Origin: Chloroflexota bacterium
GTDB taxonomy: Bacteria > Chloroflexota > Anaerolineae > UBA4142
Reading direction: 5' to 3'
DNA length: 64,000 nt
Assembly: GCA_016219275.1 (NCBI GenBank)
Contig: JACRBM010000021.1
Coordinates: forward strand, 1-64,000
Shown here in pieces: positions 1-64,000 of the stretch. The translations under genes were made by a program, and so were the position numbers. The notes beneath the pieces were generated by a model, which had not been told where the DNA came from, searched no databases, and worked only from the letters and a program-made list of their open reading frames with translations. Every line of letters begins with the position of its first letter. Within the stretch, counting starts at the first letter, position 1.

Positions 1-45
1 AACGTTAGAGCCGCACGACGGCGCGCGCGCTTCGATGTCCTGGTG

Positions 46-270
46 TCACGCGCCCTCCCGCGCGCGCTGTTGGGCGGCGTATGTTTCGCGATGGGCGTCC
101 ACTCTATCGGCTATATGAATACCCACCTTTGCCATCCCAGGACATTCAAACGGAAATCGCCCATCGCGAAACTTACATTCTACGACACAACGATGGACGG
201 TTATCACGGAAATCAAGCGTGATTTTTCCGGGTACCCGCAACAGAAATTGCGGCTATCCACTCTAGCCAT
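46..270 (-). CDS. possible small Cys-rich protein, or a structured transcript
   Basis: An open frame of 74 codons starts at an ATG (270) preceded directly by an in-frame GTG. A very good promoter ends only about 7 bp upstream, so a message would be leaderless. The product would have five cysteines and no recognised domain. The same stretch carries two pairs of perfectly complementary segments (83-97 with 158-172; 35-43 with 137-145) that interleave as in a pseudoknot, so an RNA product is equally plausible. No ribosome binding site is visible. I cannot decide between protein and RNA. Confidence 0.25.
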   Translation of the reverse strand: MARVDSRNFCCGYPEKSRLISVITVHRCVVECKFRDGRFPFECPGMAKVGIHIADRVDAHRETYAAQQRAREGA

Positions 271-279
271 CACACGGCT

Positions 280-308
280 AGTATAAGCCCAGTTTCCTAC
301 CGTGTCAA
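280..308 (-). promoter_or_regulatory. sigma70-type promoter reading leftwards
   Basis: On the minus strand TTGACA (308-303) and TATACT (285-280) are separated by 17 bp. Transcription would start near 273, exactly where the GTG/ATG of the small open frame lies. Confidence 0.6.
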
Positions 309-331
309 CGGTTTCTGCGCGTGGGCAAACA

Positions 332-366
332 AAAACCCGGCATCTCGCGCCGAGACACCGGGTTTT
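332..366. terminator. terminator hairpin after the M24 peptidase operon
   Basis: Arms 332-340 and 358-366 (AAAACCCGG / CCGGGTTTT) enclose a second short stem (343-347/351-355). T-rich sequence follows on the minus strand, so it should end transcripts from the peptidase operon. Confidence 0.6.
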
Positions 367-450
367 ATTTCTGCACGCGTCACGCGTTAGAGGAAACGGA
401 AATCCACAGAAAGAATTCCGTGTGTTTCCGTGTGGCGCGTAGCGTGTGGC

Positions 451-480
451 AAAAAAAGAAATGTGACATTGCCAAACTAC
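451..480 (+). repeat. dispersed repeat, copy 1 of 2
   Basis: The run AAAAAAGAAATGTGACATTG followed by CCAAACTACT matches 22701-22731 with a few substitutions. Both copies touch the 3' end of a minus-strand gene. The neighbouring 390-440 segment is itself an inverted repeat. Confidence 0.5.
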
Positions 481-1667
481 TGCGCGCTAATCGTGAGACT
501 CGCCAGGTCGCGCGGATAGTAGGTCATCGTCTCGATGCTGTCGCGCGTGATCGCAACCGTGTCCGAATGGCGAAAGCCACCGAGGTTCGGCGCGTACAAC
601 CCAGGTTCGACGGTGAAGACCATCCCAGGTTCGAGCACCGTGTCGTCGCCCGCGTCGAGGAACGGACCTTCGTGGTACCGCAAGCCAATCGCGTGACCTG
701 AGTGATGTCGCCAGTACGGCATCAAATTATTTTTCTCGTAATACGCGCGCACTGCTGCATCCACCTCACTGCATTTGACGCCGGGTCGCATCGCGTCGAG
801 CGCGGTCTGTTGCGCGCCGAGCATCCACTCGAAAAATGTTTTCTGTTCGACGTTTGCTTCGCCGACAATCATCGTCCGTTCGAGTTCCGACTGATAGCCC
901 CACATCGGACAGCCCGCTTCGCTCACCAGCACGTCGCCGGGCAGAAACGTCGCGTTCGTCGTGAGCGTGTGCGGGATGGACGCGTTGCGACCGATCTGTC
1001 CGCGATACCCGGCGGTGGGTCCGCTCGACCACATGCTTTGCGAGCGATACAACGCGCCGAGTGTGTCGAGCATTGCAAGCGTCGCCTCGTTGCTCGCGCG
1101 CTGGCTCACCTCGACTTCGTGCGCGCCGACGCGCGTGTACTTAAACAACAGCCGATGCGCGAGATTCGCCCACTTGCAACTCTCGCGAATCAACGTGAGT
1201 TCGGCATCGCTCTTGACCATCATCAATTTTTCGACGAACGACGCCGCGTCCATCACTTGCGCGCCCAACAACGCGGACAGTGCGCTGCCTTGATAACCCA
1301 GGATCCAGGGATAGCCATCGTAGTCCGCGCCGACCTTGATGCGGATGTTCATCCGCGCGCAGATTTCCGCGAACTTTATCATCGGATGTGGATTGCCGGG
1401 GTACTCGAGGTACGATTCAACGCGATCTACCTGTGCTTCCGCGTTTGCGTGTTCCACTTCGAGGCGCGGGACAAATAAGACGCGTTCGCCATCCGCGTTC
1501 ATCGCGAAACAAATCGGGCGTTCGGTCGGGATGAACGCGAACCCGGTCAAGTACGTGATGTGAAAATTGTCGAACAGTGCGACGCCGTACCATTCTTGCT
1601 GTTTGACGTACTCGAGCAGTTGCTTGGCGCGCGTCGAATACTCGCCCACAGGAATTTTTAGATTCAT
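477..1667 (-). CDS. M24-family (Xaa-Pro peptidase / creatinase-like) protein
   Basis: 396 aa with the two-domain layout of the family: an N-terminal creatinase domain (to about residue 150) and a C-terminal pita-bread fold. The family normally binds two metals through Asp, Asp, His, Glu, Glu. Here the two Asp positions read Glu250 (VSEAG) and Glu261 (QSELERT), His325 (SGHAIGL) and Glu354 (TVEPGLY) are kept, and the last Glu position reads Ser368 (RHSDT). It may therefore be a non-peptidase member such as a creatinase- or hydrolase-type enzyme. I chose the ATG at 1667, 5 nt after the DinB stop with GGGAC upstream, over an in-frame TTG at 1694 that would overlap that gene. Confidence 0.85.
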   Translation of the reverse strand: MNLKIPVGEYSTRAKQLLEYVKQQEWYGVALFDNFHITYLTGFAFIPTERPICFAMNADGERVLFVPRLEVEHANAEAQVDRVESYLEYPGNPHPMIKFAEICARMNIRIKVGADYDGYPWILGYQGSALSALLGAQVMDAASFVEKLMMVKSDAELTLIRESCKWANLAHRLLFKYTRVGAHEVEVSQRASNEATLAMLDTLGALYRSQSMWSSGPTAGYRGQIGRNASIPHTLTTNATFLPGDVLVSEAGCPMWGYQSELERTMIVGEANVEQKTFFEWMLGAQQTALDAMRPGVKCSEVDAAVRAYYEKNNLMPYWRHHSGHAIGLRYHEGPFLDAGDDTVLEPGMVFTVEPGLYAPNLGGFRHSDTVAITRDSIETMTYYPRDLASLTISAQ

Positions 1668-1672
1668 CGGTT

Positions 1673-2161
1673 TCAGCGTCCCATAAGATGCCAAATCATA
1701 TCCAAATCGCCCGGCGAATGACCCGTATCGGTCAGCATTAACGCGATTTCACTGCGATGCTGGGTGCCGTGATTCGCGACGTGAACGAGCGCGTGCCACA
1801 GAATAACACTTTGCGTTTGTCCACGAATCGTACGCGTGAATGGTTGGGACAGTTGCTCGGGCGTGAGCGACTCGATGAAGGCGCGGCGTTCCGCCCATAG
1901 CGTTTCCCATTTTGCGCGCACCGCGTCGAGCGTGGGCAAATCGTTCACCGTGAGCGAGTCGGACATTGGTGCGCCGCTCCATGATTGATGCCAGCGCCAC
2001 TCTGCGCTGACGAGATGCACGAATGAACCCAGAATCGTAAAGGCGTGTTGCGTAAAGGGATGCCGCAATTGCTCATCCGTCAGCAAACTCGCCTTCTCAA
2101 GCAATTTCTTGTTTGCCCAGATGCCGTACTCGTACATCTGTGCGATGATTTCCTTTTCCAA
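1673..2161 (-). CDS. DinB/DUF664 family protein
   Basis: 162 aa, all-helical DinB-like four-helix bundle. The three-His metal site typical of the family is visible as His49 (HLVSAEW) and the late VANHGTQHR pair. DinB-like proteins include thiol-dependent S-transferases and damage-induced proteins; the substrate cannot be read from sequence. Translation starts at a TTG with a strong TAAGGAGG site about 6 nt before it. The gene begins 10 nt after the permease stop, so it is co-transcribed with the sugar importer and the M24 peptidase. Confidence 0.8.
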   Translation of the reverse strand: MEKEIIAQMYEYGIWANKKLLEKASLLTDEQLRHPFTQHAFTILGSFVHLVSAEWRWHQSWSGAPMSDSLTVNDLPTLDAVRAKWETLWAERRAFIESLTPEQLSQPFTRTIRGQTQSVILWHALVHVANHGTQHRSEIALMLTDTGHSPGDLDMIWHLMGR

Positions 2162-2170
2162 TTTTCCTCC

Positions 2171-3067
2171 TTAACCTTTGACGCCGACGCTCGCGATGCC
2201 TTCGACGAATTGCTTTTGCGCGACGAGGAACAGCGCGATGATCGGCGCGGCGACGAACAACGCTGCCGCCATCAATAAATGCCACTCGACGCCTTGTTCC
2301 GTTTGCGCGAACACGGCGAGACCCAACGGCATCGTTCGCAGTTCGACCTTGGTCGTCGTGATGAGGGGCCAGAAAAAATCATTCCAGTGCCACATCGCCG
2401 AGAGCAAACCGAAACTCGCAATCGCCGGACGCGCGAGCGGAACGTAGACGTGCCACAACGTCAACAAATGTCCCGCGCCATCAATGCGCGCCGCATCACC
2501 GAGGTCGGTAGGAATGGTGAGGAATTGTTGACGAATCAGAAATGTACCGAAACCGCTGGCGAGAAACGGCAGAATCAACGCGCCGTACGTGTCGAGCAAA
2601 TTGAGTTGGCGCAATGTCACAAAATTCGGGATGAGCGTGACCTGGGACGGGACCATCATAATCGAAAGGTAGAGCAAGAACAAGAGATTCTTGCCGGGAA
2701 AATTCAAACGCGCGAACGCGTACGCGGCGAGACAACTTGTCGTCACTTGAATCACGACGATGGACGTGGTCACGATGACGCTGTTCAAAAAGAATTTGTC
2801 GAAGGGCGCTTTGCTCCACGCGACGATGAAATTTTCGAAATGGAATTCATTCGGAATCCAACGCGGCGGATAGATGAACAATTCGCTCGGCGCTTTGATC
2901 GCCGTGCTGATAAGCCACAGGAACGGCAACGCGACAACGAACGTAATCGGAAGCAGGATTGCATACGATACTATTTTTGTCCAGTCGAAATTGCGAATGG
3001 CGAATAGCGAATGGCGTTTGACGTCTGTTGACTGTTGACTATTGACTGTTGACTGATTTCTAATCAT
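2171..3067 (-). CDS. sugar ABC transporter permease (MalG/UgpE type)
   Basis: 298 aa inner-membrane subunit with six predicted membrane segments. The EAA loop that docks the ATPase is seen as DAARIDGAG near residue 205. It pairs with the MalF-type permease just upstream, overlapping it by 8 nt. Odd feature: residues 2-26, ahead of the first membrane segment, are encoded by repeat DNA (2991-3057) made of GACTGTT and CGAATGG units, so the N-terminal tail is repeat-derived. No ATPase gene is present; as in many CUT1 importers a shared MsmK-like ATPase elsewhere is likely. Confidence 0.92.
   Translation of the reverse strand: MIRNQSTVNSQQSTDVKRHSLFAIRNFDWTKIVSYAILLPITFVVALPFLWLISTAIKAPSELFIYPPRWIPNEFHFENFIVAWSKAPFDKFFLNSVIVTTSIVVIQVTTSCLAAYAFARLNFPGKNLLFLLYLSIMMVPSQVTLIPNFVTLRQLNLLDTYGALILPFLASGFGTFLIRQQFLTIPTDLGDAARIDGAGHLLTLWHVYVPLARPAIASFGLLSAMWHWNDFFWPLITTTKVELRTMPLGLAVFAQTEQGVEWHLLMAAALFVAAPIIALFLVAQKQFVEGIASVGVKG
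2991..3057. repeat. short-unit repeats inside the permease start
   Basis: CGAATGG-type units (2995-3015) are followed by GACTGTT/GACTATT units (3030-3056). They are read in frame as the permease N-terminus. Similar CGCCATT units recur in frame at 52493-52522. Confidence 0.7.
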
Positions 3068-3953
3068 ACGTCACCCATCGCCGTGAGAAATAGAGTTGCA
3101 GACCCGTGAACGCCATCGCGATGCCGACGACCAACAACGCAATCGTCGAGGCGTAACCGGCTTCGAGATTATAGAATGCCTGGCGGTACAAATAAAACAC
3201 GAGCGTTGCCGTGCTGTTCGCCGGACCACCCAGCCCGGCGGTCATCACGTACACGGGGTCGAACACGCGGAATGCTTGAATCATCGAAGTGATGAGCAGA
3301 AACACCATCGTCGGCGACAGCAAGGGGAGCGTCACAAAGCGAAATGACGCCCAGCGTCCCGCGCCGTCGAGCGACGCGGCTTCGTACAAATCGCGGCGAA
3401 TGTTTTGCAGACCGGCGAGAAAAATGATGATGTCGTACCCAAGCGTCTGCCAAATCATCATGATGATGATCGCGGCGAGCGCGGTGCTCGGCGAATTGAG
3501 CCAGCGGCTCGGCGGCGCGCCGAAGAGACTCAGGAACCAATTCGCCAAACCGAACTCGGGATCGTAAATCCACAACCACAACGCGGAGAGCGCGGTGAGC
3601 GAGGTCACGACCGGCAAAAAGAACGTCGTGCGAAAGACCGCGCGCAAACGCAATTTTTGATTGAGCAAAATCGCGAGTGCGAGTGCGAGGACGAGCGTGA
3701 TGCCGACGACCGAAATCGTATAGACGGTGGTGTTCGACATGATCTTCCACAGATCACTGTCGTCAATCAAACGTTGATAATTGCGAAACCAGACGAAACG
3801 TTTTTCGGGACTGAGCAGATCCCAACGCGTCAACGACAAATAACCCGAATAGACGAGCGGATAGAGCGTGAACACGGCAAGCCCAAGAAACGAAGGCAGC
3901 AGAAACGCGTATGCCGTGAACGCTTCGCGAACGTGATTCCAACGAATGGTCAT
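3060..3953 (-). CDS. sugar ABC transporter permease (MalF/UgpA type)
   Basis: 297 aa with six membrane segments and the EAA motif YEAASLDGAG near residue 195. It forms the channel with the MalG-type partner downstream and works with the binding lipoprotein encoded upstream. The start ATG follows a strong hairpin in the gap after the binding-protein gene, which would lower permease expression relative to the binding protein. The sugar is unknown. Family assignment is secure. Confidence 0.92.
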   Translation of the reverse strand: MTIRWNHVREAFTAYAFLLPSFLGLAVFTLYPLVYSGYLSLTRWDLLSPEKRFVWFRNYQRLIDDSDLWKIMSNTTVYTISVVGITLVLALALAILLNQKLRLRAVFRTTFFLPVVTSLTALSALWLWIYDPEFGLANWFLSLFGAPPSRWLNSPSTALAAIIIMMIWQTLGYDIIIFLAGLQNIRRDLYEAASLDGAGRWASFRFVTLPLLSPTMVFLLITSMIQAFRVFDPVYVMTAGLGGPANSTATLVFYLYRQAFYNLEAGYASTIALLVVGIAMAFTGLQLYFSRRWVTYD

Positions 3954-3979
3954 TGAGCCACCTTGAACCGTGATAATAA

Positions 3980-4007
3980 GGCGGGAGAGGCATTCACCTC
4001 TCCCGCC
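3980..4007 (-). terminator. intra-operon hairpin (partial terminator / mRNA stabiliser)
   Basis: A perfect 11-bp stem (3980-3990 with 3997-4007) and a 6-nt loop lie between the binding-protein stop and the permease start. The following TTATTATC run is only moderately T-rich, so partial termination or 3'-end protection is likely, as known for malE-malF. Confidence 0.65.
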
Positions 4008-4028
4008 TCATTCGCGCAACGAAAAGTT

Positions 4029-5447
4029 TTACTGCAGTGCGTCGTTCGATTTCTTTGCGGCGGCATCGAGCGCCGCTTTGGGTTCGGCGGTACCCAGCAA
4101 GATGTCTTGCAATGCTGGGTTCATGTACTGGTTGATCGCTTTTTCAAACACCGCGCTGACCGCGCGTGATTTGCCGTACTTGAATGCCAGCTCGATTGCC
4201 TTTAGCGTCTTGGGCGATTGCTTGCCGTAATCCACCATCGCTTGCACTTTGAGCGCGCTCGTGCGCACCGGCAAGTATCCGCTCTTGATCGAATACTCGG
4301 CGGTATTTTCCGGCGCAGTCATCCACTTGAGGAACGTCCACGCGGCTTTTTGTTTTTCCGGCGTCGTCTTGCCAAAGATCACAAAGTTGCCGCCACCCGC
4401 GTTGAGGACGGGACCCGCGGGACCACCCGGAATCGCGGCGACATCCCAATCGAACTTGGCGTCTCGTTCGATTTGCGCGCGCGAAAAGATCGAGTGCATC
4501 AACATCACGTTTTTGCCGGCGATGAAATCGGTGACGACCGCGCCGAAATCGTTGAATCCGCGAATCGAAAGCGTCTTGTCTTTTTGCGACATGTCGCGCC
4601 AGACGTTGACGGCGGTGAGCGCCTCGGGCGAATTGTATGTCGCGGTCTTGCCATCCTTGGAGAGGAGCGAGCCGCCGAACGACAGCAACTGACCTTCGAA
4701 TGCCCAGTCGCTGGCGATCGCGCCGGTCATCGGGTACGCGTTCGCGTTCTTGGCTAACAAGGTCTGCGACATCTTGCGCGCATCGTCCCAGGTCAGCGGC
4801 GGTTTGTCCGGATCGAGTCCCGCGGCTTTGAACGCATCGCGATTGATGAACATCATCGTCGTCGAGCGTTGCCAGGGAATCGCGTACAGTTTATTGTTCC
4901 AGTACGAGTTGCCCAGGAGCGCGGGCGCGAGATCGTCGAATTTGAAATCGGCGTCCTTGGAGAGATCGTCGAGCGCGAGCAATTGATTCGCGCTGGCGAG
5001 TTGCGGGATTTGCAACAGTTCGACCATCGCGGCATCGGGCAACGTGTTCGCGCTCGCGGACGCGAGGATCTTTTCAAAGTTCTGACCATAGTTGCCGGTC
5101 AAGACGAGTTCGACCTTGACGCCTTGATTCGCCGCGTTGAATTTTGCGACGAGCGCGTCCATTGCTTCCTTCAACGTGCCCGCAGTCGGCAGCGGATACC
5201 ACACGGTAATATTGACTGTCGCCGCCGGCTTGGGCGCTTCGGTTGGTTTCGGCGCGGCGGTCGGTTGTGGCGCCGTGGTCGGTTGCGGTGCGGCGGTTGC
5301 CGGGACTGCCGTTGGCTTGGGCGCGTCAGTCGGTTTCGGCGCGGCAGTGGGCGGCGCAGGTGTGGGCACGGGCGTCGGCGCCGGCGCGCACGCAACGATG
5401 ACACCCAGGGCAATCAGTAGAACGACGAACAGTTTGAAAATACGCAC
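4029..5447 (-). CDS. extracellular sugar-binding lipoprotein (SBP family 1)
   Basis: 472 aa. A signal peptide with lipobox IVAC places the lipidated Cys at 20. Residues 21-75 are a low-complexity tether of repeated PTAAPKPT-like units; the type 1 periplasmic-binding fold starts at about residue 77 (VNITVWYPLP). It would capture a carbohydrate outside the membrane and deliver it to the two permeases downstream. The start is GTG with AAAAGGAGG 5 nt before it, and a consensus promoter lies 33 nt further upstream. Long Pro/Thr linkers after the lipid anchor are common in Chloroflexota. Confidence 0.93.
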   Translation of the reverse strand: MRIFKLFVVLLIALGVIVACAPAPTPVPTPAPPTAAPKPTDAPKPTAVPATAAPQPTTAPQPTAAPKPTEAPKPAATVNITVWYPLPTAGTLKEAMDALVAKFNAANQGVKVELVLTGNYGQNFEKILASASANTLPDAAMVELLQIPQLASANQLLALDDLSKDADFKFDDLAPALLGNSYWNNKLYAIPWQRSTTMMFINRDAFKAAGLDPDKPPLTWDDARKMSQTLLAKNANAYPMTGAIASDWAFEGQLLSFGGSLLSKDGKTATYNSPEALTAVNVWRDMSQKDKTLSIRGFNDFGAVVTDFIAGKNVMLMHSIFSRAQIERDAKFDWDVAAIPGGPAGPVLNAGGGNFVIFGKTTPEKQKAAWTFLKWMTAPENTAEYSIKSGYLPVRTSALKVQAMVDYGKQSPKTLKAIELAFKYGKSRAVSAVFEKAINQYMNPALQDILLGTAEPKAALDAAAKKSNDALQ

Positions 5448-5479
5448 AGTTCCTCCTTTTGGAATTTCAACGTGGCGGG

Positions 5480-5508
5480 ATTATAAGTCTACGTTAGAGA
5501 GATGTCAA
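5480..5508 (-). promoter_or_regulatory. promoter of the sugar importer operon
   Basis: Minus strand: TTGACA (5508-5503), 17-bp spacer, TATAAT (5485-5480). Both boxes are perfect consensus. It drives the binding protein, permeases and probably DinB and the M24 peptidase. Confidence 0.8.
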
Positions 5509-5534
5509 CCGATGTTGTAAGTTTCAAACTCGCG

Positions 5535-7217
5535 CTACACAATCACGGGTTCTTTGTATTCGCCCCAGGTTTTTCTCAAGACATCCATCATTTCGCCGAG
5601 CGTGGCGTACGCGTTGACCGCATCAATCAAACGCGGCATCAAGTTTGCATTCTCGCGTTTCGCCGCGTCGCGAATCGCGTCGAGCGCCGCTTGTACGCGC
5701 GCGCCATCGCGTTCGCGCCGCACGCGCTCTAATCGCGCGAGGTGATGGCGCGCGCTCGCTTCGTCCACGCGCAAGAGCGGCACGCGCAAATCTTCCTTGA
5801 CGACGAAATCGTTTACGCCGACGATGACGCGATCCTTTTTCTCGATTTCGGTTTGATAGCGCGCCGCGCTCTCCGCAATCTCGCGTTGGAAAAAACCTTT
5901 TTCGATGGAAGGCAGCACGCCGCCGTGTTTTTCGATGCGAGCAAAGTACGCGTTGGCTTCTTGCTCCATTCGATTCGTGAACGCTTCGACAAAATACGAA
6001 CCGCCGAGCGGATCGGCGGTGTTCGCCACACCCGATTCGTGCGCGATGATTTGTTGCGTGCGAAGCGCGATCGTCGCCGCGTTCTCGCTGGGCAACGCCC
6101 ACGCCTCGTCGAGCGAATTTGTGTGGAGCGATTGCGTGCCGCCGAGCACCGCGGCGAGCGCCTGCAGCGCGACGCGCGCGACGTTGTTCATCGGTTGTTG
6201 CGCGGTGAGCGAAACGCCGGCGGTCTGCGTGTGGAATCGCATCAACCACGCGCGCGGATTCTGCGCGCCCATCGTGTCGCGCATCCAGCGCGCCCAGATG
6301 CGTCGCGCCGCGCGATACTTGGCGATCTCTTCAAAGAAATCATTGTGCGCGTTGAAGAAGAACGAGAGGCGCGGCGCGAATTCGTCAATGTTCATTCCGC
6401 GTTGGATGCCCCAGCGCACGTACTCCATGCCGTCCGCCAGCGTGAACGCGAGTTCTTGGGCGGCGGTTGAACCGGCTTCGCGGATGTGATAACCGGAAAT
6501 CGAGATCGTGTTCCACAGCGGCATTTCGCGCGTGCCGAATTCCATCGTGTCCACGACGAGGCGCATCGAAGGATGCGGCGGGAAGATGAATTCTTTTTGC
6601 GCGATGTACTCTTTGAGGATGTCGTTCTGAATCGTGCCGCCGAGTTTCGCGCGCGGGACGCCGCGCTTTTCCGCCGCCGCGATGTACATCGCCCAGATGA
6701 TCGCGGCGGGCGAGTTGATCGTCATCGAGGTCGTGACCTGATCCACCGGGATTCCGTCGAAGAGGAGTTCCATATCCGCGAGCGACGAAATCGCGACGCC
6801 GCACTTGCCGAACTCGCCAAGTGCTTGCGGTGCATCGGTGTCGTATCCGTACAGCGTCGGCATGTCGAACGCAGTCGAAAGCCCGGTCTCGCCGTGTTCG
6901 AGCAAGTACTTGAAGCGCGCGTTCGTCGCTTCGGCGGTGCCAAAGCCGGCGAACATGCGCATCGTCCAGAATCGTCCGCGATGCATCGTCCCGTGGACGC
7001 CGCGTGTGTACGGAAACTCGCCCGGCATTCCCAGGTCGCGTTCGTAATCCATCGCGGCGAGATCGAGCGGAGTGTAGAGGCGGTCAATGTCTTCGGAGGA
7101 GGTCGTGATAAATTTTTCGCGTCGCTCCGGCGCGCGCGCGAGGGTTTGTTGCAAGGTCGTCTCTTCCCAGCGCTCCTTCGCGTGTTGGATGTCTTCGAGC
7201 TTCTTTGCGTCGAACAT
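5535..7217 (-). CDS. acyl-CoA mutase large subunit, isobutyryl-CoA-mutase-like
   Basis: 560 aa, TIM-barrel catalytic subunit of the B12-dependent methylmalonyl-CoA mutase family, without the C-terminal B12-binding domain, so it needs a separate small subunit not seen here. Landmark GYHIREAG places the conserved catalytic His at 244. The residues that choose the substrate are Phe89 (TMRMFAGF) and Gln207 (EYIAQKEF). In methylmalonyl-CoA mutase these are Tyr89 and Arg207; in isobutyryl-CoA mutase they are Phe and Gln. A substrate without the second carboxylate (isobutyryl- or a related acyl-CoA) is therefore inferred. It follows the epimerase gene closely, with GAGGAGG before its ATG. The second mutase (12280-13878) keeps the Tyr/Arg pair. 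Confidence 0.9.
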
Positions 7218-7235
7218 TTTGCCTCCTCAAGAAAA

Positions 7236-7297
7236 GACGGATGACCGAGGACGGAGGACGGAATTTGCTCGGTCTTCTGTCCTCCGTCCTCCGTCAC
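7236..7297. repeat. hairpin of GGACGGA units between epimerase and mutase
   Basis: GAGGACGGAGGACGG in the left arm (7256 region) folds on CCTCCGTCCTCCGTC in the right (7281-7295). The epimerase stop codon lies inside the right arm. It fills the whole intergenic gap. Confidence 0.75.
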
Positions 7298-7692
7298 TTT
7301 TGATACAACTCGATTAGCACACCATGCGCGCTCTTGGGATGGACGAACGCGTAGCGATGTCCCTGCCCGGTCAACTGCGGCGTCTCGTTGATGAGTTGCG
7401 CACCCGCCGCTTTGAGTTGCGTGAGCGCGCCCTCGATGTCATCCACTTCGAAACAGATGTGGTGCACACCTTCGCCGCGCTTGGCAAGGAACTTGGCGAG
7501 ACCGCTGTCGGTGTCTTGCGGTTCAACAAGTTCGACCTCGGTGCCGCCGACTGGCATGAACGCGACCTGGGTGCGTCCGCCTTCTTCTAGTTCCATGCGG
7601 TCTAGTTTGATGCCGAGTGCGCTTTCAAAAAATCCCAGTGCGGCGCTAATGTTTTGAACTGCAATTCCGATGTGGTCAATGCGAGTAATCAT
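7294..7692 (-). CDS. mce: methylmalonyl-CoA epimerase
   Basis: 132 aa, the usual length of a VOC-superfamily methylmalonyl-CoA epimerase. It interconverts (S)- and (R)-methylmalonyl-CoA so that carboxylase product can enter the mutase. Metal ligands are visible as His7 (RIDHIGIAV), the GVHHICFEV His and the terminal Glu in HGVLIELYQ. AAAGGAT precedes the ATG. It is the first gene of a two-gene unit with the isobutyryl-type mutase, while the Tyr/Arg mutase and the carboxylase subunits lie a few kb upstream on the same strand. Confidence 0.92.
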   Translation of the reverse strand: MITRIDHIGIAVQNISAALGFFESALGIKLDRMELEEGGRTQVAFMPVGGTEVELVEPQDTDSGLAKFLAKRGEGVHHICFEVDDIEGALTQLKAAGAQLINETPQLTGQGHRYAFVHPKSAHGVLIELYQK

Positions 7693-7704
7693 AGAATCCT
7701 TTCT

Positions 7705-8147
7705 GCCATAGAGGGCATAGAGAGCATAGAGAAAATGTCACAGTTGGAATCGTTTGACGCCCTCAATCAAACGTGGTTTGTTGAAATTAATCAAAAGTCC
7801 GACATTGGTACGCGTTCCACGTAAATACGAAAGTATCGTCGCGTAATGGATATTTTCGAAATCCTGGACCGCTTTCAGTTCGACTATGACTTTGCCATCC
7901 ACCATCAAGTCTAACCGATGGTGACCGGCAACGATGTCTTTGTATGAAATTGGAATCGGTTTTTGTCGCTCGTACGGAATTCCGCGCAAATCGAATTCAT
8001 GCGCGAGTGCCTCTTCGTAAATTGCCTCTAAAAAACCAGGACCGAGAACGCGATGCACCTCAATCGCCGCCTCGATGATTTTCGATGTCAAATCTTTATG
8101 GGGGGCGTTTGCCATGTTTTTCTCTATGCTCCCTATGTCCGCTATGG
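7705..8147. mobile_element. inverted-repeat-flanked GxxExxY cassette
   Basis: Arms of about 30 bp (7705-7734 and 8117-8147) are inverted copies with about four mismatches, built from CATAGAG units. Between them is one complete gene whose start and stop nearly touch the arms. The arrangement looks like a small mobilisable unit, although no transposase is present. The arms could also be just another intergenic repeat pair. Confidence 0.45.
7738..8115 (-). CDS. GxxExxY protein (PD-(D/E)XK nuclease-like)
   Basis: 125 aa. The signature Gly27-x-x-Glu30-x-x-Tyr33 (GPGFLEAIY) is present, and downstream RLDLMV and VIVELKA supply the Asp and Glu-x-Lys of a PD-(D/E)XK-like active site. The family is widespread in environmental bacteria, usually as single genes, and its role is unknown. 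Both ends are bordered by inverted CATAGAG repeats. It separates the epimerase/mutase unit from the DUF362 gene. Confidence 0.85.
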   Translation of the reverse strand: MANAPHKDLTSKIIEAAIEVHRVLGPGFLEAIYEEALAHEFDLRGIPYERQKPIPISYKDIVAGHHRLDLMVDGKVIVELKAVQDFENIHYATILSYLRGTRTNVGLLINFNKPRLIEGVKRFQL

Positions 8148-8151
8148 CTTT

Positions 8152-9288
8152 TTATGTGTGAGTCACTGCGCGATCTGATCGAGTCGCCAGCACACTTTCC
8201 TGTTGATACTGCTGGAAAAGTTTCCCCCAGGTTGTGTGCGTGCGCCAGTACTCGTACACGCTTTTGAATTTGAGGGGCCAGTACATGTAATCCTGCTCGA
8301 CTTCGCCAATGAATGTAGGAACGACGACGAGTGGCGTTCGCAAAACCAATTTCTGAAACACACTCGTTGGACCATACCACGCCAACCACGCGAGAAACGT
8401 ATGCGTGCTGTAACCGACCTTGAAATTCCAATTCTCGTTCGACACATCATCGCCGACCAATTCGATCTCGCGTGGATCGCCGACGCCGAGACCGTGGTCG
8501 TGCGCGAGGCGAATGTACTTGATGGCGAGCGGGTCGAACCCCATCAACTTGGCTGCCACCGCGTCAATCGCAACCTGGTCGGCGGAGGCGAGGATCACGT
8601 TCTTGACGACTGGCTCCATCAAGCGCGGACCAGGACCATTGCCAGCAGTCGTGCCATCCATCACTGCGAAAATCCCAGGATGGATTTCTTTTTGAATTGC
8701 GAGCAAATCCACGAGTGTCTCGTGAATCCACGTGTGCGTGTAATGCCGATATTTGCTGAGTAGCCCGCCGAACGCGTTCTTCATCGCGCCAGTCGTCGTC
8801 GTGTACATGTGCGTCTTGACCGTCGGCAGATGCACAATGTTTTTGCCGATGAGATAATCGGGAATGTGGATGCCTTCGGGGTAGATGTGATCGAGCGCGA
8901 GCATCTTGGCTTTCGGCTTGTACGGAACCCAGGTCATATCCTGCGTGCGGAAATTGTACAGCACCGGGATGTTGTAATGCCGAAAGATCGGCACGTAGCG
9001 ATTGAGGTCTTCGCCTTTGAACGCGTTCGTGACGACGGTTTGATTTTGCACGCACGTCACGTCGTTGAATCCCGCATTTCGCAACGCGAGGATTGTGCCT
9101 TCGAGTTGCCAGGGCGTTGTGTTCGCAGCGGGCATTGGAAAGTGCCACGAGATGTTGTCTTTGAGAATTGTGGTCGTGCTTGGATCGAGCGATTTCGCTC
9201 CGCCGGCGATTTCAAACAAACGCTGATAGTCATCCAAAACGGTTTCGGGTTGTGTGCGTAGAACGGCGACTTTAGATTTGGTTGGCAC
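8152..9288 (-). CDS. DUF362 domain protein
   Basis: 378 aa. The DUF362 domain covers most of the protein (landmarks KDNISWHFP, LPTVKTHMYTTTTGAMKN, SADQVAIDAVAAKLMGFD). Some members are fused to ferredoxin domains; this one has no Cys clusters, and the biochemical role of the family is unsettled. I start it at GTG 9288 (MPTKSKVAV) with CAGGGAG 8 nt upstream. A longer open frame to 9528 would run over the HepT gene with non-homologous sequence. Confidence 0.85.
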   Translation of the reverse strand: MPTKSKVAVLRTQPETVLDDYQRLFEIAGGAKSLDPSTTTILKDNISWHFPMPAANTTPWQLEGTILALRNAGFNDVTCVQNQTVVTNAFKGEDLNRYVPIFRHYNIPVLYNFRTQDMTWVPYKPKAKMLALDHIYPEGIHIPDYLIGKNIVHLPTVKTHMYTTTTGAMKNAFGGLLSKYRHYTHTWIHETLVDLLAIQKEIHPGIFAVMDGTTAGNGPGPRLMEPVVKNVILASADQVAIDAVAAKLMGFDPLAIKYIRLAHDHGLGVGDPREIELVGDDVSNENWNFKVGYSTHTFLAWLAWYGPTSVFQKLVLRTPLVVVPTFIGEVEQDYMYWPLKFKSVYEYWRTHTTWGKLFQQYQQESVLATRSDRAVTHT

Positions 9289-9316
9289 TAGAAAACTCCC
9301 TGAAGGAAAAATTATG

Positions 9317-9643
9317 TTATTTGAGCATCGCCTCGACTTGACGTTTGAGTACCGGCAAGTCAAACTCAACGGTGGACCAAACTTCATCGTGGTCAATGCC
9401 AAAATATTCGTGGACGATAATGTTGCGCATCGCAACGATGTTCGCCCACGAGATTTCAGGGTGTCGCGATTGTGCCTCGTCTGAAACTCTGCTTGCCGCT
9501 TCACCAATGATTTGAAGATGATGGACAATCCACGTTTGAATCAACTCGTCTTGTTCAAATGCTTGGCGACCTTGTGCGGCATATTTTTCGACGTGGGCAA
9601 TCGCTTCCAAAATATCTTCGAGTCGTTCGCGGTCGTCTCTCAT
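9317..9643 (-). CDS. hepT: HepT-like ribonuclease toxin (DUF86)
   Basis: 108 aa, helical HEPN protein. The RNase motif R-x4-H-x-Y is intact: Arg73, His78, Tyr80 (RNIIVHEY). In type VII toxin-antitoxin systems HepT cleaves RNA and is silenced when MntA adenylylates the Tyr of this motif. The start overlaps the end of the mntA gene by 4 nt (ATGA), so translation is coupled with the antitoxin first. Confidence 0.9.
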   Translation of the reverse strand: MRDDRERLEDILEAIAHVEKYAAQGRQAFEQDELIQTWIVHHLQIIGEAASRVSDEAQSRHPEISWANIVAMRNIIVHEYFGIDHDEVWSTVEFDLPVLKRQVEAMLK

Positions 9644-9930
9644 AGCGGCACTGCCTCACGCAAAACACGTTCACGCATACGCTGTTTCAATCCACGCGAT
9701 GATACAACATCCACTTGCATTCCGACCAATTGTTGCAAAGCGAGCGACAACGCCGCGTGGTTGAGCAAACCTTTTCCTAGTTCAAAATCTACGAGAAGGT
9801 CAATGTCGCTTTTCTCATCCGCTTGACCGCGCGCCACTGAACCAAACACACGGACGTTGGATGCGCCGTATTGTTTTGTGATTCGAAGAATTTCTTCGCG
9901 GTTGGTTTTCAAGAGATCATAGACTGACAT
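9640..9930 (-). CDS. mntA: MntA-like minimal nucleotidyltransferase antitoxin
   Basis: 96 aa. Active-site pattern G-S-x10-D-x-D is complete (Gly30-Ser31 to Asp42 and Asp44), with the third carboxylate expected in VDVVSS. It should transfer AMP to the partner HepT. I use the ATG at 9930 (MSVYDLL); an extra 15 codons upstream look non-coding and lack a ribosome site. Confidence 0.88.
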   Translation of the reverse strand: MSVYDLLKTNREEILRITKQYGASNVRVFGSVARGQADEKSDIDLLVDFELGKGLLNHAALSLALQQLVGMQVDVVSSRGLKQRMRERVLREAVPL

Positions 9931-9976
9931 TGTGTCTCCTGCGTTATCGATTACAAGCCGACACCCATCATTCACA

Positions 9977-9995
9977 AAACCCGCATTGCGGGTTT
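9977..9995 (-). terminator. short hairpin after the orphan gene
   Basis: AAACCCGC-ATT-GCGGGTTT is a perfect 8-bp stem (9977-9984/9988-9995). The flanking T run is weak, so efficiency is uncertain. Confidence 0.45.
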
Positions 9996-10042
9996 ACAGC
10001 TCATCAGCCGTCGGATTCGATCCAATGGCTGACGATGTATTC

Positions 10043-10615
10043 CTATGGTTGTTTTTTCCCAATCAAGAAATCAATAATGTAGTTCAAATTGATTCCCACA
10101 CCGCTGATATTAGGTTGCAAAATCAACGCATCTACAATCGCTCCCCTTTGACCTTTCGACATTTCTCGAGCTATCTGGAAGTCAGACAAAGATTTCTTCT
10201 CTCGAATATCCTTGAAGACCTTTTCAATCAAAAGCACCACATCTGAAGATGACTTGCAAGTTTTGCGCAATGGAATGAGAATCATCCGATCTGTAGGTTG
10301 TCTTGGCTCGCGTTGCTTTTCAGCATTGCGAAATTGATTGGGATGTCGTGCAGTTATCAGAATAGCGGGCAACAATTGATCTCCAGGCTGTCCATTAACG
10401 TGATGCCACGAGAGGACTTCATCTTCAAAGTGACTACCTACGGTGCCTTTCAACACAATCGCATCATTGGGAGATGCCAATTCTGCCATTTTTGCGAAAT
10501 TTCTCTGCAATGTTTCCCCCAATGGCTCATCCCAACCATAGTCGAGGAGGTAAATGAAGTAGCCGCGCTCAACCTTATCTGGCAATTCACCAAGCGAATG
10601 GATCATCAATCCCAT
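10043..10615 (-). CDS. unrecognised protein, probably acquired
   Basis: 190 aa, soluble, no signal peptide or membrane segment, no motif I recognise. Charged and basic stretches (NAEKQREPRQPTDR) occur mid-protein, and the end (NLNYIIDFLIGKKQP) is hydrophobic. GGAAG stands 6 nt before its ATG. The DNA is visibly richer in A/T than its neighbours. Its start lies inside the last 29 nt of a truncated TfoX-like gene, so the sequence appears to have replaced the 3' part of that gene. Confidence 0.55.
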   Translation of the reverse strand: MGLMIHSLGELPDKVERGYFIYLLDYGWDEPLGETLQRNFAKMAELASPNDAIVLKGTVGSHFEDEVLSWHHVNGQPGDQLLPAILITARHPNQFRNAEKQREPRQPTDRMILIPLRKTCKSSSDVVLLIEKVFKDIREKKSLSDFQIAREMSKGQRGAIVDALILQPNISGVGINLNYIIDFLIGKKQP

Positions 10616-10835
10616 TTTTACTTCCTTTCATTAGCATCTCTGTATACTCTGTTTCACCTATGAACATATTTCCGTTGACGAACGCGGCGGGATACCCAAA
10701 CATCTTGCGCGTCGCCGCCATCGGAAAATCCTTCAGCGCGTTCTCAAAGCGTTTCACTAGTTCGTCCGGCGATTTGGTGAATTTGGGCATCGGCTTTTTT
10801 GCTTTCGCTGGCATTATTGTATCCCTTTTCTCCAT
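10587..10835 (-). pseudogene. TfoX N-domain protein, 3' truncated
   Basis: 82 codons. The first 57 or so (to MFGYPAAFVNGNMF) match the beginning of the TfoX/Sxy N-terminal family, normally about 110 aa. After the NGNMF motif, near 10660, similarity stops and the frame continues into unrelated A/T-rich DNA, which also carries the next gene. The expected second half of the domain is missing, so a deletion or insertion junction is inferred. Translation may start at ATG 10835 or at 10814 (MPAKAKK). Confidence 0.65.
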
Positions 10836-10874
10836 GTTGAAAAATCAGCAATGGTTGCTTGGTCGTTCACTCTC

Positions 10875-12194
10875 TTACCGCGTGCGCGGCGGCTCGATCA
10901 CGTTCTTGGGACCTTGGCGATTAAAGTACCAATTGCCCAGCACATCCGCCATAGACAAGCCGTTGATCTTGTACCTGTAAAAATCTTCGCCCGTCAACAC
11001 AATGTGTTTGCCGCTGAATGGGCTGTATGCGCCCGGCTGATTCTTTAGCACCTCGCGCACTTGGGTCGCGAATTTTTCAATCAGCGGACGGTCTTGCAGA
11101 GAACGCAAATTCAACTGCAAAATGCCAAGCACCACCGGGTCAAGCTGATCCATGCGATTGAACAGCGGCGTGCTGAGATGATTGTTCAGAACCAGAAATG
11201 TGCCGCCTCCACACACCCAGGGTTGCGCTTGGTTTGCCGCGACGCACGATTCATCCCATACCGGCTTCCACAAATTCAGTTCCGCTTTGCCCATCGTCGT
11301 CAACAACGCCTCGCGCGTCGTATCCACGGCTGACGCAATCCCGGAATCGGCGACCGCACGCACGTCCGCGCGATTGAACTGCTTGGCGAGTCGGTCAATA
11401 TTCGCGCGCAAACCGACTCCGCCCGCCGATGAACCGGCGAACAAGATGTGTGTCGCCTGCGCGAGTGTGGGCGTGCCAACCATGTCGGGGTTTTGGAGCG
11501 CATCCATCATCGCGTTCACAATATCGTGTCCGCGAAAGTGCATCCCGAATGTTTCTGACGAGGCGCTGCGCGAACCAATCCAGTTATCGGAACTACAGTA
11601 CACCAAATAGACGTGATGCCAATTGTAAAAATCCGGATTGTTCGTGCGTTGATTGCTGAGAATGCCATCGGCGCGACTGTCCTCATCCAAGCCGGTGCTC
11701 AAGTCTTGGCGCATCCAAAAACCGCTGCCGGTCAGATCGCGCGTGCGTGCTTTGCATGATGCTTCATCTGAACAGTTAAAACCGCCTTTGAACCACACGA
11801 CCCATTTGTTGACGCCGTCGCCGGTGCCACGCCGATAAAAAAACACCGGCGTCGAACCATCATTGCAAACCGCTTGCGGATGTTTGGTTTGGGCGATTAG
11901 GTACGGAAGCAAGACCTGGGTCGAGACGACCGGCGTCGGACGCACGATGGTTGCGGTGGGCGCGCGTGTGGATGTCGCTGTTGGCGAAAAAGCGCGTGTC
12001 GCTGTCTGGGTTGCGGTCTGGGTCGGTGATGCGGTTGCGGTGGACGCGGACGTATTCGTCGCAAGTGGTGTGCTTGTTGATGTCGCAGGGACAGGCGTAG
12101 GTTGGTTGTTGACTGGCAACGTTCTACCCCCACTGCACCCCATCAGTGAAAACAACAAAACGAACAACGTGCAGAACTTGATTTGCCTTTTCAT
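10875..12194 (-). CDS. pectinacetylesterase/Notum-family lipoprotein
   Basis: About 439 aa. A signal peptide ends in lipobox LMGC, followed by a Thr/Ser/Pro-rich tether to about residue 90. The alpha/beta-hydrolase body has the catalytic Ser in AGSSAGGVG, as in plant pectin acetylesterases and Notum. Late Asp and His (for example FSGKHIVLTG) could complete the triad. Such enzymes remove O-acetyl or O-acyl groups from polysaccharides or glycoproteins. The ATG at 12194 (MKRQIKF) gives a normal signal peptide; 5 codons upstream are optional. It is followed by the TfoX remnant. Confidence 0.85.
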   Translation of the reverse strand: MKRQIKFCTLFVLLFSLMGCSGGRTLPVNNQPTPVPATSTSTPLATNTSASTATASPTQTATQTATRAFSPTATSTRAPTATIVRPTPVVSTQVLLPYLIAQTKHPQAVCNDGSTPVFFYRRGTGDGVNKWVVWFKGGFNCSDEASCKARTRDLTGSGFWMRQDLSTGLDEDSRADGILSNQRTNNPDFYNWHHVYLVYCSSDNWIGSRSASSETFGMHFRGHDIVNAMMDALQNPDMVGTPTLAQATHILFAGSSAGGVGLRANIDRLAKQFNRADVRAVADSGIASAVDTTREALLTTMGKAELNLWKPVWDESCVAANQAQPWVCGGGTFLVLNNHLSTPLFNRMDQLDPVVLGILQLNLRSLQDRPLIEKFATQVREVLKNQPGAYSPFSGKHIVLTGEDFYRYKINGLSMADVLGNWYFNRQGPKNVIEPPRTR

Positions 12195-12279
12195 TGTGCA
12201 ACTCTCCATTCCATCACGTCATGCAACATCACAGACGCGTTCGAGAAATAGAATTGCAATGCACAGAAAAAATCTCAAG

Positions 12280-13878
12280 TTAGAACATTCCCCCGCCGCG
12301 ATACTCGCCAAACTCTTTGCGGAGTGTATCGCAGATTTCGCCGAGTGTCGCGTAACTTTCGACGCACGCGAGAATCGCAGGCATTAGGTTGCGCGTGCCG
12401 CGCGCCGCGTCGGTCAACGCGTTCAACGCGTTTTGCGCGCGTAGATTGTCGCGCCGATTCCGCAATTCGCGCAGACGCGCGGATTGCTCATCGCGCACGC
12501 GCGGGTCCACGCGCAAACGTTTCCCGCTGTACTTTTCCGCCGTCACGAAATCATTCACACCGATGACGACGCGTTCTTTCGCTTCGACTTCGCGCTGGAA
12601 CTTCCAGGATGATTCCTGAATTTCACGCGGGACAAATCCGGTCTCAACCGCCTTGAGCGCGCCACCCATTCGTTCAATTCGTTCTAGGTATTCGTTTACC
12701 TGTTTCTCGATTTCGTCGGTGAGATTTTCGACATAGTACGACCCAGCAATCGGGTCAATCGTGTTTGTCACGCCCGACTCGTGCGCGATGATTTGTTGCG
12801 TGCGCAACGCGATCTGTACCGATTCCTCGGTCGGGAGCGCGATGGCTTCGTCGAACGAATTCGTGTGCAGCGATTGCGTGCCACCCAGGACAGCAGCGAG
12901 CGCCTCAATCGCGGTGCGGACGATATTGTTCTGCGGCTGTTGCGCGGTGAGCGAGACGCCCGCGGTCTGCGTGTGAAAACGCAACATCATCGAAGTTGCG
13001 TTCTGCGCGCCGAAACGCTCCTTGATAATGCGCGCCCACAATCGCCGCGCCGCGCGAAATTTCGCGATCTCTTCGAGGAAATCCATTTGCGACACGAAAA
13101 AGAACGAGAGTTGCGGCGCGAATTCGTCAATCGTCAGTCCGCGCGCGAGCGTCGAGTTGACGTACTCGATCGCGTTCGCGAACGTGAACGCGATTTCTTG
13201 CACCGCGGTCGAACCGGCTTCGCGAATGTGATAGCCGCTGATCGAAATCGGATTCCAGTTCGGCAGTTCGCGCGCGCAGTACTCGATGATGTCGGTCGCG
13301 AGACGCATCGAAGGCGCGGGCGGAAAGATGTACGTGCCGCGCGCGATATACTCTTTGAGAATATCGTTCTGCACGGTGCCGCGTAATTGCTTCGGGTCAA
13401 CGCCTTGCTTTTTTGCCACCGCGATGTAGAGCGAAAGCAAAATGCTCGCCGTCGCGTTGATCGTCATCGAGGTCGAGACCTTGTCGAGTGGAATGCCGTC
13501 AAACAATCGCTCCATATCTGCGAGCGATGAAATGGCAACGCCGACCTTGCCGACTTCTCCTTCCGCCATCGTGGCATCGGAGTCGTAACCGGTTTGCGTG
13601 GGGAGATCGAACGCGACGGACAAGCCGGTCTGTCCCTGCGCGAGCAAATACTTGTAGCGTGCGTTCGATTCGTCCGCGCTCGCGTACCCGGCGTATTGGC
13701 GCATCGTCCAAAAGCGTCCGCGATACATCGTCGCTTGGACGCCGCGCGTAAATGGGTACTCGCCGGGAAAACCCAGGTTCGTGTTGTAATTGTCGAGCAC
13801 ATCTTCCGGCGTGTACACGCGTTTCGCTTCAATGCCGGAGAGAGTTTCAAATTTTGGTTTGCGTTCTTGGAGAGCCAT
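12280..13878 (-). CDS. methylmalonyl-CoA mutase large (catalytic) subunit
   Basis: 532 aa barrel subunit without the B12-binding domain. It keeps the residues that hold the methylmalonyl carboxylate: Tyr62 (TMRQYAGY) and Arg180 (EYIARGTY), 118 residues apart as in characterised mutases, plus the catalytic His in GYHIREAG. It would convert (R)-methylmalonyl-CoA to succinyl-CoA using adenosylcobalamin. A separate B12-binding subunit is required and is not in the window. GAGGAA precedes the ATG. Biotin carboxylase and carrier genes lie upstream on the same strand, separated by a toxin-antitoxin-like pair. Confidence 0.93.
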
Positions 13879-13938
13879 TAGGTTCCTCGATTATTTTTCT
13901 TGTTTATTTGAATGCGCCCAAATCGCGATACCTGTTTT

Positions 13939-14304
13939 TCATTTCGTCGGCGGTTGCCAGCCGCGCTCTAGCGCCGCGCGTTGTTCGGCGAGCGACTGTT
14001 CGATTTCTTCTGTATGATCAAAGTAATAACTGAGCGCGTCATACACTTCGGCTAAATTCAATGTGTCAGCATATTCCTCGACAATCTGTTCCGGTGTGGC
14101 GGACTGACGCCACAATGCGACGATCGTTCGCACCGTCACGCCTTTGTCGCGTATGATGGGATTGCCACCTTGAACGCCCGGCAATTTGATAATGTGCGGA
14201 TGATCGGTGATGACCGTATTGACTTGGACTTCCAATCTTTGCACTGCTTCACGCAGTTGCTTTAATTCCTCTGCGACTTGTTCGAGCCGATGAGTTGTTA
14301 TCAC
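13939..14304 (-). CDS. DUF433 antitoxin-like protein
   Basis: 121 aa. An N-terminal coiled segment (LEQVAEELKQLREAVQRL) precedes a DUF433 domain (HPHIIKLPGVQGGNPIIR, TVRTIVALWRQ, EVYDALSYYFDH), a homeodomain-like fold. DUF433 genes are commonly paired with a DUF5615 PIN-like gene, as here with a 12-nt gap. Start is GTG with a GGAG site. Confidence 0.85.
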   Translation of the reverse strand: MITTHRLEQVAEELKQLREAVQRLEVQVNTVITDHPHIIKLPGVQGGNPIIRDKGVTVRTIVALWRQSATPEQIVEEYADTLNLAEVYDALSYYFDHTEEIEQSLAEQRAALERGWQPPTK

Positions 14305-14315
14305 CTGTCACTCCT

Positions 14316-14687
14316 TTATTTGAACTCGCTCAAATTGCGAAAACTGTTTCTCATTTGGTCGGCATCTACCTGATCCAATACCTTGCGTGTGCGCCGCAAT
14401 AATTCGCCAATAAATAATTGTGGCGACACGATAATTCCAAAGTGATCGCGACCGTCTTTCCAGTATTGATCATACAGCATTCGGAAATGTCCAACGTTGA
14501 ATGATAAAATTGCGCGGCGTTGTCTGATTGCATATTCCAATTGGTCTGGATCCAAAATTTCAGAATTGCCCACTTCTTGCGCTGAAATCGCATCATATTT
14601 CAATCCGCGTAATTGCTCTGCTAATGTTTTGGTAATGTCTGCGTCTGTATACAGTGCTATGTAGAGACGCGGTTCGCCAGTCGCCAC
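14316..14687 (-). CDS. DUF5615 PIN-like protein (putative toxin)
   Basis: 123 aa. The beginning (LYIALYTDADITKTLAEQLR) and LSFNVGHFRML region follow the DUF5615 PIN-like pattern. The Asp that normally follows the second strand (TxDxDF) reads Asn-Val-Gly-His-Phe, so catalytic acids are partly altered. Start is GTG with GGAGG 5 nt upstream. It is the first gene of the pair with DUF433 and sits between the biotin carrier and the mutase gene. Confidence 0.75.
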   Translation of the reverse strand: MATGEPRLYIALYTDADITKTLAEQLRGLKYDAISAQEVGNSEILDPDQLEYAIRQRRAILSFNVGHFRMLYDQYWKDGRDHFGIIVSPQLFIGELLRRTRKVLDQVDADQMRNSFRNLSEFK

Positions 14688-14773
14688 GATGCCTCCTAAT
14701 GTTCGCGGATATACTCTTCAATCTCGCCTCCCACTCGATAACCAACGAACCAACCAACGATCCAACCATCACA

Positions 14774-15271
14774 CTATTTCACAATCACCAACACCTGACC
14801 TTGATCTACCTTGTCGCCGGGCTTGACGCGAATTTCTTTGACGACGCCGGCGCGCGGCACGCGCAATTCGTTCTCCATCTTCATCGCTTCGAGAATCACG
14901 ATGCCTTGTTTCGCCGCGACTGCATCGCCCACGCTCGCATTGATCGCGCGCACGAGTCCAGGCATCGGCGCTTTGACGATGACATCGCCGGTTGCGCCGG
15001 CGTTTTGCGCGGTGGCTTTGGCGAGTTTGCGCGTCCGCTCGTCTTGCACCTCGACGATATGCAACTCGCCGTCAATCAACACGCGATACTCGTCGCCGTT
15101 GCGTTCGGCAAGTACTTCCCAGGAAACGTTGTCGAGCAAGAGCGAGTAGAGCGTCGTGCCTTCGATGTTGCGAAAGTCCGCGTTGTGCGGCTCGCCGTTG
15201 ATGAGCACGGTGTTGTTCGGACCGATTTCGATGGCGTACGATTTCTCGTTGATGATGGCGGTGTATTTCAT
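14774..15271 (-). CDS. biotin carboxyl carrier subunit of acyl-CoA carboxylase
   Basis: 165 aa. The C-terminal half is a biotinyl domain with the biotinylated Lys131 in LEAMKMENE; the N-terminal half resembles the linker domain of propionyl/acetyl-CoA carboxylase alpha chains. It carries CO2 between the biotin carboxylase encoded just upstream and the carboxyltransferase at 20977-22527. ATG overlaps the stop of the biotin carboxylase gene by 4 nt, so the two are coupled. An upstream in-frame start would extend into that gene. Confidence 0.92.
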   Translation of the reverse strand: MKYTAIINEKSYAIEIGPNNTVLINGEPHNADFRNIEGTTLYSLLLDNVSWEVLAERNGDEYRVLIDGELHIVEVQDERTRKLAKATAQNAGATGDVIVKAPMPGLVRAINASVGDAVAAKQGIVILEAMKMENELRVPRAGVVKEIRVKPGDKVDQGQVLVIVK

Positions 15272-16764
15272 CGCGACAATCCTTCTAACGCGCCGTAGCG
15301 TTTCCATCCGCCGCGCGCGCTACTACTCGGCGGCGGAATCGAGAGCGCGTGTTGGCGGCGGTCGTGCGTCAACAACGTCGCGACAATCGCGGCGATTTGT
15401 TCGCGTTCGTTATCGTTCGCGCCGTCCATCGTAAAACGGTCATCGAGAAACGTCGTGTCGAAATGTCCGCCGATGAAACTGGTGCTCTGGAACAATCGCT
15501 GATGAAATGGGATCGCAGTGTGGACGCCCAGGATTTTGTATTCGCTCAACGCGCGTTTCATCCGCATGATCGCCGCCGCGCGATCGGGACCCCAGACGCA
15601 CAATTTTGCGATGAGCGGATCGTAGTAGAGCGACACTTCGAATCCTTCGTAGACGCCGGTTTCAAGGCGCACGCCCGGACCGGTCGGCTCGTACAAACTA
15701 ATGATCCGCCCGGTCGAAGGGAGGAATCCGTTGTACGGGTCTTCGGCGGTGATGCGACATTCGATTGCCCAGCCGCGTTGACGAATGTCTTTTTGTTTGA
15801 AACTCAATGGTCGTCCCGACGCAATCCGCAACATTTCTTTCACGAGGTCAATGCCGGTCACGAGTTCAGTGACTGGGTGCTCGACTTGGAGACGCGTATT
15901 CATTTCGAGAAAATAATAATGCCCGTGCTTGTCGAGCAAAAATTCGATTGTGCCCGCGTTCATGTACTTGGCGGCTTGCGCGGCGCGCACCGCGTCCTTG
16001 CCCATCTTTTTGCGGAGATTGTTGTCGAGCGCCGGCGACGGCGATTCCTCGACCAATTTTTGATGACGCCGTTGAATCGAGCATTCGCGTTCGCCGAGGT
16101 GCACCGTGTTGCCGCGCGCGTCCGCGAGAATTTGAAACTCGATGTGCCGCGCGTTCTCGATAATCTTTTCGATGTACACGGTCGCATCGCCGAACGCGGA
16201 TTGCGCCTCACTCCGCGCGCGCGCGATCGCGCCCGGCAAATCTTCGACGCGTTCGACGCGGCGCATCCCTTTGCCGCCGCCGCCTTCCGCCGCCTTGATC
16301 ATCACGGGGAACCCAATCTTCTGCGCCGCCGCGACCATCTCGTCATCGCGCAACGCGTCGAAGATGCCGGGCACGACGGGCACATGTTGCTTGGCGACCA
16401 TGCGCCGCGCCTCGATCTTGTTGCCCATCGCGCGGATCGAATCGGGCGACGGTCCGACGAAGGTGATGCCGGCTTCGGCGCACGCGCGCGCAAAGTGATC
16501 GTTCTCCGCGAGAAAGCCATAACCCGGATGAATCGCGTCCACTTTGGCGCGAATCGCCGCGTCAATGATGCGGTCAATCCGCAAATACGATTCGCGCGCG
16601 GGCGCGGGCCCGATGCTGTACGCTTCGTCGGCGTAACGCACATGCAACGCGTTGCGATCCACGTCGGAGTACACCGCGACGGTGCTCAGACCCAGCTCGC
16701 GGCACGCGCGCAAAATGCGTACCGCGATTTCACCGCGATTGGCGACGAGAACTTTTTTGAACAT
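15268..16764 (-). CDS. accC: biotin carboxylase subunit of acyl-CoA carboxylase
   Basis: 498 aa ATP-grasp enzyme. It opens with [16 protein letters not shown], the Gly-rich ATP loop is [13 protein letters not shown], and the catalytic block [16 protein letters not shown] is intact. It carboxylates biotin on the carrier protein with ATP and bicarbonate. The length exceeds AccC (about 450 aa) because of a C-terminal extension, as in propionyl-CoA carboxylase alpha chains. CTGGAG precedes the ATG. With the adjacent carrier and the distant beta subunit it would form a propionyl- or acetyl-CoA carboxylase. The gap upstream holds a long hairpin. Confidence 0.94.
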
Positions 16765-16771
16765 GGATAAC

Positions 16772-16861
16772 TCCAGTGAACCGTGGTCAGTGAACCGTGG
16801 TCAGTGAAGAGTGAACAGTCGCGTTATCCACTGTTCACTCTTCACTGTTCACGGTTCACTG
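16772..16861. repeat. hairpin of CAGTGAACCGTG units upstream of accC
   Basis: The left arm repeats CAGTGAACCGTGGT twice and then CAGTGAAGAGTGAACAGT; the right arm is its inverted copy with one unit fewer. The left arm is thus one 14-bp unit longer. The stem spans nearly all of the gap to the acetyltransferase gene. Confidence 0.8.
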
Positions 16862-17443
16862 ATTTAGTTTTTCTTCAAGGCGCGCTTTGACCGCGTGCCA
16901 TTCCGTATCAATGATGCTGTACATCACCGTATCGCGAATGTAGTCGGTGCGCGTGAGCATGTGCTTGCGGAGAACGCCTTCCTTGACCGCGCCGAGTCGT
17001 TCGATGGCGCGTTGCGAGCGAATGTTGCGTGCGTCGGTTTTGAGCTGCACGCGCACGCAACCCAGGTTTTCAAAAGCGTGTTTCAGTAAAAGATATTTGC
17101 ACTCGGTGTTGATTGGCGTGCGCCAGACTTCCGGCGTCAGCCACGTCCCGCCAATTTCCAGCCCGCGATCTTTGCGATGGATGTCCATGTAACTCGTCGT
17201 GCCAATCGCGCGCCCATCGCTGTTGCGAACGATGACGAACCAGATGCGTTCGCCGGATTCGGTCTGACGAATCGCGGACGCGATCCAGGCGTGCATTTCT
17301 TCGCGCGTTTGCCCAGGAGTCGTCGCGATAAATTCCCAAATCTCATTCGGTTGCGCGGCGGCAAGCAAATCGTCTGCATACCGGAAATCCGGCGGCACGA
17401 GCCGGCTGTGCGCGCCGGTGAGGGTAACCGCAGAAATATTCAT
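16856..17443 (-). CDS. GNAT N-acetyltransferase (RimJ/RimL type), copy 2
   Basis: 195 aa GNAT fold; the acetyl-CoA region is around IGGTWLTPEVWRTPINTE, and RSQRAIERLGAVKEGVLRKH is the RimL-type C-terminal block. It is a tandem duplicate of the preceding gene: both start MNI..LTLTGAH and share these blocks. The start at 17443 aligns with the paralogue and follows its stop by 4 nt; a start 5 codons earlier would overlap. The substrate is unknown. Confidence 0.85.
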   Translation of the reverse strand: MNISAVTLTGAHSRLVPPDFRYADDLLAAAQPNEIWEFIATTPGQTREEMHAWIASAIRQTESGERIWFVIVRNSDGRAIGTTSYMDIHRKDRGLEIGGTWLTPEVWRTPINTECKYLLLKHAFENLGCVRVQLKTDARNIRSQRAIERLGAVKEGVLRKHMLTRTDYIRDTVMYSIIDTEWHAVKARLEEKLNQ

Positions 17444-17447
17444 CAAT

Positions 17448-18047
17448 TCAATCGGCATGGGCTTGGTCTAAAAATCCTTTCAATTGTGATTTCACCGATT
17501 GCCATTCGGTATCAATGATACTGTATACAATCGAATCGCGCTGATAACCTCCGCGCGTAATCATGTGTTTACGCAACACCGCTTCTTTGATTGCCCCCAA
17601 TCGTTCAATTGCGCGTTGCGAGCGAAGGTTGCGCGCGTCGCATTTGAGTTGGACGCGAATGCAACCCAGGTTTTCAAACGCGTTGCCGAGCATGAGATAT
17701 TTTGATTCAGTGTTGATCGCCGTGCGCCATACGGCGGGAGTCAACCACGTTCCGCCGATTTCGACGGCGCAATCGGCGTGGAAAACGTAATTATAACCGG
17801 TAATGCCAACCGCGCGCGCATCAGCGCGGCGCACGACAGTGAACCACAGATTTTTACCTTGTTGGCTTGACGCGCGCCCGCGCTCGATCAACGTGCGCCA
17901 TTCGTCCTGTGTGTGGAATGGACCGAATGGAAGAAATTCCCAAATTTCATCAAACTGGGACGCGCCGAGCAAATCGTCAATGTGTTTTCCGTCCGGCGGT
18001 TCGAGGCGAACATGCGCGCCGGTGAGGGTGAGGGGCTGGATGTTCAT
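17448..18047 (-). CDS. GNAT N-acetyltransferase (RimJ/RimL type), copy 1
   Basis: 199 aa, same family and overall sequence as its downstream neighbour (MNIQPLTLTGAHVRLEPPD; VEIGGTWLTPAVWRTAINTE; RSQRAIERLGAIKEAVLRKH). The gene begins immediately after the PLD nuclease stop codon at 18048. The pair has diverged enough to suggest an old duplication. Confidence 0.85.
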   Translation of the reverse strand: MNIQPLTLTGAHVRLEPPDGKHIDDLLGASQFDEIWEFLPFGPFHTQDEWRTLIERGRASSQQGKNLWFTVVRRADARAVGITGYNYVFHADCAVEIGGTWLTPAVWRTAINTESKYLMLGNAFENLGCIRVQLKCDARNLRSQRAIERLGAIKEAVLRKHMITRGGYQRDSIVYSIIDTEWQSVKSQLKGFLDQAHAD

Positions 18048-19553
18048 TTATACCAAAGGAAGCATCTTGAGCACATCAAGCGAGATGATGCCTCCATCCT
18101 CTTGTATGATCTTGAGTTCGTCGCGCAAATATCTTATCGCGATATCAAATTCCACGGTGGAGCCTAAAATATTTGACACGACCTCTGCAAGTTTTTCGAC
18201 AGGAAGAGCCGTCTGTTCCAATCGCCAGAGAATTGCGCCACTCGCTACGTGAACAGTCTTGAGGATTTTAGATTCGCTTTTTTTCTGAATCTGTTGCGCT
18301 AGTTGAAGAATGCGATTGAACTCAGTAAGATTCCGCCGCTGGAGTGCGGTAGCAATGTGTCCAAGCAACCTTCGCGCATCAGGTTGAGTTTTGATGCCGA
18401 GGGCTTTGAGTAGCTGACTTGTGTCACGTTCTGCCTTATCATAGTACAACTGCAACGCAGGAATCCCTTGATCCAAGATTTTTTCAAAGGCAGCTTGAGC
18501 CAATGCAACGTCCTCTGCATCGTGAGATACCAACATGGTTTCAGTATTCGCCTTCCATTCGTTACGCGTACAGCGAATTCCAAGATTGATCGGGTTCAGA
18601 TTTGTCGAGCCAATGACGATTGTCGAATCCGTAATCCACACTTTGGCATGCCAATTATCGAATAGCTGAAACCGAATTCCCATCCCATCAAGTCGAATCA
18701 CGTTCTCGCGCATTTTGGCTTGCTTGCTGGAATCGCGCGGAAGCCGACTTCCGACAACAAGCCGAATATCCAGACCCGGCACGCGATGTTTCTTTCCGAG
18801 AATTGCATCAACTACGTCTTGATCGGTCAAGGTTTCGCCAGCAATCCAAAGCCGCATCCTGGCCTCTTCAACAAGCGACAGAAAGAGATTCCGCGCTTTG
18901 ACATCAAACGGAGCGATATAGAGTCCGTTGGACAAATTGACTGCTTCGGGAATCAGTGTCGAGGGATACTGGGGCACCAGCAGACGGTTTTCGCGGCGCA
19001 ATTGTTCTTGAAGTCTGTCCCCCAAAGAATCGAAAAGGCGTCCGTTAATTTTTGGATCTTGGATGCTGGCTTCACAGAATCGTCCGCTGATTTGTTTGAA
19101 CTTGTCTTTGAAATTTTCAATGTGCTCACTTGATTCGGATTGAAAGAATACTTCCCAATCATTGCTGTCATTCAAATTAGCGGACAAGGCAAGCGCCACT
19201 TTTTCACTCACAATGAACTTGCCGTGTAGCGAGTACCATTTGTTGCCGCCGCCACCTTTCTGAACACCGCTACGCGAGCTACTCGTAAGAGTTGGGTCGC
19301 CGACTTCCCAAAGGCAATACTTGATTCCTGATAATTGCTGATGTTGTTTTGCAAGATGATCGCGCAAAGATTCATCACCAAGACTATCAACTGGTAAAGT
19401 AATGATTTGGACATCGGTTCCTTGTCGTTGCTTCGCAATCAAGGCGTCAATAATCTTCGTATCGGTCAGTTGAAAGGCAACCACCCAAAGAAATTGTTCT
19501 GCTGTTCGAATGGCATTGTCCAGAGTTGCCCGCGATCGCGTAATTTCAATCAT
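18048..19553 (-). CDS. phospholipase-D-fold nuclease, restriction-like candidate
   Basis: 501 aa. Two HKD-type half-sites occur in one chain: His110-x-Lys (LHGKFIVSE... SANLN) and His302-x-Lys-x4-Asp with GSTN (WHAKVWITDS, VIGSTNLNP). This is the arrangement of PLD-superfamily nucleases and lipases; no signal peptide is present, so a cytoplasmic nuclease is more likely. The C-terminal 150 residues are helical. It lies 47 nt after a DNA methyltransferase gene, which suggests a methylase/PLD-nuclease pair comparable in principle to BfiI-type enzymes. The DNA is A/T-richer than the surrounding metabolic genes. Confidence 0.8.
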   Translation of the reverse strand: MIEITRSRATLDNAIRTAEQFLWVVAFQLTDTKIIDALIAKQRQGTDVQIITLPVDSLGDESLRDHLAKQHQQLSGIKYCLWEVGDPTLTSSSRSGVQKGGGGNKWYSLHGKFIVSEKVALALSANLNDSNDWEVFFQSESSEHIENFKDKFKQISGRFCEASIQDPKINGRLFDSLGDRLQEQLRRENRLLVPQYPSTLIPEAVNLSNGLYIAPFDVKARNLFLSLVEEARMRLWIAGETLTDQDVVDAILGKKHRVPGLDIRLVVGSRLPRDSSKQAKMRENVIRLDGMGIRFQLFDNWHAKVWITDSTIVIGSTNLNPINLGIRCTRNEWKANTETMLVSHDAEDVALAQAAFEKILDQGIPALQLYYDKAERDTSQLLKALGIKTQPDARRLLGHIATALQRRNLTEFNRILQLAQQIQKKSESKILKTVHVASGAILWRLEQTALPVEKLAEVVSNILGSTVEFDIAIRYLRDELKIIQEDGGIISLDVLKMLPLV

Positions 19554-19600
19554 TCAGCAATACTCCTTCGTTGGTTCGATTCGTCACTGTCGGGAGAAAT

Positions 19601-20521
19601 TCATGTGCTTCGATGCCCATATCGTTTCTTGGATTCAAACAATACCATTTGACGTTTTGGTGTTTTCACCTGAATTGGATCGCCCAGCCATATCTCGCGC
19701 AATTTTTGTGTAAAGCGATAGTACTCGCGCAATGCTACGACCGAGTCTGAATCGCGTTGCGATTCAAGTCGTTCTTGGATAATTTTGATATTCTTTGGAT
19801 CAATCTCGATTCCCACAGACTGACGCCCAACTTGCTCTGCGACAACCAACGTCGTTCCCGATCCGGCAAACGGATCAAGCACAAGATCGCCGGGCATTGT
19901 CGAAGATAGAATGATACGAAGCAACAGTGCGACAGGGGACTGTTGTTTATGCGCGCGTTCGCCGTTGGTTTGACGCAACGCTTCATCGCCAGCAAAATAG
20001 CCCGAAGTCAACTCACGAATATCATCCCAAACGTCAGTAACAAATATACCATCTTCGCGCGGGAGTTTGTGTTCGGGACGCAACGGCAAGTCAATCCGCA
20101 AACGATTAAAAACGCGCGGACGGTTTCCTTTCGTCGCGAAAGCAATCACTTGGTATTGCTTGCCGTAACGAATCGTACTTGGCACTGCTGATGTACGCTT
20201 GGTCCAGATTATCAAGTTCTGGAACGTCCAACCCGAATCGCGCAAGCAACGTAAAACTGCTTCGGCATTCTTCTCACGTTGCATAAAGTAAATCGCGCCG
20301 CCGTCTGTTGTCAAATCGCGAACGCGTTCGCAAATAGTTTTCATCATTTGCCAATAGTCGGATTCGGGCAACGCATCATCAAAGTAATCGTAATCTTTAC
20401 CTTGATTGAATGGTGGATCGAGAAAAGTCAGACAGACTTGGCGATCACCAACTTCGCGACGGAAAACATCTTTATTCAATTTTTCGAGACAATCACCCCG
20501 AATTACTTTGGCGTTTGTCAT
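19601..20521 (-). CDS. beta-class DNA methyltransferase
   Basis: 306 aa. Catalytic motif IV is DPPF (Asp35-Phe38) and comes before the SAM-binding motif DPFAGSGTTLV near residue 217, the beta-class order of amino-methyltransferases. DPPF favours N6-adenine methylation. A target-recognition segment of about 100 residues lies between them. It is the middle gene of a three-gene A/T-rich cluster with a small upstream protein and a PLD-fold nuclease downstream, placed between carboxylase genes. Confidence 0.9.
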   Translation of the reverse strand: MTNAKVIRGDCLEKLNKDVFRREVGDRQVCLTFLDPPFNQGKDYDYFDDALPESDYWQMMKTICERVRDLTTDGGAIYFMQREKNAEAVLRCLRDSGWTFQNLIIWTKRTSAVPSTIRYGKQYQVIAFATKGNRPRVFNRLRIDLPLRPEHKLPREDGIFVTDVWDDIRELTSGYFAGDEALRQTNGERAHKQQSPVALLLRIILSSTMPGDLVLDPFAGSGTTLVVAEQVGRQSVGIEIDPKNIKIIQERLESQRDSDSVVALREYYRFTQKLREIWLGDPIQVKTPKRQMVLFESKKRYGHRST

Positions 20522-20603
20522 ATGTCTATTGTCTTCTGTAGCAGAATATTTCTATGTCTTCTCAATTGTCATTCCGAACTCTTTCAGACTGCTAGAGTCT
20601 GAG

Positions 20604-20918
20604 TCATTTTTTGGATTTCCGCAATATTTCGGGTGTTCGTCCTATTTCTCTCAATTGTCTAACCGATTCAGTTTCGACCCGGCTAAAGGACTGTCCTAAC
20701 CACCCCATTTCGTTCTCAACGTAATCTCGCAGATAATCTTCGGTGTCTTGCTTCATGTCCCCAAGTTCTTCTTCACCGCGAATTCTACGAATGTCACCAT
20801 CGGTTACATTAATCCGAAGCACAACACGATAGGTTTTCACCACATCATTCCCATCTTGTTTTCGATGAATCAATCCGAGTGGTCTTACTCTCACAATTGA
20901 AGCCGACTGCTTTGACAT
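20604..20918 (-). CDS. small uncharacterised protein of the methyltransferase cluster
   Basis: 104 aa from ATG 20918 (MSKQSASIVRVRPLGLIHRK). Charged, soluble, no domain recognised; an Asp/Glu-rich middle (RRIRGEEELGDMKQDTEDY) and basic C-terminus (EILRKSKK). GAGGAAGGTG lies 4-13 nt upstream. Position ahead of a methyltransferase raises the possibility of a controller or accessory protein, but no helix-turn-helix is evident. Confidence 0.6.
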   Translation of the reverse strand: MSKQSASIVRVRPLGLIHRKQDGNDVVKTYRVVLRINVTDGDIRRIRGEEELGDMKQDTEDYLRDYVENEMGWLGQSFSRVETESVRQLREIGRTPEILRKSKK

Positions 20919-20976
20919 TTTGACACCTTCCTCCTCATGCATCATAAATCTACAATCGCAAGTCCAAAATCCAAAA

Positions 20977-22527
20977 TCACAACGGAATGTTTCCATGCTT
21001 TTTTGGCGGATTCGTGTCGCGCTTGTTCTGCAACATCTCCAAACCCGCGATGAGTTTCGCGCGCGTTTGGTGCGGCTCGATCACGTCGTCAATGTAGCCG
21101 CGTCCCGCCGCGATGTACGGGTTCGCAAAGTGCTCGCGATATTCCTGGGTCAGTTTTTGCTTCATCGCGTCCGGATCCGCCGCGCTCGCGATATCTTCGC
21201 GGTACAAAATGTTCACCGCGCCGTCGGGTCCCATTACCGCGATCTCCGCCGAGGGCCACGCATAGTTCAGGTCGCCGCGAATGTGCTTGGAACTCATCAC
21301 GTCGTACGCGCCGCCGTATGCTTTGCGCGTAATGACCGTGATCTTGGGCACCGTCGCTTCACAGTACGCAAACAACAATTTCGCGCCGTGCCGAATGATG
21401 CCGCCGTGCTCTTGTCCCAAGCCGGGCAAAAAGCCGGGCACATCTTCGAACGTGATGAGCGGAATGTTGAAACAATCGCAAAAGCGGACGAACCGCGCGC
21501 CCTTCGCGGATGAATTGATATCGAGCACGCCAGCGAGCACCATCGGTTGTTGCGCGACGATGCCCACCGCGCGTCCGTTCAAGCGCGCAAAGCCAACGAT
21601 GATGTTGCCGGCAAAATGCTCGTGCACTTCAAAAAAATCGCCGTCGTCAACGACGAGACGAATCACTTCTTTCATATCGTACGGTTTGTTTGGCGAATCG
21701 GGAATAAGTGTGTCGAGCGCCTGGTCGGCGCGCAACGGATCGTCGCTGGGACGGACAAGCGGCGGCTCTTCCAGGTTGTTCTGGGGCAGGAACGACAATA
21801 GTTTGCGAATCATCGAAACGCAATGCTCTTCATTCTCCGCCGCAAAATGCGCGACGCCGCTTTTTTCATTATGCACCATCGCGCCGCCGAGTTGCTCAAA
21901 GGTTACGTCCTCGTGCGTCACGGTCTTGACCACATCGGGACCGGTGACGAACATGTAACTCGTGTCCTTGACCATGAAGATGAAATCGGTGAGCGCGGGC
22001 GAATAGACCGCGCCCCCGGCGCACGGTCCCATAATCGAACTGATTTGCGGAATCACGCCGCTTGCCATCGTATTCCGCAGAAAAATATCCGCGTAACCGC
22101 CGAGCGAAACGACGCCTTCTTGAATGCGCGCGCCGCCGGAATCGTTCACGCCGATCAAGGGCGCGCCGTTTTTCATCGCGAGATCCATCAGGCGCACGAT
22201 TTTTTCCGCGTGCGCTTCGCCGAGCGATCCGCCGAACACGGTGAAATCCTGGGAGAACACATAGACCAAGCGTCCGTTGATCGTGCCGTACCCAGTGATG
22301 ACGCCATCGCCGTAGATCGTTTGCTTGGCATTGCCGAACGCACTGCCGCGTTGGGTGACAAAGCCGCCTAGTTCCTGGAACGATCCTTCGTCGAGTAACA
22401 GGTCCACGCGTTCGCGCGCGGTCAATTTGCCGCGCGCGTGTTGTTGCTCGATGCGTTTCGTGCCCCCGCCTTGGCGCGCTTCTTCGCGTTTCTGGCGTAG
22501 TTCGAGAACTTTAGGATCAATGGACAT
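20977..22527 (-). CDS. acyl-CoA carboxylase carboxyltransferase (propionyl-CoA carboxylase beta)
   Basis: 516 aa, both crotonase-like halves present. Landmarks are GGARIQEGV and [16 protein letters not shown] in the N-half and [19 protein letters not shown] in the C-half. It transfers CO2 from carboxybiotin to propionyl-CoA (most likely) to give (S)-methylmalonyl-CoA. The biotin carboxylase and carrier partners are about 4 kb downstream on the same strand, separated by the methyltransferase/PLD cluster and two acetyltransferases. A GGGAGAAC site precedes the ATG. Confidence 0.93.
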
Positions 22528-22633
22528 GATGTTCTCCCGCGTTCGGAATTTCTATTTGTTGGGACTCCCAGAATATTCACGTGTTCCCGCGTGCTCTTTG
22601 CAAGATGTGCTTACGTTGCCAATGTCGGATTAG

Positions 22634-22731
22634 CCGCAGAACCACGCAGAAGCACGCAGATTTTTCTTTCGCCGCGAAATTCTGCGTGCTTCTGCGGCGA
22701 AAAAAGAAATATGACATTGTCGAACTACTTA
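22634..22731. repeat. GCAGAAGCACGCA hairpin plus dispersed repeat copy 2
   Basis: GCAGAACCACGCAGAAGCACGCAG (split into two units) folds on TCTGCGTGCTTCTGCGGCG (22682-22699) and can terminate the dehydrogenase transcript. The adjoining 22701-22731 copy matches 451-480. Confidence 0.75.
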
Positions 22732-23870
22732 CTCTCCAACGCGCTCCGCGCGATGACTAGGCGTTGAATCTCGCTTGTGCCTTCGTAAATCTCGGTGATC
22801 TTGGCGTCGCGGAAATAGCGTTCGACTGGTAATTCCTTGCTGTAACCCACGCCGCCGTGCACTTGAATCGCTTTCGTCGCCACCCACATCGCCGTCTCGC
22901 TCGCGTACAGTTTCGCCATCGAGGCTTCGCGCGTAAAGCGTTCGCCGCGATCTTTTTTGTTTGCCGCGTTATAGATCAATAGACGTGACGCTTCGATACG
23001 GACCGCCATGTCCGCGATCATCCACTGAATCGCTTGAAAGTCGCCGATCTTTTGCCCGAACGCTTCGCGCTCTTTTGCGTACGCGACGCTCGCTTCGTAC
23101 GCGGCTTGGGCGATGCCGAGCGCTTGCGACGCGATGCCGATACGCCCGGCGTCGAGAATGCTCATCGCGATTTTGAAACCATCGCCGTCGCCGCCGAGCA
23201 TGTACGACGCCGGGAGGCGATAGTTGTCGTACGAACATTCACACGTCGCGCTCGCGCGGATGCCCAGCTTTGGTTCCTTTTTGCCGGCGGCAAAGCCGGG
23301 CAGTTTCGTGTCCACGATAAAACAAGCCGTGCCGCGATGTTTCAACTCGGGTTGGGTTGACGCGAAGAGGATGATGTAATCCGCGACGGGACCGCTCGTG
23401 ACCCAGGACTTGCGACCGTTGATGACCCAGGCGTCACCTTCGCGCACCGCGCGCGTTCGCATGTTGCCGGCATCGCTGCCCGATTGCGGTTCGGTCAACG
23501 AGTACGCGCCAATTTTTTTACCGGAGGCAAGTGGAATCAGGAAATCATGTTTTTGTTGATCGGTGCCAAATTTCTTCAGACCATAGCACACGAGCGAGTT
23601 GTTGACGCTCATGATCGCGCCGTGCGCCGCGCACACTTTGGAGATTTCTTCCATCGCGAGGACGTAACTCAGACAATCTAGACCGCCGCCGCCGTACTCC
23701 TCCGGAATTTCAATCCCCATCAATCCCAGTTCGCCCATTTGCTTGACGGTCGCATGTGGAAACTCGCCCGTCTCGTCAATCTGCGCCGCAATCGGCGCGA
23801 TCTCTTTTTGGGCGAAATCGCGCGCCAGGTCACGGATCGCGCGTTGTTCCTCAGTCAGTTGGAAATCCAT
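22725..23870 (-). CDS. acyl-CoA dehydrogenase
   Basis: 381 aa, standard length for short-chain acyl-CoA dehydrogenases. FAD-binding blocks YSLTEPQSGSDAGN and KSWVTSG, C-terminal VHGGVGY, and the catalytic base Glu363 in IYEGTSEIQR are all present. It would oxidise a short or branched acyl-CoA (butyryl-, isobutyryl-type) in the matrix of the propionate pathway genes on the same strand. AAGGAG precedes the ATG, and a hairpin operator-like element lies 20-55 nt upstream. Confidence 0.93.
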   Translation of the reverse strand: MDFQLTEEQRAIRDLARDFAQKEIAPIAAQIDETGEFPHATVKQMGELGLMGIEIPEEYGGGGLDCLSYVLAMEEISKVCAAHGAIMSVNNSLVCYGLKKFGTDQQKHDFLIPLASGKKIGAYSLTEPQSGSDAGNMRTRAVREGDAWVINGRKSWVTSGPVADYIILFASTQPELKHRGTACFIVDTKLPGFAAGKKEPKLGIRASATCECSYDNYRLPASYMLGGDGDGFKIAMSILDAGRIGIASQALGIAQAAYEASVAYAKEREAFGQKIGDFQAIQWMIADMAVRIEASRLLIYNAANKKDRGERFTREASMAKLYASETAMWVATKAIQVHGGVGYSKELPVERYFRDAKITEIYEGTSEIQRLVIARSALESK

Positions 23871-23892
23871 GGTGATTCTCCTTATGCAATAA

Positions 23893-23926
23893 CCCGCACG
23901 AGCAATTTGAGATTCTCTCGTGCGGG
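23893..23926 (-). promoter_or_regulatory. inverted repeat in the acyl-CoA dehydrogenase leader
   Basis: CCCGCACGAG (23893-23902) and CTCGTGCGGG (23917-23926) are perfect inverted copies 14 nt apart, 23 nt before the start codon. They may be an operator for a dimeric regulator or an mRNA hairpin near the ribosome site. Confidence 0.4.
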
Positions 23927-24098
23927 AGTGCGTTCCCGAAAACGCGTTGGCGGTGTGTGTCTGTCCTCGGCATGTGTCAGTCCTCGGTTGAAGAGAAAGG
24001 TCATCGAATCGGATGATTTAACATTCGGCAATCCCCATTTTACCAAATATCGCGCCGTTTGGAAAATGCCCCGGCTTGGTGCGTCCGATGTGCGCTTC

Positions 24099-24127
24099 TT
24101 GCCAACGCGGCGCAATCCCGCTATACT
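24099..24127 (+). promoter_or_regulatory. promoter of the PPOX-family gene
   Basis: TTGCCA (24099-24104), 17-bp spacer, TATACT (24122-24127), 48 nt before the ATG. Confidence 0.6.
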
Positions 24128-24174
24128 TGCGTTTCGGTGACCACAGCGAAATCCGAACGAATCAGGAGATTGCG

Positions 24175-24573
24175 ATGCTAACGATTCCCGAAAAATTTGC
24201 CGACTTGTTCGCGCGCGAGAAAAAAGCGATTGCGAATCTCGCGCTGGTGATGAAAAACGGAACGCCGCAAGTAACGCCGATTTGGTTCGACTATGACGGC
24301 ACACACATCATCATCAACACCGCGCGCGGACGCGTCAAGGACAAGATTCTGCGCCGTCATCCCAAGGTGGCGCTGGCGATTTCCGACCCGACAAATCCGT
24401 ATCGCTACATCCAGGTTCGCGGCATGGTTGTTGCCGAATCCGAAGAGGGCGGCTATGAAATGATTTGCCAGTTGAATCAAAAGTATCATGGCAATCCAAA
24501 TTATCCCAAACGCCCCGGCGAGGTGCGAGTGACCTACGAAATTCTGCCGGAACACATGAACACGATGGGCTGA
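24175..24573 (+). CDS. PPOX-class F420/FMN-dependent oxidoreductase
   Basis: 132 aa split-barrel protein of the pyridoxamine-phosphate-oxidase-like superfamily. Typical strands are GTPQVTPIWFDYDG, INTARGRVKDKILRRHPKVAL and YRYIQVRGMV; the R-x-K-x-x-x-L block is characteristic of members using F420 or flavin. The substrate is unknown. The ATG has AGGAG 7 nt upstream and a promoter 50 nt upstream. The gene runs opposite to the acyl-CoA dehydrogenase. Confidence 0.88.
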   Translation: MLTIPEKFADLFAREKKAIANLALVMKNGTPQVTPIWFDYDGTHIIINTARGRVKDKILRRHPKVALAISDPTNPYRYIQVRGMVVAESEEGGYEMICQLNQKYHGNPNYPKRPGEVRVTYEILPEHMNTMG

Positions 24574-24579
24574 CCGCGT

Positions 24580-24681
24580 GTCATTGCGAGGGCGGTTTTT
24601 GCCCGAAGCAATCCCCGCACTACTATTCCGGAACGACCTGGTTGGGGATTGCTTTGCAAACGCTTCGCGGCTCGCAATGAC
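24580..24681. repeat. REP-like palindrome, copy 1 (GTCATTGCGAG family)
   Basis: Starts GTCATTGCGAGGGCGG and ends with the inverted CTCGCAATGAC; inner arms GAAGCAATCCCC and GGGGATTGCTT also pair. Other copies: 40331-40482 and a diverged one at 50574-50633. Confidence 0.85.
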
Positions 24682-24714
24682 AGATGAGATGATTAATTGC
24701 GGCAAGCGAGTAGC

Positions 24715-25197
24715 ATGGAATCCAAATCCCAAACCACACTCGCGAGGATAATTCGCACACAACGCGTCGCCGCGCTCGGCACGTTACGCGACTCCGCGCC
24801 GTTCGTCTCGCTGGTTCTGTTCGCCGCGTCGACGGATTTCATTGTGTATTATATTCACGTCAGCCGGCTCGCGCATCACACGCAAGACCTCGCGCGAGAC
24901 CCGCGCGTCAGTCTGATGATCGCCGAGCGCGACGACGACGCGCGCGATCCGCAACAACTCGCGCGCGTCTCGATCCTGGGACACGCGGCGATGCTCGCGC
25001 CGGAAGATGCCGAGTACGCGTCGGCGCGTGCGGCGTACTTGACCAGGCATCCGGAGAACCAGTTCTTGTTCGAGTTCAAGGATTTTGCGTTGTGGCGTAT
25101 CGAGGCGCAAAGCGCGCGTTATGTCGCCGGGTTTGCCCAGGCATTCACGTTGAACGCGGACGACTTGCGACGCGTGGCGCAGTCAGGGCGCGAATAA
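24715..25197 (+). CDS. HugZ-like PPOX-fold protein
   Basis: 160 aa split-barrel protein resembling the heme-utilisation HugZ/pyridoxamine-oxidase group (LGTLRDSAPFVSLVLFA at the start; LARDPRVSLMIAE; RVSILGHAAML; DFALWRIEAQSARYVAGFAQA at the end). It may bind FMN or heme; which one cannot be told. ATG 24715 is used; six earlier codons start at a TTG with no ribosome site. A 17-bp terminator hairpin follows. Confidence 0.8.
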   Translation: MESKSQTTLARIIRTQRVAALGTLRDSAPFVSLVLFAASTDFIVYYIHVSRLAHHTQDLARDPRVSLMIAERDDDARDPQQLARVSILGHAAMLAPEDAEYASARAAYLTRHPENQFLFEFKDFALWRIEAQSARYVAGFAQAFTLNADDLRRVAQSGRE

Positions 25198-25262
25198 ATT
25201 CTGCACGCGCGGGCTTGTTCGCGATTTCATTTTGGCGTACACGTACCATGCGGGTGTATAAC

Positions 25263-25308
25263 AAACAACTCGGTCGAGTAGTCCACTCGACCGAGTTGTT
25301 TGCTCTTG
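25263..25308. terminator. bidirectional terminator
   Basis: Perfect 17-bp stem (25263-25279 with 25285-25301), 5-nt loop. It sits between convergent genes (HugZ-like on plus, small membrane protein on minus). Confidence 0.8.
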
Positions 25309-25329
25309 TTGCATGAGACATCTGCGCGT

Positions 25330-25548
25330 TCAGCGTTCGCTCAACCATTGCATCCGATTGGCATTTTGGGTGTGAATGGTGACGATCAGGATGATGCACA
25401 ACGTACTGGCAAGCGTCAATGTGGTGCCGAGAGTTTGCTCTCCCAGATTGGTAATCAACCGCCAGCTTTGTTCGATGAGGTTCGCCAGGTTCGCCGCGTT
25501 CGCCGCGATGATGATCGTCAACACTAATCGCGTAATCGAAAAACTCAT
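25330..25548 (-). CDS. small membrane protein
   Basis: 72 aa with one hydrophobic segment at 5-25 and a second at 45-60 (TLASTLCIILIVTIHT). No family recognised. AGGAGGAG 7 nt before the ATG supports translation. It lies next to another short secreted-type gene on the same strand. Confidence 0.6.
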   Translation of the reverse strand: MSFSITRLVLTIIIAANAANLANLIEQSWRLITNLGEQTLGTTLTLASTLCIILIVTIHTQNANRMQWLSER

Positions 25549-25586
25549 GCGCCTCTCCTCCTGTTGTGATAAAACTGAGGCACGCG

Positions 25587-25871
25587 TTACCGAAAACTAC
25601 ACAAACGGAAACGCCCGCCAGTTTCTTTGCTTAACCCGACTTGGTGCGCGTTCTTGAGCGCGTTCGCTTGTTGTCCGGTCAAATCAAAAACGACCGCGCG
25701 TTCCGAATACACAATCAAGTCGAAAGTGTCGTAGGTGTTCGCCAGGACCCACCAGTCGGGACGTTCGGAAGTGATCGTCGTTTGACACGGTTCGTTCGCA
25801 ATCGCGCCAATCGTTAATAGGGTAAGTCCCATCAAACCGACCAAAACGAACAAAAGGGTTAGTTTTTTCAT
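25587..25871 (-). CDS. small exported protein
   Basis: 94 aa with a signal-peptide-like start (KKLTLLFVLVGLMGLTLLTI) and a likely cleavage near AIANEP. The mature part has two Cys and a DLIVYSERAVVF strand; no domain recognised. GAGAGGGATC precedes the ATG. The end overlaps no other gene. Confidence 0.55.
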   Translation of the reverse strand: MKKLTLLFVLVGLMGLTLLTIGAIANEPCQTTITSERPDWWVLANTYDTFDLIVYSERAVVFDLTGQQANALKNAHQVGLSKETGGRFRLCSFR

Positions 25872-25987
25872 TGGATCCCTCTCTCAATTGCCTGAAAGGT
25901 TTTTATTGATAGTTGAATGAGATTCACTATCATTTTACGCATTCACGGATGCCGAGCAATAGTCCGAAAGTACGTCCTCGAATGACA

Positions 25988-26017
25988 TTGTTTTTAGGCG
26001 AAAATATGTGCTATAAT
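25988..26017 (+). promoter_or_regulatory. promoter upstream of the LysE-type exporter
   Basis: TTGTTT (25988-25993), 18-bp spacer, TATAAT (26012-26017) preceded by TGC, an extended -10. Confidence 0.6.
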
Positions 26018-26128
26018 CGTCGCCAATTGCGCCCGATCAACCTTGCACAGGTTTGATGGCGCGATCCCGCCCGAACCGAACGTGTATCTTTCGTAAGGAT
26101 CATCTGGGTACCATCAATTTGCAATCGG

Positions 26129-26788
26129 ATGGAGGAGACGTTGGATTTGGTAATTTTGACTGGGATTTGGTGGTTGGTAGGTTTTTCCGGCGCGATGATG
26201 CCGGGACCGGTGACGACGCTCGTGGTAACCGAAAGCGCGCGTCGCGGATTTCGCGCGGGACCGTTGGTAACGATTGGACATGTCGTGCTCGAACTCGTCA
26301 TGGTGATCGCGTTGTACTTTGGCTTGGATCAACTGCTCAACCAAAATTCCGTCGCGGGTACGATTGGAATTCTTGGCGGCGTGTTCTTGCTGTGGATGGG
26401 GTGGAGTATCGCGCGGAGCGCGTGGCGCGGCGAGGTCTCGTTCGACGCGACGCGACGCGTGCGCGGCGCGGCATCGTCCGCACATCCAACGCTGGCGGGG
26501 ATGTTCGCGACGATCGCGAATCCGTACTGGGTGTTGTGGTGGGCGTCTGTCGGCGCGGCGAACCTGATCGCGTTTCGCGCGTTCGGCGTCCTCGGCATTA
26601 TCGCGTTTTACATCGGGCATACGCTCGCGGATTGGGTGTGGAATTGCGTGGTTGCGTTTGTCGTCGCCACCGGTCGCCGCGTGATGACGGATCGCATTTA
26701 TCGCGGCATTCTGCTGGTGTGCGGGCTTTTCCTGATCGCGTTGAGCGTGTATTTCATGCGTGCAGGCATCAACTTTTTTTTAGCGTAG
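26129..26788 (+). CDS. LysE/RhtB-family amino acid exporter
   Basis: 219 aa membrane protein with six hydrophobic segments and the family motif GAMMPGPVTTLVV near residue 20. Members export lysine, homoserine, threonine or related amino acids. The start is uncertain: ATG 26129 lacks a ribosome site, while GGAGGAG inside the first codons suits an alternative TTG at 26141 (MDLVILTG). Confidence 0.88.
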   Translation: MEETLDLVILTGIWWLVGFSGAMMPGPVTTLVVTESARRGFRAGPLVTIGHVVLELVMVIALYFGLDQLLNQNSVAGTIGILGGVFLLWMGWSIARSAWRGEVSFDATRRVRGAASSAHPTLAGMFATIANPYWVLWWASVGAANLIAFRAFGVLGIIAFYIGHTLADWVWNCVVAFVVATGRRVMTDRIYRGILLVCGLFLIALSVYFMRAGINFFLA

Positions 26789-26794
26789 ACGCGC

Positions 26795-26823
26795 TTGCCA
26801 AGCGCGTCAATTGGTGCTAGAAT
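26795..26823 (+). promoter_or_regulatory. promoter of the zinc-ribbon gene
   Basis: TTGCCA (26795-26800), 17-bp spacer, TAGAAT (26818-26823) with a TGC extension. Confidence 0.6.
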
Positions 26824-26891
26824 GCCATCACGTTCGCTTCGGCGCGGCTCACAGTCGCGCCGATTAATTTCTATAACAGGAGGATACTCGA

Positions 26892-27071
26892 ATGGCAGAT
26901 GAAACCGTAATGGGCTACTGCGTGAAAGAAAAGGCGCAAAAGCCGATGAAGGACGCGCAGTTAATCACGCTCAAGAACGGCAAGCAAGCATTGCAGGGCG
27001 TGTGTGCTTCGTGCGGTACCAAAATGACAAAGTTCGTTTCATCCAAAAAAGCCGCTCCCGTCTCCGCCTAG
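26892..27071 (+). CDS. DUF5679-like small zinc-ribbon protein
   Basis: 59 aa (MADETVMGYCVKEKAQ, then LKNGKQALQGVCASCGTK). It matches the short DUF5679 type, which normally has two Cys-x2-Cys knuckles. Here the second knuckle CASC is intact but the first reads CVKE, so one zinc ligand is Glu. GGAGG lies 8 nt before the ATG, a promoter about 70 nt upstream, and a strong terminator 11 nt after the stop, so it is a single-gene unit. Function unknown. Confidence 0.8.
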   Translation: MADETVMGYCVKEKAQKPMKDAQLITLKNGKQALQGVCASCGTKMTKFVSSKKAAPVSA

Positions 27072-27081
27072 TGTGACGTTG

Positions 27082-27112
27082 CCCGTCTCGACGGAGAGAC
27101 GGGTTTTTCTTT
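27082..27112 (+). terminator. terminator after the zinc-ribbon gene
   Basis: CCCGTCTC / GAGACGGG 8-bp stem with a 6-nt loop, then TTTTTCTTTC. Confidence 0.85.
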
Positions 27113-27125
27113 CTTGGAGGTAACG

Positions 27126-28622
27126 ATGCGACCTCTTCGTTTTCTGTTGTTCTTCGCGATTTTTCTCGTCGCGTGCGCCACTCCCGCCGCGCCGACTCCG
27201 CCGCCCGACCCCAAGCTGGCGATTGCCGTAGACGACCTCGCGATTTTCCGGCACGCGCTGCTCCCCTCGCACCAAAACGATCTCGCTTTGATTGACCGCC
27301 CAACGCGTTATGAATTGAATCTGCGCTACGATGCTGCCACGCCCAGTTTGAGTGGAACGCAAGAGACGCTGTACACCAACCGCACGACCAAGCCGCTCAA
27401 CGAAATATATTTTCGTCTCTTCGCCAACTATCCGGATTCCGGCGGCAAGATTGTCGTTTCAAATATGACGATTGGCGACGCACTGGTCACACCGACGCTC
27501 CAAGTGAGCGACACCGCGCTGCGCGCCCCGCTCGCCAATCCGCTCGCGCCGAACGCGGCGGCGCGCGTTCGTTTCGAGTGGACGCTGACGATTCCGCGTA
27601 ATTCCAAAGCGCATTATTCCGATTTCGGTTTGTTCGATAATGTGACGACCTTGCCTTCGGCGATTCCATTGATTCCGGCATACGACGCGGCGGGCTGGCA
27701 CATCGAATTGCCTCCGGCGTACGGCGATTTGGTTTACGCCGAAATGGCGTTGTTCGACGTCACGCTCACCGCGCCGACCGCGATGACGGTGATCGCGTCG
27801 GGTACGACGATAGACACGCGCGCGAACAACGACGGCACGACGACCTGGCATCTCGTCGGCGCGCCGATGCGCGATTTCGACATCAACTTGACCGAGCGAT
27901 TGCAAAAGACCAGCGCGACGGTTGGCGAGACGACGATCCATTCGTGGCACGAACCGACGGACGCGGAAAGCGGCAAGCAAGCGTTGCAGTTTGCGACCGA
28001 CGCGTTCAAGGTGTTCACGACACGTTTTGGCGCGTATCCGTACCGCGAACTCGACGTGATCGAAACGCCGACGACCGCGGGCGGCATCGAGTATCCGGGT
28101 GTGATCGTCATCGCGCGCGGGTTGTACCGCGAAACACGCCAGCGCGACTTTTTCGAGTTCGCGACGGCGCACGAAATTTCGCATCAGTGGTGGTACGCGC
28201 TTGTCGGCAACGATCAGGTGAACGCGCCCTGGGTAGACGAAGCGCTCGCGCAGTATAGTTCGCTCCTCTACTACGAGGACCTGCGCGGCGCGAATGCCGG
28301 ACCGAACATCGTCAAGCAAGTGTTTCAGGGTCCGTACGAACGCGCGAAAAAAGAGGGACGCGACGCGGCGGTGAATCAACCGGTCAGTGCGTTCAACGAG
28401 CAGGGGTATGGTGAAATTGTGTACGGCAAAGCGCCGCTGTTCTACGATGCGATTCGCAAAAAGATGGGCGACGACGCGTTTTTCAAATTTCTGCGGACGT
28501 ACTTTGAACGATTCCGCTACCGCGTCGCGACGCCGGAGGATGTGATTCGTATGGCGGAAGAGGTCGCGGGCGCAAGTCTGCGCGCGGAATATCAACAGTG
28601 GATTTTGAGTGGGGCAAAATAA
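27126..28622 (+). CDS. M1-family metallopeptidase lipoprotein
   Basis: 498 aa. Signal peptide with lipobox LVAC (Cys17) and a short Pro-rich tether. The gluzincin active site is complete: His349-Glu-Ile-Ser-His (TAHEISHQWW) followed 18 residues later by the metal-binding Glu in WVDEALAQY. The N-terminal beta domain of M1 aminopeptidases precedes it. It should act on peptides outside the membrane. ATG 27126 has GGAGG 6 nt upstream. The gene is followed by a perfect terminator shared with a convergent antitoxin gene. Confidence 0.92.
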   Translation: MRPLRFLLFFAIFLVACATPAAPTPPPDPKLAIAVDDLAIFRHALLPSHQNDLALIDRPTRYELNLRYDAATPSLSGTQETLYTNRTTKPLNEIYFRLFANYPDSGGKIVVSNMTIGDALVTPTLQVSDTALRAPLANPLAPNAAARVRFEWTLTIPRNSKAHYSDFGLFDNVTTLPSAIPLIPAYDAAGWHIELPPAYGDLVYAEMALFDVTLTAPTAMTVIASGTTIDTRANNDGTTTWHLVGAPMRDFDINLTERLQKTSATVGETTIHSWHEPTDAESGKQALQFATDAFKVFTTRFGAYPYRELDVIETPTTAGGIEYPGVIVIARGLYRETRQRDFFEFATAHEISHQWWYALVGNDQVNAPWVDEALAQYSSLLYYEDLRGANAGPNIVKQVFQGPYERAKKEGRDAAVNQPVSAFNEQGYGEIVYGKAPLFYDAIRKKMGDDAFFKFLRTYFERFRYRVATPEDVIRMAEEVAGASLRAEYQQWILSGAK

Positions 28623-28658
28623 AATATGGCGAAGGCAATATGCCTTCGCCATATTTCT
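28622..28658. terminator. bidirectional terminator
   Basis: 16-bp perfect stem (28622-28637 with 28641-28656), loop ATA, between convergent genes. Confidence 0.85.
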
Positions 28659-28849
28659 TACCGGCGTCTTTTGGATTGCTTCAATGCGCGTTTTTCCAAT
28701 GCATCCATTTTTTTCACGGTTTGCATACTCACAAATACCGCGACGGGCTTGTTGTATTTGGTAATGGTGATTGGTTCGTGATCGCGCGCGAATTGTTCGA
28801 TCAATTGCTCCAAGTGCCGTCTGGCAAATGTGACACTGACTGTGGTCAT
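28658..28849 (-). CDS. Phd/YefM-type antitoxin
   Basis: 63 aa (MTTVSVTFARRHLEQLIEQF; EPITITKYNKPVAVFVSM), the N-terminal DNA-binding fold of Phd/YefM antitoxins with the usual toxin-binding tail short and basic. GGAGGG precedes the ATG. No toxin gene is adjacent, so it is solitary. Confidence 0.8.
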   Translation of the reverse strand: MTTVSVTFARRHLEQLIEQFARDHEPITITKYNKPVAVFVSMQTVKKMDALEKRALKQSKRRR

Positions 28850-28889
28850 TCTGCCCTCCGTTATCTTGCCGGTAATTTGGTAGTGTCGG

Positions 28890-28998
28890 TAGGGAACGCT
28901 CGCCGGAGCGTTCCCATGTATGTGGCGCAACCCGGGAACGGAACGGCGTCCGTTCCCTACGCCGACCGAATACCGAATTTGAAAATCAAAATTCATTA
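28890..28998. repeat. GTAGGGAACGCTCGCCGG repeat
   Basis: Two hairpins (GGGAACGCTCGCCGGAGCGTTCCC; GGAACGGAAC/GTTCC) ending in CCGAATTTGAAAATC. The same beginning and ending recur at 39326-39370 and a fragment at 37877-37905. No gene is seen between 28850 and 29002. Confidence 0.7.
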
Positions 28999-29002
28999 CC
29001 GA

Positions 29003-30508
29003 TTACACCCCGTAAATCTCCCCGAACTTGGTTTTGATGTACCGCATCCACGACTGCGTTTGCAGTGGTTCGCCGGTAATATCGCGCGCCAGTTTGTCGA
29101 GCGTAAACTTGCGCCCGTGCTGATGGACGTTCGCGCGGAGCCACGCGAGCAATTCCACAAACTCACCGCGTTCGATTTGCGCGGCCAGAGTCGGAATGTC
29201 GCGCGACGCTTTTTCCCACAACTGCGCGGAGAAGAATGTGCCGAGCGCGTACGTCGAGAAGTATCCGAAACTCGCGCTCGACCAGTGAATATCTTGCAAG
29301 CATCCCTGTGCGTCATTCGGCGGCGTAATACCGAGATACTCGCGCATCTTGGCGTTCCACGCGTCGGGCACATCCGCGACTTTAAGTTTACCGCTGATGA
29401 GCGCGATTTCCAATTCAAAGCGCAGCATGATGTGCAGGTTGTACGTCACTTCGTCCGCTTCGACGCGAATGTACGATGGCTTGACCTTGTTGATCGCGCG
29501 GTAGAACGATTCGGCGGTTTGGTCCGCGAGCTGTTCGGGAAAGATTTCGCGCAGACGCGGGAAAGAGTGCATCCAAAAACCGCGACTGCGTCCGACGATA
29601 TTTTCCCACAAACGCGATTGCGATTCGTGTGTGCCGAGCGACGCGCCGCCTTCGAGCGGCGAGCGGTCGAGTTCGGCGCGATAGCCCATATCGTACAGCG
29701 CGTGTCCGCATTCGTGAATCGTGCCCATCAACGCGGTCGGCAGAAACTCGCGATCAATCCGCGTGGTGATGCGCGTGTCGCCCATGCCAAAACCAATCGT
29801 GAACGGATGCACCGATTTGTCCTGACGTCCGCCTTTGAAATCGAAACCGAGTTGCTGAATGACCGCGACGCCGAAATCCCACTGCTTTTGTTCGTCGTAG
29901 GCGCGATGCAACACCGCGTCGTCCACACGAGCCGAGTTGGCGATGACCGCGCGCGCAAAGGGCACGAGTTCTTTTTTCACACCGGCGAAAATCGCTTGCA
30001 CTTGCGCGGTCGTCATTTCCGGTTCGTACTGATCGAGCAACGCGTCGTAGATTTGCTCGGTGTAACCGAGATAGTTCGCCTCTTGAATTTCGAGCGCGAC
30101 GATTTTTTCGAGGTGCGGTTGGAACAACTTGAAATTCGATTCTTTGCGCGCCTGCGTCCACGCTTCGAGCGCGAGCGCGCTCGTGCGCGAGATTTCCTCG
30201 ATGAGCGCGGGCGGGATGCGTTTCGCCTTTTCGTAATCGCGCCGCGTCACCCGAATCAAACTTGCGTCGTCCGAGTTGTACGGCAATTGCGCCGCGTATC
30301 CCGCGAGGTCGTCGAGCAAGGTGCCGATTTCGTCGGTGATGAAGAATTCGTGTGCGAGTTTATCGAGTATAGCGAGTTGCTCGGCGCGCGCTGCCGCACC
30401 TTTTGCCGGCATGTACGTCTGCTGGTCCCAGCCCAGCACTGCCGACGCGCGATGCAGATCGCTTACCGTCGCCAATCGTTTTTTGAGTTCTGCCAATTTC
30501 TGTTCCAT
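29003..30508 (-). CDS. M32 carboxypeptidase (Taq type)
   Basis: 501 aa, usual length for thermostable carboxypeptidase 1. Zinc motif His265-Glu-Cys-Gly-His (TIHECGHALYD) and family blocks VLGWDQQTYMP, GTHESQSRLWEN and IRVEADEVTYNLH are present. It removes C-terminal residues (not Pro) in the cytoplasm. The first 46 nt overlap the end of the DUF2227 gene; GGAG 9 nt before ATG supports the start. Confidence 0.94.
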   Translation of the reverse strand: MEQKLAELKKRLATVSDLHRASAVLGWDQQTYMPAKGAAARAEQLAILDKLAHEFFITDEIGTLLDDLAGYAAQLPYNSDDASLIRVTRRDYEKAKRIPPALIEEISRTSALALEAWTQARKESNFKLFQPHLEKIVALEIQEANYLGYTEQIYDALLDQYEPEMTTAQVQAIFAGVKKELVPFARAVIANSARVDDAVLHRAYDEQKQWDFGVAVIQQLGFDFKGGRQDKSVHPFTIGFGMGDTRITTRIDREFLPTALMGTIHECGHALYDMGYRAELDRSPLEGGASLGTHESQSRLWENIVGRSRGFWMHSFPRLREIFPEQLADQTAESFYRAINKVKPSYIRVEADEVTYNLHIMLRFELEIALISGKLKVADVPDAWNAKMREYLGITPPNDAQGCLQDIHWSSASFGYFSTYALGTFFSAQLWEKASRDIPTLAAQIERGEFVELLAWLRANVHQHGRKFTLDKLARDITGEPLQTQSWMRYIKTKFGEIYGV

Positions 30509-31065
30509 TCATCTGCTCCATGTTGGTGATTTTCTTCGTGTTCTAATCCAGACGCCTGACGCGGTCGGCGCAAACGTCCGCTCATTTTGATTTCCGTCGT
30601 CACGATGTCGAGAACATAATGCGTCGCGTCAGCAATGACCGCGCCGACGTACACATCCACCAGAAAAAGTAGATTGTAAATCATATCCGCGCGGTCGCCT
30701 TCGAAATCGAAATCAATTTGCAAACCGATGCGCCGGAAAATATAGCGGAAGAGGATGATAAAGACGCTGAGAATCAATGCGGTGTACAAAAATCGCGCAG
30801 TCGTGCCGATGACCGGGATGTGCAAGCGGTCGCGATGCTTGACGAGTTTCGAGTAGGGCCACCAGAAGATCCGCAAGACGCCCCAGCCCTGGTTCGGTCG
30901 CGAATTGAACAAGTCCATATCCGGCGATAGGACGAACGTGGCGAGCGCGATGCCGGCATTGACGACGAGAATATCGGATGAAGACCAATGATCGTACACC
31001 ATGTAGGCGGTCGTTGCTGTCGCCGCGACGCCACTGCCGAGCGTGTGACCCCAAAAACCGGGCAT
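30463..31065 (-). CDS. DUF2227 putative metal-binding membrane protein
   Basis: 200 aa. MPGFWGHT at the start, LSPDMDLFNSRPNQGWG, PYSKLVKHRDRLHIPVIGT and a later DATHYVLD follow the DUF2227 pattern with conserved His/Asp suggestive of a metal site, and three or four membrane segments. The function is unknown. ATG 31065 has GGGGAG upstream. The His-rich tail (EHEENHQHGADEWNRN) overlaps the M32 start. Confidence 0.75.
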   Translation of the reverse strand: MPGFWGHTLGSGVAATATTAYMVYDHWSSSDILVVNAGIALATFVLSPDMDLFNSRPNQGWGVLRIFWWPYSKLVKHRDRLHIPVIGTTARFLYTALILSVFIILFRYIFRRIGLQIDFDFEGDRADMIYNLLFLVDVYVGAVIADATHYVLDIVTTEIKMSGRLRRPRQASGLEHEENHQHGADEWNRNWQNSKNDWRR

Positions 31066-31165
31066 TTCAACTCCCCTAAAAATGTAGGACAAGTTGGAAA
31101 CTTGTCCTGCTCCAAAAACGCGGGGACGATTATACTCTAGCGACGCGCAATTTGCAAACGATTTT

Positions 31166-31194
31166 TTGACGATACCGCGTCACGCGGCTATAAT
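31166..31194 (+). promoter_or_regulatory. promoter of the dehydrogenase-ilvD unit
   Basis: TTGACG (31166-31171), 17-bp spacer, TATAAT (31189-31194). Confidence 0.7.
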
Positions 31195-31259
31195 CGCACC
31201 ATTCCGAGAATCGCGGGGTAGCGCTGTTCCGCGCGTACGAGACCGTTGGATTTTTTCTC

Positions 31260-31328
31260 CCACGAAGATCACGAAGAACACGAAATTTTAATTTTCTTGG
31301 TGACCTTTGTGTCCTTTGTGGACAAGGA
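31260..31328. repeat. hairpin of CACGAAGA units in the leader
   Basis: CCACGAAGATCACGAAGAAC (31261-31280) and GTGTCCTTTGTGG-like right arm around AATTTTAATTTTC. It occupies the leader before the dehydrogenase gene. Confidence 0.6.
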
Positions 31329-31335
31329 TATTTGA

Positions 31336-32184
31336 ATGAGTTTTTCGGTTTCGGTATTCGGTCTGGGTTTGATGGGACGCCCGATGGCGCGTGTTCTTGT
31401 TGCGGCGGGGTTCGATGTACGCGGTTGGAATCGCTCGCAACTAGCCGACGAATTGACGCGCGGGATTCCACTCTGCGCGAATCTCATTGATGCCGCGCGC
31501 GCAGACGTGTGCTTGCTGATGCTCGCGGATTCGAACGCGGTGGATGCCGTGCTCGCGCAAATCGAACCGCACTTGTGCGCGGGACAACTTGTACTCGATA
31601 TGAGTTCGTCCGATGCAATGCACTCGCGCGCGCACGCACAACGACTCGCCGCGAAAAATATCGGCTGGGTGGATGCGCCGGTGTCGGGCGGACCTGAGGG
31701 TGCGGCGGCGCACACACTCGCGATCATGGCAGGCGCGACGCAAGCCGATTTCGCGCGCGCCAAGCCGGTGCTCGACGCGCTGGGCGGCAACGTCGTGCAT
31801 GTGGGCGAACCGGGCGCAGGGCACACCGTCAAAGCGATCAATCAACTCATCGTCGGGCTGACCATCGAAGCGGTCGCGGAAGCGTTGACGCTCGCCGAAA
31901 AACTGGGTCTCGATCCGCGCCGCGTGCAGCAAGCGTTGAAGGGCGGCTTTGCCGATTCCAAGATTCTACAGATTCACGGCACGCGAATGATCCATCGCGC
32001 GTACACACCCGGCGCCAAAGTTTGGTCGCACCTCAAAGATTTACGGCTCGCCAAGTCGCTCGCGGATTCAGCGCGTGTGCGCCTGCCGCATCTCGAAAGT
32101 ACGCTCGCGATCTACGAGCGACTGGCGACACAAGGCGACGGTGAACTCGATCATTCTGCGCCGCACAAATTATTTTGGAAATAA
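31336..32184 (+). CDS. 3-hydroxyisobutyrate-dehydrogenase-family oxidoreductase
   Basis: 282 aa. NAD(P) loop [10 protein letters not shown] at 9-18, substrate block [10 protein letters not shown] at 113-122 and catalytic Lys166 (GHTVKAINQ) define the family, which covers 3-hydroxyisobutyrate, tartronate semialdehyde and related beta-hydroxyacids. It precedes ilvD; a link to valine metabolism is inferred from the context but unproven. Confidence 0.88.
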
Positions 32185-32190
32185 TACCTG

Positions 32191-32268
32191 GCAAGGGAGC
32201 AGGGGAGCGGTGGGGCAGGGGAGAGCAATTCTCCTTTGCACCCTTGCTCCCCAGCGCCCTGCGGATTT
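32191..32268. repeat. hairpin of GGGGAGC units before ilvD
   Basis: GGGAGCAGGGGAGCGGTGGGG in the left arm (two runs) and inverted CTTGCTCCCCAGCGCCC at the right. It fills the gap to ilvD. Confidence 0.65.
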
Positions 32269-32282
32269 TCTGGAGGAATCAG

Positions 32283-33971
32283 ATGAGCACAAACAAAACG
32301 ATGCGCTCGGATATGGTTAAGAAAGGATTCGAGCGCGCGCCGCATCGCAGTCTCTTGCGCGCGACCGGCGTGATTCAGAGCGAGGACGATTGGAACAAGC
32401 CGTTCATCGCGATTGCGAATTCGTACACCGATATCATCCCAGGTCACGTGCATCTCAACGAGTTCGGCGAAGTCGTGCGCGCGGCGGTGCGCGAGGCGGG
32501 CGGCGTACCGTTCATGTTCAACACGATTGGCGTGGACGATGGCATCGCGATGGGACACATTGGGATGAAATACAGTCTCGCCTCGCGCGAACTCATCGCG
32601 GATTGCGTCGAGACGATGCTGAACGCGCACTGGTTCGACGGCGTTATTTGCATTCCGAACTGCGACAAGATTGTCCCAGGTATGTTGATGGCTTGTATGC
32701 GCGTCAACATCCCCACGATTTTTGTTAGCGGTGGTCCGATGGCGGCTGGCAAAATGGCGGACGGTCGCATCGTGGATTTGATTAGCGTGTTCGAAGGTGT
32801 TGGCGCGTTGCGCGCGGGCAAGATTGATCAGAAAGAGCTCGACGCGCTCGAACAGGTCGCGTGTCCCACGTGCGGCTCGTGCTCCGGCATGTTCACCGCG
32901 AACTCGATGAACTGTTTGTGCGAGGCGCTCGGCATGGCGTTGCCCGGTAATGGCACGATTCTCGCGATTGATCCGCGCCGCCACGAACTCGCACGCGCGG
33001 CGGCGAAGCAGTTGCTGAAATTGATTGACCTCGATTTGCGTCCGCGCGATATTGTCACGCCAGAAGCGATTGACAACGCGTTCGCGCTTGACATGGCGAT
33101 GGGCGGCTCGACGAACACGGTGCTGCACACGCTCGCGCTCGCGCGTGAAGCCGGCGTTGAGTATCCGCTAGCGCGGCTCAACCAAGTGGCTCAACGTGTG
33201 CCGAACATCTGCAAGGTGTCGCCGTCATCGTCGTATCACGTCGAGGATGTTGAACGCGCCGGCGGCGTGTCCGCGATTTTGTCGGAGTTGTTCAAGCGCG
33301 AAGGCATTTTGCATCGCGATACGCGCACCGTCACCGGCAAATCGTTGTTCGAAAATGTGCAGGGCGTCGAGAGCCAGGACAAGCAGTGTGTTCGTTCGCT
33401 CGATAATCCGTACAGCGAACGCGGTGGGCTTGCGGTTTTGTTTGGCAATCTCGCACCCGAAGGCGCGGTCATCAAGTCCGCGGGTGTTGTGCCGGAGATG
33501 ATGAAACATCGCGGACCCGCCGTCGTGTTCGAATCGCACGATGAAGCGAACGCGGGCATTCTTGCCGGCAAGGTCAAGGCGGGCGATGTCGTCGTGATTC
33601 GGTACGAAGGACCCAAGGGCGGACCCGGAATGCAAGAAATGCTCGCGCCCACTTCGAACATCATGGGTTTGGGCTTGGGCACATCCGTCGCGCTCATCAC
33701 CGATGGACGATTCAGCGGCGGCACGCGCGGCGCGTGTATCGGGCACGTTTCGCCGGAAGCCGCGGCGGGCGGACCGATCGGTTTGATTCGCGATGGCGAC
33801 ATGATCGCGATTGATATTCCTGGGTGCGCGCTCAACGTCGAGGTGTCGGATGAAGAACTCGCGCGGCGTCGCGCCGAGTGGAATCCGGTGAGACGCGAGT
33901 TGAATGGTTGGCTCAAACGCTACGCGGCGATGGTCACATCCGGCAGTCAGGGCGCGGTGTTGGCAGTCTAA
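32283..33971 (+). CDS. ilvD: dihydroxy-acid dehydratase
   Basis: 562 aa, the usual length. It dehydrates 2,3-dihydroxy-3-methylbutanoate and -pentanoate in valine/isoleucine synthesis. Iron-sulfur ligands appear in [12 protein letters not shown] and [11 protein letters not shown]. The domain blocks [12 protein letters not shown] and [11 protein letters not shown] are intact. The ATG at 32283 has CTGGAGG upstream; an in-frame extension to 32175 would be encoded by the repeat and is rejected. Confidence 0.96.
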
Positions 33972-34080
33972 TCGGCGCGATGTTTCACGTTAAGCACAAG
34001 ATACAGTGTTTAGTTCGTTTGTGCGACACAACATCTTGTATTTGCGAAAACAGTCCTGAAATGGTCAAAAATCAATCAAT
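33972..34080. other. ilvD-rpsO intergenic stretch
   Basis: No gene. ACAAGAT (34005 region) and ATCTTGT (34033-34039) can form a weak hairpin that might end the ilvD message. The rest is A/T-rich with the rpsO -35 at its end. Confidence 0.35.
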
Positions 34081-34109
34081 TTGCCAACCATTTTGACTTG
34101 TGCTATAAT
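34081..34109 (+). promoter_or_regulatory. rpsO promoter
   Basis: TTGCCA (34081-34086), 17-bp spacer, TATAAT (34104-34109) with a TGC extension; about 38 nt leader before rpsO. Confidence 0.75.
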
Positions 34110-34153
34110 GCGCCCACTTTCGGACAAGGAAATTCACTGGAAGGGAGAAGCGC

Positions 34154-34423
34154 ATGGCGCTCAAGAAGGCAGAAAAGACTGCCATAATGGAAAAATTCCA
34201 CACGCACGACAAGGACACCGGATCACCTGAAGTGCAAATCGCGTTGTTGACCACGCGCATCAACCAGCTTGTCGAGCACCTCAAAGGACACAAACAAGAT
34301 AATCACTCTCGTCGGGGTCTTTTGAAAATGGTCGGTGAACGCCGACGCCACCTGAGCTACCTCAGCAAAAAAGACGCAACTCGCTACAAGGAAATTGTCG
34401 GTCGGCTAGGGTTGCGCAAATAA
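34154..34423 (+). CDS. rpsO: 30S ribosomal protein S15
   Basis: 89 aa, normal length. The characteristic [16 protein letters not shown] and HSRRGLL blocks that contact 16S rRNA are intact. AAGGGAG precedes the ATG. It lies upstream of pnp as in most bacteria, with a hairpin terminator and a long structured leader between them. Confidence 0.98.
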
Positions 34424-34436
34424 CAGGCGACACTTA

Positions 34437-34480
34437 ACGAGTAGATGCGGCGCGCGGCAGACCCATCTACTCGTTTGTTT
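34437..34480 (+). terminator. terminator between rpsO and pnp
   Basis: 11-bp stem (34437-34447 with 34464-34474), 16-nt loop, then TTGTTTGTT. Read-through would place the pnp leader on the same message. Confidence 0.7.
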
Positions 34481-34521
34481 GTTGCTTGCGAATTAACAAT
34501 CGAATAAACAAAAAAATTTTT

Positions 34522-34662
34522 GCCCCATCGTCGAGGGCGGGAATTGGAGAGTGCCTCTCAGTAAATAGTAAACAGTGAACAGTAAACAGTCTTGACTGTT
34601 CACTGTTCACTGTTCACTGCATACTGGGGTTCACTCTCCAGTCCCTGACCTCCGATGCGGGC
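34522..34662 (+). ncRNA. structured leader upstream of pnp
   Basis: Long coaxial hairpin: GCCCCATCG (34522-34530) pairs with CGATGCGGGC (34653-34662, one bulged C); GAGG (34533-34536) with CCTC; GGGA (34539-34542) with TCCC; TGGAGAGTG (34545-34553) with CACTCTCCA (34632-34640). Small internal loops separate the helices. The apical loop is filled by a GTGAACAGTAAACAGT repeat hairpin. pnp leaders in other bacteria are autoregulated through such stems; that role is inferred here. Confidence 0.6.
34560..34620. repeat. AACAGTGAACAGT repeat in the apical loop of the leader
   Basis: GTAAATAGTAAACAGTGAAC units on the left and TGTTCACTGTTCACTG on the right form a perfect hairpin around CTT. Its units resemble those before accC (16772-16861). 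Confidence 0.8.
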
Positions 34663-34663
34663 T

Positions 34664-34763
34664 ACTAGTTCAATAGAGCAATAGTTGATAGTGCGAGTGT
34701 TCATTCTTGCCGCGCACGACAACTATCGCACTAACGCACTATTGCACTATCGAACTAACTCGG
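34664..34763. repeat. GTGCGATAGTGCAATAG hairpin just before pnp
   Basis: Left arm TAGTTCAATAGAGCAATAGT plus GATAGTGCG; right arm CTATCGCACTAACGCACTAT and TGCACTATCGAACTA. It stops 2 nt before the GGAGG of pnp. The same unit family fills a loop of the cobalamin riboswitch. Confidence 0.8.
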
Positions 34764-34772
34764 AGGTTCTGA

Positions 34773-37016
34773 ATGAACAACATCCACACTCTCTCGATTC
34801 CGTTCGGCGATGGAACGCTGACAGTCGAGACCGGCAAGCTTGCCGGACAAGCCAGCGGCGCGGTCACGGTTCGCCACGGCGACACGATGATTCTCGCGAC
34901 CGCAACGGGCGCGTCTGCACCGCGTGAAGGTACAGACTTTTTTCCGCTCACCGTTGATTACGAAGAGCGACTCTATGCCGCCGGTAAAATTCCCGGTGGT
35001 TTCTTCAAACGCGAAGGTAGACCCGGCGAACAAGCCATTCTGCTCTGCCGTTTGACTGACCGTCCCCTACGCCCCATGTTCCCCAAAGGGTTCCGCAACG
35101 ACGTCAACATCGTCATCACCGCGCTTTCCGCCGACCAGGAACACTACATTGACATCCTCTCGATCATCGGCGCGTCCGCCGCGTTGACGATCAGCGAGTT
35201 GCCGTTTGCCGGTCCCGTCGGCGCGGTGCGGGTTGGTTACATTGACGGACAGTTCGTCTTCAATCCGACCAACACGCAAATGGAAAAATCACTGCTCGAT
35301 TTGCGTCTCGCCGGAACTAAGGACGCGGTCATCATGGTCGAAGCCGGCGCGAGCGAAGTGACCGAAGAGTTGATGCTCGAAGCGTTGCAAAAAGGTCACG
35401 ATGCGATGCAAGCGGTGATCGCGCTGCAAAATCAATTGCGCGATCAAGTTGGCAAGCCGAAGAAGGATTATGCGCTCCACACCTTGAGCGAAGAATTGAA
35501 AAGCGGCTTGCGCGAAAAACTTGGTTCGCGCATCACCGACACGATCAAGACCGTCGGCGTGAAATCGGAACGCAACGAATCGCTCGACGCGCTCAAAGCC
35601 GAAATGGTCGCCGCGTTCGCGGAGAAATTCTCGGCGGCGGATGTCGCCGAAGCGTTCGAGTACCAGGTCAAAGCCGAACTGCGTGCGATGGTGCTCAACG
35701 AAGGTCGCCGCGCGGACGGACGCGATTACACGACGATTCGCCCGATCAGTATCGAATCCGGTTTGCTCCCGCGCGCGCACGGTTCCGGTTTGTTCACGCG
35801 CGGCGAGACCCAGGTTCTCACGATTGCGACGCTGGGTATGCCGAGCGAATCGCAAACGATTGATTCGCTTTCGCCCGAGGACGAAAAGCGCTACATGCAC
35901 CATTATAATTTCCCGCCGTACTCGGTCGGCGAAGCGCGTTCCTCGCGCGGACCCGGTCGGCGCGAGATCGGGCACGGCGCGCTCGCGGAACGCGCGCTCG
36001 CTGAAGTGATTCCGGACGCGAGCGAATTTCCGTACACGATTCGCCTCGTCTCCGAAGTCATGTCGTCGAACGGTTCGACCTCGATGGCGAGCGTGTGCGG
36101 CTCGACGCTCGCGTTGATGGACGCGGGCGTGCCGATCAAAGCGCCGGTCGCCGGTGTCGCGATGGGTCTCATCGCCGAAGGCGACCGCTATGCGATTCTT
36201 ACTGACATCATCGGCATGGAAGATTTTCTCGGCGACATGGATTTCAAAGTTGCGGGCAGCGCGGACGGCATCACCGCGTTGCAACTCGATTTGAAATTGC
36301 AAGGCGTCGCCCCAGACTTGTTGCACAAGGCGATGATGCAAGCGAAGCAAGCGCGCTTGTTCATCCTCGGCAAAATGCTCGATGTGTTGCCCGAGCCGCG
36401 TCAGACGATCTCGCCGTTTGCGCCGCGCATCATGACGGTCAAGATTGATCAGGAAAAAATCGGCGCGGTGATCGGTCCGGGCGGCAAGACGATTCGCAAA
36501 CTGCAAGAAGAATTCGGCGTCAAGATTGACATTGAAGAAGATGGCACCGTGTTCATCTCGTCGGTCAACGGCGAAGGCGCGGCGCTCGCGCAAGAACGCG
36601 TGCGCGCGATGACCGAATCGCCCAAGGTCGGCGCGATTTACACCGGCAAGATCACGCGCATCGAAGATTATGGCGTGTTCGTCGAGTTGGTGCCGGGCAC
36701 GGACGGCATGGTGCACGTTTCGCAGTTGGATACCGAGCCGGTCAAGAGTCCGCGCGACCAATTCAAACTCGGCGATGACATGATGGTGATGGTCATCGCG
36801 ATTGACGATGCCGGCAAGATTCGCCTTTCGCGTCAAGCCGTGCTCGAAGGGTGGACGGCGGAGCAAGCCGCGGAGCGCGATCGCGGTCCGCGCGGCGGCG
36901 GTGATCGCGGTGATCGCGGCGGACGCGGCGGTGGTGATCGCGGCGGCTATCGCGGCGCACGCGGACGCGATGATGATCGCGGCGAACGGCGCGGCGGCTT
37001 CCGACCACGACGATAA
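34773..37016 (+). CDS. pnp: polyribonucleotide nucleotidyltransferase
   Basis: 747 aa. Two RNase PH domains (1-210 and about 310-540) flank a helical domain; KH (IGPGGKTIRKL) at about 560-620; S1 (GAIYTGKITRIEDYGVFVEL) at about 625-695. It degrades mRNA 3'-5' with phosphate. After the S1 domain there is a tail of about 50 residues made of RGG/GDRGG repeats, likely an extra RNA-binding region. GGAGG lies 8 nt before the ATG. Long leader structures and repeats upstream suggest post-transcriptional control. Confidence 0.97.
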   Translation: MNNIHTLSIPFGDGTLTVETGKLAGQASGAVTVRHGDTMILATATGASAPREGTDFFPLTVDYEERLYAAGKIPGGFFKREGRPGEQAILLCRLTDRPLRPMFPKGFRNDVNIVITALSADQEHYIDILSIIGASAALTISELPFAGPVGAVRVGYIDGQFVFNPTNTQMEKSLLDLRLAGTKDAVIMVEAGASEVTEELMLEALQKGHDAMQAVIALQNQLRDQVGKPKKDYALHTLSEELKSGLREKLGSRITDTIKTVGVKSERNESLDALKAEMVAAFAEKFSAADVAEAFEYQVKAELRAMVLNEGRRADGRDYTTIRPISIESGLLPRAHGSGLFTRGETQVLTIATLGMPSESQTIDSLSPEDEKRYMHHYNFPPYSVGEARSSRGPGRREIGHGALAERALAEVIPDASEFPYTIRLVSEVMSSNGSTSMASVCGSTLALMDAGVPIKAPVAGVAMGLIAEGDRYAILTDIIGMEDFLGDMDFKVAGSADGITALQLDLKLQGVAPDLLHKAMMQAKQARLFILGKMLDVLPEPRQTISPFAPRIMTVKIDQEKIGAVIGPGGKTIRKLQEEFGVKIDIEEDGTVFISSVNGEGAALAQERVRAMTESPKVGAIYTGKITRIEDYGVFVELVPGTDGMVHVSQLDTEPVKSPRDQFKLGDDMMVMVIAIDDAGKIRLSRQAVLEGWTAEQAAERDRGPRGGGDRGDRGGRGGGDRGGYRGARGRDDDRGERRGGFRPRR

Positions 37017-37019
37017 TCG

Positions 37020-37080
37020 CGAGTGGCGAGTGACGGGTGACGAGTGGCGGATCATTTTTGCGACACGTCACTCGTCCTTT
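37020..37080. repeat. GAGTGGCGAGTGACG hairpin after pnp
   Basis: GAGTGGCGAGTGACGGGTGA (left) and CACGTCACTCGTCC (right) followed by TTTTTT, so it can also terminate the pnp transcript. Confidence 0.7.
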
Positions 37081-37096
37081 TTTATCAGAGGATGCG

Positions 37097-37879
37097 ATGC
37101 AAGTGCAAGTCAAGTTCTTTGCGATTTTCCGCGAGATGGTCGGTAAGAAAAACGACGCGAAAGAAATCGCGGAGGGTACGACCGTTGAAGCGTTGTGGCG
37201 CGAGTACGCGGTCGCGAGTCCGCGTCTCGGTAATCTGCGCGCGGCGTACTCGGTGAATCAACACCTCGTCAAAGGCGATCATGTTTTGCGTGATGGCGAC
37301 GAGGTGGGTTTCTTGCCGCCCGTCAGCGGCGGGCAAGTAAAAAGTAAAAAGGTAAAAGCTAAAAGTAAAATTCGCGTGCATTCGCGTAATTCGCGGATAA
37401 CCAAGAACGCGTTGATCACGACTCGTCGGCTCGACTTGAACGCGCTCGTCGAGCGCGTCGAGTTTTCCGGCGCGGGTGCGATCCTGGTGTTTAGCGGCGT
37501 CGTGCGCGATAACGCGCGTGGCAAATCGGTCAAGCACCTCGAGTACGAAGCATACCCCGAAATGGCGGAACGCTCGCTGAACCAAATCATCGCCGAGATT
37601 CACGAACGCTGGGGCGACGTGCGCGTCGCGATGGCGCATCGCGTCGGCAAACTAAAAATCGGTGAGGCGAGTCTTGTGATCGCGGTTGCGTCGCCGCATC
37701 GTCCCGACGCGTATGCCGCGTCGCGTTATGCCATCGAGCGCGTCAAGGCGATCGTGCCGGTCTGGAAAAAAGAATTCACGCTCGACGGTGAAGACTGGGT
37801 CGAGGGTCCTATCGCCGGTGAGTTATCGCCGGACAAGGCGGAACAGATTGTCGCCGACGCGGAACGCGCGCATCCGTAG
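37097..37879 (+). CDS. MoaD-MoaE fusion (molybdopterin synthase)
   Basis: 260 aa. Residues 1-80 are a MoaD ubiquitin-like domain ending PPVSGG; residues about 113-260 are MoaE (RLDLNALVERVEFSGAGAIL, GVVRDNARGKSV, HRVGKLKIGEASLVIAV, VPVWKKEFTLDGEDWVEG). Together they insert sulfur into cyclic pyranopterin. MoaD must have a free C-terminal Gly-Gly for thiocarboxylation, but here it continues into a Lys-rich linker encoded by AAAAAGT repeat DNA (37336-37375). Processing after GG, as reported for MoaX of mycobacteria, or a recent fusion through the repeat is inferred. AGAGG precedes the ATG. Confidence 0.9.
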   Translation: MQVQVKFFAIFREMVGKKNDAKEIAEGTTVEALWREYAVASPRLGNLRAAYSVNQHLVKGDHVLRDGDEVGFLPPVSGGQVKSKKVKAKSKIRVHSRNSRITKNALITTRRLDLNALVERVEFSGAGAILVFSGVVRDNARGKSVKHLEYEAYPEMAERSLNQIIAEIHERWGDVRVAMAHRVGKLKIGEASLVIAVASPHRPDAYAASRYAIERVKAIVPVWKKEFTLDGEDWVEGPIAGELSPDKAEQIVADAERAHP

Positions 37880-37914
37880 GGGATGCTACGGCGAGCGTTC
37901 CCTACTAAATTGCC

Positions 37915-38886
37915 ATGTCCTCAGATTTTTACAAAATCCTGCAAGTTGATCCATCGGCGGAACCGGAAATCATCGAAGCCGCGTACAAACGATTGGTGCG
38001 CAAATACCACCCCGATGTCAACACGCTGCCCGACGCGACCGCGCGCATCCAAGAGATCAACGACGCGTACGAGGTGTTGAGCAATCCAGCTCTCCGCGCC
38101 GAGTACGATTGGCAGAGACAGGTCGCACTGTTACCCCCACCGGCTCGGCGCAAGCCGGTCTCCGCCCCGCGTTGGTGGTTAATCACTACGTTGGGAGTGG
38201 CGGGTGCGTTACTGATCCTGGGTGCGTGTGCGTTCTTTTCCGGCGCGTTCGTCTTCTTGCGCGAGCAACTCGCGCCCACATCCACGCGCGTCGCGCGGAT
38301 CGCTACCGCCATCACGATTGTCGCGCCATCGCCTACGCTCACGCGCACGTTCACCCCGGAACCCACTTTCACGCGCACGCGCACGCCGCGTCCCACCCTG
38401 CGACCTTCGGCAACGCCAACGTCCGCGCCGCTTGGTTTCGCGCGCGAGCGACCGATGCCGCTGGGACAGGGTGTTGTGTGGACTGGACGCGAAGGCGAGC
38501 AAATCCGTTTCACGCTACTCAACGCGTATCGCGGCGATGAAGCGCGGATGTTGATTCAATCCGCGAATCCCGCGAACCCCGCGCCGCCGCCGGACTGGGT
38601 GTACCTGTTGTTCAAAGTGCGCGCGGAATTTGTGAAAGCGGGACTCAAGTCATCGGTTCAGCTTTCGGAGTATGATTTTCGCGCGCTCGCATCCCAGGAA
38701 TACGCGGTGACCGACGCGCCGACGCTCGCGCCGCCCTCGCCGCGTTTGATGAAGACGCTCGCCGCCGGCGAATCGCTCGAGGGTTGGATCGCGTTCGCGA
38801 TTCCCGCGGACGAAGCGGACGCGGTTCTTGCGTACGGTCAAACGATTTTTCCGAACGAGATGCGCGTGTGGATGAGTGTGCGGTGA
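37915..38886 (+). CDS. membrane-anchored J-domain protein
   Basis: 323 aa. J domain at 3-65 with the HPD motif (KYHPDVNTL) that stimulates DnaK; one membrane segment at about 83-118; a Thr/Pro-rich stretch (TRTFTPEPTFTRTRTPRPT); and an extracytoplasmic C-terminal domain of about 160 residues without a known family (resembles DUF4352-like beta domains in layout only). The J domain would sit in the cytoplasm. It follows the molybdopterin gene by 35 nt. Confidence 0.8.
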   Translation: MSSDFYKILQVDPSAEPEIIEAAYKRLVRKYHPDVNTLPDATARIQEINDAYEVLSNPALRAEYDWQRQVALLPPPARRKPVSAPRWWLITTLGVAGALLILGACAFFSGAFVFLREQLAPTSTRVARIATAITIVAPSPTLTRTFTPEPTFTRTRTPRPTLRPSATPTSAPLGFARERPMPLGQGVVWTGREGEQIRFTLLNAYRGDEARMLIQSANPANPAPPPDWVYLLFKVRAEFVKAGLKSSVQLSEYDFRALASQEYAVTDAPTLAPPSPRLMKTLAAGESLEGWIAFAIPADEADAVLAYGQTIFPNEMRVWMSVR

Positions 38887-38898
38887 GACTGCGATTTT

Positions 38899-38926
38899 TT
38901 GACTAGCCGGCGTTATGTGATATAAT
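38899..38926 (+). promoter_or_regulatory. promoter of the cobalamin operon
   Basis: TTGACT (38899-38904), 16-bp spacer, TATAAT (38921-38926) with TG upstream. Confidence 0.8.
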
Positions 38927-38944
38927 CGAATCAAGTTTAACAAT

Positions 38945-39190
38945 CGAAATCGCAAAGGTGACCCGACCGCAAGGTCGCACTCGACGGTGCGCGTGGGTCT
39001 CAATAGGGCAAGTCCGGTTCCAGTCCGGCGCTGTCCCGCAACTGTAAGTTAGTCTAGTGCAATAGTGCGATAGTGTGTTAGTGCGTTAGTTCGTTCAGTC
39101 TCTCTACATCCTTCCACTACCGCACTATCGAACTATCCAACTATCGCACTAGAACACTAACAAGCCAGAACACCTGCCTTTGCAAGCGAA
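38945..39190 (+). promoter_or_regulatory. cobalamin riboswitch with expanded peripheral arm
   Basis: The conserved core is present: AAAGGTGACCCG, GGTCTCAATAGGG, AGTCCGGTTCCAGTCCGGCG, GTCCCGCAACTGTAA, then AAGCCAGAACACCTGCC. P1 forms between GCAAAGG (38952-38958) and CCTTTGC (39177-39183). The variable arm between ACTGTAA and GCCAGAA is unusually long (39046-39163) and is a hairpin of GTGCGATAGT units. It should turn off btuF and the downstream cob genes when cobalamin is abundant. Confidence 0.92.
39049..39163. repeat. GTGCGATAGT repeat arm inside the riboswitch
   Basis: TAGTGCAATAGTGCGATAGT (left) pairs with ACTATCGCACTAG and CCGCACTATCGAACTAT (right). Same unit as 34664-34763. Confidence 0.8.
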
Positions 39191-39267
39191 CGTCTTGTTT
39201 CATGCGTTCGTATTCCGAGCAACCTTCGCGAGAAAGGGGGCAGGGTCATGAACAACACGGTTTAACC

Positions 39268-39303
39268 CCCTCTGCCTTTCGTAAGGCAGAGGGATTTTTT
39301 ATT
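39268..39303 (+). terminator. riboswitch-controlled terminator
   Basis: 11-bp stem CCCTCTGCCTT (39268-39278) / AAGGCAGAGGG (39283-39293), then ATTTTTT. It lies between the aptamer and btuF, as expected for transcriptional control; a G-rich run at 39234-39240 could compete for the C-rich left arm. Confidence 0.85.
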
Positions 39304-39378
39304 TCGACGGCGGACGCGTTCTGGTAGGGAACGCTCGCCGGAGCGTGCATCCGAATTTGAAAATCAAGATAGGAGCAA

Positions 39379-40311
39379 GTGATGAATAAGCGAATCGTTT
39401 TTCTGATCGGATTTCTCGCGCTGGTGTTGAGCGCATGTGCGCCGACTCCACCCCCGACCCAGGTTCCGCCGACGAGCGCGCCCGCGGCATTCCCGCTGAC
39501 GATCACGGACGACGCGGGACGGGCGGTCACGATCAAAGCGGAACCCAAGCGCGTCGTCTCGCTCGCGCCGAGCAACACCGAAACGATCTACGCGCTCGGC
39601 AAAGGCGCGACCGTCGTCGGTGTGACCGAGTATTGCAATTTTCCGCCGGAAGCAAAAGAGAAACCCAAGGTCGGCGGGTTTGCGAAAATAGATCTCGAAA
39701 AAGTCGTCGGACTCTCGCCCGATCTTGTGCTCGCGACGAACATTCACGCAAAAAGCATCGTGCCCGAACTCGAAAAACGCGGACTGACTGTCGTGGTCAT
39801 GGATCCGAAGAATATGACGGAAGTGATCGGCAAGCTCACGACGTTTGGCAAAATGCTCGGCGCGAATGAGGACGCGGGCAAACTCGCCGCGCAACTCAAG
39901 AGCCGGATGGACGCGATTATTTCTCAAGTGGCAACGGCGAAGACCAAGCCGCGCGTCTTTTACGAAATTGACAAGAGTCTCTACACGCCCGGTCCGGGTT
40001 CCTTCATTGACGATATGCTCGTACAAGCCGGCGGCGTGAACATTGCCGCCGCCGCGAAAGGCAACTTTGTTCAACTGAGCGTCGAAACGATCATCGCGCA
40101 AGACCCCGAAGTGATTTTCCTGGGCGATATGAATTTTGGCGAGACACCCGAAAAAATCAAGGTGCGTCCTGGTTGGGCAAATATCACCGCGGTCAAAACC
40201 GGGCGCATCGTTCCGCTGCCGAATGAGGATGTCATTTCGCGTCCGGGTCCGCGCATCGTCGAGGGATTCGAAATGCTCGCGCGCGGGCTGTATCCCGATT
40301 TATTCAAATGA
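39379..40311 (+). CDS. btuF: cobalamin-binding lipoprotein BtuF
   Basis: 310 aa. Lipobox LSAC gives Cys19; a short Pro-rich tether precedes a helical-backbone binding fold (RVVSLAPSNTETIYALGKG; GVTEYCNFPPEA; DLVLATN), typical of BtuF/FepB class III binding proteins. Position after a cobalamin riboswitch and before btuCD makes corrinoid the likely ligand. Confidence 0.93.
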   Translation: MMNKRIVFLIGFLALVLSACAPTPPPTQVPPTSAPAAFPLTITDDAGRAVTIKAEPKRVVSLAPSNTETIYALGKGATVVGVTEYCNFPPEAKEKPKVGGFAKIDLEKVVGLSPDLVLATNIHAKSIVPELEKRGLTVVVMDPKNMTEVIGKLTTFGKMLGANEDAGKLAAQLKSRMDAIISQVATAKTKPRVFYEIDKSLYTPGPGSFIDDMLVQAGGVNIAAAAKGNFVQLSVETIIAQDPEVIFLGDMNFGETPEKIKVRPGWANITAVKTGRIVPLPNEDVISRPGPRIVEGFEMLARGLYPDLFK

Positions 40312-40330
40312 TGTAAAACGCAACTGGGTT

Positions 40331-40482
40331 GTCATTGCGAGGGCGGTTTTCGCCCGAAGCAATCACCCCTCCCAACCCTCCCCTTGTTAAGGGGAGGGCT
40401 AGGGCTCCCAATCCTCCCCTTAACAAGGGGAGGGCTAGGGTGGGGTTGAAGATTGCTTCGCCGCTTCGCGGCTCGCAATGAC
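40331..40482. repeat. REP-like palindrome, copy 2, with a nested repeat
   Basis: Outer arms GTCATTGCGAGGGCGG and GGCTCGCAATGAC match copy 24580-24681. Inserted inside (about 40364-40447) are two CTCCCCTT..AAGGGGAGG hairpins in tandem (one unit TTGTTAAG, the other TTAACAAG). Confidence 0.85.
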
Positions 40483-40520
40483 ATGCTGAATCGAAATGAC
40501 AAACCGCACACAGAATTCAA

Positions 40521-41612
40521 ATGATTGAAGTACCGCGCGAAGCAAGGGCGCAATCTAATGCGCCCGATAAAACTGAAAACATCATTCCTGGGTCGCGTCA
40601 TCGCGGCACAATCTTGTTGATCGCCGCGCTCGGCGTCATCATAACCGGCGCGGTTGCCGCAACCTTCGGCTCGGTCGCGATTCCGTTAGAGACGCTCGCG
40701 CGCATGATCGTGGTCAAATTGCCGGGCGCGCCCATCGCAGTGACGTGGCAAGCGAGCTGGGAAACGATTCTGTTCGACATTCGTTTGCCGCGCGTCGTGC
40801 TCGCGGGCTTGGTCGGCATCGCGCTCGCGACATCGGGCGCGACCTACCAGGGTCTGTTACGCAACCCGCTCGCCGATCCGTACTTGATCGGTGTGTCGTC
40901 CGGCGCGGCGCTCGGCGCGACGATTGCCATCGTCTTTTCTGTGGAGTTTGCAGGCGCGCTGCCGCTGTTCGCATTCCTGGGTGCGATCGGCGCGACGTTC
41001 GGCATCTACGCGCTCGCGCAATCCGACGGACGCGCCACGCCGACGACGTTGATTCTCGCGGGCGTCGCGCTCGGCGCGTTCCTCTCGGCGATCACGTCGT
41101 TCTTGATGTTTCGCAGTGACAGCGCGTTTCGTTCGTTTCAAATTATCGCGTGGATGATGGGCAGTTTTTCGTTGAGCAATTGGCAACAAGTACTCATTCT
41201 GTTGCCGTACCTCGCGCTGGGTTGGTTCGTCTTGTTCCTGCACGCGCGGTACTTGAACGTGTTGCAACTCGGCGAGACGCAGGCGCAGCAACTCGGCGTG
41301 CCGGTCGAGCGCGTGACGTTGACGCTCGTCGTCGCAACCTCGCTCGTCACCGCGGCGGCGGTCGCGGTGAGCGGCTTGATCGGTTTCGTCGGTTTGATCG
41401 TGCCGCACGCGGTTCGCCTCGTGTGGGGACCCGATCACCGGTTTCTCTTGCCGATGTGCGCGTTGCTTGGCGCGATGTTTCTCATTATCGCGGACACGCT
41501 CGCGCGCACACTGCTCGCGCCGAGCGAATTGCCGGTCGGCATCATTACGGCGTTTTGCGGTGCGCCGTTTTTTCTGTACTTGCTGCGGCGCAAAAGGGAG
41601 GTGCTGGGATGA
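40521..41612 (+). CDS. btuC: cobalamin ABC transporter permease BtuC
   Basis: 363 aa, about ten membrane segments, FecCD family (VLAGLVGIALATSGATYQGL; NPLADPYLIGVSSGAALG; IGFVGLIVPHAVRL). It forms the channel with BtuD. The gene is separated from btuF by the REP-like palindrome, and its stop overlaps the btuD start by 4 nt. The N-terminus (first 28 aa) is polar. Confidence 0.95.
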   Translation: MIEVPREARAQSNAPDKTENIIPGSRHRGTILLIAALGVIITGAVAATFGSVAIPLETLARMIVVKLPGAPIAVTWQASWETILFDIRLPRVVLAGLVGIALATSGATYQGLLRNPLADPYLIGVSSGAALGATIAIVFSVEFAGALPLFAFLGAIGATFGIYALAQSDGRATPTTLILAGVALGAFLSAITSFLMFRSDSAFRSFQIIAWMMGSFSLSNWQQVLILLPYLALGWFVLFLHARYLNVLQLGETQAQQLGVPVERVTLTLVVATSLVTAAAVAVSGLIGFVGLIVPHAVRLVWGPDHRFLLPMCALLGAMFLIIADTLARTLLAPSELPVGIITAFCGAPFFLYLLRRKREVLG

Positions 41613-42400
41613 ACGCGATTCAATTGCGCGCGGAAGACGTGGAGTTCTCGTACAACCACAAACCGATTCTCGATGGGGTGAGCATGCAAGTGGAACCCGG
41701 CGAGATGGTCGGTTTGGTCGGTCCAAATGGCGCGGGCAAGTCCACGCTGATTAAATTGTTGAGCCGCGTGCTCACGCCGCAACGCGGACACGTCTGGCTC
41801 GATGGTCAGACCCTTGATCAACTCGCGCCCGACCTGGTCGCGCGTCGCGTCGCTGTCGTGCCGCAAATGTTCGACGTGCCGAACGGATTCACCGCGTTCG
41901 AAATCGTGATGATGGGGCGCACACCGCACCTGGGTTGGCTCAAGAGCGAAAGCGCGCGGGATGTTGAAATCGCGCGCGAGGCGATGCGCGCGACCGGCAC
42001 CTGGGCGTTGGCGAATCGGATGATGCATCAACTTTCCGGCGGCGAGCGACAACGCGTCATCATCGCGCGCGCGCTCGCGCAAGAACCCAGGGTGCTCTTG
42101 CTCGACGAACCGACCGCGCACCTCGACGTGACGCATCAAATCGAAGTGATGGAGATCACGCGACGACTGAAGCACGCACGCGCACTCGCGATCCTGGGTG
42201 TCTTTCACGATCTGAATCTCGCCACGCAGTACTGCGACCGCATCGTTCTATTGAAAGAGGGACGCGTGTTTGCGGCGGGCAAACCGAGCGACGTCATCAC
42301 GAGCGAAATCTTGCGTGCGGTGTACGGCATCGAGATGTGCGTGTTCCCGCACCCGCGCAACCAATTGCCCGCGGCGTTGATTGTAGGGAATGGCGGATAG
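41609..42400 (+). CDS. btuD: cobalamin ABC transporter ATPase BtuD
   Basis: 263 aa. Walker A GPNGAGKST (38-46), signature LSGGERQR, Walker B VLLLDEPTAHLD. It energises BtuC. The start ATG overlaps the btuC stop (ATGA). The last residues are encoded up to the beginning of a GCGGATAGC repeat. Confidence 0.95.
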   Translation: MNAIQLRAEDVEFSYNHKPILDGVSMQVEPGEMVGLVGPNGAGKSTLIKLLSRVLTPQRGHVWLDGQTLDQLAPDLVARRVAVVPQMFDVPNGFTAFEIVMMGRTPHLGWLKSESARDVEIAREAMRATGTWALANRMMHQLSGGERQRVIIARALAQEPRVLLLDEPTAHLDVTHQIEVMEITRRLKHARALAILGVFHDLNLATQYCDRIVLLKEGRVFAAGKPSDVITSEILRAVYGIEMCVFPHPRNQLPAALIVGNGG

Positions 42401-42457
42401 CAAATGGCGGAGGACGCAATATGCAATATGCCATCTGTCCTTCGCAGAGGATATGAC

Positions 42458-42979
42458 ATGCGACAAGGGTTAGTGATTGTCAATACGGGAAACGGCAAAG
42501 GGAAAAGCACGGCGGCATTCGGCACGGTGTTGCGCGCGTGGGGACGTGGAATGCGCGTCTGCGTGATTCAATTCATCAAAGCGGAAACCGGCAACTGGGG
42601 CGAGACGCAAGCCGCGCGCAAAATGCAACTCGAATGGCATACGATGGGCGACGGATTTACGTGGCTGTCGAAAGACATCGAGGCGACGAAGGATAAAGTG
42701 CGCGCGGCGTGGCAACTCGCGCAAGAAAAAATCGCGAGCAGCGCGTTCGATCTCGTCGTGCTCGATGAAATGACGTACGCGTTTCACTACCAATGGCTCG
42801 ACATCAATCAAGTGATCGCGTGGTTGCGCGAACACAAGCCGGCGGAGATGCATCTCATCATCACCGGGCGCGACGCGCCGGACGAACTCATCGAGTATGC
42901 CGATCTCGTCACCGAAATGCGCGAGATCAAACATCCGTACGCGCGCGGCATCAAAGCGCAAGCGGGAATCGAATTTTAA
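42458..42979 (+). CDS. cobO: corrinoid adenosyltransferase CobO/BtuR
   Basis: 173 aa. P-loop GNGKGKST (11-18) right at the start, then the family blocks WGRGMRVCVIQF, LEWHTMGDGFTW and LDEMTYAFHY. It adenosylates cob(I)alamin/cobinamide with ATP. AGAGG lies 8 nt before the ATG. The upstream gap contains CAATATG repeat units. Confidence 0.94.
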   Translation: MRQGLVIVNTGNGKGKSTAAFGTVLRAWGRGMRVCVIQFIKAETGNWGETQAARKMQLEWHTMGDGFTWLSKDIEATKDKVRAAWQLAQEKIASSAFDLVVLDEMTYAFHYQWLDINQVIAWLREHKPAEMHLIITGRDAPDELIEYADLVTEMREIKHPYARGIKAQAGIEF

Positions 42980-42983
42980 CCAG

Positions 42984-43033
42984 ACTGCCGACCACCGCCC
43001 ACTGTTTTGCGGGCTACTCTCAGCGGTCGGCAG
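42984..43033. repeat. CTGCCGACC hairpin before cobT
   Basis: CTGCCGACCACCGCCC (left) and GCGGTCGGCAG (right), with a CACTGTTTTGCGGGC loop; belongs to the GACCGCCGACC family seen at 48384 and 60644. Confidence 0.65.
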
Positions 43034-43054
43034 TTACATCATCAAAGGAGCAAC

Positions 43055-44110
43055 GTGAACTTTCTCAATGAAACAATTGCGCAGATCCAACCGCTCGACG
43101 CGAACGCGCTGAATGCGGCGCGCGCGCGGCAAGACCAACTGACCAAACCCCAGGGCGCGATGGGACGACTCGAAACGCTTTCGATTCAACTTGCCGGCAT
43201 CACCGCGCAGCCGCGTCCGCGATTCAAACAGCCCGCGGTCATTATGATGGCGGGCGATCACGGCGTCGCGCGGCAAGGCGTCAGTGCGTATCCCGCCGAA
43301 GTGACCCCACAAATGGTGTTCAACTTTTTGCAGGGCGGCGCGGCGATCAACGTGCTCGCGCGACACGTCGGCGCGCGCGTCGTCGTCGTAGATATGGGCG
43401 TCGCGAGCGACATGCCGGCGCATCCGAATTTGGTCAACGCGAAAATCGCGCTCGGCACGCGCGATTTTTCGGTTGGTCCGGCGATGACGCGCGAGGAAGC
43501 GCAACGCGCGGTCGAAGCCGGGATTCGTGTGGTAACACACGAGATCGAACGCGGCGTGGACATTGTCGGCACTGGCGATATGGGCATCGGCAATACGACG
43601 CCGTCCGCCGCGATTGCCTCTGTCATCACGCGGCGCGCGGTGCGCGAAGTGACCGGGCGCGGCACAGGTGTGGACGACGCGGGACTCGCACGCAAGGTCG
43701 CGATGATTGAACGCGCGATTCAAGTCAATCAGCCGAACGCGAGCGACGCGCTCGACGTGCTCGGTGATGTCGGTGGATTCGAAATCGCCGGACTCGCGGG
43801 CGTGATGATCGGTGCGGCGTCCAAGCGCGTGCCGGTCGTGATTGACGGATTTATTTCCGGCGCGGCGGCGCTCATCGCGTACGGACTCACGCCGGCGGTG
43901 CAGCCGTACTTGATCGCCGCGCATCGCTCCGTCGAAATCGGTCATCGCGCGATTCTCGACCATCTGCGCGTCGAACCCTTGCTCGATCTCGATTTGCGAT
44001 TGGGCGAAGGCACCGGCGCGGCGCTCGGCATTTCGTTGTGTCTCGCCGCCGCGAAAATTCTCGACGAGATGGCGACGTTCGCGGATGCCGGCGTCTCTGA
44101 AAAAGCGTAA
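43055..44110 (+). CDS. cobT: nicotinate-nucleotide-dimethylbenzimidazole phosphoribosyltransferase
   Basis: 351 aa, usual length. Makes alpha-ribazole phosphate from a lower-ligand base and nicotinate mononucleotide. Motifs GDHGVARQGVSAYP, GTGDMGIGNTTPSAA and RLGEGTGAALG (catalytic Glu) are intact. GTG start with AAAGGAG 6 nt upstream; the longer upstream frame is rejected. Confidence 0.95.
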   Translation: MNFLNETIAQIQPLDANALNAARARQDQLTKPQGAMGRLETLSIQLAGITAQPRPRFKQPAVIMMAGDHGVARQGVSAYPAEVTPQMVFNFLQGGAAINVLARHVGARVVVVDMGVASDMPAHPNLVNAKIALGTRDFSVGPAMTREEAQRAVEAGIRVVTHEIERGVDIVGTGDMGIGNTTPSAAIASVITRRAVREVTGRGTGVDDAGLARKVAMIERAIQVNQPNASDALDVLGDVGGFEIAGLAGVMIGAASKRVPVVIDGFISGAAALIAYGLTPAVQPYLIAAHRSVEIGHRAILDHLRVEPLLDLDLRLGEGTGAALGISLCLAAAKILDEMATFADAGVSEKA

Positions 44111-44149
44111 TTGGTAATTGGTTATTACCAATTACCAATTACCAAATTT
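44109..44149. repeat. ATTGGTAATTGGT hairpin between cobT and cobS
   Basis: AATTGGTAATTGGTTATTAC with inverted ATTACCAATTACCAA; the 5' end overlaps the cobT stop codon. Confidence 0.75.
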
Positions 44150-44153
44150 TGTC

Positions 44154-44879
44154 ATGCGACTACTCGCCGCGCTCAGTTTCCTAACTTCAATCCCGATTCG
44201 CCGCGAATTCACGCCGAACCAGGTGGGACGTTCACTCGCGTTCTTTCCGGTCGTCGGCGCGCTGCTCGGCGCGATCCTGGTCGCGCTCGACGTGGTACTC
44301 GCGCGCGTCTTTCCATCGCTCGTCGTGAACGCGGGGTTGCTCGTGGCAACGATTCTGCTGACCGCCGCGCTGCATCTCGACGGGTGGATGGATTGTTGCG
44401 ATGGATTGTTCGGACACAAGACGCTCGACGCGCGATTGCGAATCATGCGCGAGCCGCAGGTCGGCGCGTTCGGTGTGGCGGGCGGCGTGTTGATGGTGTT
44501 ACTCAAATTCGCCGCGCTCGCAAGTTTGACGAGTCCACTGCGAACGCTCGCGCTCGTGATCGCCCCGGTCTTTTCGCGTTGGGCGATGGCGTACGCGGTG
44601 TTCGTTTATCCGTACGGACGCGCGTCGGGCAAGGGCAGTGTGTTCAAAGAAAACGCGCGCCGCGTGGATTTAATTATCGCGACGATTCTCGCGCTCGCGT
44701 TCACGCTTCCGCTGGTCGGCGGCGTCGCGATAGCCATCCTGGGTCTCGCGTGGCTCATCGCGATTCTCGTCGCGCGCTTTGCGATCGCACGCATCGAAGG
44801 ATTGACCGGCGACGTGTACGGCGCGATCAACGAGTGCGTTGAGGTTTTGCTGTGGCTGATGTTAACGATCCAATTCTAA
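44154..44879 (+). CDS. cobS: adenosylcobinamide-GDP ribazoletransferase
   Basis: 241 aa integral-membrane CobS/CobV. RLLAALSFLTSIPIRREF at the start and the DGWMDCCDGLFG catalytic block are intact; five or six membrane segments. It joins GDP-cobinamide to alpha-ribazole. The last 28 nt overlap cbiZ. Confidence 0.94.
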   Translation: MRLLAALSFLTSIPIRREFTPNQVGRSLAFFPVVGALLGAILVALDVVLARVFPSLVVNAGLLVATILLTAALHLDGWMDCCDGLFGHKTLDARLRIMREPQVGAFGVAGGVLMVLLKFAALASLTSPLRTLALVIAPVFSRWAMAYAVFVYPYGRASGKGSVFKENARRVDLIIATILALAFTLPLVGGVAIAILGLAWLIAILVARFAIARIEGLTGDVYGAINECVEVLLWLMLTIQF

Positions 44880-45511
44880 TTCCCGGTATCGCGCTCGCGA
44901 TAGATGAACGCGCGGTGCGTGTGGCGAGCGAGCGACCGCTCGCCGTGTTGAGTTCCGCCGTCGTTGGCGCAGAGTTGCGCGCGACGCGACACATCGTCAA
45001 CATGCACGTCGTCAAGGGTTATCATTGCGCGAATCCCGAAGACGATCTCACCGCGTTTGCCGCGCAGTGTGGCATCACTGAATTGTTCGTCGGTATGATG
45101 ACGGCGGCGTGGACGCAGAACGCGCGCGTTGCCATCGAAACGCACGCGGACATCTCGGTTGCCGCGATTGTCACCGCGGGCTTGGGCAACGCGATGAATG
45201 TGGGCGTCTCTCCGCCGCGCGCGCTGAGCGCGGGAACGATCAACATCATCTTGCTGATTGACGCCGCGTTGACGCAAGCCGCGCAAGCAAACGCGATCAT
45301 CACCGCGACCGAAGCGAAAACGATGACACTGATCGAACGCGATGCGCGCACACGCGACGGCGACCGTGCAAGTGGCACGTCCACCGATTCCGTCGTCGTC
45401 GCGTGTACAAATCGCGGCGAGCCGATGCGCTACGCCGGTTCGGCGACAGTTGTCGGTTGGCTCATCGGTCGCGCGGTGCGCCGCGCGCTGGGATGGATGC
45501 CGGGGAAATAG
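44852..45511 (+). CDS. cbiZ: adenosylcobinamide amidohydrolase
   Basis: 219 aa CbiZ family (VLSSAVVGAELRATRHIVN; TAGLGNAMNVG; GTINIILLID; TDSVVVACTNRGE). It cuts the aminopropanol side chain so that foreign corrinoids can be rebuilt as cobalamin. Start is GTG inside the cobS end. With CobD, CobU, CobT and CobS it allows corrinoid remodelling. Confidence 0.92.
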   Translation: MADVNDPILIPGIALAIDERAVRVASERPLAVLSSAVVGAELRATRHIVNMHVVKGYHCANPEDDLTAFAAQCGITELFVGMMTAAWTQNARVAIETHADISVAAIVTAGLGNAMNVGVSPPRALSAGTINIILLIDAALTQAAQANAIITATEAKTMTLIERDARTRDGDRASGTSTDSVVVACTNRGEPMRYAGSATVVGWLIGRAVRRALGWMPGK

Positions 45512-45523
45512 TGTTCGGTGTCT

Positions 45524-45568
45524 AGTATTCAGTGTTCAGTGTTCAGTCTCAACACTGAATACTGAATA
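45524..45568. repeat. AGTATTCAGTGTTCAGT hairpin
   Basis: Left arm AGTATTCAGTGTTCAGTGTT, right arm AACACTGAATACT. It directly abuts the MITE at 45567. Confidence 0.75.
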
Positions 45569-45687
45569 GACTTTATTGGAAACAACTTTTGTCTCTCGCC
45601 AAGACGCAAAGCACGCAAAGAAGCATATTGAAAAAACTTGCGTTCTTGGCGGCTTGGCGAGATATGCCTTATTCCCGATAATGTCTA
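45567..45687 (+). mobile_element. 121-bp MITE-like element, copy 1
   Basis: Ends TAGACTTTATTGG and ATAATGTCTA are imperfect terminal inverted repeats; TA at each end suits a TA target duplication. Interior has CTCGCCAAGACGCAAAGC and CTTGGCGGCTTGGCGAG. An inverted copy of identical length lies at 51668-51788. Confidence 0.75.
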
Positions 45688-45725
45688 ATACTGTTGACTG
45701 CTGACTATCCCACTGTCTCACTGAA

Positions 45726-46652
45726 ATGACTGCTCTCCTGATACTCTTGCTTGCAATCGCAATTGACCTCGCGCTCGGCGATCCGCCAACGGCGCTGCAC
45801 CCGACTGGTTGGATGGGGCAGTGGCTTTACCTTGGCAAGAAGTGTTCGCCGCAACGGGGTGCGCTCGCGCAATTTGTTTTTGGCGTTTTGCTCATCATCC
45901 TGGGTGCGCTCTTGTTCGCGTTGCCCGCGTATTTTGGTTTGAACGCATTGCACGCGTGGAACGACATCGCCTTTGTCATTGTCAGCGCGATGATTTTGAA
46001 GACGACCTTCACGTTGCGCGGCTTGATGCGCGCCGCGCGCGATACGCAACGCGCGCTCGACGCGCACGACCTGGTTGAAGCGCGACGGCTCGTCGCGTGG
46101 CATCTCGTCAGCCGCGATACGCGCACACTCGACGAGCCGCATGTCGTTTCGGCGACGGTCGAATCGGTCGCCGAAAATATCGCGGATAGTTTTGTCGCGC
46201 CGCTGTTGTTTTTTGCGTTGTTCGGCGTGCCTGGCGCGCTCGCGTATCGTTTGGTCAATACCGCCGACGCGATCATCGGTTATCACGGCGCGACCGAGTA
46301 TCTGGGCAAGTTCGCCGCGCGGCTCGACGATGTGCTCAACTGGATTCCCGCGCGCGTGTCCGGCGCGCTCGTGGTGATCGCCGCGTTCATCGCGCGTGCG
46401 AATGCGCGCAACGCGTGGCGCGTGATGCTGCGCGATTACGCGCGCACCGAAAGCCCCAACGCCGGGTGGACGATGAGCGCGATGGCGGGCGCGCTCGATA
46501 CGCAACTCGAAAAAATCGCGCACTACCAACTTGGCGACGCAACGCGCGCGACTGTACCTGGGATGATCTCGCAATCGTTGTGCGTGATGTTCATTGCATC
46601 GTTATCCTGGGTCGTATTGCTTTCTGCCTACTGCCTACTGCTTTCTGAATAA
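45726..46652 (+). CDS. cobD: adenosylcobinamide-phosphate synthase
   Basis: 308 aa CbiB/CobD membrane protein (LAIAIDLALGDPPTALHPTG; VESVAENIADSFVAPL; RLVNTADAIIGYH; ARTESPNAGWTMSAMAGAL). It attaches aminopropanol phosphate to cobyric acid. The C-terminal residues (SAYCLLLSE) come from a CTGCCTACTG repeat tract at 46620-46650. Confidence 0.93.
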   Translation: MTALLILLLAIAIDLALGDPPTALHPTGWMGQWLYLGKKCSPQRGALAQFVFGVLLIILGALLFALPAYFGLNALHAWNDIAFVIVSAMILKTTFTLRGLMRAARDTQRALDAHDLVEARRLVAWHLVSRDTRTLDEPHVVSATVESVAENIADSFVAPLLFFALFGVPGALAYRLVNTADAIIGYHGATEYLGKFAARLDDVLNWIPARVSGALVVIAAFIARANARNAWRVMLRDYARTESPNAGWTMSAMAGALDTQLEKIAHYQLGDATRATVPGMISQSLCVMFIASLSWVVLLSAYCLLLSE

Positions 46653-46660
46653 TCACTGCC

Positions 46661-47737
46661 ATGTCTATCAAACCCCGCCCAGAACTAGACGCTGTCCGCG
46701 CCGCAACGCACGGCGGCTTTCATGCCGACGAGTGGAACGCGCTCGGTGCGGTGATTGATTTTTCGTCGAACGTCAATCCGTTCGGCGTGTCGCCGCGCGT
46801 GCGCGAGGCGTTGGCGCGCGTTTCGTTCGAGCGACATCCCGACCCGGACGCGAGCGAACTGCGCGACGCGATTGCAAATCGTTTGGGAGTTTCGCCCGAT
46901 CACATCGTCGTCGGCAACGGCTCGCTCGAATCGATTCGCGGCGTTGCGCTCGCGTACTTGCGTCCAGGGGACACCGCGCTCATCGTCGGTCCCACGTTCG
47001 GCGAGTATCGCGTCGGCGCGCAGATCATGGGCGCGCGCATCGTCCAGGTTGATGCACGCGCGCGCGACGAGTTTCGCCTGGATGTGAACGCGCTTGCCGC
47101 GCGCGTCGCCAAAGAAAAACCGCGCCTCGCGTTCATCTGCAATCCGAACAATCCGACCGGCGCGTACTTGACGCGCGAGCAAATCGAAATGCTCGTCGCC
47201 GCGTCCGACGAAACGTTGTGGGTACTCGACGAGGCGTTTGTCGCGTTTATGCAAGACGAAGAACGCGTGATTGCGAAGCGGGCAAACGTGGTTGCGATGC
47301 GTTCGATGACCAAGCATTACGCGATCCCTGGGTTACGACTTGGGTACGCAGTCGCGCATCCCGACATCGTTGCCGCGCTTGCCAAGGTGCGCGCGCCGTG
47401 GAGCGTCAACGCGATGGCGCAAGCCGCTGGACTCGCGGTGTTGCAAGACGACGCGTTTCTGCGCGACACGCTCGCGCGCATTCGCGCGGCATCGCAAGAA
47501 TTGCGCGATGGCATCACGCGGCTCGGTTGGCGCGTGATACCATCGGCGGTTCACTTTTTTCTCGTCGAGGTCGGCGACGCGCGCGCGTTTCGCGCCGCGC
47601 TCGCGCAACGCGGATGCCTCGTGCGCGATTGCGCGTCATTCGGCTTGCCGGAATTCGTGCGCCTCGCGACGCGTACACCCGCAGAAAACACGCGCTTGAT
47701 CACGGCGTTGGAATCACTCAACCTTGCGAAGGTTTAG
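46661..47737 (+). CDS. threonine-phosphate decarboxylase-like PLP enzyme
   Basis: 358 aa fold-type I PLP enzyme of the HisC/CobD(CobC) group; PLP Lys218 (MTKHYAIPGLRLGYA) and NPNNPTGAYL are present. In a cob operon the likely role is making aminopropanol phosphate for CobD from threonine phosphate. It could be a histidinol-phosphate aminotransferase, but HGGFHADE at the start is typical of the cobalamin type. The stop codon is in the loop of a 13-bp hairpin. Confidence 0.88.
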   Translation: MSIKPRPELDAVRAATHGGFHADEWNALGAVIDFSSNVNPFGVSPRVREALARVSFERHPDPDASELRDAIANRLGVSPDHIVVGNGSLESIRGVALAYLRPGDTALIVGPTFGEYRVGAQIMGARIVQVDARARDEFRLDVNALAARVAKEKPRLAFICNPNNPTGAYLTREQIEMLVAASDETLWVLDEAFVAFMQDEERVIAKRANVVAMRSMTKHYAIPGLRLGYAVAHPDIVAALAKVRAPWSVNAMAQAAGLAVLQDDAFLRDTLARIRAASQELRDGITRLGWRVIPSAVHFFLVEVGDARAFRAALAQRGCLVRDCASFGLPEFVRLATRTPAENTRLITALESLNLAKV

Positions 47738-47750
47738 AACCTTCGCAAGG
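47722..47750 (+). terminator. hairpin with the stop codon in its loop
   Basis: CCTTGCGAAGGTT (47722-47734) and AACCTTCGCAAGG (47738-47750) around TAG, which is the stop codon of the preceding gene. Confidence 0.75.
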
Positions 47751-47770
47751 ATTTCTGCATAATCCTCGAA

Positions 47771-48385
47771 ATGACGAAACTGATTTTGGTTCGGCACGGC
47801 GAAACGACGTGGAACGACGAGCGACGTTTTCAGGGACACCTGGATGTGCCGCTCAACGCGCGCGGTTGGCGACAGGCGGAGCAACTCGGCGCGCGTTTTG
47901 CGGGCGAAACGATTCACGCGATTTACACGAGCGATCTGCGGCGTGCGCGCGACACGGCAGAGGTGATCGCGTCGCGCGCGAACAAGCCACTTGTCGTCGA
48001 GCCGCGCTTGCGCGAAGCGTGCATGGGCGAATTGCAGGGGATGACGTACGCCGACGTTCACGCGCGCTGGTTCCCCAACGTCGCGACGATGCCGAGTTAT
48101 TTTGTGGACGATGCGCCAGCGGGTGTCGAGTCGTTGCGTGAATTGCAAGCGCGGTTGGTCAGTGCGGTCAACGACATCGCCGCACGGTATGTAAACGAAA
48201 CGGTGTTGATTGTCAATCACGGCGCGGGCTTGCGCGCGCTCTTTTGTGCGTGGCTCGGTATTGAGTTGTCCGCGTACTGGAAGTTGTGTTCCGACAGCGG
48301 CTCGGTTTCCATCGTGCGTGTGACCGAAGCGGGTGTGGTCGTCGAGTTGTTGAACGATACATCGCATTTGGGGAACGACCGCTGA
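47771..48385 (+). CDS. cobC: alpha-ribazole phosphatase (histidine phosphatase)
   Basis: 204 aa. Phospho-His motif LVRHGETTW at the start, HLDVPLNARG and the second His in IVNHGAGLRAL. Removes the phosphate of alpha-ribazole phosphate or adenosylcobalamin phosphate. Assignment to CobC rather than another phosphoglycerate-mutase-like enzyme rests on the operon. Confidence 0.85.
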   Translation: MTKLILVRHGETTWNDERRFQGHLDVPLNARGWRQAEQLGARFAGETIHAIYTSDLRRARDTAEVIASRANKPLVVEPRLREACMGELQGMTYADVHARWFPNVATMPSYFVDDAPAGVESLRELQARLVSAVNDIAARYVNETVLIVNHGAGLRALFCAWLGIELSAYWKLCSDSGSVSIVRVTEAGVVVELLNDTSHLGNDR

Positions 48386-48443
48386 CGACTGACCGCCGAC
48401 CGCCGCGAATCATCTGCGGTCGGCGGTCGGTGGTCGGCGGTCA
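48384..48443. repeat. GACCGCCGACC hairpin before cobQ
   Basis: GACTGACCGCCGACCGCCGC (left) and GCGGTCGGCGGTCGGTGGTC (right), with CGAATCATCT between them. It fills the gap before the GGAG of cobQ. Confidence 0.8.
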
Positions 48444-48456
48444 CTCGGAGAGTTTA

Positions 48457-50019
<1,563 letters not shown>

Positions 50020-50020
50020 G

Positions 50021-50560
50021 ATGAACAAACGATTCGTGTTCATTCTCGGCGGCGCGCGGAGCGGCAAGACGCGCCATGCGCTTGAACTCGCGCCGCAACT
50101 TGGCGCGCGCGTGACCTATCTCGCGACTGCCGAGCCGGGCGACGACGAGATGCGGACGCGCATCGCGCATCATCGCACCGAACGACCCGCGCACTGGCAG
50201 ACCATCGAAGCCGCGCGCAACATTGGCGATGCGCTCGCGCGTGTGGACGCGGATGTGGTCTTGCTCGATTGCATCACCTTGCTCGTCACGAACGCGATGC
50301 TCGCGGCTGGCGAGCACGCGACGTTCGAGGAGCAACAGGCGTGCGTGAACGCGGAGATCGAAGCATTGCTCGCAGCGTATCGCGCCGGCAATTTCACGCT
50401 CGTCGCCGTATCGAACGAGGTCGGGCTAGGCGTTGTGCCGGAGTATCCGCTCGGACGCGCGTATCGCGATTTGCTCGGCTGGGCGAATCAACATCTCGCG
50501 CGCGCGGCGGATGAGGCGCTGTTTATGGTTGCCGGGCTAGCGATGAAGGTCAAGGGGTAG
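50021..50560 (+). CDS. cobU: adenosylcobinamide kinase / guanylyltransferase
   Basis: 179 aa. P-loop GGARSGKTRHALE at 10-22, TAEPGDDEMRTRIAHHR (guanylylated His region) and VSNEVGLGVVPE. It phosphorylates adenosylcobinamide and links GMP. It follows the cobQ stop after one base. Confidence 0.94.
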   Translation: MNKRFVFILGGARSGKTRHALELAPQLGARVTYLATAEPGDDEMRTRIAHHRTERPAHWQTIEAARNIGDALARVDADVVLLDCITLLVTNAMLAAGEHATFEEQQACVNAEIEALLAAYRAGNFTLVAVSNEVGLGVVPEYPLGRAYRDLLGWANQHLARAADEALFMVAGLAMKVKG

Positions 50561-50573
50561 GAACATCCACGAG

Positions 50574-50633
50574 TGTCGTTGCGATCGAAGCGAAGCAATC
50601 CCTAATTCGCTTGTGGGGGATTGCTTCGTCGGC
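50574..50633. repeat. REP-like palindrome, diverged copy 3
   Basis: GTCGTTGCGATCGAAGCGAA and CCCC..GGGGATTGCTTCGTC resemble copies at 24580 and 40331; outer arms have decayed. Confidence 0.6.
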
Positions 50634-50749
50634 ACAAACCGCCTTCTCCATTAGACTACAGTAAGGTATAATGTGGACTGACCGAAGACGGATGGAACAA
50701 GTCTATACGCTCCTTTAAGCATCGAGCTCCGATTGCGAATCAGACTCCA

Positions 50750-51686
50750 TTGTCTACAACCCGTTATTTTGTAGGTCTCGACATTGCCGCGGAGACCTTC
50801 ATGGCAGCCCTTGGTACGACGCCGTGGAAGTTGCTCGTCCGAGCCAACCAGTTTCCAAACTCGGCGGACGGGTTTCGGCAGTTGACCCAATGGTTGCACG
50901 AGCACGACTGCACGCTCGAGCAAACGGTTTTGTGATGGAAGAGATGGGCGTGTATGGCGAAGCCCTCGCCTATTACCTGGTGGCTCAAAAATATGCCATA
51001 GTGATCGAGCCGCCTTTGAGGGTCCGCGTGCCTTCACGCCCGCGAGTCCTAAAACGGATGCGGTGGACAGTGAGCAAATTGCCGAATACGCCTGTCGCTA
51101 CAGCGACGAACTGATGCTCTGGCAGCCGTCGAGCGAACTGGTCGAACAATTGCAGGGCTGGCTCACCACGCGCGAACAGTTGGTTCAGCAAGCGACCGCA
51201 CAGCAGAACGCCTTGCGCGGGTTACGGCGCCAAGTCGTCCGCATCGCGTTCGCCGAGCAGGTCTATGAACACATGATCACCGAAACTCGCTCGCGCAATA
51301 AAGCCCTGGAGCAAGAAATCTATTGCTTGATTGACCAACATCCCACCGCACATCGTTTGCTGACTTGGCTCGTCACCATTCCGGGCGTGGGGCTCTTGCT
51401 GGCGGCGCACATCTTGGTACTCACGCACTGTGCGATGCACCCGTTTCCAGCCCCCAAACTCGCGACGCATCTTGGGATTGCGCCCATTGCTCGCGAAAGT
51501 GGCACATCCGTCTATGCCCACCTCACCTCGCGTCATTATGGTCCGAGCCAACCGCGCAAGTTACTGCATTTGGCGGCGCGTTCGGTCAGCACGCACGACA
51601 AACACTTTCGGGCGTACTACGCGAGGAAGGTCGCGGAAAGCAAAGCCAAAAAACTTGTTTTGAATAATAGACATTATCGGGAATAA
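50750..51686 (+). pseudogene. IS110-family transposase, frameshifted
   Basis: Fragments of one IS110 transposase lie in three frames: RYFVGLDIAAETFMAAL (DEDD start), then EEMGVYGEALAYYL after a shift near 50930, and DAVDSEQIAEYACRYSD after another near 51020, continuing through the transposase-20 domain (IPGVGLLLAAHILVLTH; HLGIAPIARESGTSVY) to a stop at 51686. The shifts need two separate indels, so it is dead. The final residues come from the MITE at 51668. A TATAAT box at 50667-50672 precedes it. Confidence 0.88.
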
Positions 51687-51788
51687 GACATCTCTCGCCA
51701 AGCCGCCAAGAACGCCAAGTTTTTTAAGATGATTCTTTACGTGCCTTGCGTCTTGGCGCGAGGTAAAAGTTGTTTCCGATAAAGTCTA
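51668..51788 (-). mobile_element. 121-bp MITE-like element, copy 2
   Basis: Inverted copy of 45567-45687, same length, about 85% identical by eye. It sits at the 3' end of the IS110 remnant and supplies its last codons. Terminal repeats TAGACATTATCGG and CCGATAAAGTCTA. Confidence 0.75.
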
Positions 51789-51941
51789 ATGTGGCGAACA
51801 AGCTCGTGCGCATTATTTGCGCCATCCTGGAAAGCCAGACGGACTATGACGCGAACGATGGCAGGCGCAAATCAGCATTGGTCAAAAATTAGCCAAAAAT
51901 TAGGTCTGGACAAAATCATCAATGACAGGCGGAGGGGGGCT
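51789..51941. other. gap between MITE and ssnA
   Basis: No gene or promoter is convincing. The last bases (GGCGGAGGGGGGCT) hold the ribosome site of ssnA. Confidence 0.4.
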
Positions 51942-53300
51942 ATGCTCATCACGAACGGCACAGTCATTATGCTTGGCGCGCAAAACCGCGTCATCGAAAA
52001 CGGCGGGGTGTATGTTCGCGGCGACAAGATCGCAGACATTGGCACAACCAAATTACTACTTACCAATTACCCGGATGCCGAACGCCTCGACGCGCGCGGC
52101 AAACTCATCATGCCCGGCAGTATCGTTGGGCACACGCATTTCTACGGCGCGTTCGCGCGCGGCATGGCGATCCCAGGTTCTGCGCCCGCGAACCAGCCGC
52201 GAAATTTTCCGCAGATTCTCGAAAACCTGTGGTGGAAGATTGATCGCGCGCTCACGCTCGACGATTGCAAACTCTCCGCGCTCGTCTGCCTCGCGGACGC
52301 AATTCGCAATGGTACGACCACCCTGATTGACCATCACGCCAGTCCCAACGCGATTGACGGCTCGCTTGACGCGATTGCGGATGCGGTGCTCGAATCCGGC
52401 TTGCGCGCATCGTTGTGCTACGAAGTGACGGATCGGAATGGCAGCGCGGGTGCAAGAGCCGGGATCGAGGAAAATATCCGGTTCATCAAACGAATTCGCC
52501 ATTCGCCATTCGCCATTCGCCAGCGCCTCGGCGCTTCGTTCGGCTTGCACGCATCGTTCACCGTGTCTGACAAAACATTGGAAAAGTGTCTCGATGAAGT
52601 TGAGGGGTTGCCCACCGGCTTTCACGTTCACGTTGGCGAAGACGTTGCGGACGAGGATGATTCACTGAGCAAGTACGGAATGCGCGTCGTAGATCGCTTG
52701 CACGCGCGCGGTGTGCTTGGCGCGAAATCTATCGCGGTGCATTGCGTCAACGCGGACATCGGCGAAATCGAATTGCTGCGCCAAACGAAAACGCACGTCG
52801 CGCACAATCCGCGCTCGAATATGAACAACGCGGTCGGCGTTGCCGACATCCTGGGTATGTTGCGGCGCGGCGTGAATGTCGGCTTGGGCAACGATGGGTT
52901 CTCCAACAATCATTTTGCGGAAATGAAATTCGCGTACCTCTTGCACAAAGCCACGCGACGCGATCCGCGTGTGATGGGCGCGGACCAGGTTTTGCAAATG
53001 GCGTACGCGAACAATGCAAACATCGCGCAAGTGTTTTGGAAGCCGCGTGTAGGCGAGTTGTCGGTCGGCGCGTTCGCGGACATTATCCTCCTCGACTATG
53101 TTCCATTCACGCCGTTGACTGCTGGCAATTTCCCGTGGCAACTCATTTTTGGCATTGATGGCGGACATGTCACGCACACAATTTGCGCCGGCAAACTGCT
53201 GATGAAAGACCGCGAACTGCTCACGCTCGACGAAGAAGCGATTGCGGCGCGAGCGCGTGAACGCGCGGCGCAAGTTTGGAAGCGCGTGCAAACGATGTAG
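51942..53300 (+). CDS. ssnA: SsnA-type amidohydrolase
   Basis: 452 aa metal-dependent hydrolase: IMPGSIVGHTHFYGAF (His-x-His), the FHVHVGED His, the AVHCVNADI His and the GLGNDGFSNNHFAEM Asp. SsnA proteins occur with selenium-dependent molybdenum hydroxylases; the next gene is yqeB of the same system. The substrate is unsettled. Two short repeat tracts are translated in frame: TKLLLTNYPDA near residue 38 and RHSPFAIRQ near residue 188 (CGCCATT units at 52493-52522). GGAGG lies before the ATG. Confidence 0.88.
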   Translation: MLITNGTVIMLGAQNRVIENGGVYVRGDKIADIGTTKLLLTNYPDAERLDARGKLIMPGSIVGHTHFYGAFARGMAIPGSAPANQPRNFPQILENLWWKIDRALTLDDCKLSALVCLADAIRNGTTTLIDHHASPNAIDGSLDAIADAVLESGLRASLCYEVTDRNGSAGARAGIEENIRFIKRIRHSPFAIRQRLGASFGLHASFTVSDKTLEKCLDEVEGLPTGFHVHVGEDVADEDDSLSKYGMRVVDRLHARGVLGAKSIAVHCVNADIGEIELLRQTKTHVAHNPRSNMNNAVGVADILGMLRRGVNVGLGNDGFSNNHFAEMKFAYLLHKATRRDPRVMGADQVLQMAYANNANIAQVFWKPRVGELSVGAFADIILLDYVPFTPLTAGNFPWQLIFGIDGGHVTHTICAGKLLMKDRELLTLDEEAIAARARERAAQVWKRVQTM

Positions 53301-53355
53301 CCGGTGTGTCGGATCGGCAATCCCAATTTCCAACATCTGATTTCCAATCTCGATC

Positions 53356-54174
53356 ATGTCTCTCTTTTCCCAAATCCGCATTCTCATCAAAGGTTCCGGC
53401 GACCTCGGCACCGGCGTGGCGTGGCGGTTACACAAGACTGGATTTCCCGTCGTTATCACCGAACTTGCCCAGCCACTCGTTGTCCGCCGCACGGTCGCAT
53501 TTGCGAGCGCGGTGTACGACGGCGCGATCACGGTTGAGGGCGTCACCGCGCGCCGCGCTGAATCATTCGAACACGCGCGCACACTTTTGGGTGCGGATGT
53601 GATTCCGGTGTTGGTTGATCCAGAGATGCGCGCGTGCGAATTTTTTGCGCCCCGCGTGTTGATTGATGCGGTCATGGCGAAGCGCAACACCGGCACGCGC
53701 ATCACGGACGCGCGCTTGGTGCTCGCGCTCGGTCCGGGATTTATACCGGGCGTGAACTGTCACGCGGTCGTCGAAACGCGTCGCGGGCACAACCTGGGAC
53801 GCGTGTGGTGGCATCGCGCGGCGGAAGCGAATACGGGCACGCCGGGCGAAATCGGCGGCAAGAGCACGGAACGCGTGCTACGCGCGCCGGTGGATGGGCG
53901 CATCATCGCGTTGCGTGAGATTGGCGATTACGTCGCGACGGGCGAAGTGATCGCGCGCGTGAGTGGTGCCGATGTGAGTGCGCCGTTCGATGGAATCTTG
54001 CGCGGACTCGTGCACGCGAGTTTGCCGGTTCACGCGGGCATGAAAATCGGCGACGTGGACCCGCGCGCAAATCGCGAGACGTGTTTTACGATCAGCGACA
54101 AGTCGCGCGCGATTGGCGGCGGCGCGCTCGAAGCGATTCTCACGTGGATGAATGGAAACCAGAATTCAGAATAA
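53356..54174 (+). CDS. yqeB: YqeB (EF2563-type) selenium-dependent molybdenum hydroxylase accessory
   Basis: 272 aa. Opening KGSGDLGTGVAWRLHKTGF and the middle GPGFIPGVNCHAVVETRRGHNLGRV follow this family, which accompanies selenium-dependent molybdenum hydroxylases. The enzyme reaction is unknown. It lies 55 nt after ssnA; a terminator follows the stop immediately. With the MoaD-MoaE gene at 37 kb it points to molybdenum hydroxylase maturation in this organism. Confidence 0.9.
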   Translation: MSLFSQIRILIKGSGDLGTGVAWRLHKTGFPVVITELAQPLVVRRTVAFASAVYDGAITVEGVTARRAESFEHARTLLGADVIPVLVDPEMRACEFFAPRVLIDAVMAKRNTGTRITDARLVLALGPGFIPGVNCHAVVETRRGHNLGRVWWHRAAEANTGTPGEIGGKSTERVLRAPVDGRIIALREIGDYVATGEVIARVSGADVSAPFDGILRGLVHASLPVHAGMKIGDVDPRANRETCFTISDKSRAIGGGALEAILTWMNGNQNSE

Positions 54175-54176
54175 AA

Positions 54177-54210
54177 AAACTCTTCGAGAAATCGAGGAGT
54201 TTGTTTTTTT
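54177..54210 (+). terminator. strong terminator after yqeB
   Basis: 11-bp stem (54177-54187/54192-54202) with a GAAA tetraloop, then GTTTTTTT. Confidence 0.9.
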
Positions 54211-54238
54211 GCGGCGGTTGGCGGTCCGTCGTCGTCGG

Positions 54239-55324
54239 TCACTTTGCCAGCGGACGTGAATCTTTTTGTGCGCTTTGCCAACGCTCGAAAAAAAATCGGA
54301 ACATTGCCCAGAGCACGCCGACAATTGGAATGCCAAAAAACGCGCCCCAAAATCCGGCGACCTTGACACTCAGAAAAATCGCCGCGAGCACGAGTAGCGG
54401 GTGCATATCGAGCGAGTCGCTCAACAGCCGCGGCATGATCACGTTCGTGATGACGAATTGATAGATGAACAGCGCGACCAAAACCCAGATGGTCAGATTC
54501 GGCGCTTGAATCAACGCGACAAAGAGCGGCGGCAGGAGCGCGAGGAACGGACCGACCAAGGGAATCAGCATGAACAGCCCAGCGAACAAACTGATGACGA
54601 GTGAGAAATTCAATCCCAGGATCGTCATGACCAGCAATGTGCCAATGCTGATGGCGATAGATTGAATCAACTGACCGCGCATGAATCCGCCGAACGTGCG
54701 ATCCACACTGCGCGCAAAAAAACTCGCTTCGTCTTTATATTCCGAGGGAATGACATCCCTGATCACGGCGCGCAAGCGCGGACCATCCAGTGTAAAGTAA
54801 AATCCCAGGATCAACACGAACAAAAAATTCGCGACAAAGCCGAGCAGACTAGTGAAAATGCCGAGCGCGTTTTGCACGATGGCGGTAACGTACCCTTGCA
54901 AACTATTGACCGCGGCGCGCAGCGCCTCGTCTATTTTGATCGGCGCGCCAATGCGCGCGAGCCGATCTTCGAGCCACGCCATTGCCGGCGGCGCTTGCGA
55001 CGCGAGCGCCGGCAAGCGCCGCGCGATATCCGACAATTGTTGAATCGCGATCGGCGCGAGCAATGCAATGCCAATCACAATGATGAGGGCGAACGCGAGA
55101 TAAATGATCGCGATGGATGCCGCGCGCGGCAGGCGAAAGGAGGAATTCTCGCCGAGCCACGAGACAATCGGGTTGAGGATGAACGACACGAGCCAACCGA
55201 GCAGGAACAACAACAATACGTCGGCATAGTCGCTCAAGAGATGCCACACCATTTGCGCGACGATGAGCGTGATGAGGATGATGATGAGCACGAGCACGAT
55301 GTTGATGAGTTGATTGCGTTCCAC
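54239..55324 (-). CDS. AI-2E/PerM-family transporter
   Basis: 361 aa with seven or eight membrane segments; the FVLILGFYFTLDGPRLRAVI, GFMRGQLIQS and PLVGPFLALLPPLFVAL blocks are those of the AI-2E transporter (PerM) family. Some members export autoinducer-2, others Na+/H+; which one is open. GTG start 3 nt after the glycosidase gene stop, so they are co-transcribed. Confidence 0.9.
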   Translation of the reverse strand: MERNQLINIVLVLIIILITLIVAQMVWHLLSDYADVLLLFLLGWLVSFILNPIVSWLGENSSFRLPRAASIAIIYLAFALIIVIGIALLAPIAIQQLSDIARRLPALASQAPPAMAWLEDRLARIGAPIKIDEALRAAVNSLQGYVTAIVQNALGIFTSLLGFVANFLFVLILGFYFTLDGPRLRAVIRDVIPSEYKDEASFFARSVDRTFGGFMRGQLIQSIAISIGTLLVMTILGLNFSLVISLFAGLFMLIPLVGPFLALLPPLFVALIQAPNLTIWVLVALFIYQFVITNVIMPRLLSDSLDMHPLLVLAAIFLSVKVAGFWGAFFGIPIVGVLWAMFRFFFERWQSAQKDSRPLAK

Positions 55325-55327
55325 GAA

Positions 55328-57007
55328 TTACTTTCTCGGTGAAAAGCCGCGGCGCGCGCGCACGAGACTCCCGATGAACAACGTTACAGCCAGCACGAAC
55401 GTAGCGCCGAATCCGCCCAACAAAGCCCAGGGCAAATCGTTTGTCCCATCTGCTTGCACTTGAAAACCATCGAGCGCGATTTCGCCCCCTTGTCCGGCAA
55501 CTACTTCGAGTTTGTGCGAACCGCGTAATAGATTTTTCGCAATCGGCAAATGAACCTGGGCTTGATCGTTCGGCGCGGACAAATCAATGTAGCTGTTCCC
55601 ATTCGTGTCGAGCGGCAGGTTGGGCACGCGCTGTCCGTCGAGCGTCACCCACGCGCGTCCTTCGGTCGGTCCGCGGCGCATCACTAGTTCGATGCCGTCG
55701 CCCCAGAACCGAATCGTTGCGCGCGCGCCGGGCTGGCGCGTCACGAGTTCGCGTCCCAGGTTTGCGCGCGGGGTCAAGTACGGTTGCCACACGCCGCTGT
55801 ACTCGATGGCGGGATTCGTCTCTTGATAACAACCGGGTTGCGCGACCGCCGCGGGCGAAGCCAGGTCTTTCAACCGATAATACACCAGGCGCGGCGTAAA
55901 GTCCACGTCCACCATTCGAAAATAATAATCGGAACGATCCGGCGTCATGTCGCCGACCTGGCGAAAATACCAAATGTTGACGACGCCCAGCCAAGCCCAT
56001 TTCGCGCGCGCGTCGCTGATGCCGCGCAACGTGTACTCGGCTTGTTGTTGCTCGGTGACACGTCCCCAGACGAGTTGGTCATTCTTGAAATCCGGCGGCG
56101 ACGCGTTCCAACCGTACTCGTTGATCCATATCGCTTTGTGCGCGTCGTTATTCTGCTCCATGATTTGCCGCGCGAGCGCGACGCGTTGAAAGTTGAGTTT
56201 GTTCGGATCGGGCGGATCGTCGGGCGACGCGCGCAAGCCGAACGCGTTTGCGGAGAGAATGTCGAAATAGTCTTTCGCGCCGGCTTGGTACAGTGCGGTG
56301 AGATAATCGAGGTCATTCATGTGCCGCCACTGATCGGACGTGGCGTCCCAGCCCTCGCCGAGCGTGATCGCGAGCGGCGCGGACAGTACGCGGATGCTGG
56401 GGTCGGCGGCTTTGGCGCGTTGGTACGCGATTTCCAACAAGGCGGCGTAACCTGCCGGGTCCACCGGGCGATTGCCCCATTCCGGAAAAATATTCGGCTC
56501 GTTCCAAATTTGGATAAAGTGGATACGTCCCAAATAACGCCGGACGAACGCGTCCACAAAATCGCCGTAATCGTTGAAATTGTCCGGCGGTGATTGCGGC
56601 AGGTTCTTGTCTTTGCGCGCCCATGCCGGGGGACGATCCAAACGCGCGATGATTTGGACGCCGTACTTTTCAAACGTCGCGACGATTTGATCCGACTTGT
56701 CCCAATCGAAACTATTTTTGCGTTTCTCGATTTCTTCCCAGGAAAATTCTTGCTTTGCCCACACGATGCCGGCTTCGCGCGCCATCCGCACCGTGCGATC
56801 GCGTTTCCATTCTTCCACTTCGCGGTCGAGGAAAAAATTCGCGCCATACGGATTCACGTCGGTGTCGGGAATGACGCGCGCGGGCACAATCGCCGGACCG
56901 GGGTTATGCGACTGGACCCACGTGGCAACGCTCCACGACAAACCGACGAGCGAGGCGAGCACAATCAGCGCGAGGAAAAATCGAAAGAGGCGATCTCGAA
57001 ATCTCAA
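55328..57007 (-). CDS. membrane-bound glycosidase-like protein
   Basis: 559 aa. One N-terminal membrane segment (9-29), a TIM-barrel of about 330 residues with the Asn169-Glu170-Pro (QIWNEPNIFPEW) acid of clan GH-A and another Glu near AIWINEYGW, a C-terminal carbohydrate-binding-type beta domain (residues about 390-520), and a C-terminal membrane segment (LLGGFGATFVLAVTLFIGSL). It would act at the cell surface, tethered at both ends. The start is TTG with AGGAG 8 nt upstream. It is paired with the AI-2E gene. Confidence 0.82.
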   Translation of the reverse strand: MRFRDRLFRFFLALIVLASLVGLSWSVATWVQSHNPGPAIVPARVIPDTDVNPYGANFFLDREVEEWKRDRTVRMAREAGIVWAKQEFSWEEIEKRKNSFDWDKSDQIVATFEKYGVQIIARLDRPPAWARKDKNLPQSPPDNFNDYGDFVDAFVRRYLGRIHFIQIWNEPNIFPEWGNRPVDPAGYAALLEIAYQRAKAADPSIRVLSAPLAITLGEGWDATSDQWRHMNDLDYLTALYQAGAKDYFDILSANAFGLRASPDDPPDPNKLNFQRVALARQIMEQNNDAHKAIWINEYGWNASPPDFKNDQLVWGRVTEQQQAEYTLRGISDARAKWAWLGVVNIWYFRQVGDMTPDRSDYYFRMVDVDFTPRLVYYRLKDLASPAAVAQPGCYQETNPAIEYSGVWQPYLTPRANLGRELVTRQPGARATIRFWGDGIELVMRRGPTEGRAWVTLDGQRVPNLPLDTNGNSYIDLSAPNDQAQVHLPIAKNLLRGSHKLEVVAGQGGEIALDGFQVQADGTNDLPWALLGGFGATFVLAVTLFIGSLVRARRGFSPRK

Positions 57008-57064
57008 GGTTTGGACTCCTTTGATTTCATCTTAACACAAGGCGTGGCGCGCGTCAAAAAAGTA

Positions 57065-57158
57065 AGAGCGAGGCATTTGCCCAATCAAGATTCTCCAATT
57101 CACGCGACTCGTTTTGCAGGTGCGTTGCTTGAAGATGGGCGGTTATGCAAATGCCTCG
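57065..57158. repeat. GCGAGGCATTTGCATAAC palindrome, copy 1
   Basis: GCGAGGCATTTGCCC (57070 region) and inverted GGGCGGTTATGCAAATGCCTCGCC (57134-57157, in two runs) flank an ATTCTCCAATTCACGC loop. The related element at 62518-62608 shares GGCATTTGCA. No gene is between 57008 and 57166. Confidence 0.7.
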
Positions 57159-57166
57159 CCCCTACG

Positions 57167-57715
57167 TCAAACCCAACCAACAATTTTGCTGTACACGTAC
57201 GCGCCAAACTCGTAACAAAAAATCGTCAAGCGCGAGTGCGTTTGAACCGCCTTCCAGCCGTACGCCGGTTCGCCCGAGGCGATGACGGAGAGCCAGTGAA
57301 AATTGCGCCAGCCCATCTTGCGCGCAGTTGCGACCGCGCGCCGCGTGTAGAGGTCGAGTGTGACGAGCGTCGGCTGACCCAGGTTTTCGCGTTCGATAAT
57401 GTCGTGCGCGAACCGCAGATTTTCCCAAGTGTTGATCGAACGATCTTCGCCGATGAGATTCGCGCGCGGCACGCCCCGCTGTGCGGCGTAAGCGATCATC
57501 ACCGCCGCGTTCGTGACGCCGAGGCGCTGATTGTCGCCGGTGCACATGATGAGTTTCGCGTGCGGAAATTTCTGCCACCACGCGATCGCTAACTCGATTT
57601 GCGCGATGGTCGGGCGGGTGGGGCGGGTGCGATCGCGCAACGCGTACGATGGAATGATGAAACAATCGGGTCGCGTGGGCGGCGCGTCGGGGATGCGCCA
57701 GCGTGCCGCGATCAT
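57167..57715 (-). CDS. YdcF-like (DUF218) protein
   Basis: 182 aa. Rossmann-type DUF218 domain: PDCFIIPSYAL, LIMCTGDNQRLGVTNAAVM, DRSINTWENLRFA, VTLDLYTRRAVATARKMG. Members may bind nucleotides or act in envelope polymer synthesis. ATG overlaps the stop of the preceding gene by 4 nt. Confidence 0.82.
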   Translation of the reverse strand: MIAARWRIPDAPPTRPDCFIIPSYALRDRTRPTRPTIAQIELAIAWWQKFPHAKLIMCTGDNQRLGVTNAAVMIAYAAQRGVPRANLIGEDRSINTWENLRFAHDIIERENLGQPTLVTLDLYTRRAVATARKMGWRNFHWLSVIASGEPAYGWKAVQTHSRLTIFCYEFGAYVYSKIVGWV

Positions 57716-59259
57716 TGATTCGGCACGTCGCCGCTGTGCACGGACGCGAGCATTTGGTCCACCGGTACGTAATCATCGGTGAGCGTGATGAGTGGCGCTT
57801 CGTTGAGCATCGTCCGAATGCGTTCGTCGCTGGCGAGCGTGCGCGCGAATAACGCATCGCCATCGCCGCCATCGAATTGCGCGACGGCATTCAGGTCGAG
57901 TTCCTTGTCGGCGCCGACCAGGACAAAGAAACTGCGCGAGGCATGTCGCCAATCGGGATTGCCTTCGGCGAGATAAACGTACTTGAAGGTCTTGGTCAGC
58001 GTGTAATAGTACGCGCGCACAAACTCGCCGCGCGCGCCGTCAATGATGTTGACGACGTACATACCGTCGTCCGCCAGCCACGCGCGGACGCGGTCGTTGA
58101 ACTCTTTCGTCGTCAGATGGTACGGCACGGAATAGTGATTGAACGCGTCGCCCAGGATCAAATCGTATTTGCGATTGGGTGGGCGCGTAAAAAACAAGCG
58201 CGCATCTTCGTTGAACGTCACGATCTTGGCTTCGCGGTTAAGCGCGAGCCGATCGTACGCAACCTGGGTCACGCCCGGGTCAATCTCGACGACGTGCATC
58301 TCACTCCCAGGATATTCGGCGTCCATGTACCTTGCGAATGTATAGCCGCCGCCGCCAATCATCAACACACTCAACTGCGGATCGTACGCTTTGCGGGACT
58401 GCGCCACCTCGGCGTAGATTTTTTCATAACCGTAGACTAGATGCTTGGGATCATCCAATTGCACGAAACTGTGTACGAGGTGGTCGAGCACGAGCTGGCG
58501 AACTGGGTGTCCTTGCTCTTCGATGTCGTACAGTTTGATGCAAAAATAATTCGTCTCGACGACGCACGGACCTTTGAGCCAGCCGTCGTTCGACGCGTAC
58601 GTGGACGCGCCCGCGACGATCAACGCGGAAAGCAACATCGCTTGCCAACGTCCCGCGAGCAAAAAGAGCAAGCCCATCACGAACAAGATTCCGGCGACGC
58701 CCCACACAATCGCGTACGTGCCGAACCACGAAATCAGCACAAAGCCGGTGAGGAAAGTGCCGACGATACTCCCTGCCGCGCCGGCGGCGTATATCATCCC
58801 CACCGTGCTTCCCGTTTTCGCGAGATCGCTCACCGCGAGTTTCGCGACGATGGGCGAAATCATTCCCAGGATCGTGCATGGCACGAGGAACAACGCGCCG
58901 GTCAGCAGAACGATTTCCGCGACGATCGGAATATCGAGCGGTGTGATCGGATCGAGGCGATCCATCGCGAGGATGCCGAGCGATGTGAGCGCCGACGCAA
59001 AGTAAACGATGCCGAGCAACCTGAGCGAACCCCACTTGTCCGCGAGCATGCCGCCGATGTAATTGCCGAGACTGATCCCCGCGAGCACCACGCCGATCAC
59101 ACTCGTCCACGTGTAGAGCGACGAGCCAACGTGCGGTGCGATCATGCGCCCGGCGACCAGTTCGATCACCATGATGCACGCGCTCGAAACGAAAACGATC
59201 AAGTTCGGTTGCCACAGCCACAGGTTGCGCTTGGCGGGGGATGACGTAGCACTAGACAT
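57712..59259 (-). CDS. fused membrane / spermidine-synthase-like protein
   Basis: 515 aa. The N-terminal half has about seven membrane segments (FVSSACIMVIELVAGRMIAP), the C-terminal half is a spermidine-synthase-type methyltransferase fold (LSVLMIGGGGYTFARYM; MHVVEIDPGVTQVAY; ILGDAFNHYSVPYHLTTKEF). Such fused proteins occur widely; whether they transfer aminopropyl groups is unknown. ATG 59259 has AGGAG upstream; the frame extends 94 codons further upstream without coding character. YdcF overlaps its end. Confidence 0.85.
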   Translation of the reverse strand: MSSATSSPAKRNLWLWQPNLIVFVSSACIMVIELVAGRMIAPHVGSSLYTWTSVIGVVLAGISLGNYIGGMLADKWGSLRLLGIVYFASALTSLGILAMDRLDPITPLDIPIVAEIVLLTGALFLVPCTILGMISPIVAKLAVSDLAKTGSTVGMIYAAGAAGSIVGTFLTGFVLISWFGTYAIVWGVAGILFVMGLLFLLAGRWQAMLLSALIVAGASTYASNDGWLKGPCVVETNYFCIKLYDIEEQGHPVRQLVLDHLVHSFVQLDDPKHLVYGYEKIYAEVAQSRKAYDPQLSVLMIGGGGYTFARYMDAEYPGSEMHVVEIDPGVTQVAYDRLALNREAKIVTFNEDARLFFTRPPNRKYDLILGDAFNHYSVPYHLTTKEFNDRVRAWLADDGMYVVNIIDGARGEFVRAYYYTLTKTFKYVYLAEGNPDWRHASRSFFVLVGADKELDLNAVAQFDGGDGDALFARTLASDERIRTMLNEAPLITLTDDYVPVDQMLASVHSGDVPNQ

Positions 59260-59323
59260 AGTACGACTCCTGTGAATTGAATTTGTCCGATACGCAATAC
59301 GATCCACATTATACACGAAATCG

Positions 59324-59366
59324 CGTCCAGACCTTCCAGGTTTTAGAAACCTGGAAGGTCTGGACG
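59324..59366 (-). terminator. 20-bp perfect hairpin overlapping the alaX stop
   Basis: CGTCCAGACCTTCCAGGTTT (59324-59343) and its inverted copy (59347-59366) around TAG. It encodes the last residues (RPDLPGF) of the AlaX protein and part of its stop codon. Confidence 0.8.
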
Positions 59367-60578
59367 CTGCCGCAATTCCGCTACGCGCGTTTTCACGCTC
59401 GCGAGCAACGCGCGAATTTGTTCCTCGCTTGCCGCGCCGCCGCCCTGCGCGAGTTTCGCATCGCCGCCGCCGCGCCCAGCAATGTCCGCGAGCAACGCGC
59501 GAATCAGCGCGTTCGCGTTCACGCCGGTGTCCGCCGCGCACGCGACGGCGACACCGAGTTTGCCGCCCGCGCGCGTGACGAGCACGGCGACGATGCCCGG
59601 TTCGTTTTGCAGCGCACTAGCGATCGCGCGCACGGCTTGCGCCGCGCGTTCGCCTTCGTCCGCCACGATGAGATTGAGCGCGTCGAGCGATTCGGCGTGC
59701 GCGATCAATTCGCGCGTGTGATTGTGCAGGCGTGCTTCTTCGAATTGGGCGAGCGCGGTTTGGGCGGCGCGCAACTCGTCGCGTTGGCGTTCGAGCGCGG
59801 CGACGATGCCTTCGGGTCCGGTGCTGAACGAGAGACCGACCTGGGTGACGATGGTTTGGTACTGTTGGAAAAATTCAAGCGCGCGCGTGCCTGCCGCGAA
59901 ATAAATGCGCGTCTTGTCGTTTCGTCGCTCGGTCTTGAGAATCTTGAGTACACCGATCATTCCGGTGCGCGGGCAATGCGTGCCGCCGCACGCGGAGTAA
60001 TCGAGTTGGTCAATCTCGACGATTCGGATTTGCCCGGTCACCTTGGGCGGACGGCGCAACGGCACGGACGTGATATTCGCTTCGCTGACCCAGTACGATT
60101 TGATCGCGCGGTCTTGGTAAATGATCACGTTCGCAAAATTTTCGACGCGCGCGAGATTCTCTGCGCTGATCGCGTTCGTGTTCAAGTCGAGCGTCGAAGC
60201 CGAATCAATGTTGATGTTGACCGCGACGGTTTCGAGGTCGAGTTCATGCTCGAATGCTTGCGACAAGAGATGTTGACCCGAATGGTGTTGTATAAATGCG
60301 AATCGCCGCGCGCGATCAATCCGCGCGGGCAACGCGTCGCCATTTACCTCGCGATCAACGATGTGCAGAACATCGCCCGCGTCGTTCGTCACGACATCGG
60401 TCACGCGCGCATCGCCGAGGGTTCCCGTGTCGTGTTCCTGTCCGCCGCCGGTCGGATAAAAGTACGTCGCGTCGAGTACCACCGCGCGGCGACCATCGGG
60501 CAAAACCGTTTTGCCGGTGATGTGCGCGGTGAATTCGAGTGTGAGTGGATCGTCGAGGTACGCGAGTCGAGTGGGCAT
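59343..60578 (-). CDS. alanyl-tRNA editing protein (AlaX-type, with DHHA1 domain)
   Basis: 411 aa. Zinc/editing ligands His99-x3-His103 (HHSGQH) and Cys197...His201 (CGGTHC) as in AlaX and the editing domain of AlaRS. A C-terminal DHHA1 domain (GGGDAKLAQGGGA) makes it an AlaX-L type. It would hydrolyse Ser- or Gly-mischarged tRNA-Ala. The last residues are from a palindromic repeat. Confidence 0.9.
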   Translation of the reverse strand: MPTRLAYLDDPLTLEFTAHITGKTVLPDGRRAVVLDATYFYPTGGGQEHDTGTLGDARVTDVVTNDAGDVLHIVDREVNGDALPARIDRARRFAFIQHHSGQHLLSQAFEHELDLETVAVNINIDSASTLDLNTNAISAENLARVENFANVIIYQDRAIKSYWVSEANITSVPLRRPPKVTGQIRIVEIDQLDYSACGGTHCPRTGMIGVLKILKTERRNDKTRIYFAAGTRALEFFQQYQTIVTQVGLSFSTGPEGIVAALERQRDELRAAQTALAQFEEARLHNHTRELIAHAESLDALNLIVADEGERAAQAVRAIASALQNEPGIVAVLVTRAGGKLGVAVACAADTGVNANALIRALLADIAGRGGGDAKLAQGGGAASEEQIRALLASVKTRVAELRQRPDLPGF

Positions 60579-60643
60579 GAGATACTCCGTCGGGATACGG
60601 AAAAAGTGATGCGTATTTCGTATTGCGTACTAGTGCGCGGGTT

Positions 60644-60673
60644 TGACCGCCGACCAATCGGCGGTCGGCGGTC
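60644..60673. repeat. GACCGCCGACC hairpin between PIG-L and alaX
   Basis: GACCGCCGACCAATCGGCGG then TCGGCGGTC: same unit as 48384-48443. Confidence 0.75.
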
Positions 60674-60676
60674 ATT

Positions 60677-61372
60677 TCAAAACTTGATCACGCGAAAACT
60701 TTCCGCGTAAAACTCGCCATCGAAATCAGCGCGGCGCATACGGTCGCGCAAGCGTTTCTCCAGCGCGGCGAAATCTTTGATTTGACTGCGATGTTCGCGC
60801 AACGCGGCGAGTTTGATGTCGAACGTGTCGTTGACCGCGACCCACAGATTCGGTTCCTGGGTCACGCACAGCCACACTTCTTTTGGCGCGTGCGGTTCGA
60901 GTCCTTCGCCCAACAATTCGGGAAAGTACATCCGATTGCCCGCGGCGGGAAACACGGCGTCGAGCGTTGCCGCGCCGGCGGCGCGATGATCGGGATGGTT
61001 GATGCCGTTCGGGCGAATGTACGAGAGCGGATCCCCGGTGACGACGACGTGCGGCTTGAATCGTCGAATCTCGCGCACGATGGCGCGGCGCACGTCGAGT
61101 GTGTTGAACAGTTCGCCGTCGTGATAATCGAGAAACACGACATCCTGCGCGCCGATGACGCGCGCGGCGGCGCGTTGCTCGCCTTGCCGATCTATGCACA
61201 AATCTTCCGGCGTCATGTCGGGATTGTCGCTCCCTTTGTCGCCGCACGTCAGCAAGAGGTAGCGAATGACCCGACCTTGCCTTGCCCACTTTGCCAATGT
61301 TGCGCCGCAGAAAAATTCTGGATCATCGGGATGCGCGAGCACAACCAAAACACGTTGGGGTTCGTTTTCCAT
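60677..61372 (-). CDS. PIG-L/LmbE-family deacetylase
   Basis: 231 aa. Zinc motif AHPDDPEFF at 13-21 and the later NHPDHRAAG His. Members remove N-acetyl groups from glycosides (GlcNAc-PI, mycothiol/bacillithiol precursors). The substrate here is unknown. It lies upstream of alaX on the same strand. Confidence 0.9.
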   Translation of the reverse strand: MENEPQRVLVVLAHPDDPEFFCGATLAKWARQGRVIRYLLLTCGDKGSDNPDMTPEDLCIDRQGEQRAAARVIGAQDVVFLDYHDGELFNTLDVRRAIVREIRRFKPHVVVTGDPLSYIRPNGINHPDHRAAGAATLDAVFPAAGNRMYFPELLGEGLEPHAPKEVWLCVTQEPNLWVAVNDTFDIKLAALREHRSQIKDFAALEKRLRDRMRRADFDGEFYAESFRVIKF

Positions 61373-61430
61373 GCGATTGACCTCGAAGAAAAATTATGCG
61401 GGTTGTAGTGTACTCGCCTTGGGCATTCCG

Positions 61431-61616
61431 GTCAACTGAGTCGCAATGGGCAAGATAGAATCTTGCCCCACAAGAATCCGGTCAACGGAGTCGCAATGGG
61501 CAAGATAGAATCTTGCCCCACAAGAATCCGGTCAACGGAGTCGCAATGGGCAAGATAGAATCTTGCCCCACAAGAATCCGGTCAACTGTGGCGCAAGATT
61601 CCATCTTGCGTTACGG
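61431..61616. repeat. three 50-bp tandem units plus a degenerate fourth
   Basis: 61431-61480, 61481-61530 and 61531-61580 are near-identical 50-bp units, each with GGGCAAGAT/ATCTTGCCC inverted around AGA. A degenerate unit from 61581 has CGCAAGAT/ATCTTGCG. Only the ACTG/ACGG base differs between units. No gene is between 61373 and 61654. Confidence 0.9.
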
Positions 61617-61642
61617 GAAATTCCGTTTCGCGGGAAAATGAT

Positions 61643-61648
61643 TATAAT
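61643..61648 (+). promoter_or_regulatory. -10 box for a leaderless amidohydrolase message
   Basis: TATAAT is 6 nt before the GTG start; a -35 box TTCCGT (61621-61626) is weak. No ribosome site is present. Confidence 0.5.
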
Positions 61649-61654
61649 GCGCTT

Positions 61655-62551
61655 GTGATTATTGATTCGCACACACATCTTTTTTCGCCGGAGGTGATCG
61701 CACAGCGCGAGCGGTACGCCGCGCGCGACGCGTTCTTTGGCGCGCTGTACAGCGGCGCGGTCGCGCGGATGGTTGGCGCGGACGAATTGATCGCGGCGAT
61801 GGACGCGGCAGGAGTGGATCGCGCGGTCGTCGCCGGGTGGTGCTGGCAAGCGAATGAAATTTGCGTCGAGCAAAATTCGTGGCTGATGGACATCGCGCGA
61901 CAATATCCCGATCGCGTGTCCGTGCTTGCGACCGTGCAACCGAATGCGGGCGCGGATGCGATCCGTGAATTACATCGGTGTGTTGAAGGTGGTGTGGTTG
62001 GCGTTGGCGAGCTGAACGCGGACGGGCAGGGCTTTCGACTCGACGATCCTGGGCTGATGAACCTCGCGCGCGAATTGTCCGACCTGGGTCTGCCGTTGAT
62101 GCTGCACACGAACGAGCCGGTTGGACATGTGTACCCAGGCAAGGGCAAACTTGCACCCGCCGAAATCTACGCGTTCGTCAAAGCGTTTCCCGATTTGCGA
62201 ATCGTGCTCGCGCATTGGGGCGGCGGGTTTCCGTTCTACGAGTTGATGCGCGAGGTACGCAAGATCGCGCGCAATGTGTTCTACGATTCCGCCGCGTCGC
62301 CTCTGCTGTACGACATCGGAATTTTTCGCGCGGTGACGAACATCGTCGGCAGCGACAAGATTTTATTCGGCAGTGATTTCCCGTTGCTGCTGTACCCGAA
62401 ACGTCAGCGCGAGCCGAGCATGGACCTGTTTTTGAACGACATCCGCGCGGCGGGATTGAGCGACGATGACCTCCGCAACATTCTCGGCGAAAACGCGATG
62501 CGCGTGGTCGGGGCAAGGCATTTGCAAAATCGCGCCACTGATGTAAAGTGA
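61655..62551 (+). CDS. amidohydrolase-2 family protein
   Basis: 298 aa. Metal-binding His-x-His at the start (DSHTHLFSPE), a LMLHTNEPVGH His, and the LFGSDFPLLLYPKRQ Asp near the end define the family (decarboxylases and hydrolases acting on aromatic or lactone substrates). The GTG start follows a -10 box with no leader. The last residues (RHLQNRATDVK) are encoded by the GGGCAAGGCATTTGC repeat. Confidence 0.85.
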   Translation: MIIDSHTHLFSPEVIAQRERYAARDAFFGALYSGAVARMVGADELIAAMDAAGVDRAVVAGWCWQANEICVEQNSWLMDIARQYPDRVSVLATVQPNAGADAIRELHRCVEGGVVGVGELNADGQGFRLDDPGLMNLARELSDLGLPLMLHTNEPVGHVYPGKGKLAPAEIYAFVKAFPDLRIVLAHWGGGFPFYELMREVRKIARNVFYDSAASPLLYDIGIFRAVTNIVGSDKILFGSDFPLLLYPKRQREPSMDLFLNDIRAAGLSDDDLRNILGENAMRVVGARHLQNRATDVK

Positions 62552-62608
62552 CGCGGGCTTGATTATGGATTCTTACCGACAAGCGATTGAGCCAATGCCT
62601 TGCCCTTA
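62518..62608. repeat. GGCATTTGCA palindrome, copy 2
   Basis: GGGCAAGGCATTTGCAAAAT at the left and inverted CCAATGCCTTGCCC at the right. The left part is translated in the amidohydrolase. Confidence 0.65.
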
Positions 62609-62631
62609 CGAAATCCCGCACGCGCAAAAGT

Positions 62632-62660
62632 TTGTCAAAACAAAATCACTGTGATATAAT
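62632..62660 (+). promoter_or_regulatory. promoter of the Complex I operon
   Basis: TTGTCA (62632-62637), 17-bp spacer, TATAAT (62655-62660). Confidence 0.75.
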
Positions 62661-62704
62661 GAACTTGTTTGACACGAAATCCTCATCTACGAAGGAGTAG
62701 CGCA

Positions 62705-63079
62705 GTGCTAGACCGTTACGGCATGGTCGGCATCTTTGCCGTCATGGCATTGATTTTCCCCGTTATTCCCCTTTTAATGGCGTGGGTCGTTCGTCCCAAA
62801 AAGCCCAACAAGTCCAAATCTGCCACGTACGAATGTGGTCTCGAATTCGAAGATTTTCCTGAAGAGGCGCAGAATGTCTGGGTGCAATTCCGCGTCCAGT
62901 ACTATCTCTTTGCGCTGATCTTTGTCGTCTTCGATATCGAAGTTGTGTTCCTCTACCCGTGGGCGGTGGCGTACAACGCGCTGGGCACATTTGCGTTGGT
63001 CGAGATGGTCGTCTTTTTGGGCATCCTCGTCCTCGCGCTCGCGTACGCGTGGCGCAAGAATCTGCTCGAATGGGTCTAG
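62705..63079 (+). CDS. nuoA: NADH-quinone oxidoreductase subunit A
   Basis: 124 aa, three membrane segments, with the characteristic KSATYECGLE loop and FRVQYYLFALIFVVFDIEVVF. It is a membrane-arm subunit of Complex I. GTG start with AAGGAG 9 nt upstream. Followed directly by nuoH instead of nuoB. Confidence 0.94.
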   Translation: MLDRYGMVGIFAVMALIFPVIPLLMAWVVRPKKPNKSKSATYECGLEFEDFPEEAQNVWVQFRVQYYLFALIFVVFDIEVVFLYPWAVAYNALGTFALVEMVVFLGILVLALAYAWRKNLLEWV

Positions 63080-63088
63080 TTAGTCTAA

Positions 63089-63137
63089 TAGTCTCCTCGG
63101 CGAATAGTCGGCTCGTCTTTCGACTATTGGCGAGGTG
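63089..63137. repeat. GAATAGTCG hairpin between nuoA and nuoH
   Basis: CCTCGGCGAATAGTCGG (left) and CGACTATTGGCGAGG (right), loop of about 10 nt. Confidence 0.75.
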
Positions 63138-63168
63138 ACGACGCGGCTAGACGACTACAGGATAAACT

Positions 63169-64000
63169 ATGGATTTCATCAACAATCTTTTCGTTCTCAT
63201 TTACGATTGGCTCAACGGGCTGTTGAATGGTTGGCTCAAAGGCGCCCTGCCCGCCGATGTGGCGAGCGCGCTCGTCGCCGCGATCATGGGCTTGCTCGTC
63301 GCAACCGCCGCTCTGCTATTCATGGTGCTGATGGTGCTCATCATGATTTGGCTCGAACGCAAGAACGCCGCGCGCTTGCAAGACCGCGTTGGTCCAAATC
63401 GTGTTGGTCCGTTCGGTCTGCTGCAGCCAATTGCCGACACGATTAAAATGCTCATCAAGGAAGACATCGTGCCGGCGAATGCCGACCGGTTGGTACACAC
63501 GCTCGCGCCGATGGTCGCGATGGCGCCGGCGGTGCTCGCGCTCGCGGTGGTGCCATACGGTAAAGGCATGACACCGGTTGACATCAACATCGGTCTGTTG
63601 TTCATGCTCGCCGTCGGCTCGATTGGCGTTATCGGTATTTTCATGGCGGGCTATGGCTCGAACAACAAGTACTCGCTCCTCGGCGGAATGCGCGGCGTCG
63701 CGCAAGTGGTCAGTTACGAAATCCCCCAAGTGCTCACGGTCGTTACGATTATCCTCCTCGCCGGTTCGATGTCGCTCAACAAGATTGTCGAAGCGCAAAG
63801 CGGTTTATTCGGTTTCCAATGGTTCATCCTCGCATTCCCGGTCGGACCGATCGCGTTCGTCCTGTTCTACATCTGTGCGCTCGCCGAAGTGAATCGCTCG
63901 CCCTTCGACTTGATCGAAGGCGAATCGGAAATCGTCGCCGGCTTTTTCACCGAGTACAGCGGGATGAAGTGGGGCTTGTTCTACCTCGCCGAGTATTTCA
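63169..64000 (+). CDS. nuoH: NADH-quinone oxidoreductase subunit H (partial)
   Basis: The first 277 codons of nuoH; it runs off the window. The quinone-site loop WLERKNAARLQDRVGPNRVG and LLQPIADTIKMLIKED are intact, as is AEVNRSPFDLIEGESEIV. It forms the junction of the Complex I membrane and hydrophilic arms. ATG 63169 is used; CAGGAT lies upstream. Confidence 0.95.
   Translation, partial: MDFINNLFVLIYDWLNGLLNGWLKGALPADVASALVAAIMGLLVATAALLFMVLMVLIMIWLERKNAARLQDRVGPNRVGPFGLLQPIADTIKMLIKEDIVPANADRLVHTLAPMVAMAPAVLALAVVPYGKGMTPVDINIGLLFMLAVGSIGVIGIFMAGYGSNNKYSLLGGMRGVAQVVSYEIPQVLTVVTIILLAGSMSLNKIVEAQSGLFGFQWFILAFPVGPIAFVLFYICALAEVNRSPFDLIEGESEIVAGFFTEYSGMKWGLFYLAEYF

Follow-up and report, generated by a model that had tools for sequence, protein, structure and literature searches.

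The P7 arm of a cobalamin riboswitch from a Chloroflexota bacterium is a long imperfect hairpin built from tandem 8-nt repeats, and many related riboswitches carry arms built from other 7- or 8-nt units at the same place while the remainder of the RNA is conserved. Our preferred interpretation is that the locus is an ordinary terminator-type cobalamin riboswitch, presumably controlling a B12-type ABC importer, in whose P7 arm repeats are recurrently born and turned over through slippage. We put the probability of this explanation as a whole, arm turnover included, at roughly 0.7, and it does not imply that the arm has a function of its own. The locus was analysed within a window of 64,000 nucleotides, which is the whole stretch of DNA presented above, and was then compared with cobalamin aptamers from related genomes.

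A cobalamin riboswitch with a repeat-built P7 arm

The Rfam covariance model for cobalamin riboswitches (RF00174) matches the locus across its full length (model positions 1-189) with a score of 45.0 bits, which is above the gathering score of 31.5 (E = 4.6e-08). The match spans the arm, as the earlier note had expected, and no aptamer boundary excludes it. Distinguishing features of this riboswitch class are present, including a B12 box (GCCAGAACACCTGCC), an L5 segment (GCTGTCCCGC) with its CCC (GTCCCGC), and a B12-related transporter gene on the 3′ side. The arm is flanked directly by conserved core sequences, with the block AACTGTAA on its 5′ side (39040-39047) and GCCAG on its 3′ side (39164-39168). 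Its designation as P7 follows the nomenclature of Barrick and Breaker, in which P6 and P7 are separated by an internal loop that includes part of the B12 box, with the P8-P10-P11 portion being optional (PMC2258182).

Table 1. Coordinates of the riboswitch locus and of the related pnp-leader hairpin within the window.
Feature	Position	Strand	Basis or remark
Second hairpin of the arm's octamer family, in the pnp leader	34672..34757	+	
Cobalamin riboswitch aptamer (RF00174), full-length match	38944..39195	+	cmscan, 45.0 bits, model 1-189
P7 arm, imperfect hairpin of 8-nt tandem repeats, 116 nt	39048..39163	+	apical loop of about 25 nt
5′ array, TAGTGCGT-like, period 8	39055..39095	+	TRF, 5.1 copies
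3′ array, ACTATCGA-like, period 8	39116..39151	+	TRF, 4.5 copies
B12 box (GCCAGAACACCTGCCT)	39164..39179	+	aligned with the Rfam consensus GCCAGGAGACCuGCC
Conserved platform block GCAACCTTCGCGAGAAAGGGGGCAGG	39219..39244	+	near-identical across most members of the order
Intrinsic terminator, CCCTCTGCCTTTCGTAAGGCAGAGGG plus T run	39268..39300	+	fold; equivalent CCCCTTGTCGAAAAGGCAAGGGGATTTTT in relatives
Regulated gene, periplasmic binding protein (BtuF-like)	39382..40311	+	Pfam Peripla_BP_2, E 6.7e-43
FecCD-family permease (BtuC-like)	40521..41612	+	Pfam FecCD, E 4e-96

The earlier note had described a hairpin of about 115 nt between the core blocks, and this description holds, with inverted arrays and a stable fold. 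It had also implied a repeat unit of 10 nt, which must be corrected to an TAGTGCGA-like unit of 8 nt. The two inverted arms of the hairpin (39055-39093 and 39121-39159) are 77% complementary. The predicted RNA fold of the arm has a free energy of −41.9 kcal/mol (z = −5.1 relative to dinucleotide shuffles), and none of 200 shuffled sequences folds as well. Likewise, the period-8 self-similarity inside the two halves of the arm is 0.65 (z = 8.6), a value reached by none of 1000 shuffles.

The platform block located downstream of the aptamer is not part of the Rfam model and yet is nearly invariant within the order. It contains GGCAGG, the complement of CCTGCC in the B12 box, and is a candidate for a switching helix, perhaps with an antiterminator role, or for the L13 hairpin. 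A candidate for L13, the partner of L5 in the L5-L13 kissing loop, lies within the conserved CCTTCGCGAGAAAGG hairpin. When the BtuF protein encoded downstream was compared with the genome collection, only distant relatives were recovered (39-45% identity), the best named of which is from an Anaerolineales assembly (45%), a hint of membership in the Chloroflexota.

Repeat arms in related riboswitches

To place the arm in context, we compared 20 cobalamin aptamers identified among genomes of this order, 14 from the organism's own family and six from its sister family. Significant period-7 or period-8 arms are present in 13 of the 14 aptamers of the own family, the exception being the 28-nt arm of genome G002, and in four of the six from the sister family, for a total of 17 of 20 when related genomes are counted as separate. 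In every case the repeat arm starts and ends at identical core bases, and both core and platform are conserved. The units themselves vary. An TAGTGCGA-like octamer forms the arm in G000, G001, G016 and G019, TAGTCAAC is the unit in G006 and G012, and one riboswitch of G011 (G011a) uses TAGTTGCA/TAGTTAGA. Heptamers occur in the second riboswitch of that genome (G011b, CAGTAAA) and in G005 (AGTGGTA), G010 (CAGTCGC) and G007 (GGCAGAT). The two riboswitches of G011 are 86% identical in the core and only 28% identical in the arm. A few pairs with a common unit have similar arms, and no single arm sequence is common to all of these genera.

Nine of the 17 members of family f29 (17 genomes) also carry significant repeat arms, and this family provides the most direct comparisons. 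Within genus g40, whose cores are 74-90% identical, the arm is an 83-nt octamer hairpin in G046, a 76-nt heptamer hairpin in G079, and a plain hairpin of 19 nt in G209 and 15 nt in G414. The cores of G046 and G079 are 90% identical, and the regions downstream of the aptamer in G046 and G209 are 92% identical despite the difference between an 83-nt octamer arm and a 19-nt plain arm. G284 and G375, again of one genus (core identity 91%), similarly pair a plain arm of 17 nt with a heptamer arm of 69 nt. In genus g98, the sequences of G184 and G248 are 94% identical in the core and downstream region with arms of 91 versus 125 nt, and their alignment places an insertion of exactly 8 nt on the left side of the hairpin and one of 23 nt on the right. 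In genus g81, G368 and G106 are 94-97% identical outside the arm (94% in the core) compared to 40% within it.

Arm length thus spans 15-125 nt within single genera while core and terminator are conserved, and most arms are far less similar than the cores, meaning that the arm sequence is not conserved among relatives. The proposal in the earlier note that the repeat had expanded where the structure tolerates it is supported by these same-genus orthologues, which carry either plain arms of 15-19 nt or repeat arms of 76-125 nt and include an indel of one unit. That proposal nevertheless understated the phenomenon, which is not a one-off event but recurs in numerous genera whose 7- or 8-nt units differ. 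Since single genera contain heptamer, octamer and plain arms side by side, repeat arms must have had more than one independent origin.

Further afield, scattered repeat arms are found in the same class (G037 and G030) and in family f51 of another class. Many other arms at the class level are short plain hairpins, and several of 59-68 nt are not repetitive, so a long arm is not automatically a repeat arm. Among long cobalamin aptamers elsewhere in the phylum, arrays were detected in three of 20 fragments, which were scanned over their whole length because the arm finder misparsed several long aptamers; most of these RNAs apparently carry another long domain. Repeat arms may help explain the weak covariance scores (25-45 bits) of many such riboswitches.

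As a control, we examined the RNase P RNAs and TPP aptamers encoded in these genomes, and none has an array filling an internal arm. These RNAs were rejected as alternative carriers: several have arrays next to them, and in a few cases the overlap is limited to an end of the RNA. At the TPP riboswitch loci L150, L151, L153 and L163, from several genomes, tandem-repeat arrays are located within tens to about 200 bases of the aptamer, outside the internal arms. Among the structured RNAs covered here, tandem repeats preferentially occupy P7 of the cobalamin riboswitch.

Probable origin and turnover of the arm

A plausible route to such arms begins with a short plain hairpin, in which 7- or 8-nt units would be duplicated in tandem via replication slippage and would subsequently change by point mutation and by wholesale replacement of the unit. 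Repeat birth and turnover would be tolerated at P7 because this arm needs only a closed helix that leaves and re-enters the core, which might allow short-tandem-repeat hairpins to colonise it and then to arise and disappear repeatedly at one site in this bacterial group. Arm length would be neutral for switching. The insertion or loss of whole units, unequal between the two sides, points to replication slippage as the probable cause.

Pairing between the two sides would have to be maintained during this process. Opposite units pair better in register than when shifted by one unit (mean score 18.2 vs 14.7, Wilcoxon p = 0.0004, 18 arms), and the two sides therefore do not drift apart freely. Selection for an intact RNA helix may account for this advantage, as may DNA repair templated by the hairpin, and the data fit both. 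When unit similarity within an arm was compared with that across arms, there was no overall excess of within-arm homogeneity over cross-arm complementarity, so slippage on each side is inseparable from copying across the hairpin.

Several arms are written in the repeat dialect of their own genome, which makes import by recombination possible. In this alternative, genome-wide repeat hairpins would act as mobile or recombining cassettes that replace P7 by gene conversion or transposition. In the genome studied here, the arm's repeat family is abundant: TAGTGCGATAGTGCGATAGT with at most three mismatches occurs at 279 places in the 6.16-Mb genome compared to none for the backward-read control. TAGTGCGA is abundant in G000, G001 and G016, all of which have it in the arm, the counts of TAGTCAAC are highest in G006 and G012, TATCGCC occurs in G037, and TTAGCGA is most frequent in G079, although the backward-read control is uninformative for this last word because a periodic word reads nearly alike when reversed. 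Arms do not always represent the commonest family of their genome, however. For example, G010 has 90 TAGTGCGA matches and yet carries a CAGTCGC arm. There is also little source material in G375 and G005, where the arm itself accounts for three of four and three of six genomic matches to its unit, respectively; an arm that supplies at least half of these matches favours growth in place. In addition, arms of the same genus differ in place by whole units. REP/REPIN or MITE-type mobile elements have a conserved sequence with defined ends or target duplications; the arms have units that differ between genera and borders that coincide with helix ends, and an unsystematic look at the arm edges revealed no common borders or target duplications. 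We consider import improbable.

In G016, long perfect TAGTGCGA runs are found at C86:2-85 and C192:6666-6765, one of them at a contig end, which suggests that assemblies break within arrays and that copy numbers are underestimated.

A second alternative assigns the repeat arm a positive regulatory function, such as slowing polymerase long enough for the aptamer to fold and bind its ligand before the terminator is made, or binding a protein or RNase III. The retention of long arms in 17 of the 20 aptamers of the order and the in-register pairing are what such a role would produce, and in Geobacter, tandem octamers and heptamers in inverted pairs were annotated as predicted binding sites of a global regulator (PMC2700814). 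However, the lack of an arm sequence common to all genera argues against a sequence-specific protein, and same-genus orthologues with arms of 15-19 nt appear to be functional, judging by their conserved core and platform. Such a role is unlikely. We are equally doubtful that P7 serves as an evolvable tuning element, in which gain or loss of units would alter transcription time and aptamer folding, arm length would set the B12 set-point, and repeat arms would be favoured for this reason. Finally, the notion that a genome with roughly one tandem-repeat hairpin per 14 kb simply happens to hold one in a riboswitch is effectively refuted by the census of aptamers, in which the same arm is repetitive between identical bases in 17 of 20 members of the order and nine of 17 of family f29, and by the negative RNase P and TPP controls.

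Relation to known repeat systems

Earlier examples of repeat expansion inside structured RNAs come mainly from an intron of cyanobacteria and from RNase P RNA. The short tandemly repeated repetitive (STRR) sequences of heterocystous cyanobacteria are degenerate heptanucleotide units arranged in tandem and dispersed in intergenic DNA, some of which lie in a peripheral RNA helix. Vioque reportedly described STRR sequences in the RNase P RNA of these organisms in 1997. The repeats examined here are similarly degenerate and dispersed, and some of them likewise sit in a peripheral helix, here that of a riboswitch. Unlike the cyanobacterial case, RNase P RNA is free of repeats and P7 of the cobalamin riboswitch carries them. 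With its 8-nt unit and a host from another bacterial group, the arm works like an STRR sequence but is not classed as one.

The closest precedent is P6b of the cyanobacterial trnL (UAA) group I intron. In Nostoc, the two pairing sides of this stem consist wholly of degenerate 7-nt repeats, which always belong to one of two motif classes (TDNGATT and NNTGAGT). These classes have repeatedly replaced each other in different lineages, and the stem grows or shrinks in steps of whole repeats, on one side or on both (PMC4476775). Both cases involve a peripheral stem of a structured RNA made from paired degenerate repeats. The present example differs in that the host is a riboswitch from another bacterial group, and in that many 7- and 8-nt units are used rather than two classes in a cyanobacterial intron.

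In Geobacter metallireducens, pairs of tandem 7- or 8-nt arrays on opposite strands, with the potential to form hairpins, are found genome-wide (PMC2700814), and these paired inverted octamers and heptamers resemble the ones described here. The Geobacter arrays have conserved units and were read as global regulator sites, and the accessible part of that report describes no riboswitch arm. It is also established that long stem-loops without sequence conservation are tolerated at particular sites in many riboswitches, and that P7 of the AdoCbl aptamer can be followed by an optional P8-P10-P11 domain (Barrick and Breaker 2007, PMC2258182). Unlike those insertions, the P7 content described here is composed of tandem repeats with lineage-specific units and includes no conserved P8-P10-P11 domain.

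We found no report of repeat-built cobalamin riboswitch arms in the open-access literature, and on that basis it appears to be new that tandem repeats recurrently occupy one riboswitch arm and turn over within it. Repeat growth recurs at a single riboswitch site in many lineages. Individual genera hold plain, heptamer and octamer alleles, and the conserved rest of the RNA serves as an internal control. These riboswitches therefore offer a natural mutation series for the birth of repeat hairpins, the upkeep of their complementarity, and the effect of the arm on ligand control.

Repeat hairpins elsewhere in the genome

The arm belongs to the genome's own family of short-tandem-repeat hairpins, which consists of inverted TAGTGCGA-like octamers dispersed in many copies. 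When 20 other loci of the octamer family were scanned with Rfam, there were no matches, and the copies checked thus lie outside known RNA families. A search of 464 kb of the genome yielded 33 period-7 or period-8 tandem-repeat hairpins, compared to four in a control in which the second arm was complemented without reversal and none in Markov sequence. The genome therefore makes such hairpins generally, with many different units.

The earlier note had also recognised the octamer family upstream of pnp, and a hairpin of this family is indeed located there (Table 1), with the gene identified by Pfam. Directly 5′ of it is a near-perfect heptamer hairpin (CAGTAAA / ACTGTTC) at 34555-34630, such that two repeat families stand side by side before one gene. 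Another long and almost perfect hairpin of 7-nt units (CAGTGAA / CACTGTT, −56.8 kcal/mol) occupies positions 16774-16865 in an intergenic region on the minus strand.

Several other repeated elements are present in the window. A 38-nt element (TGTCATTGCGAGGGCGGTTTT...GAAGCAATC) occurs in two copies that are 95% identical (24579-24616 and 40330-40367). Two mutually inverted elements of 124 nt (45567-45690 and 51665-51788) are 88% alike and flank about 6 kb of genes. Each is itself a strong palindrome, and the pair possibly represents a miniature mobile element or the borders of a cassette. A 50-nt tandem repeat (TCCGGTCAACGGAGTCGCAATGGGCAAGATAGAATCTTGCCCCACAAGAA) with an internal palindrome is located at 61427-61596, where it is present in 3.2 copies with 99% matches.
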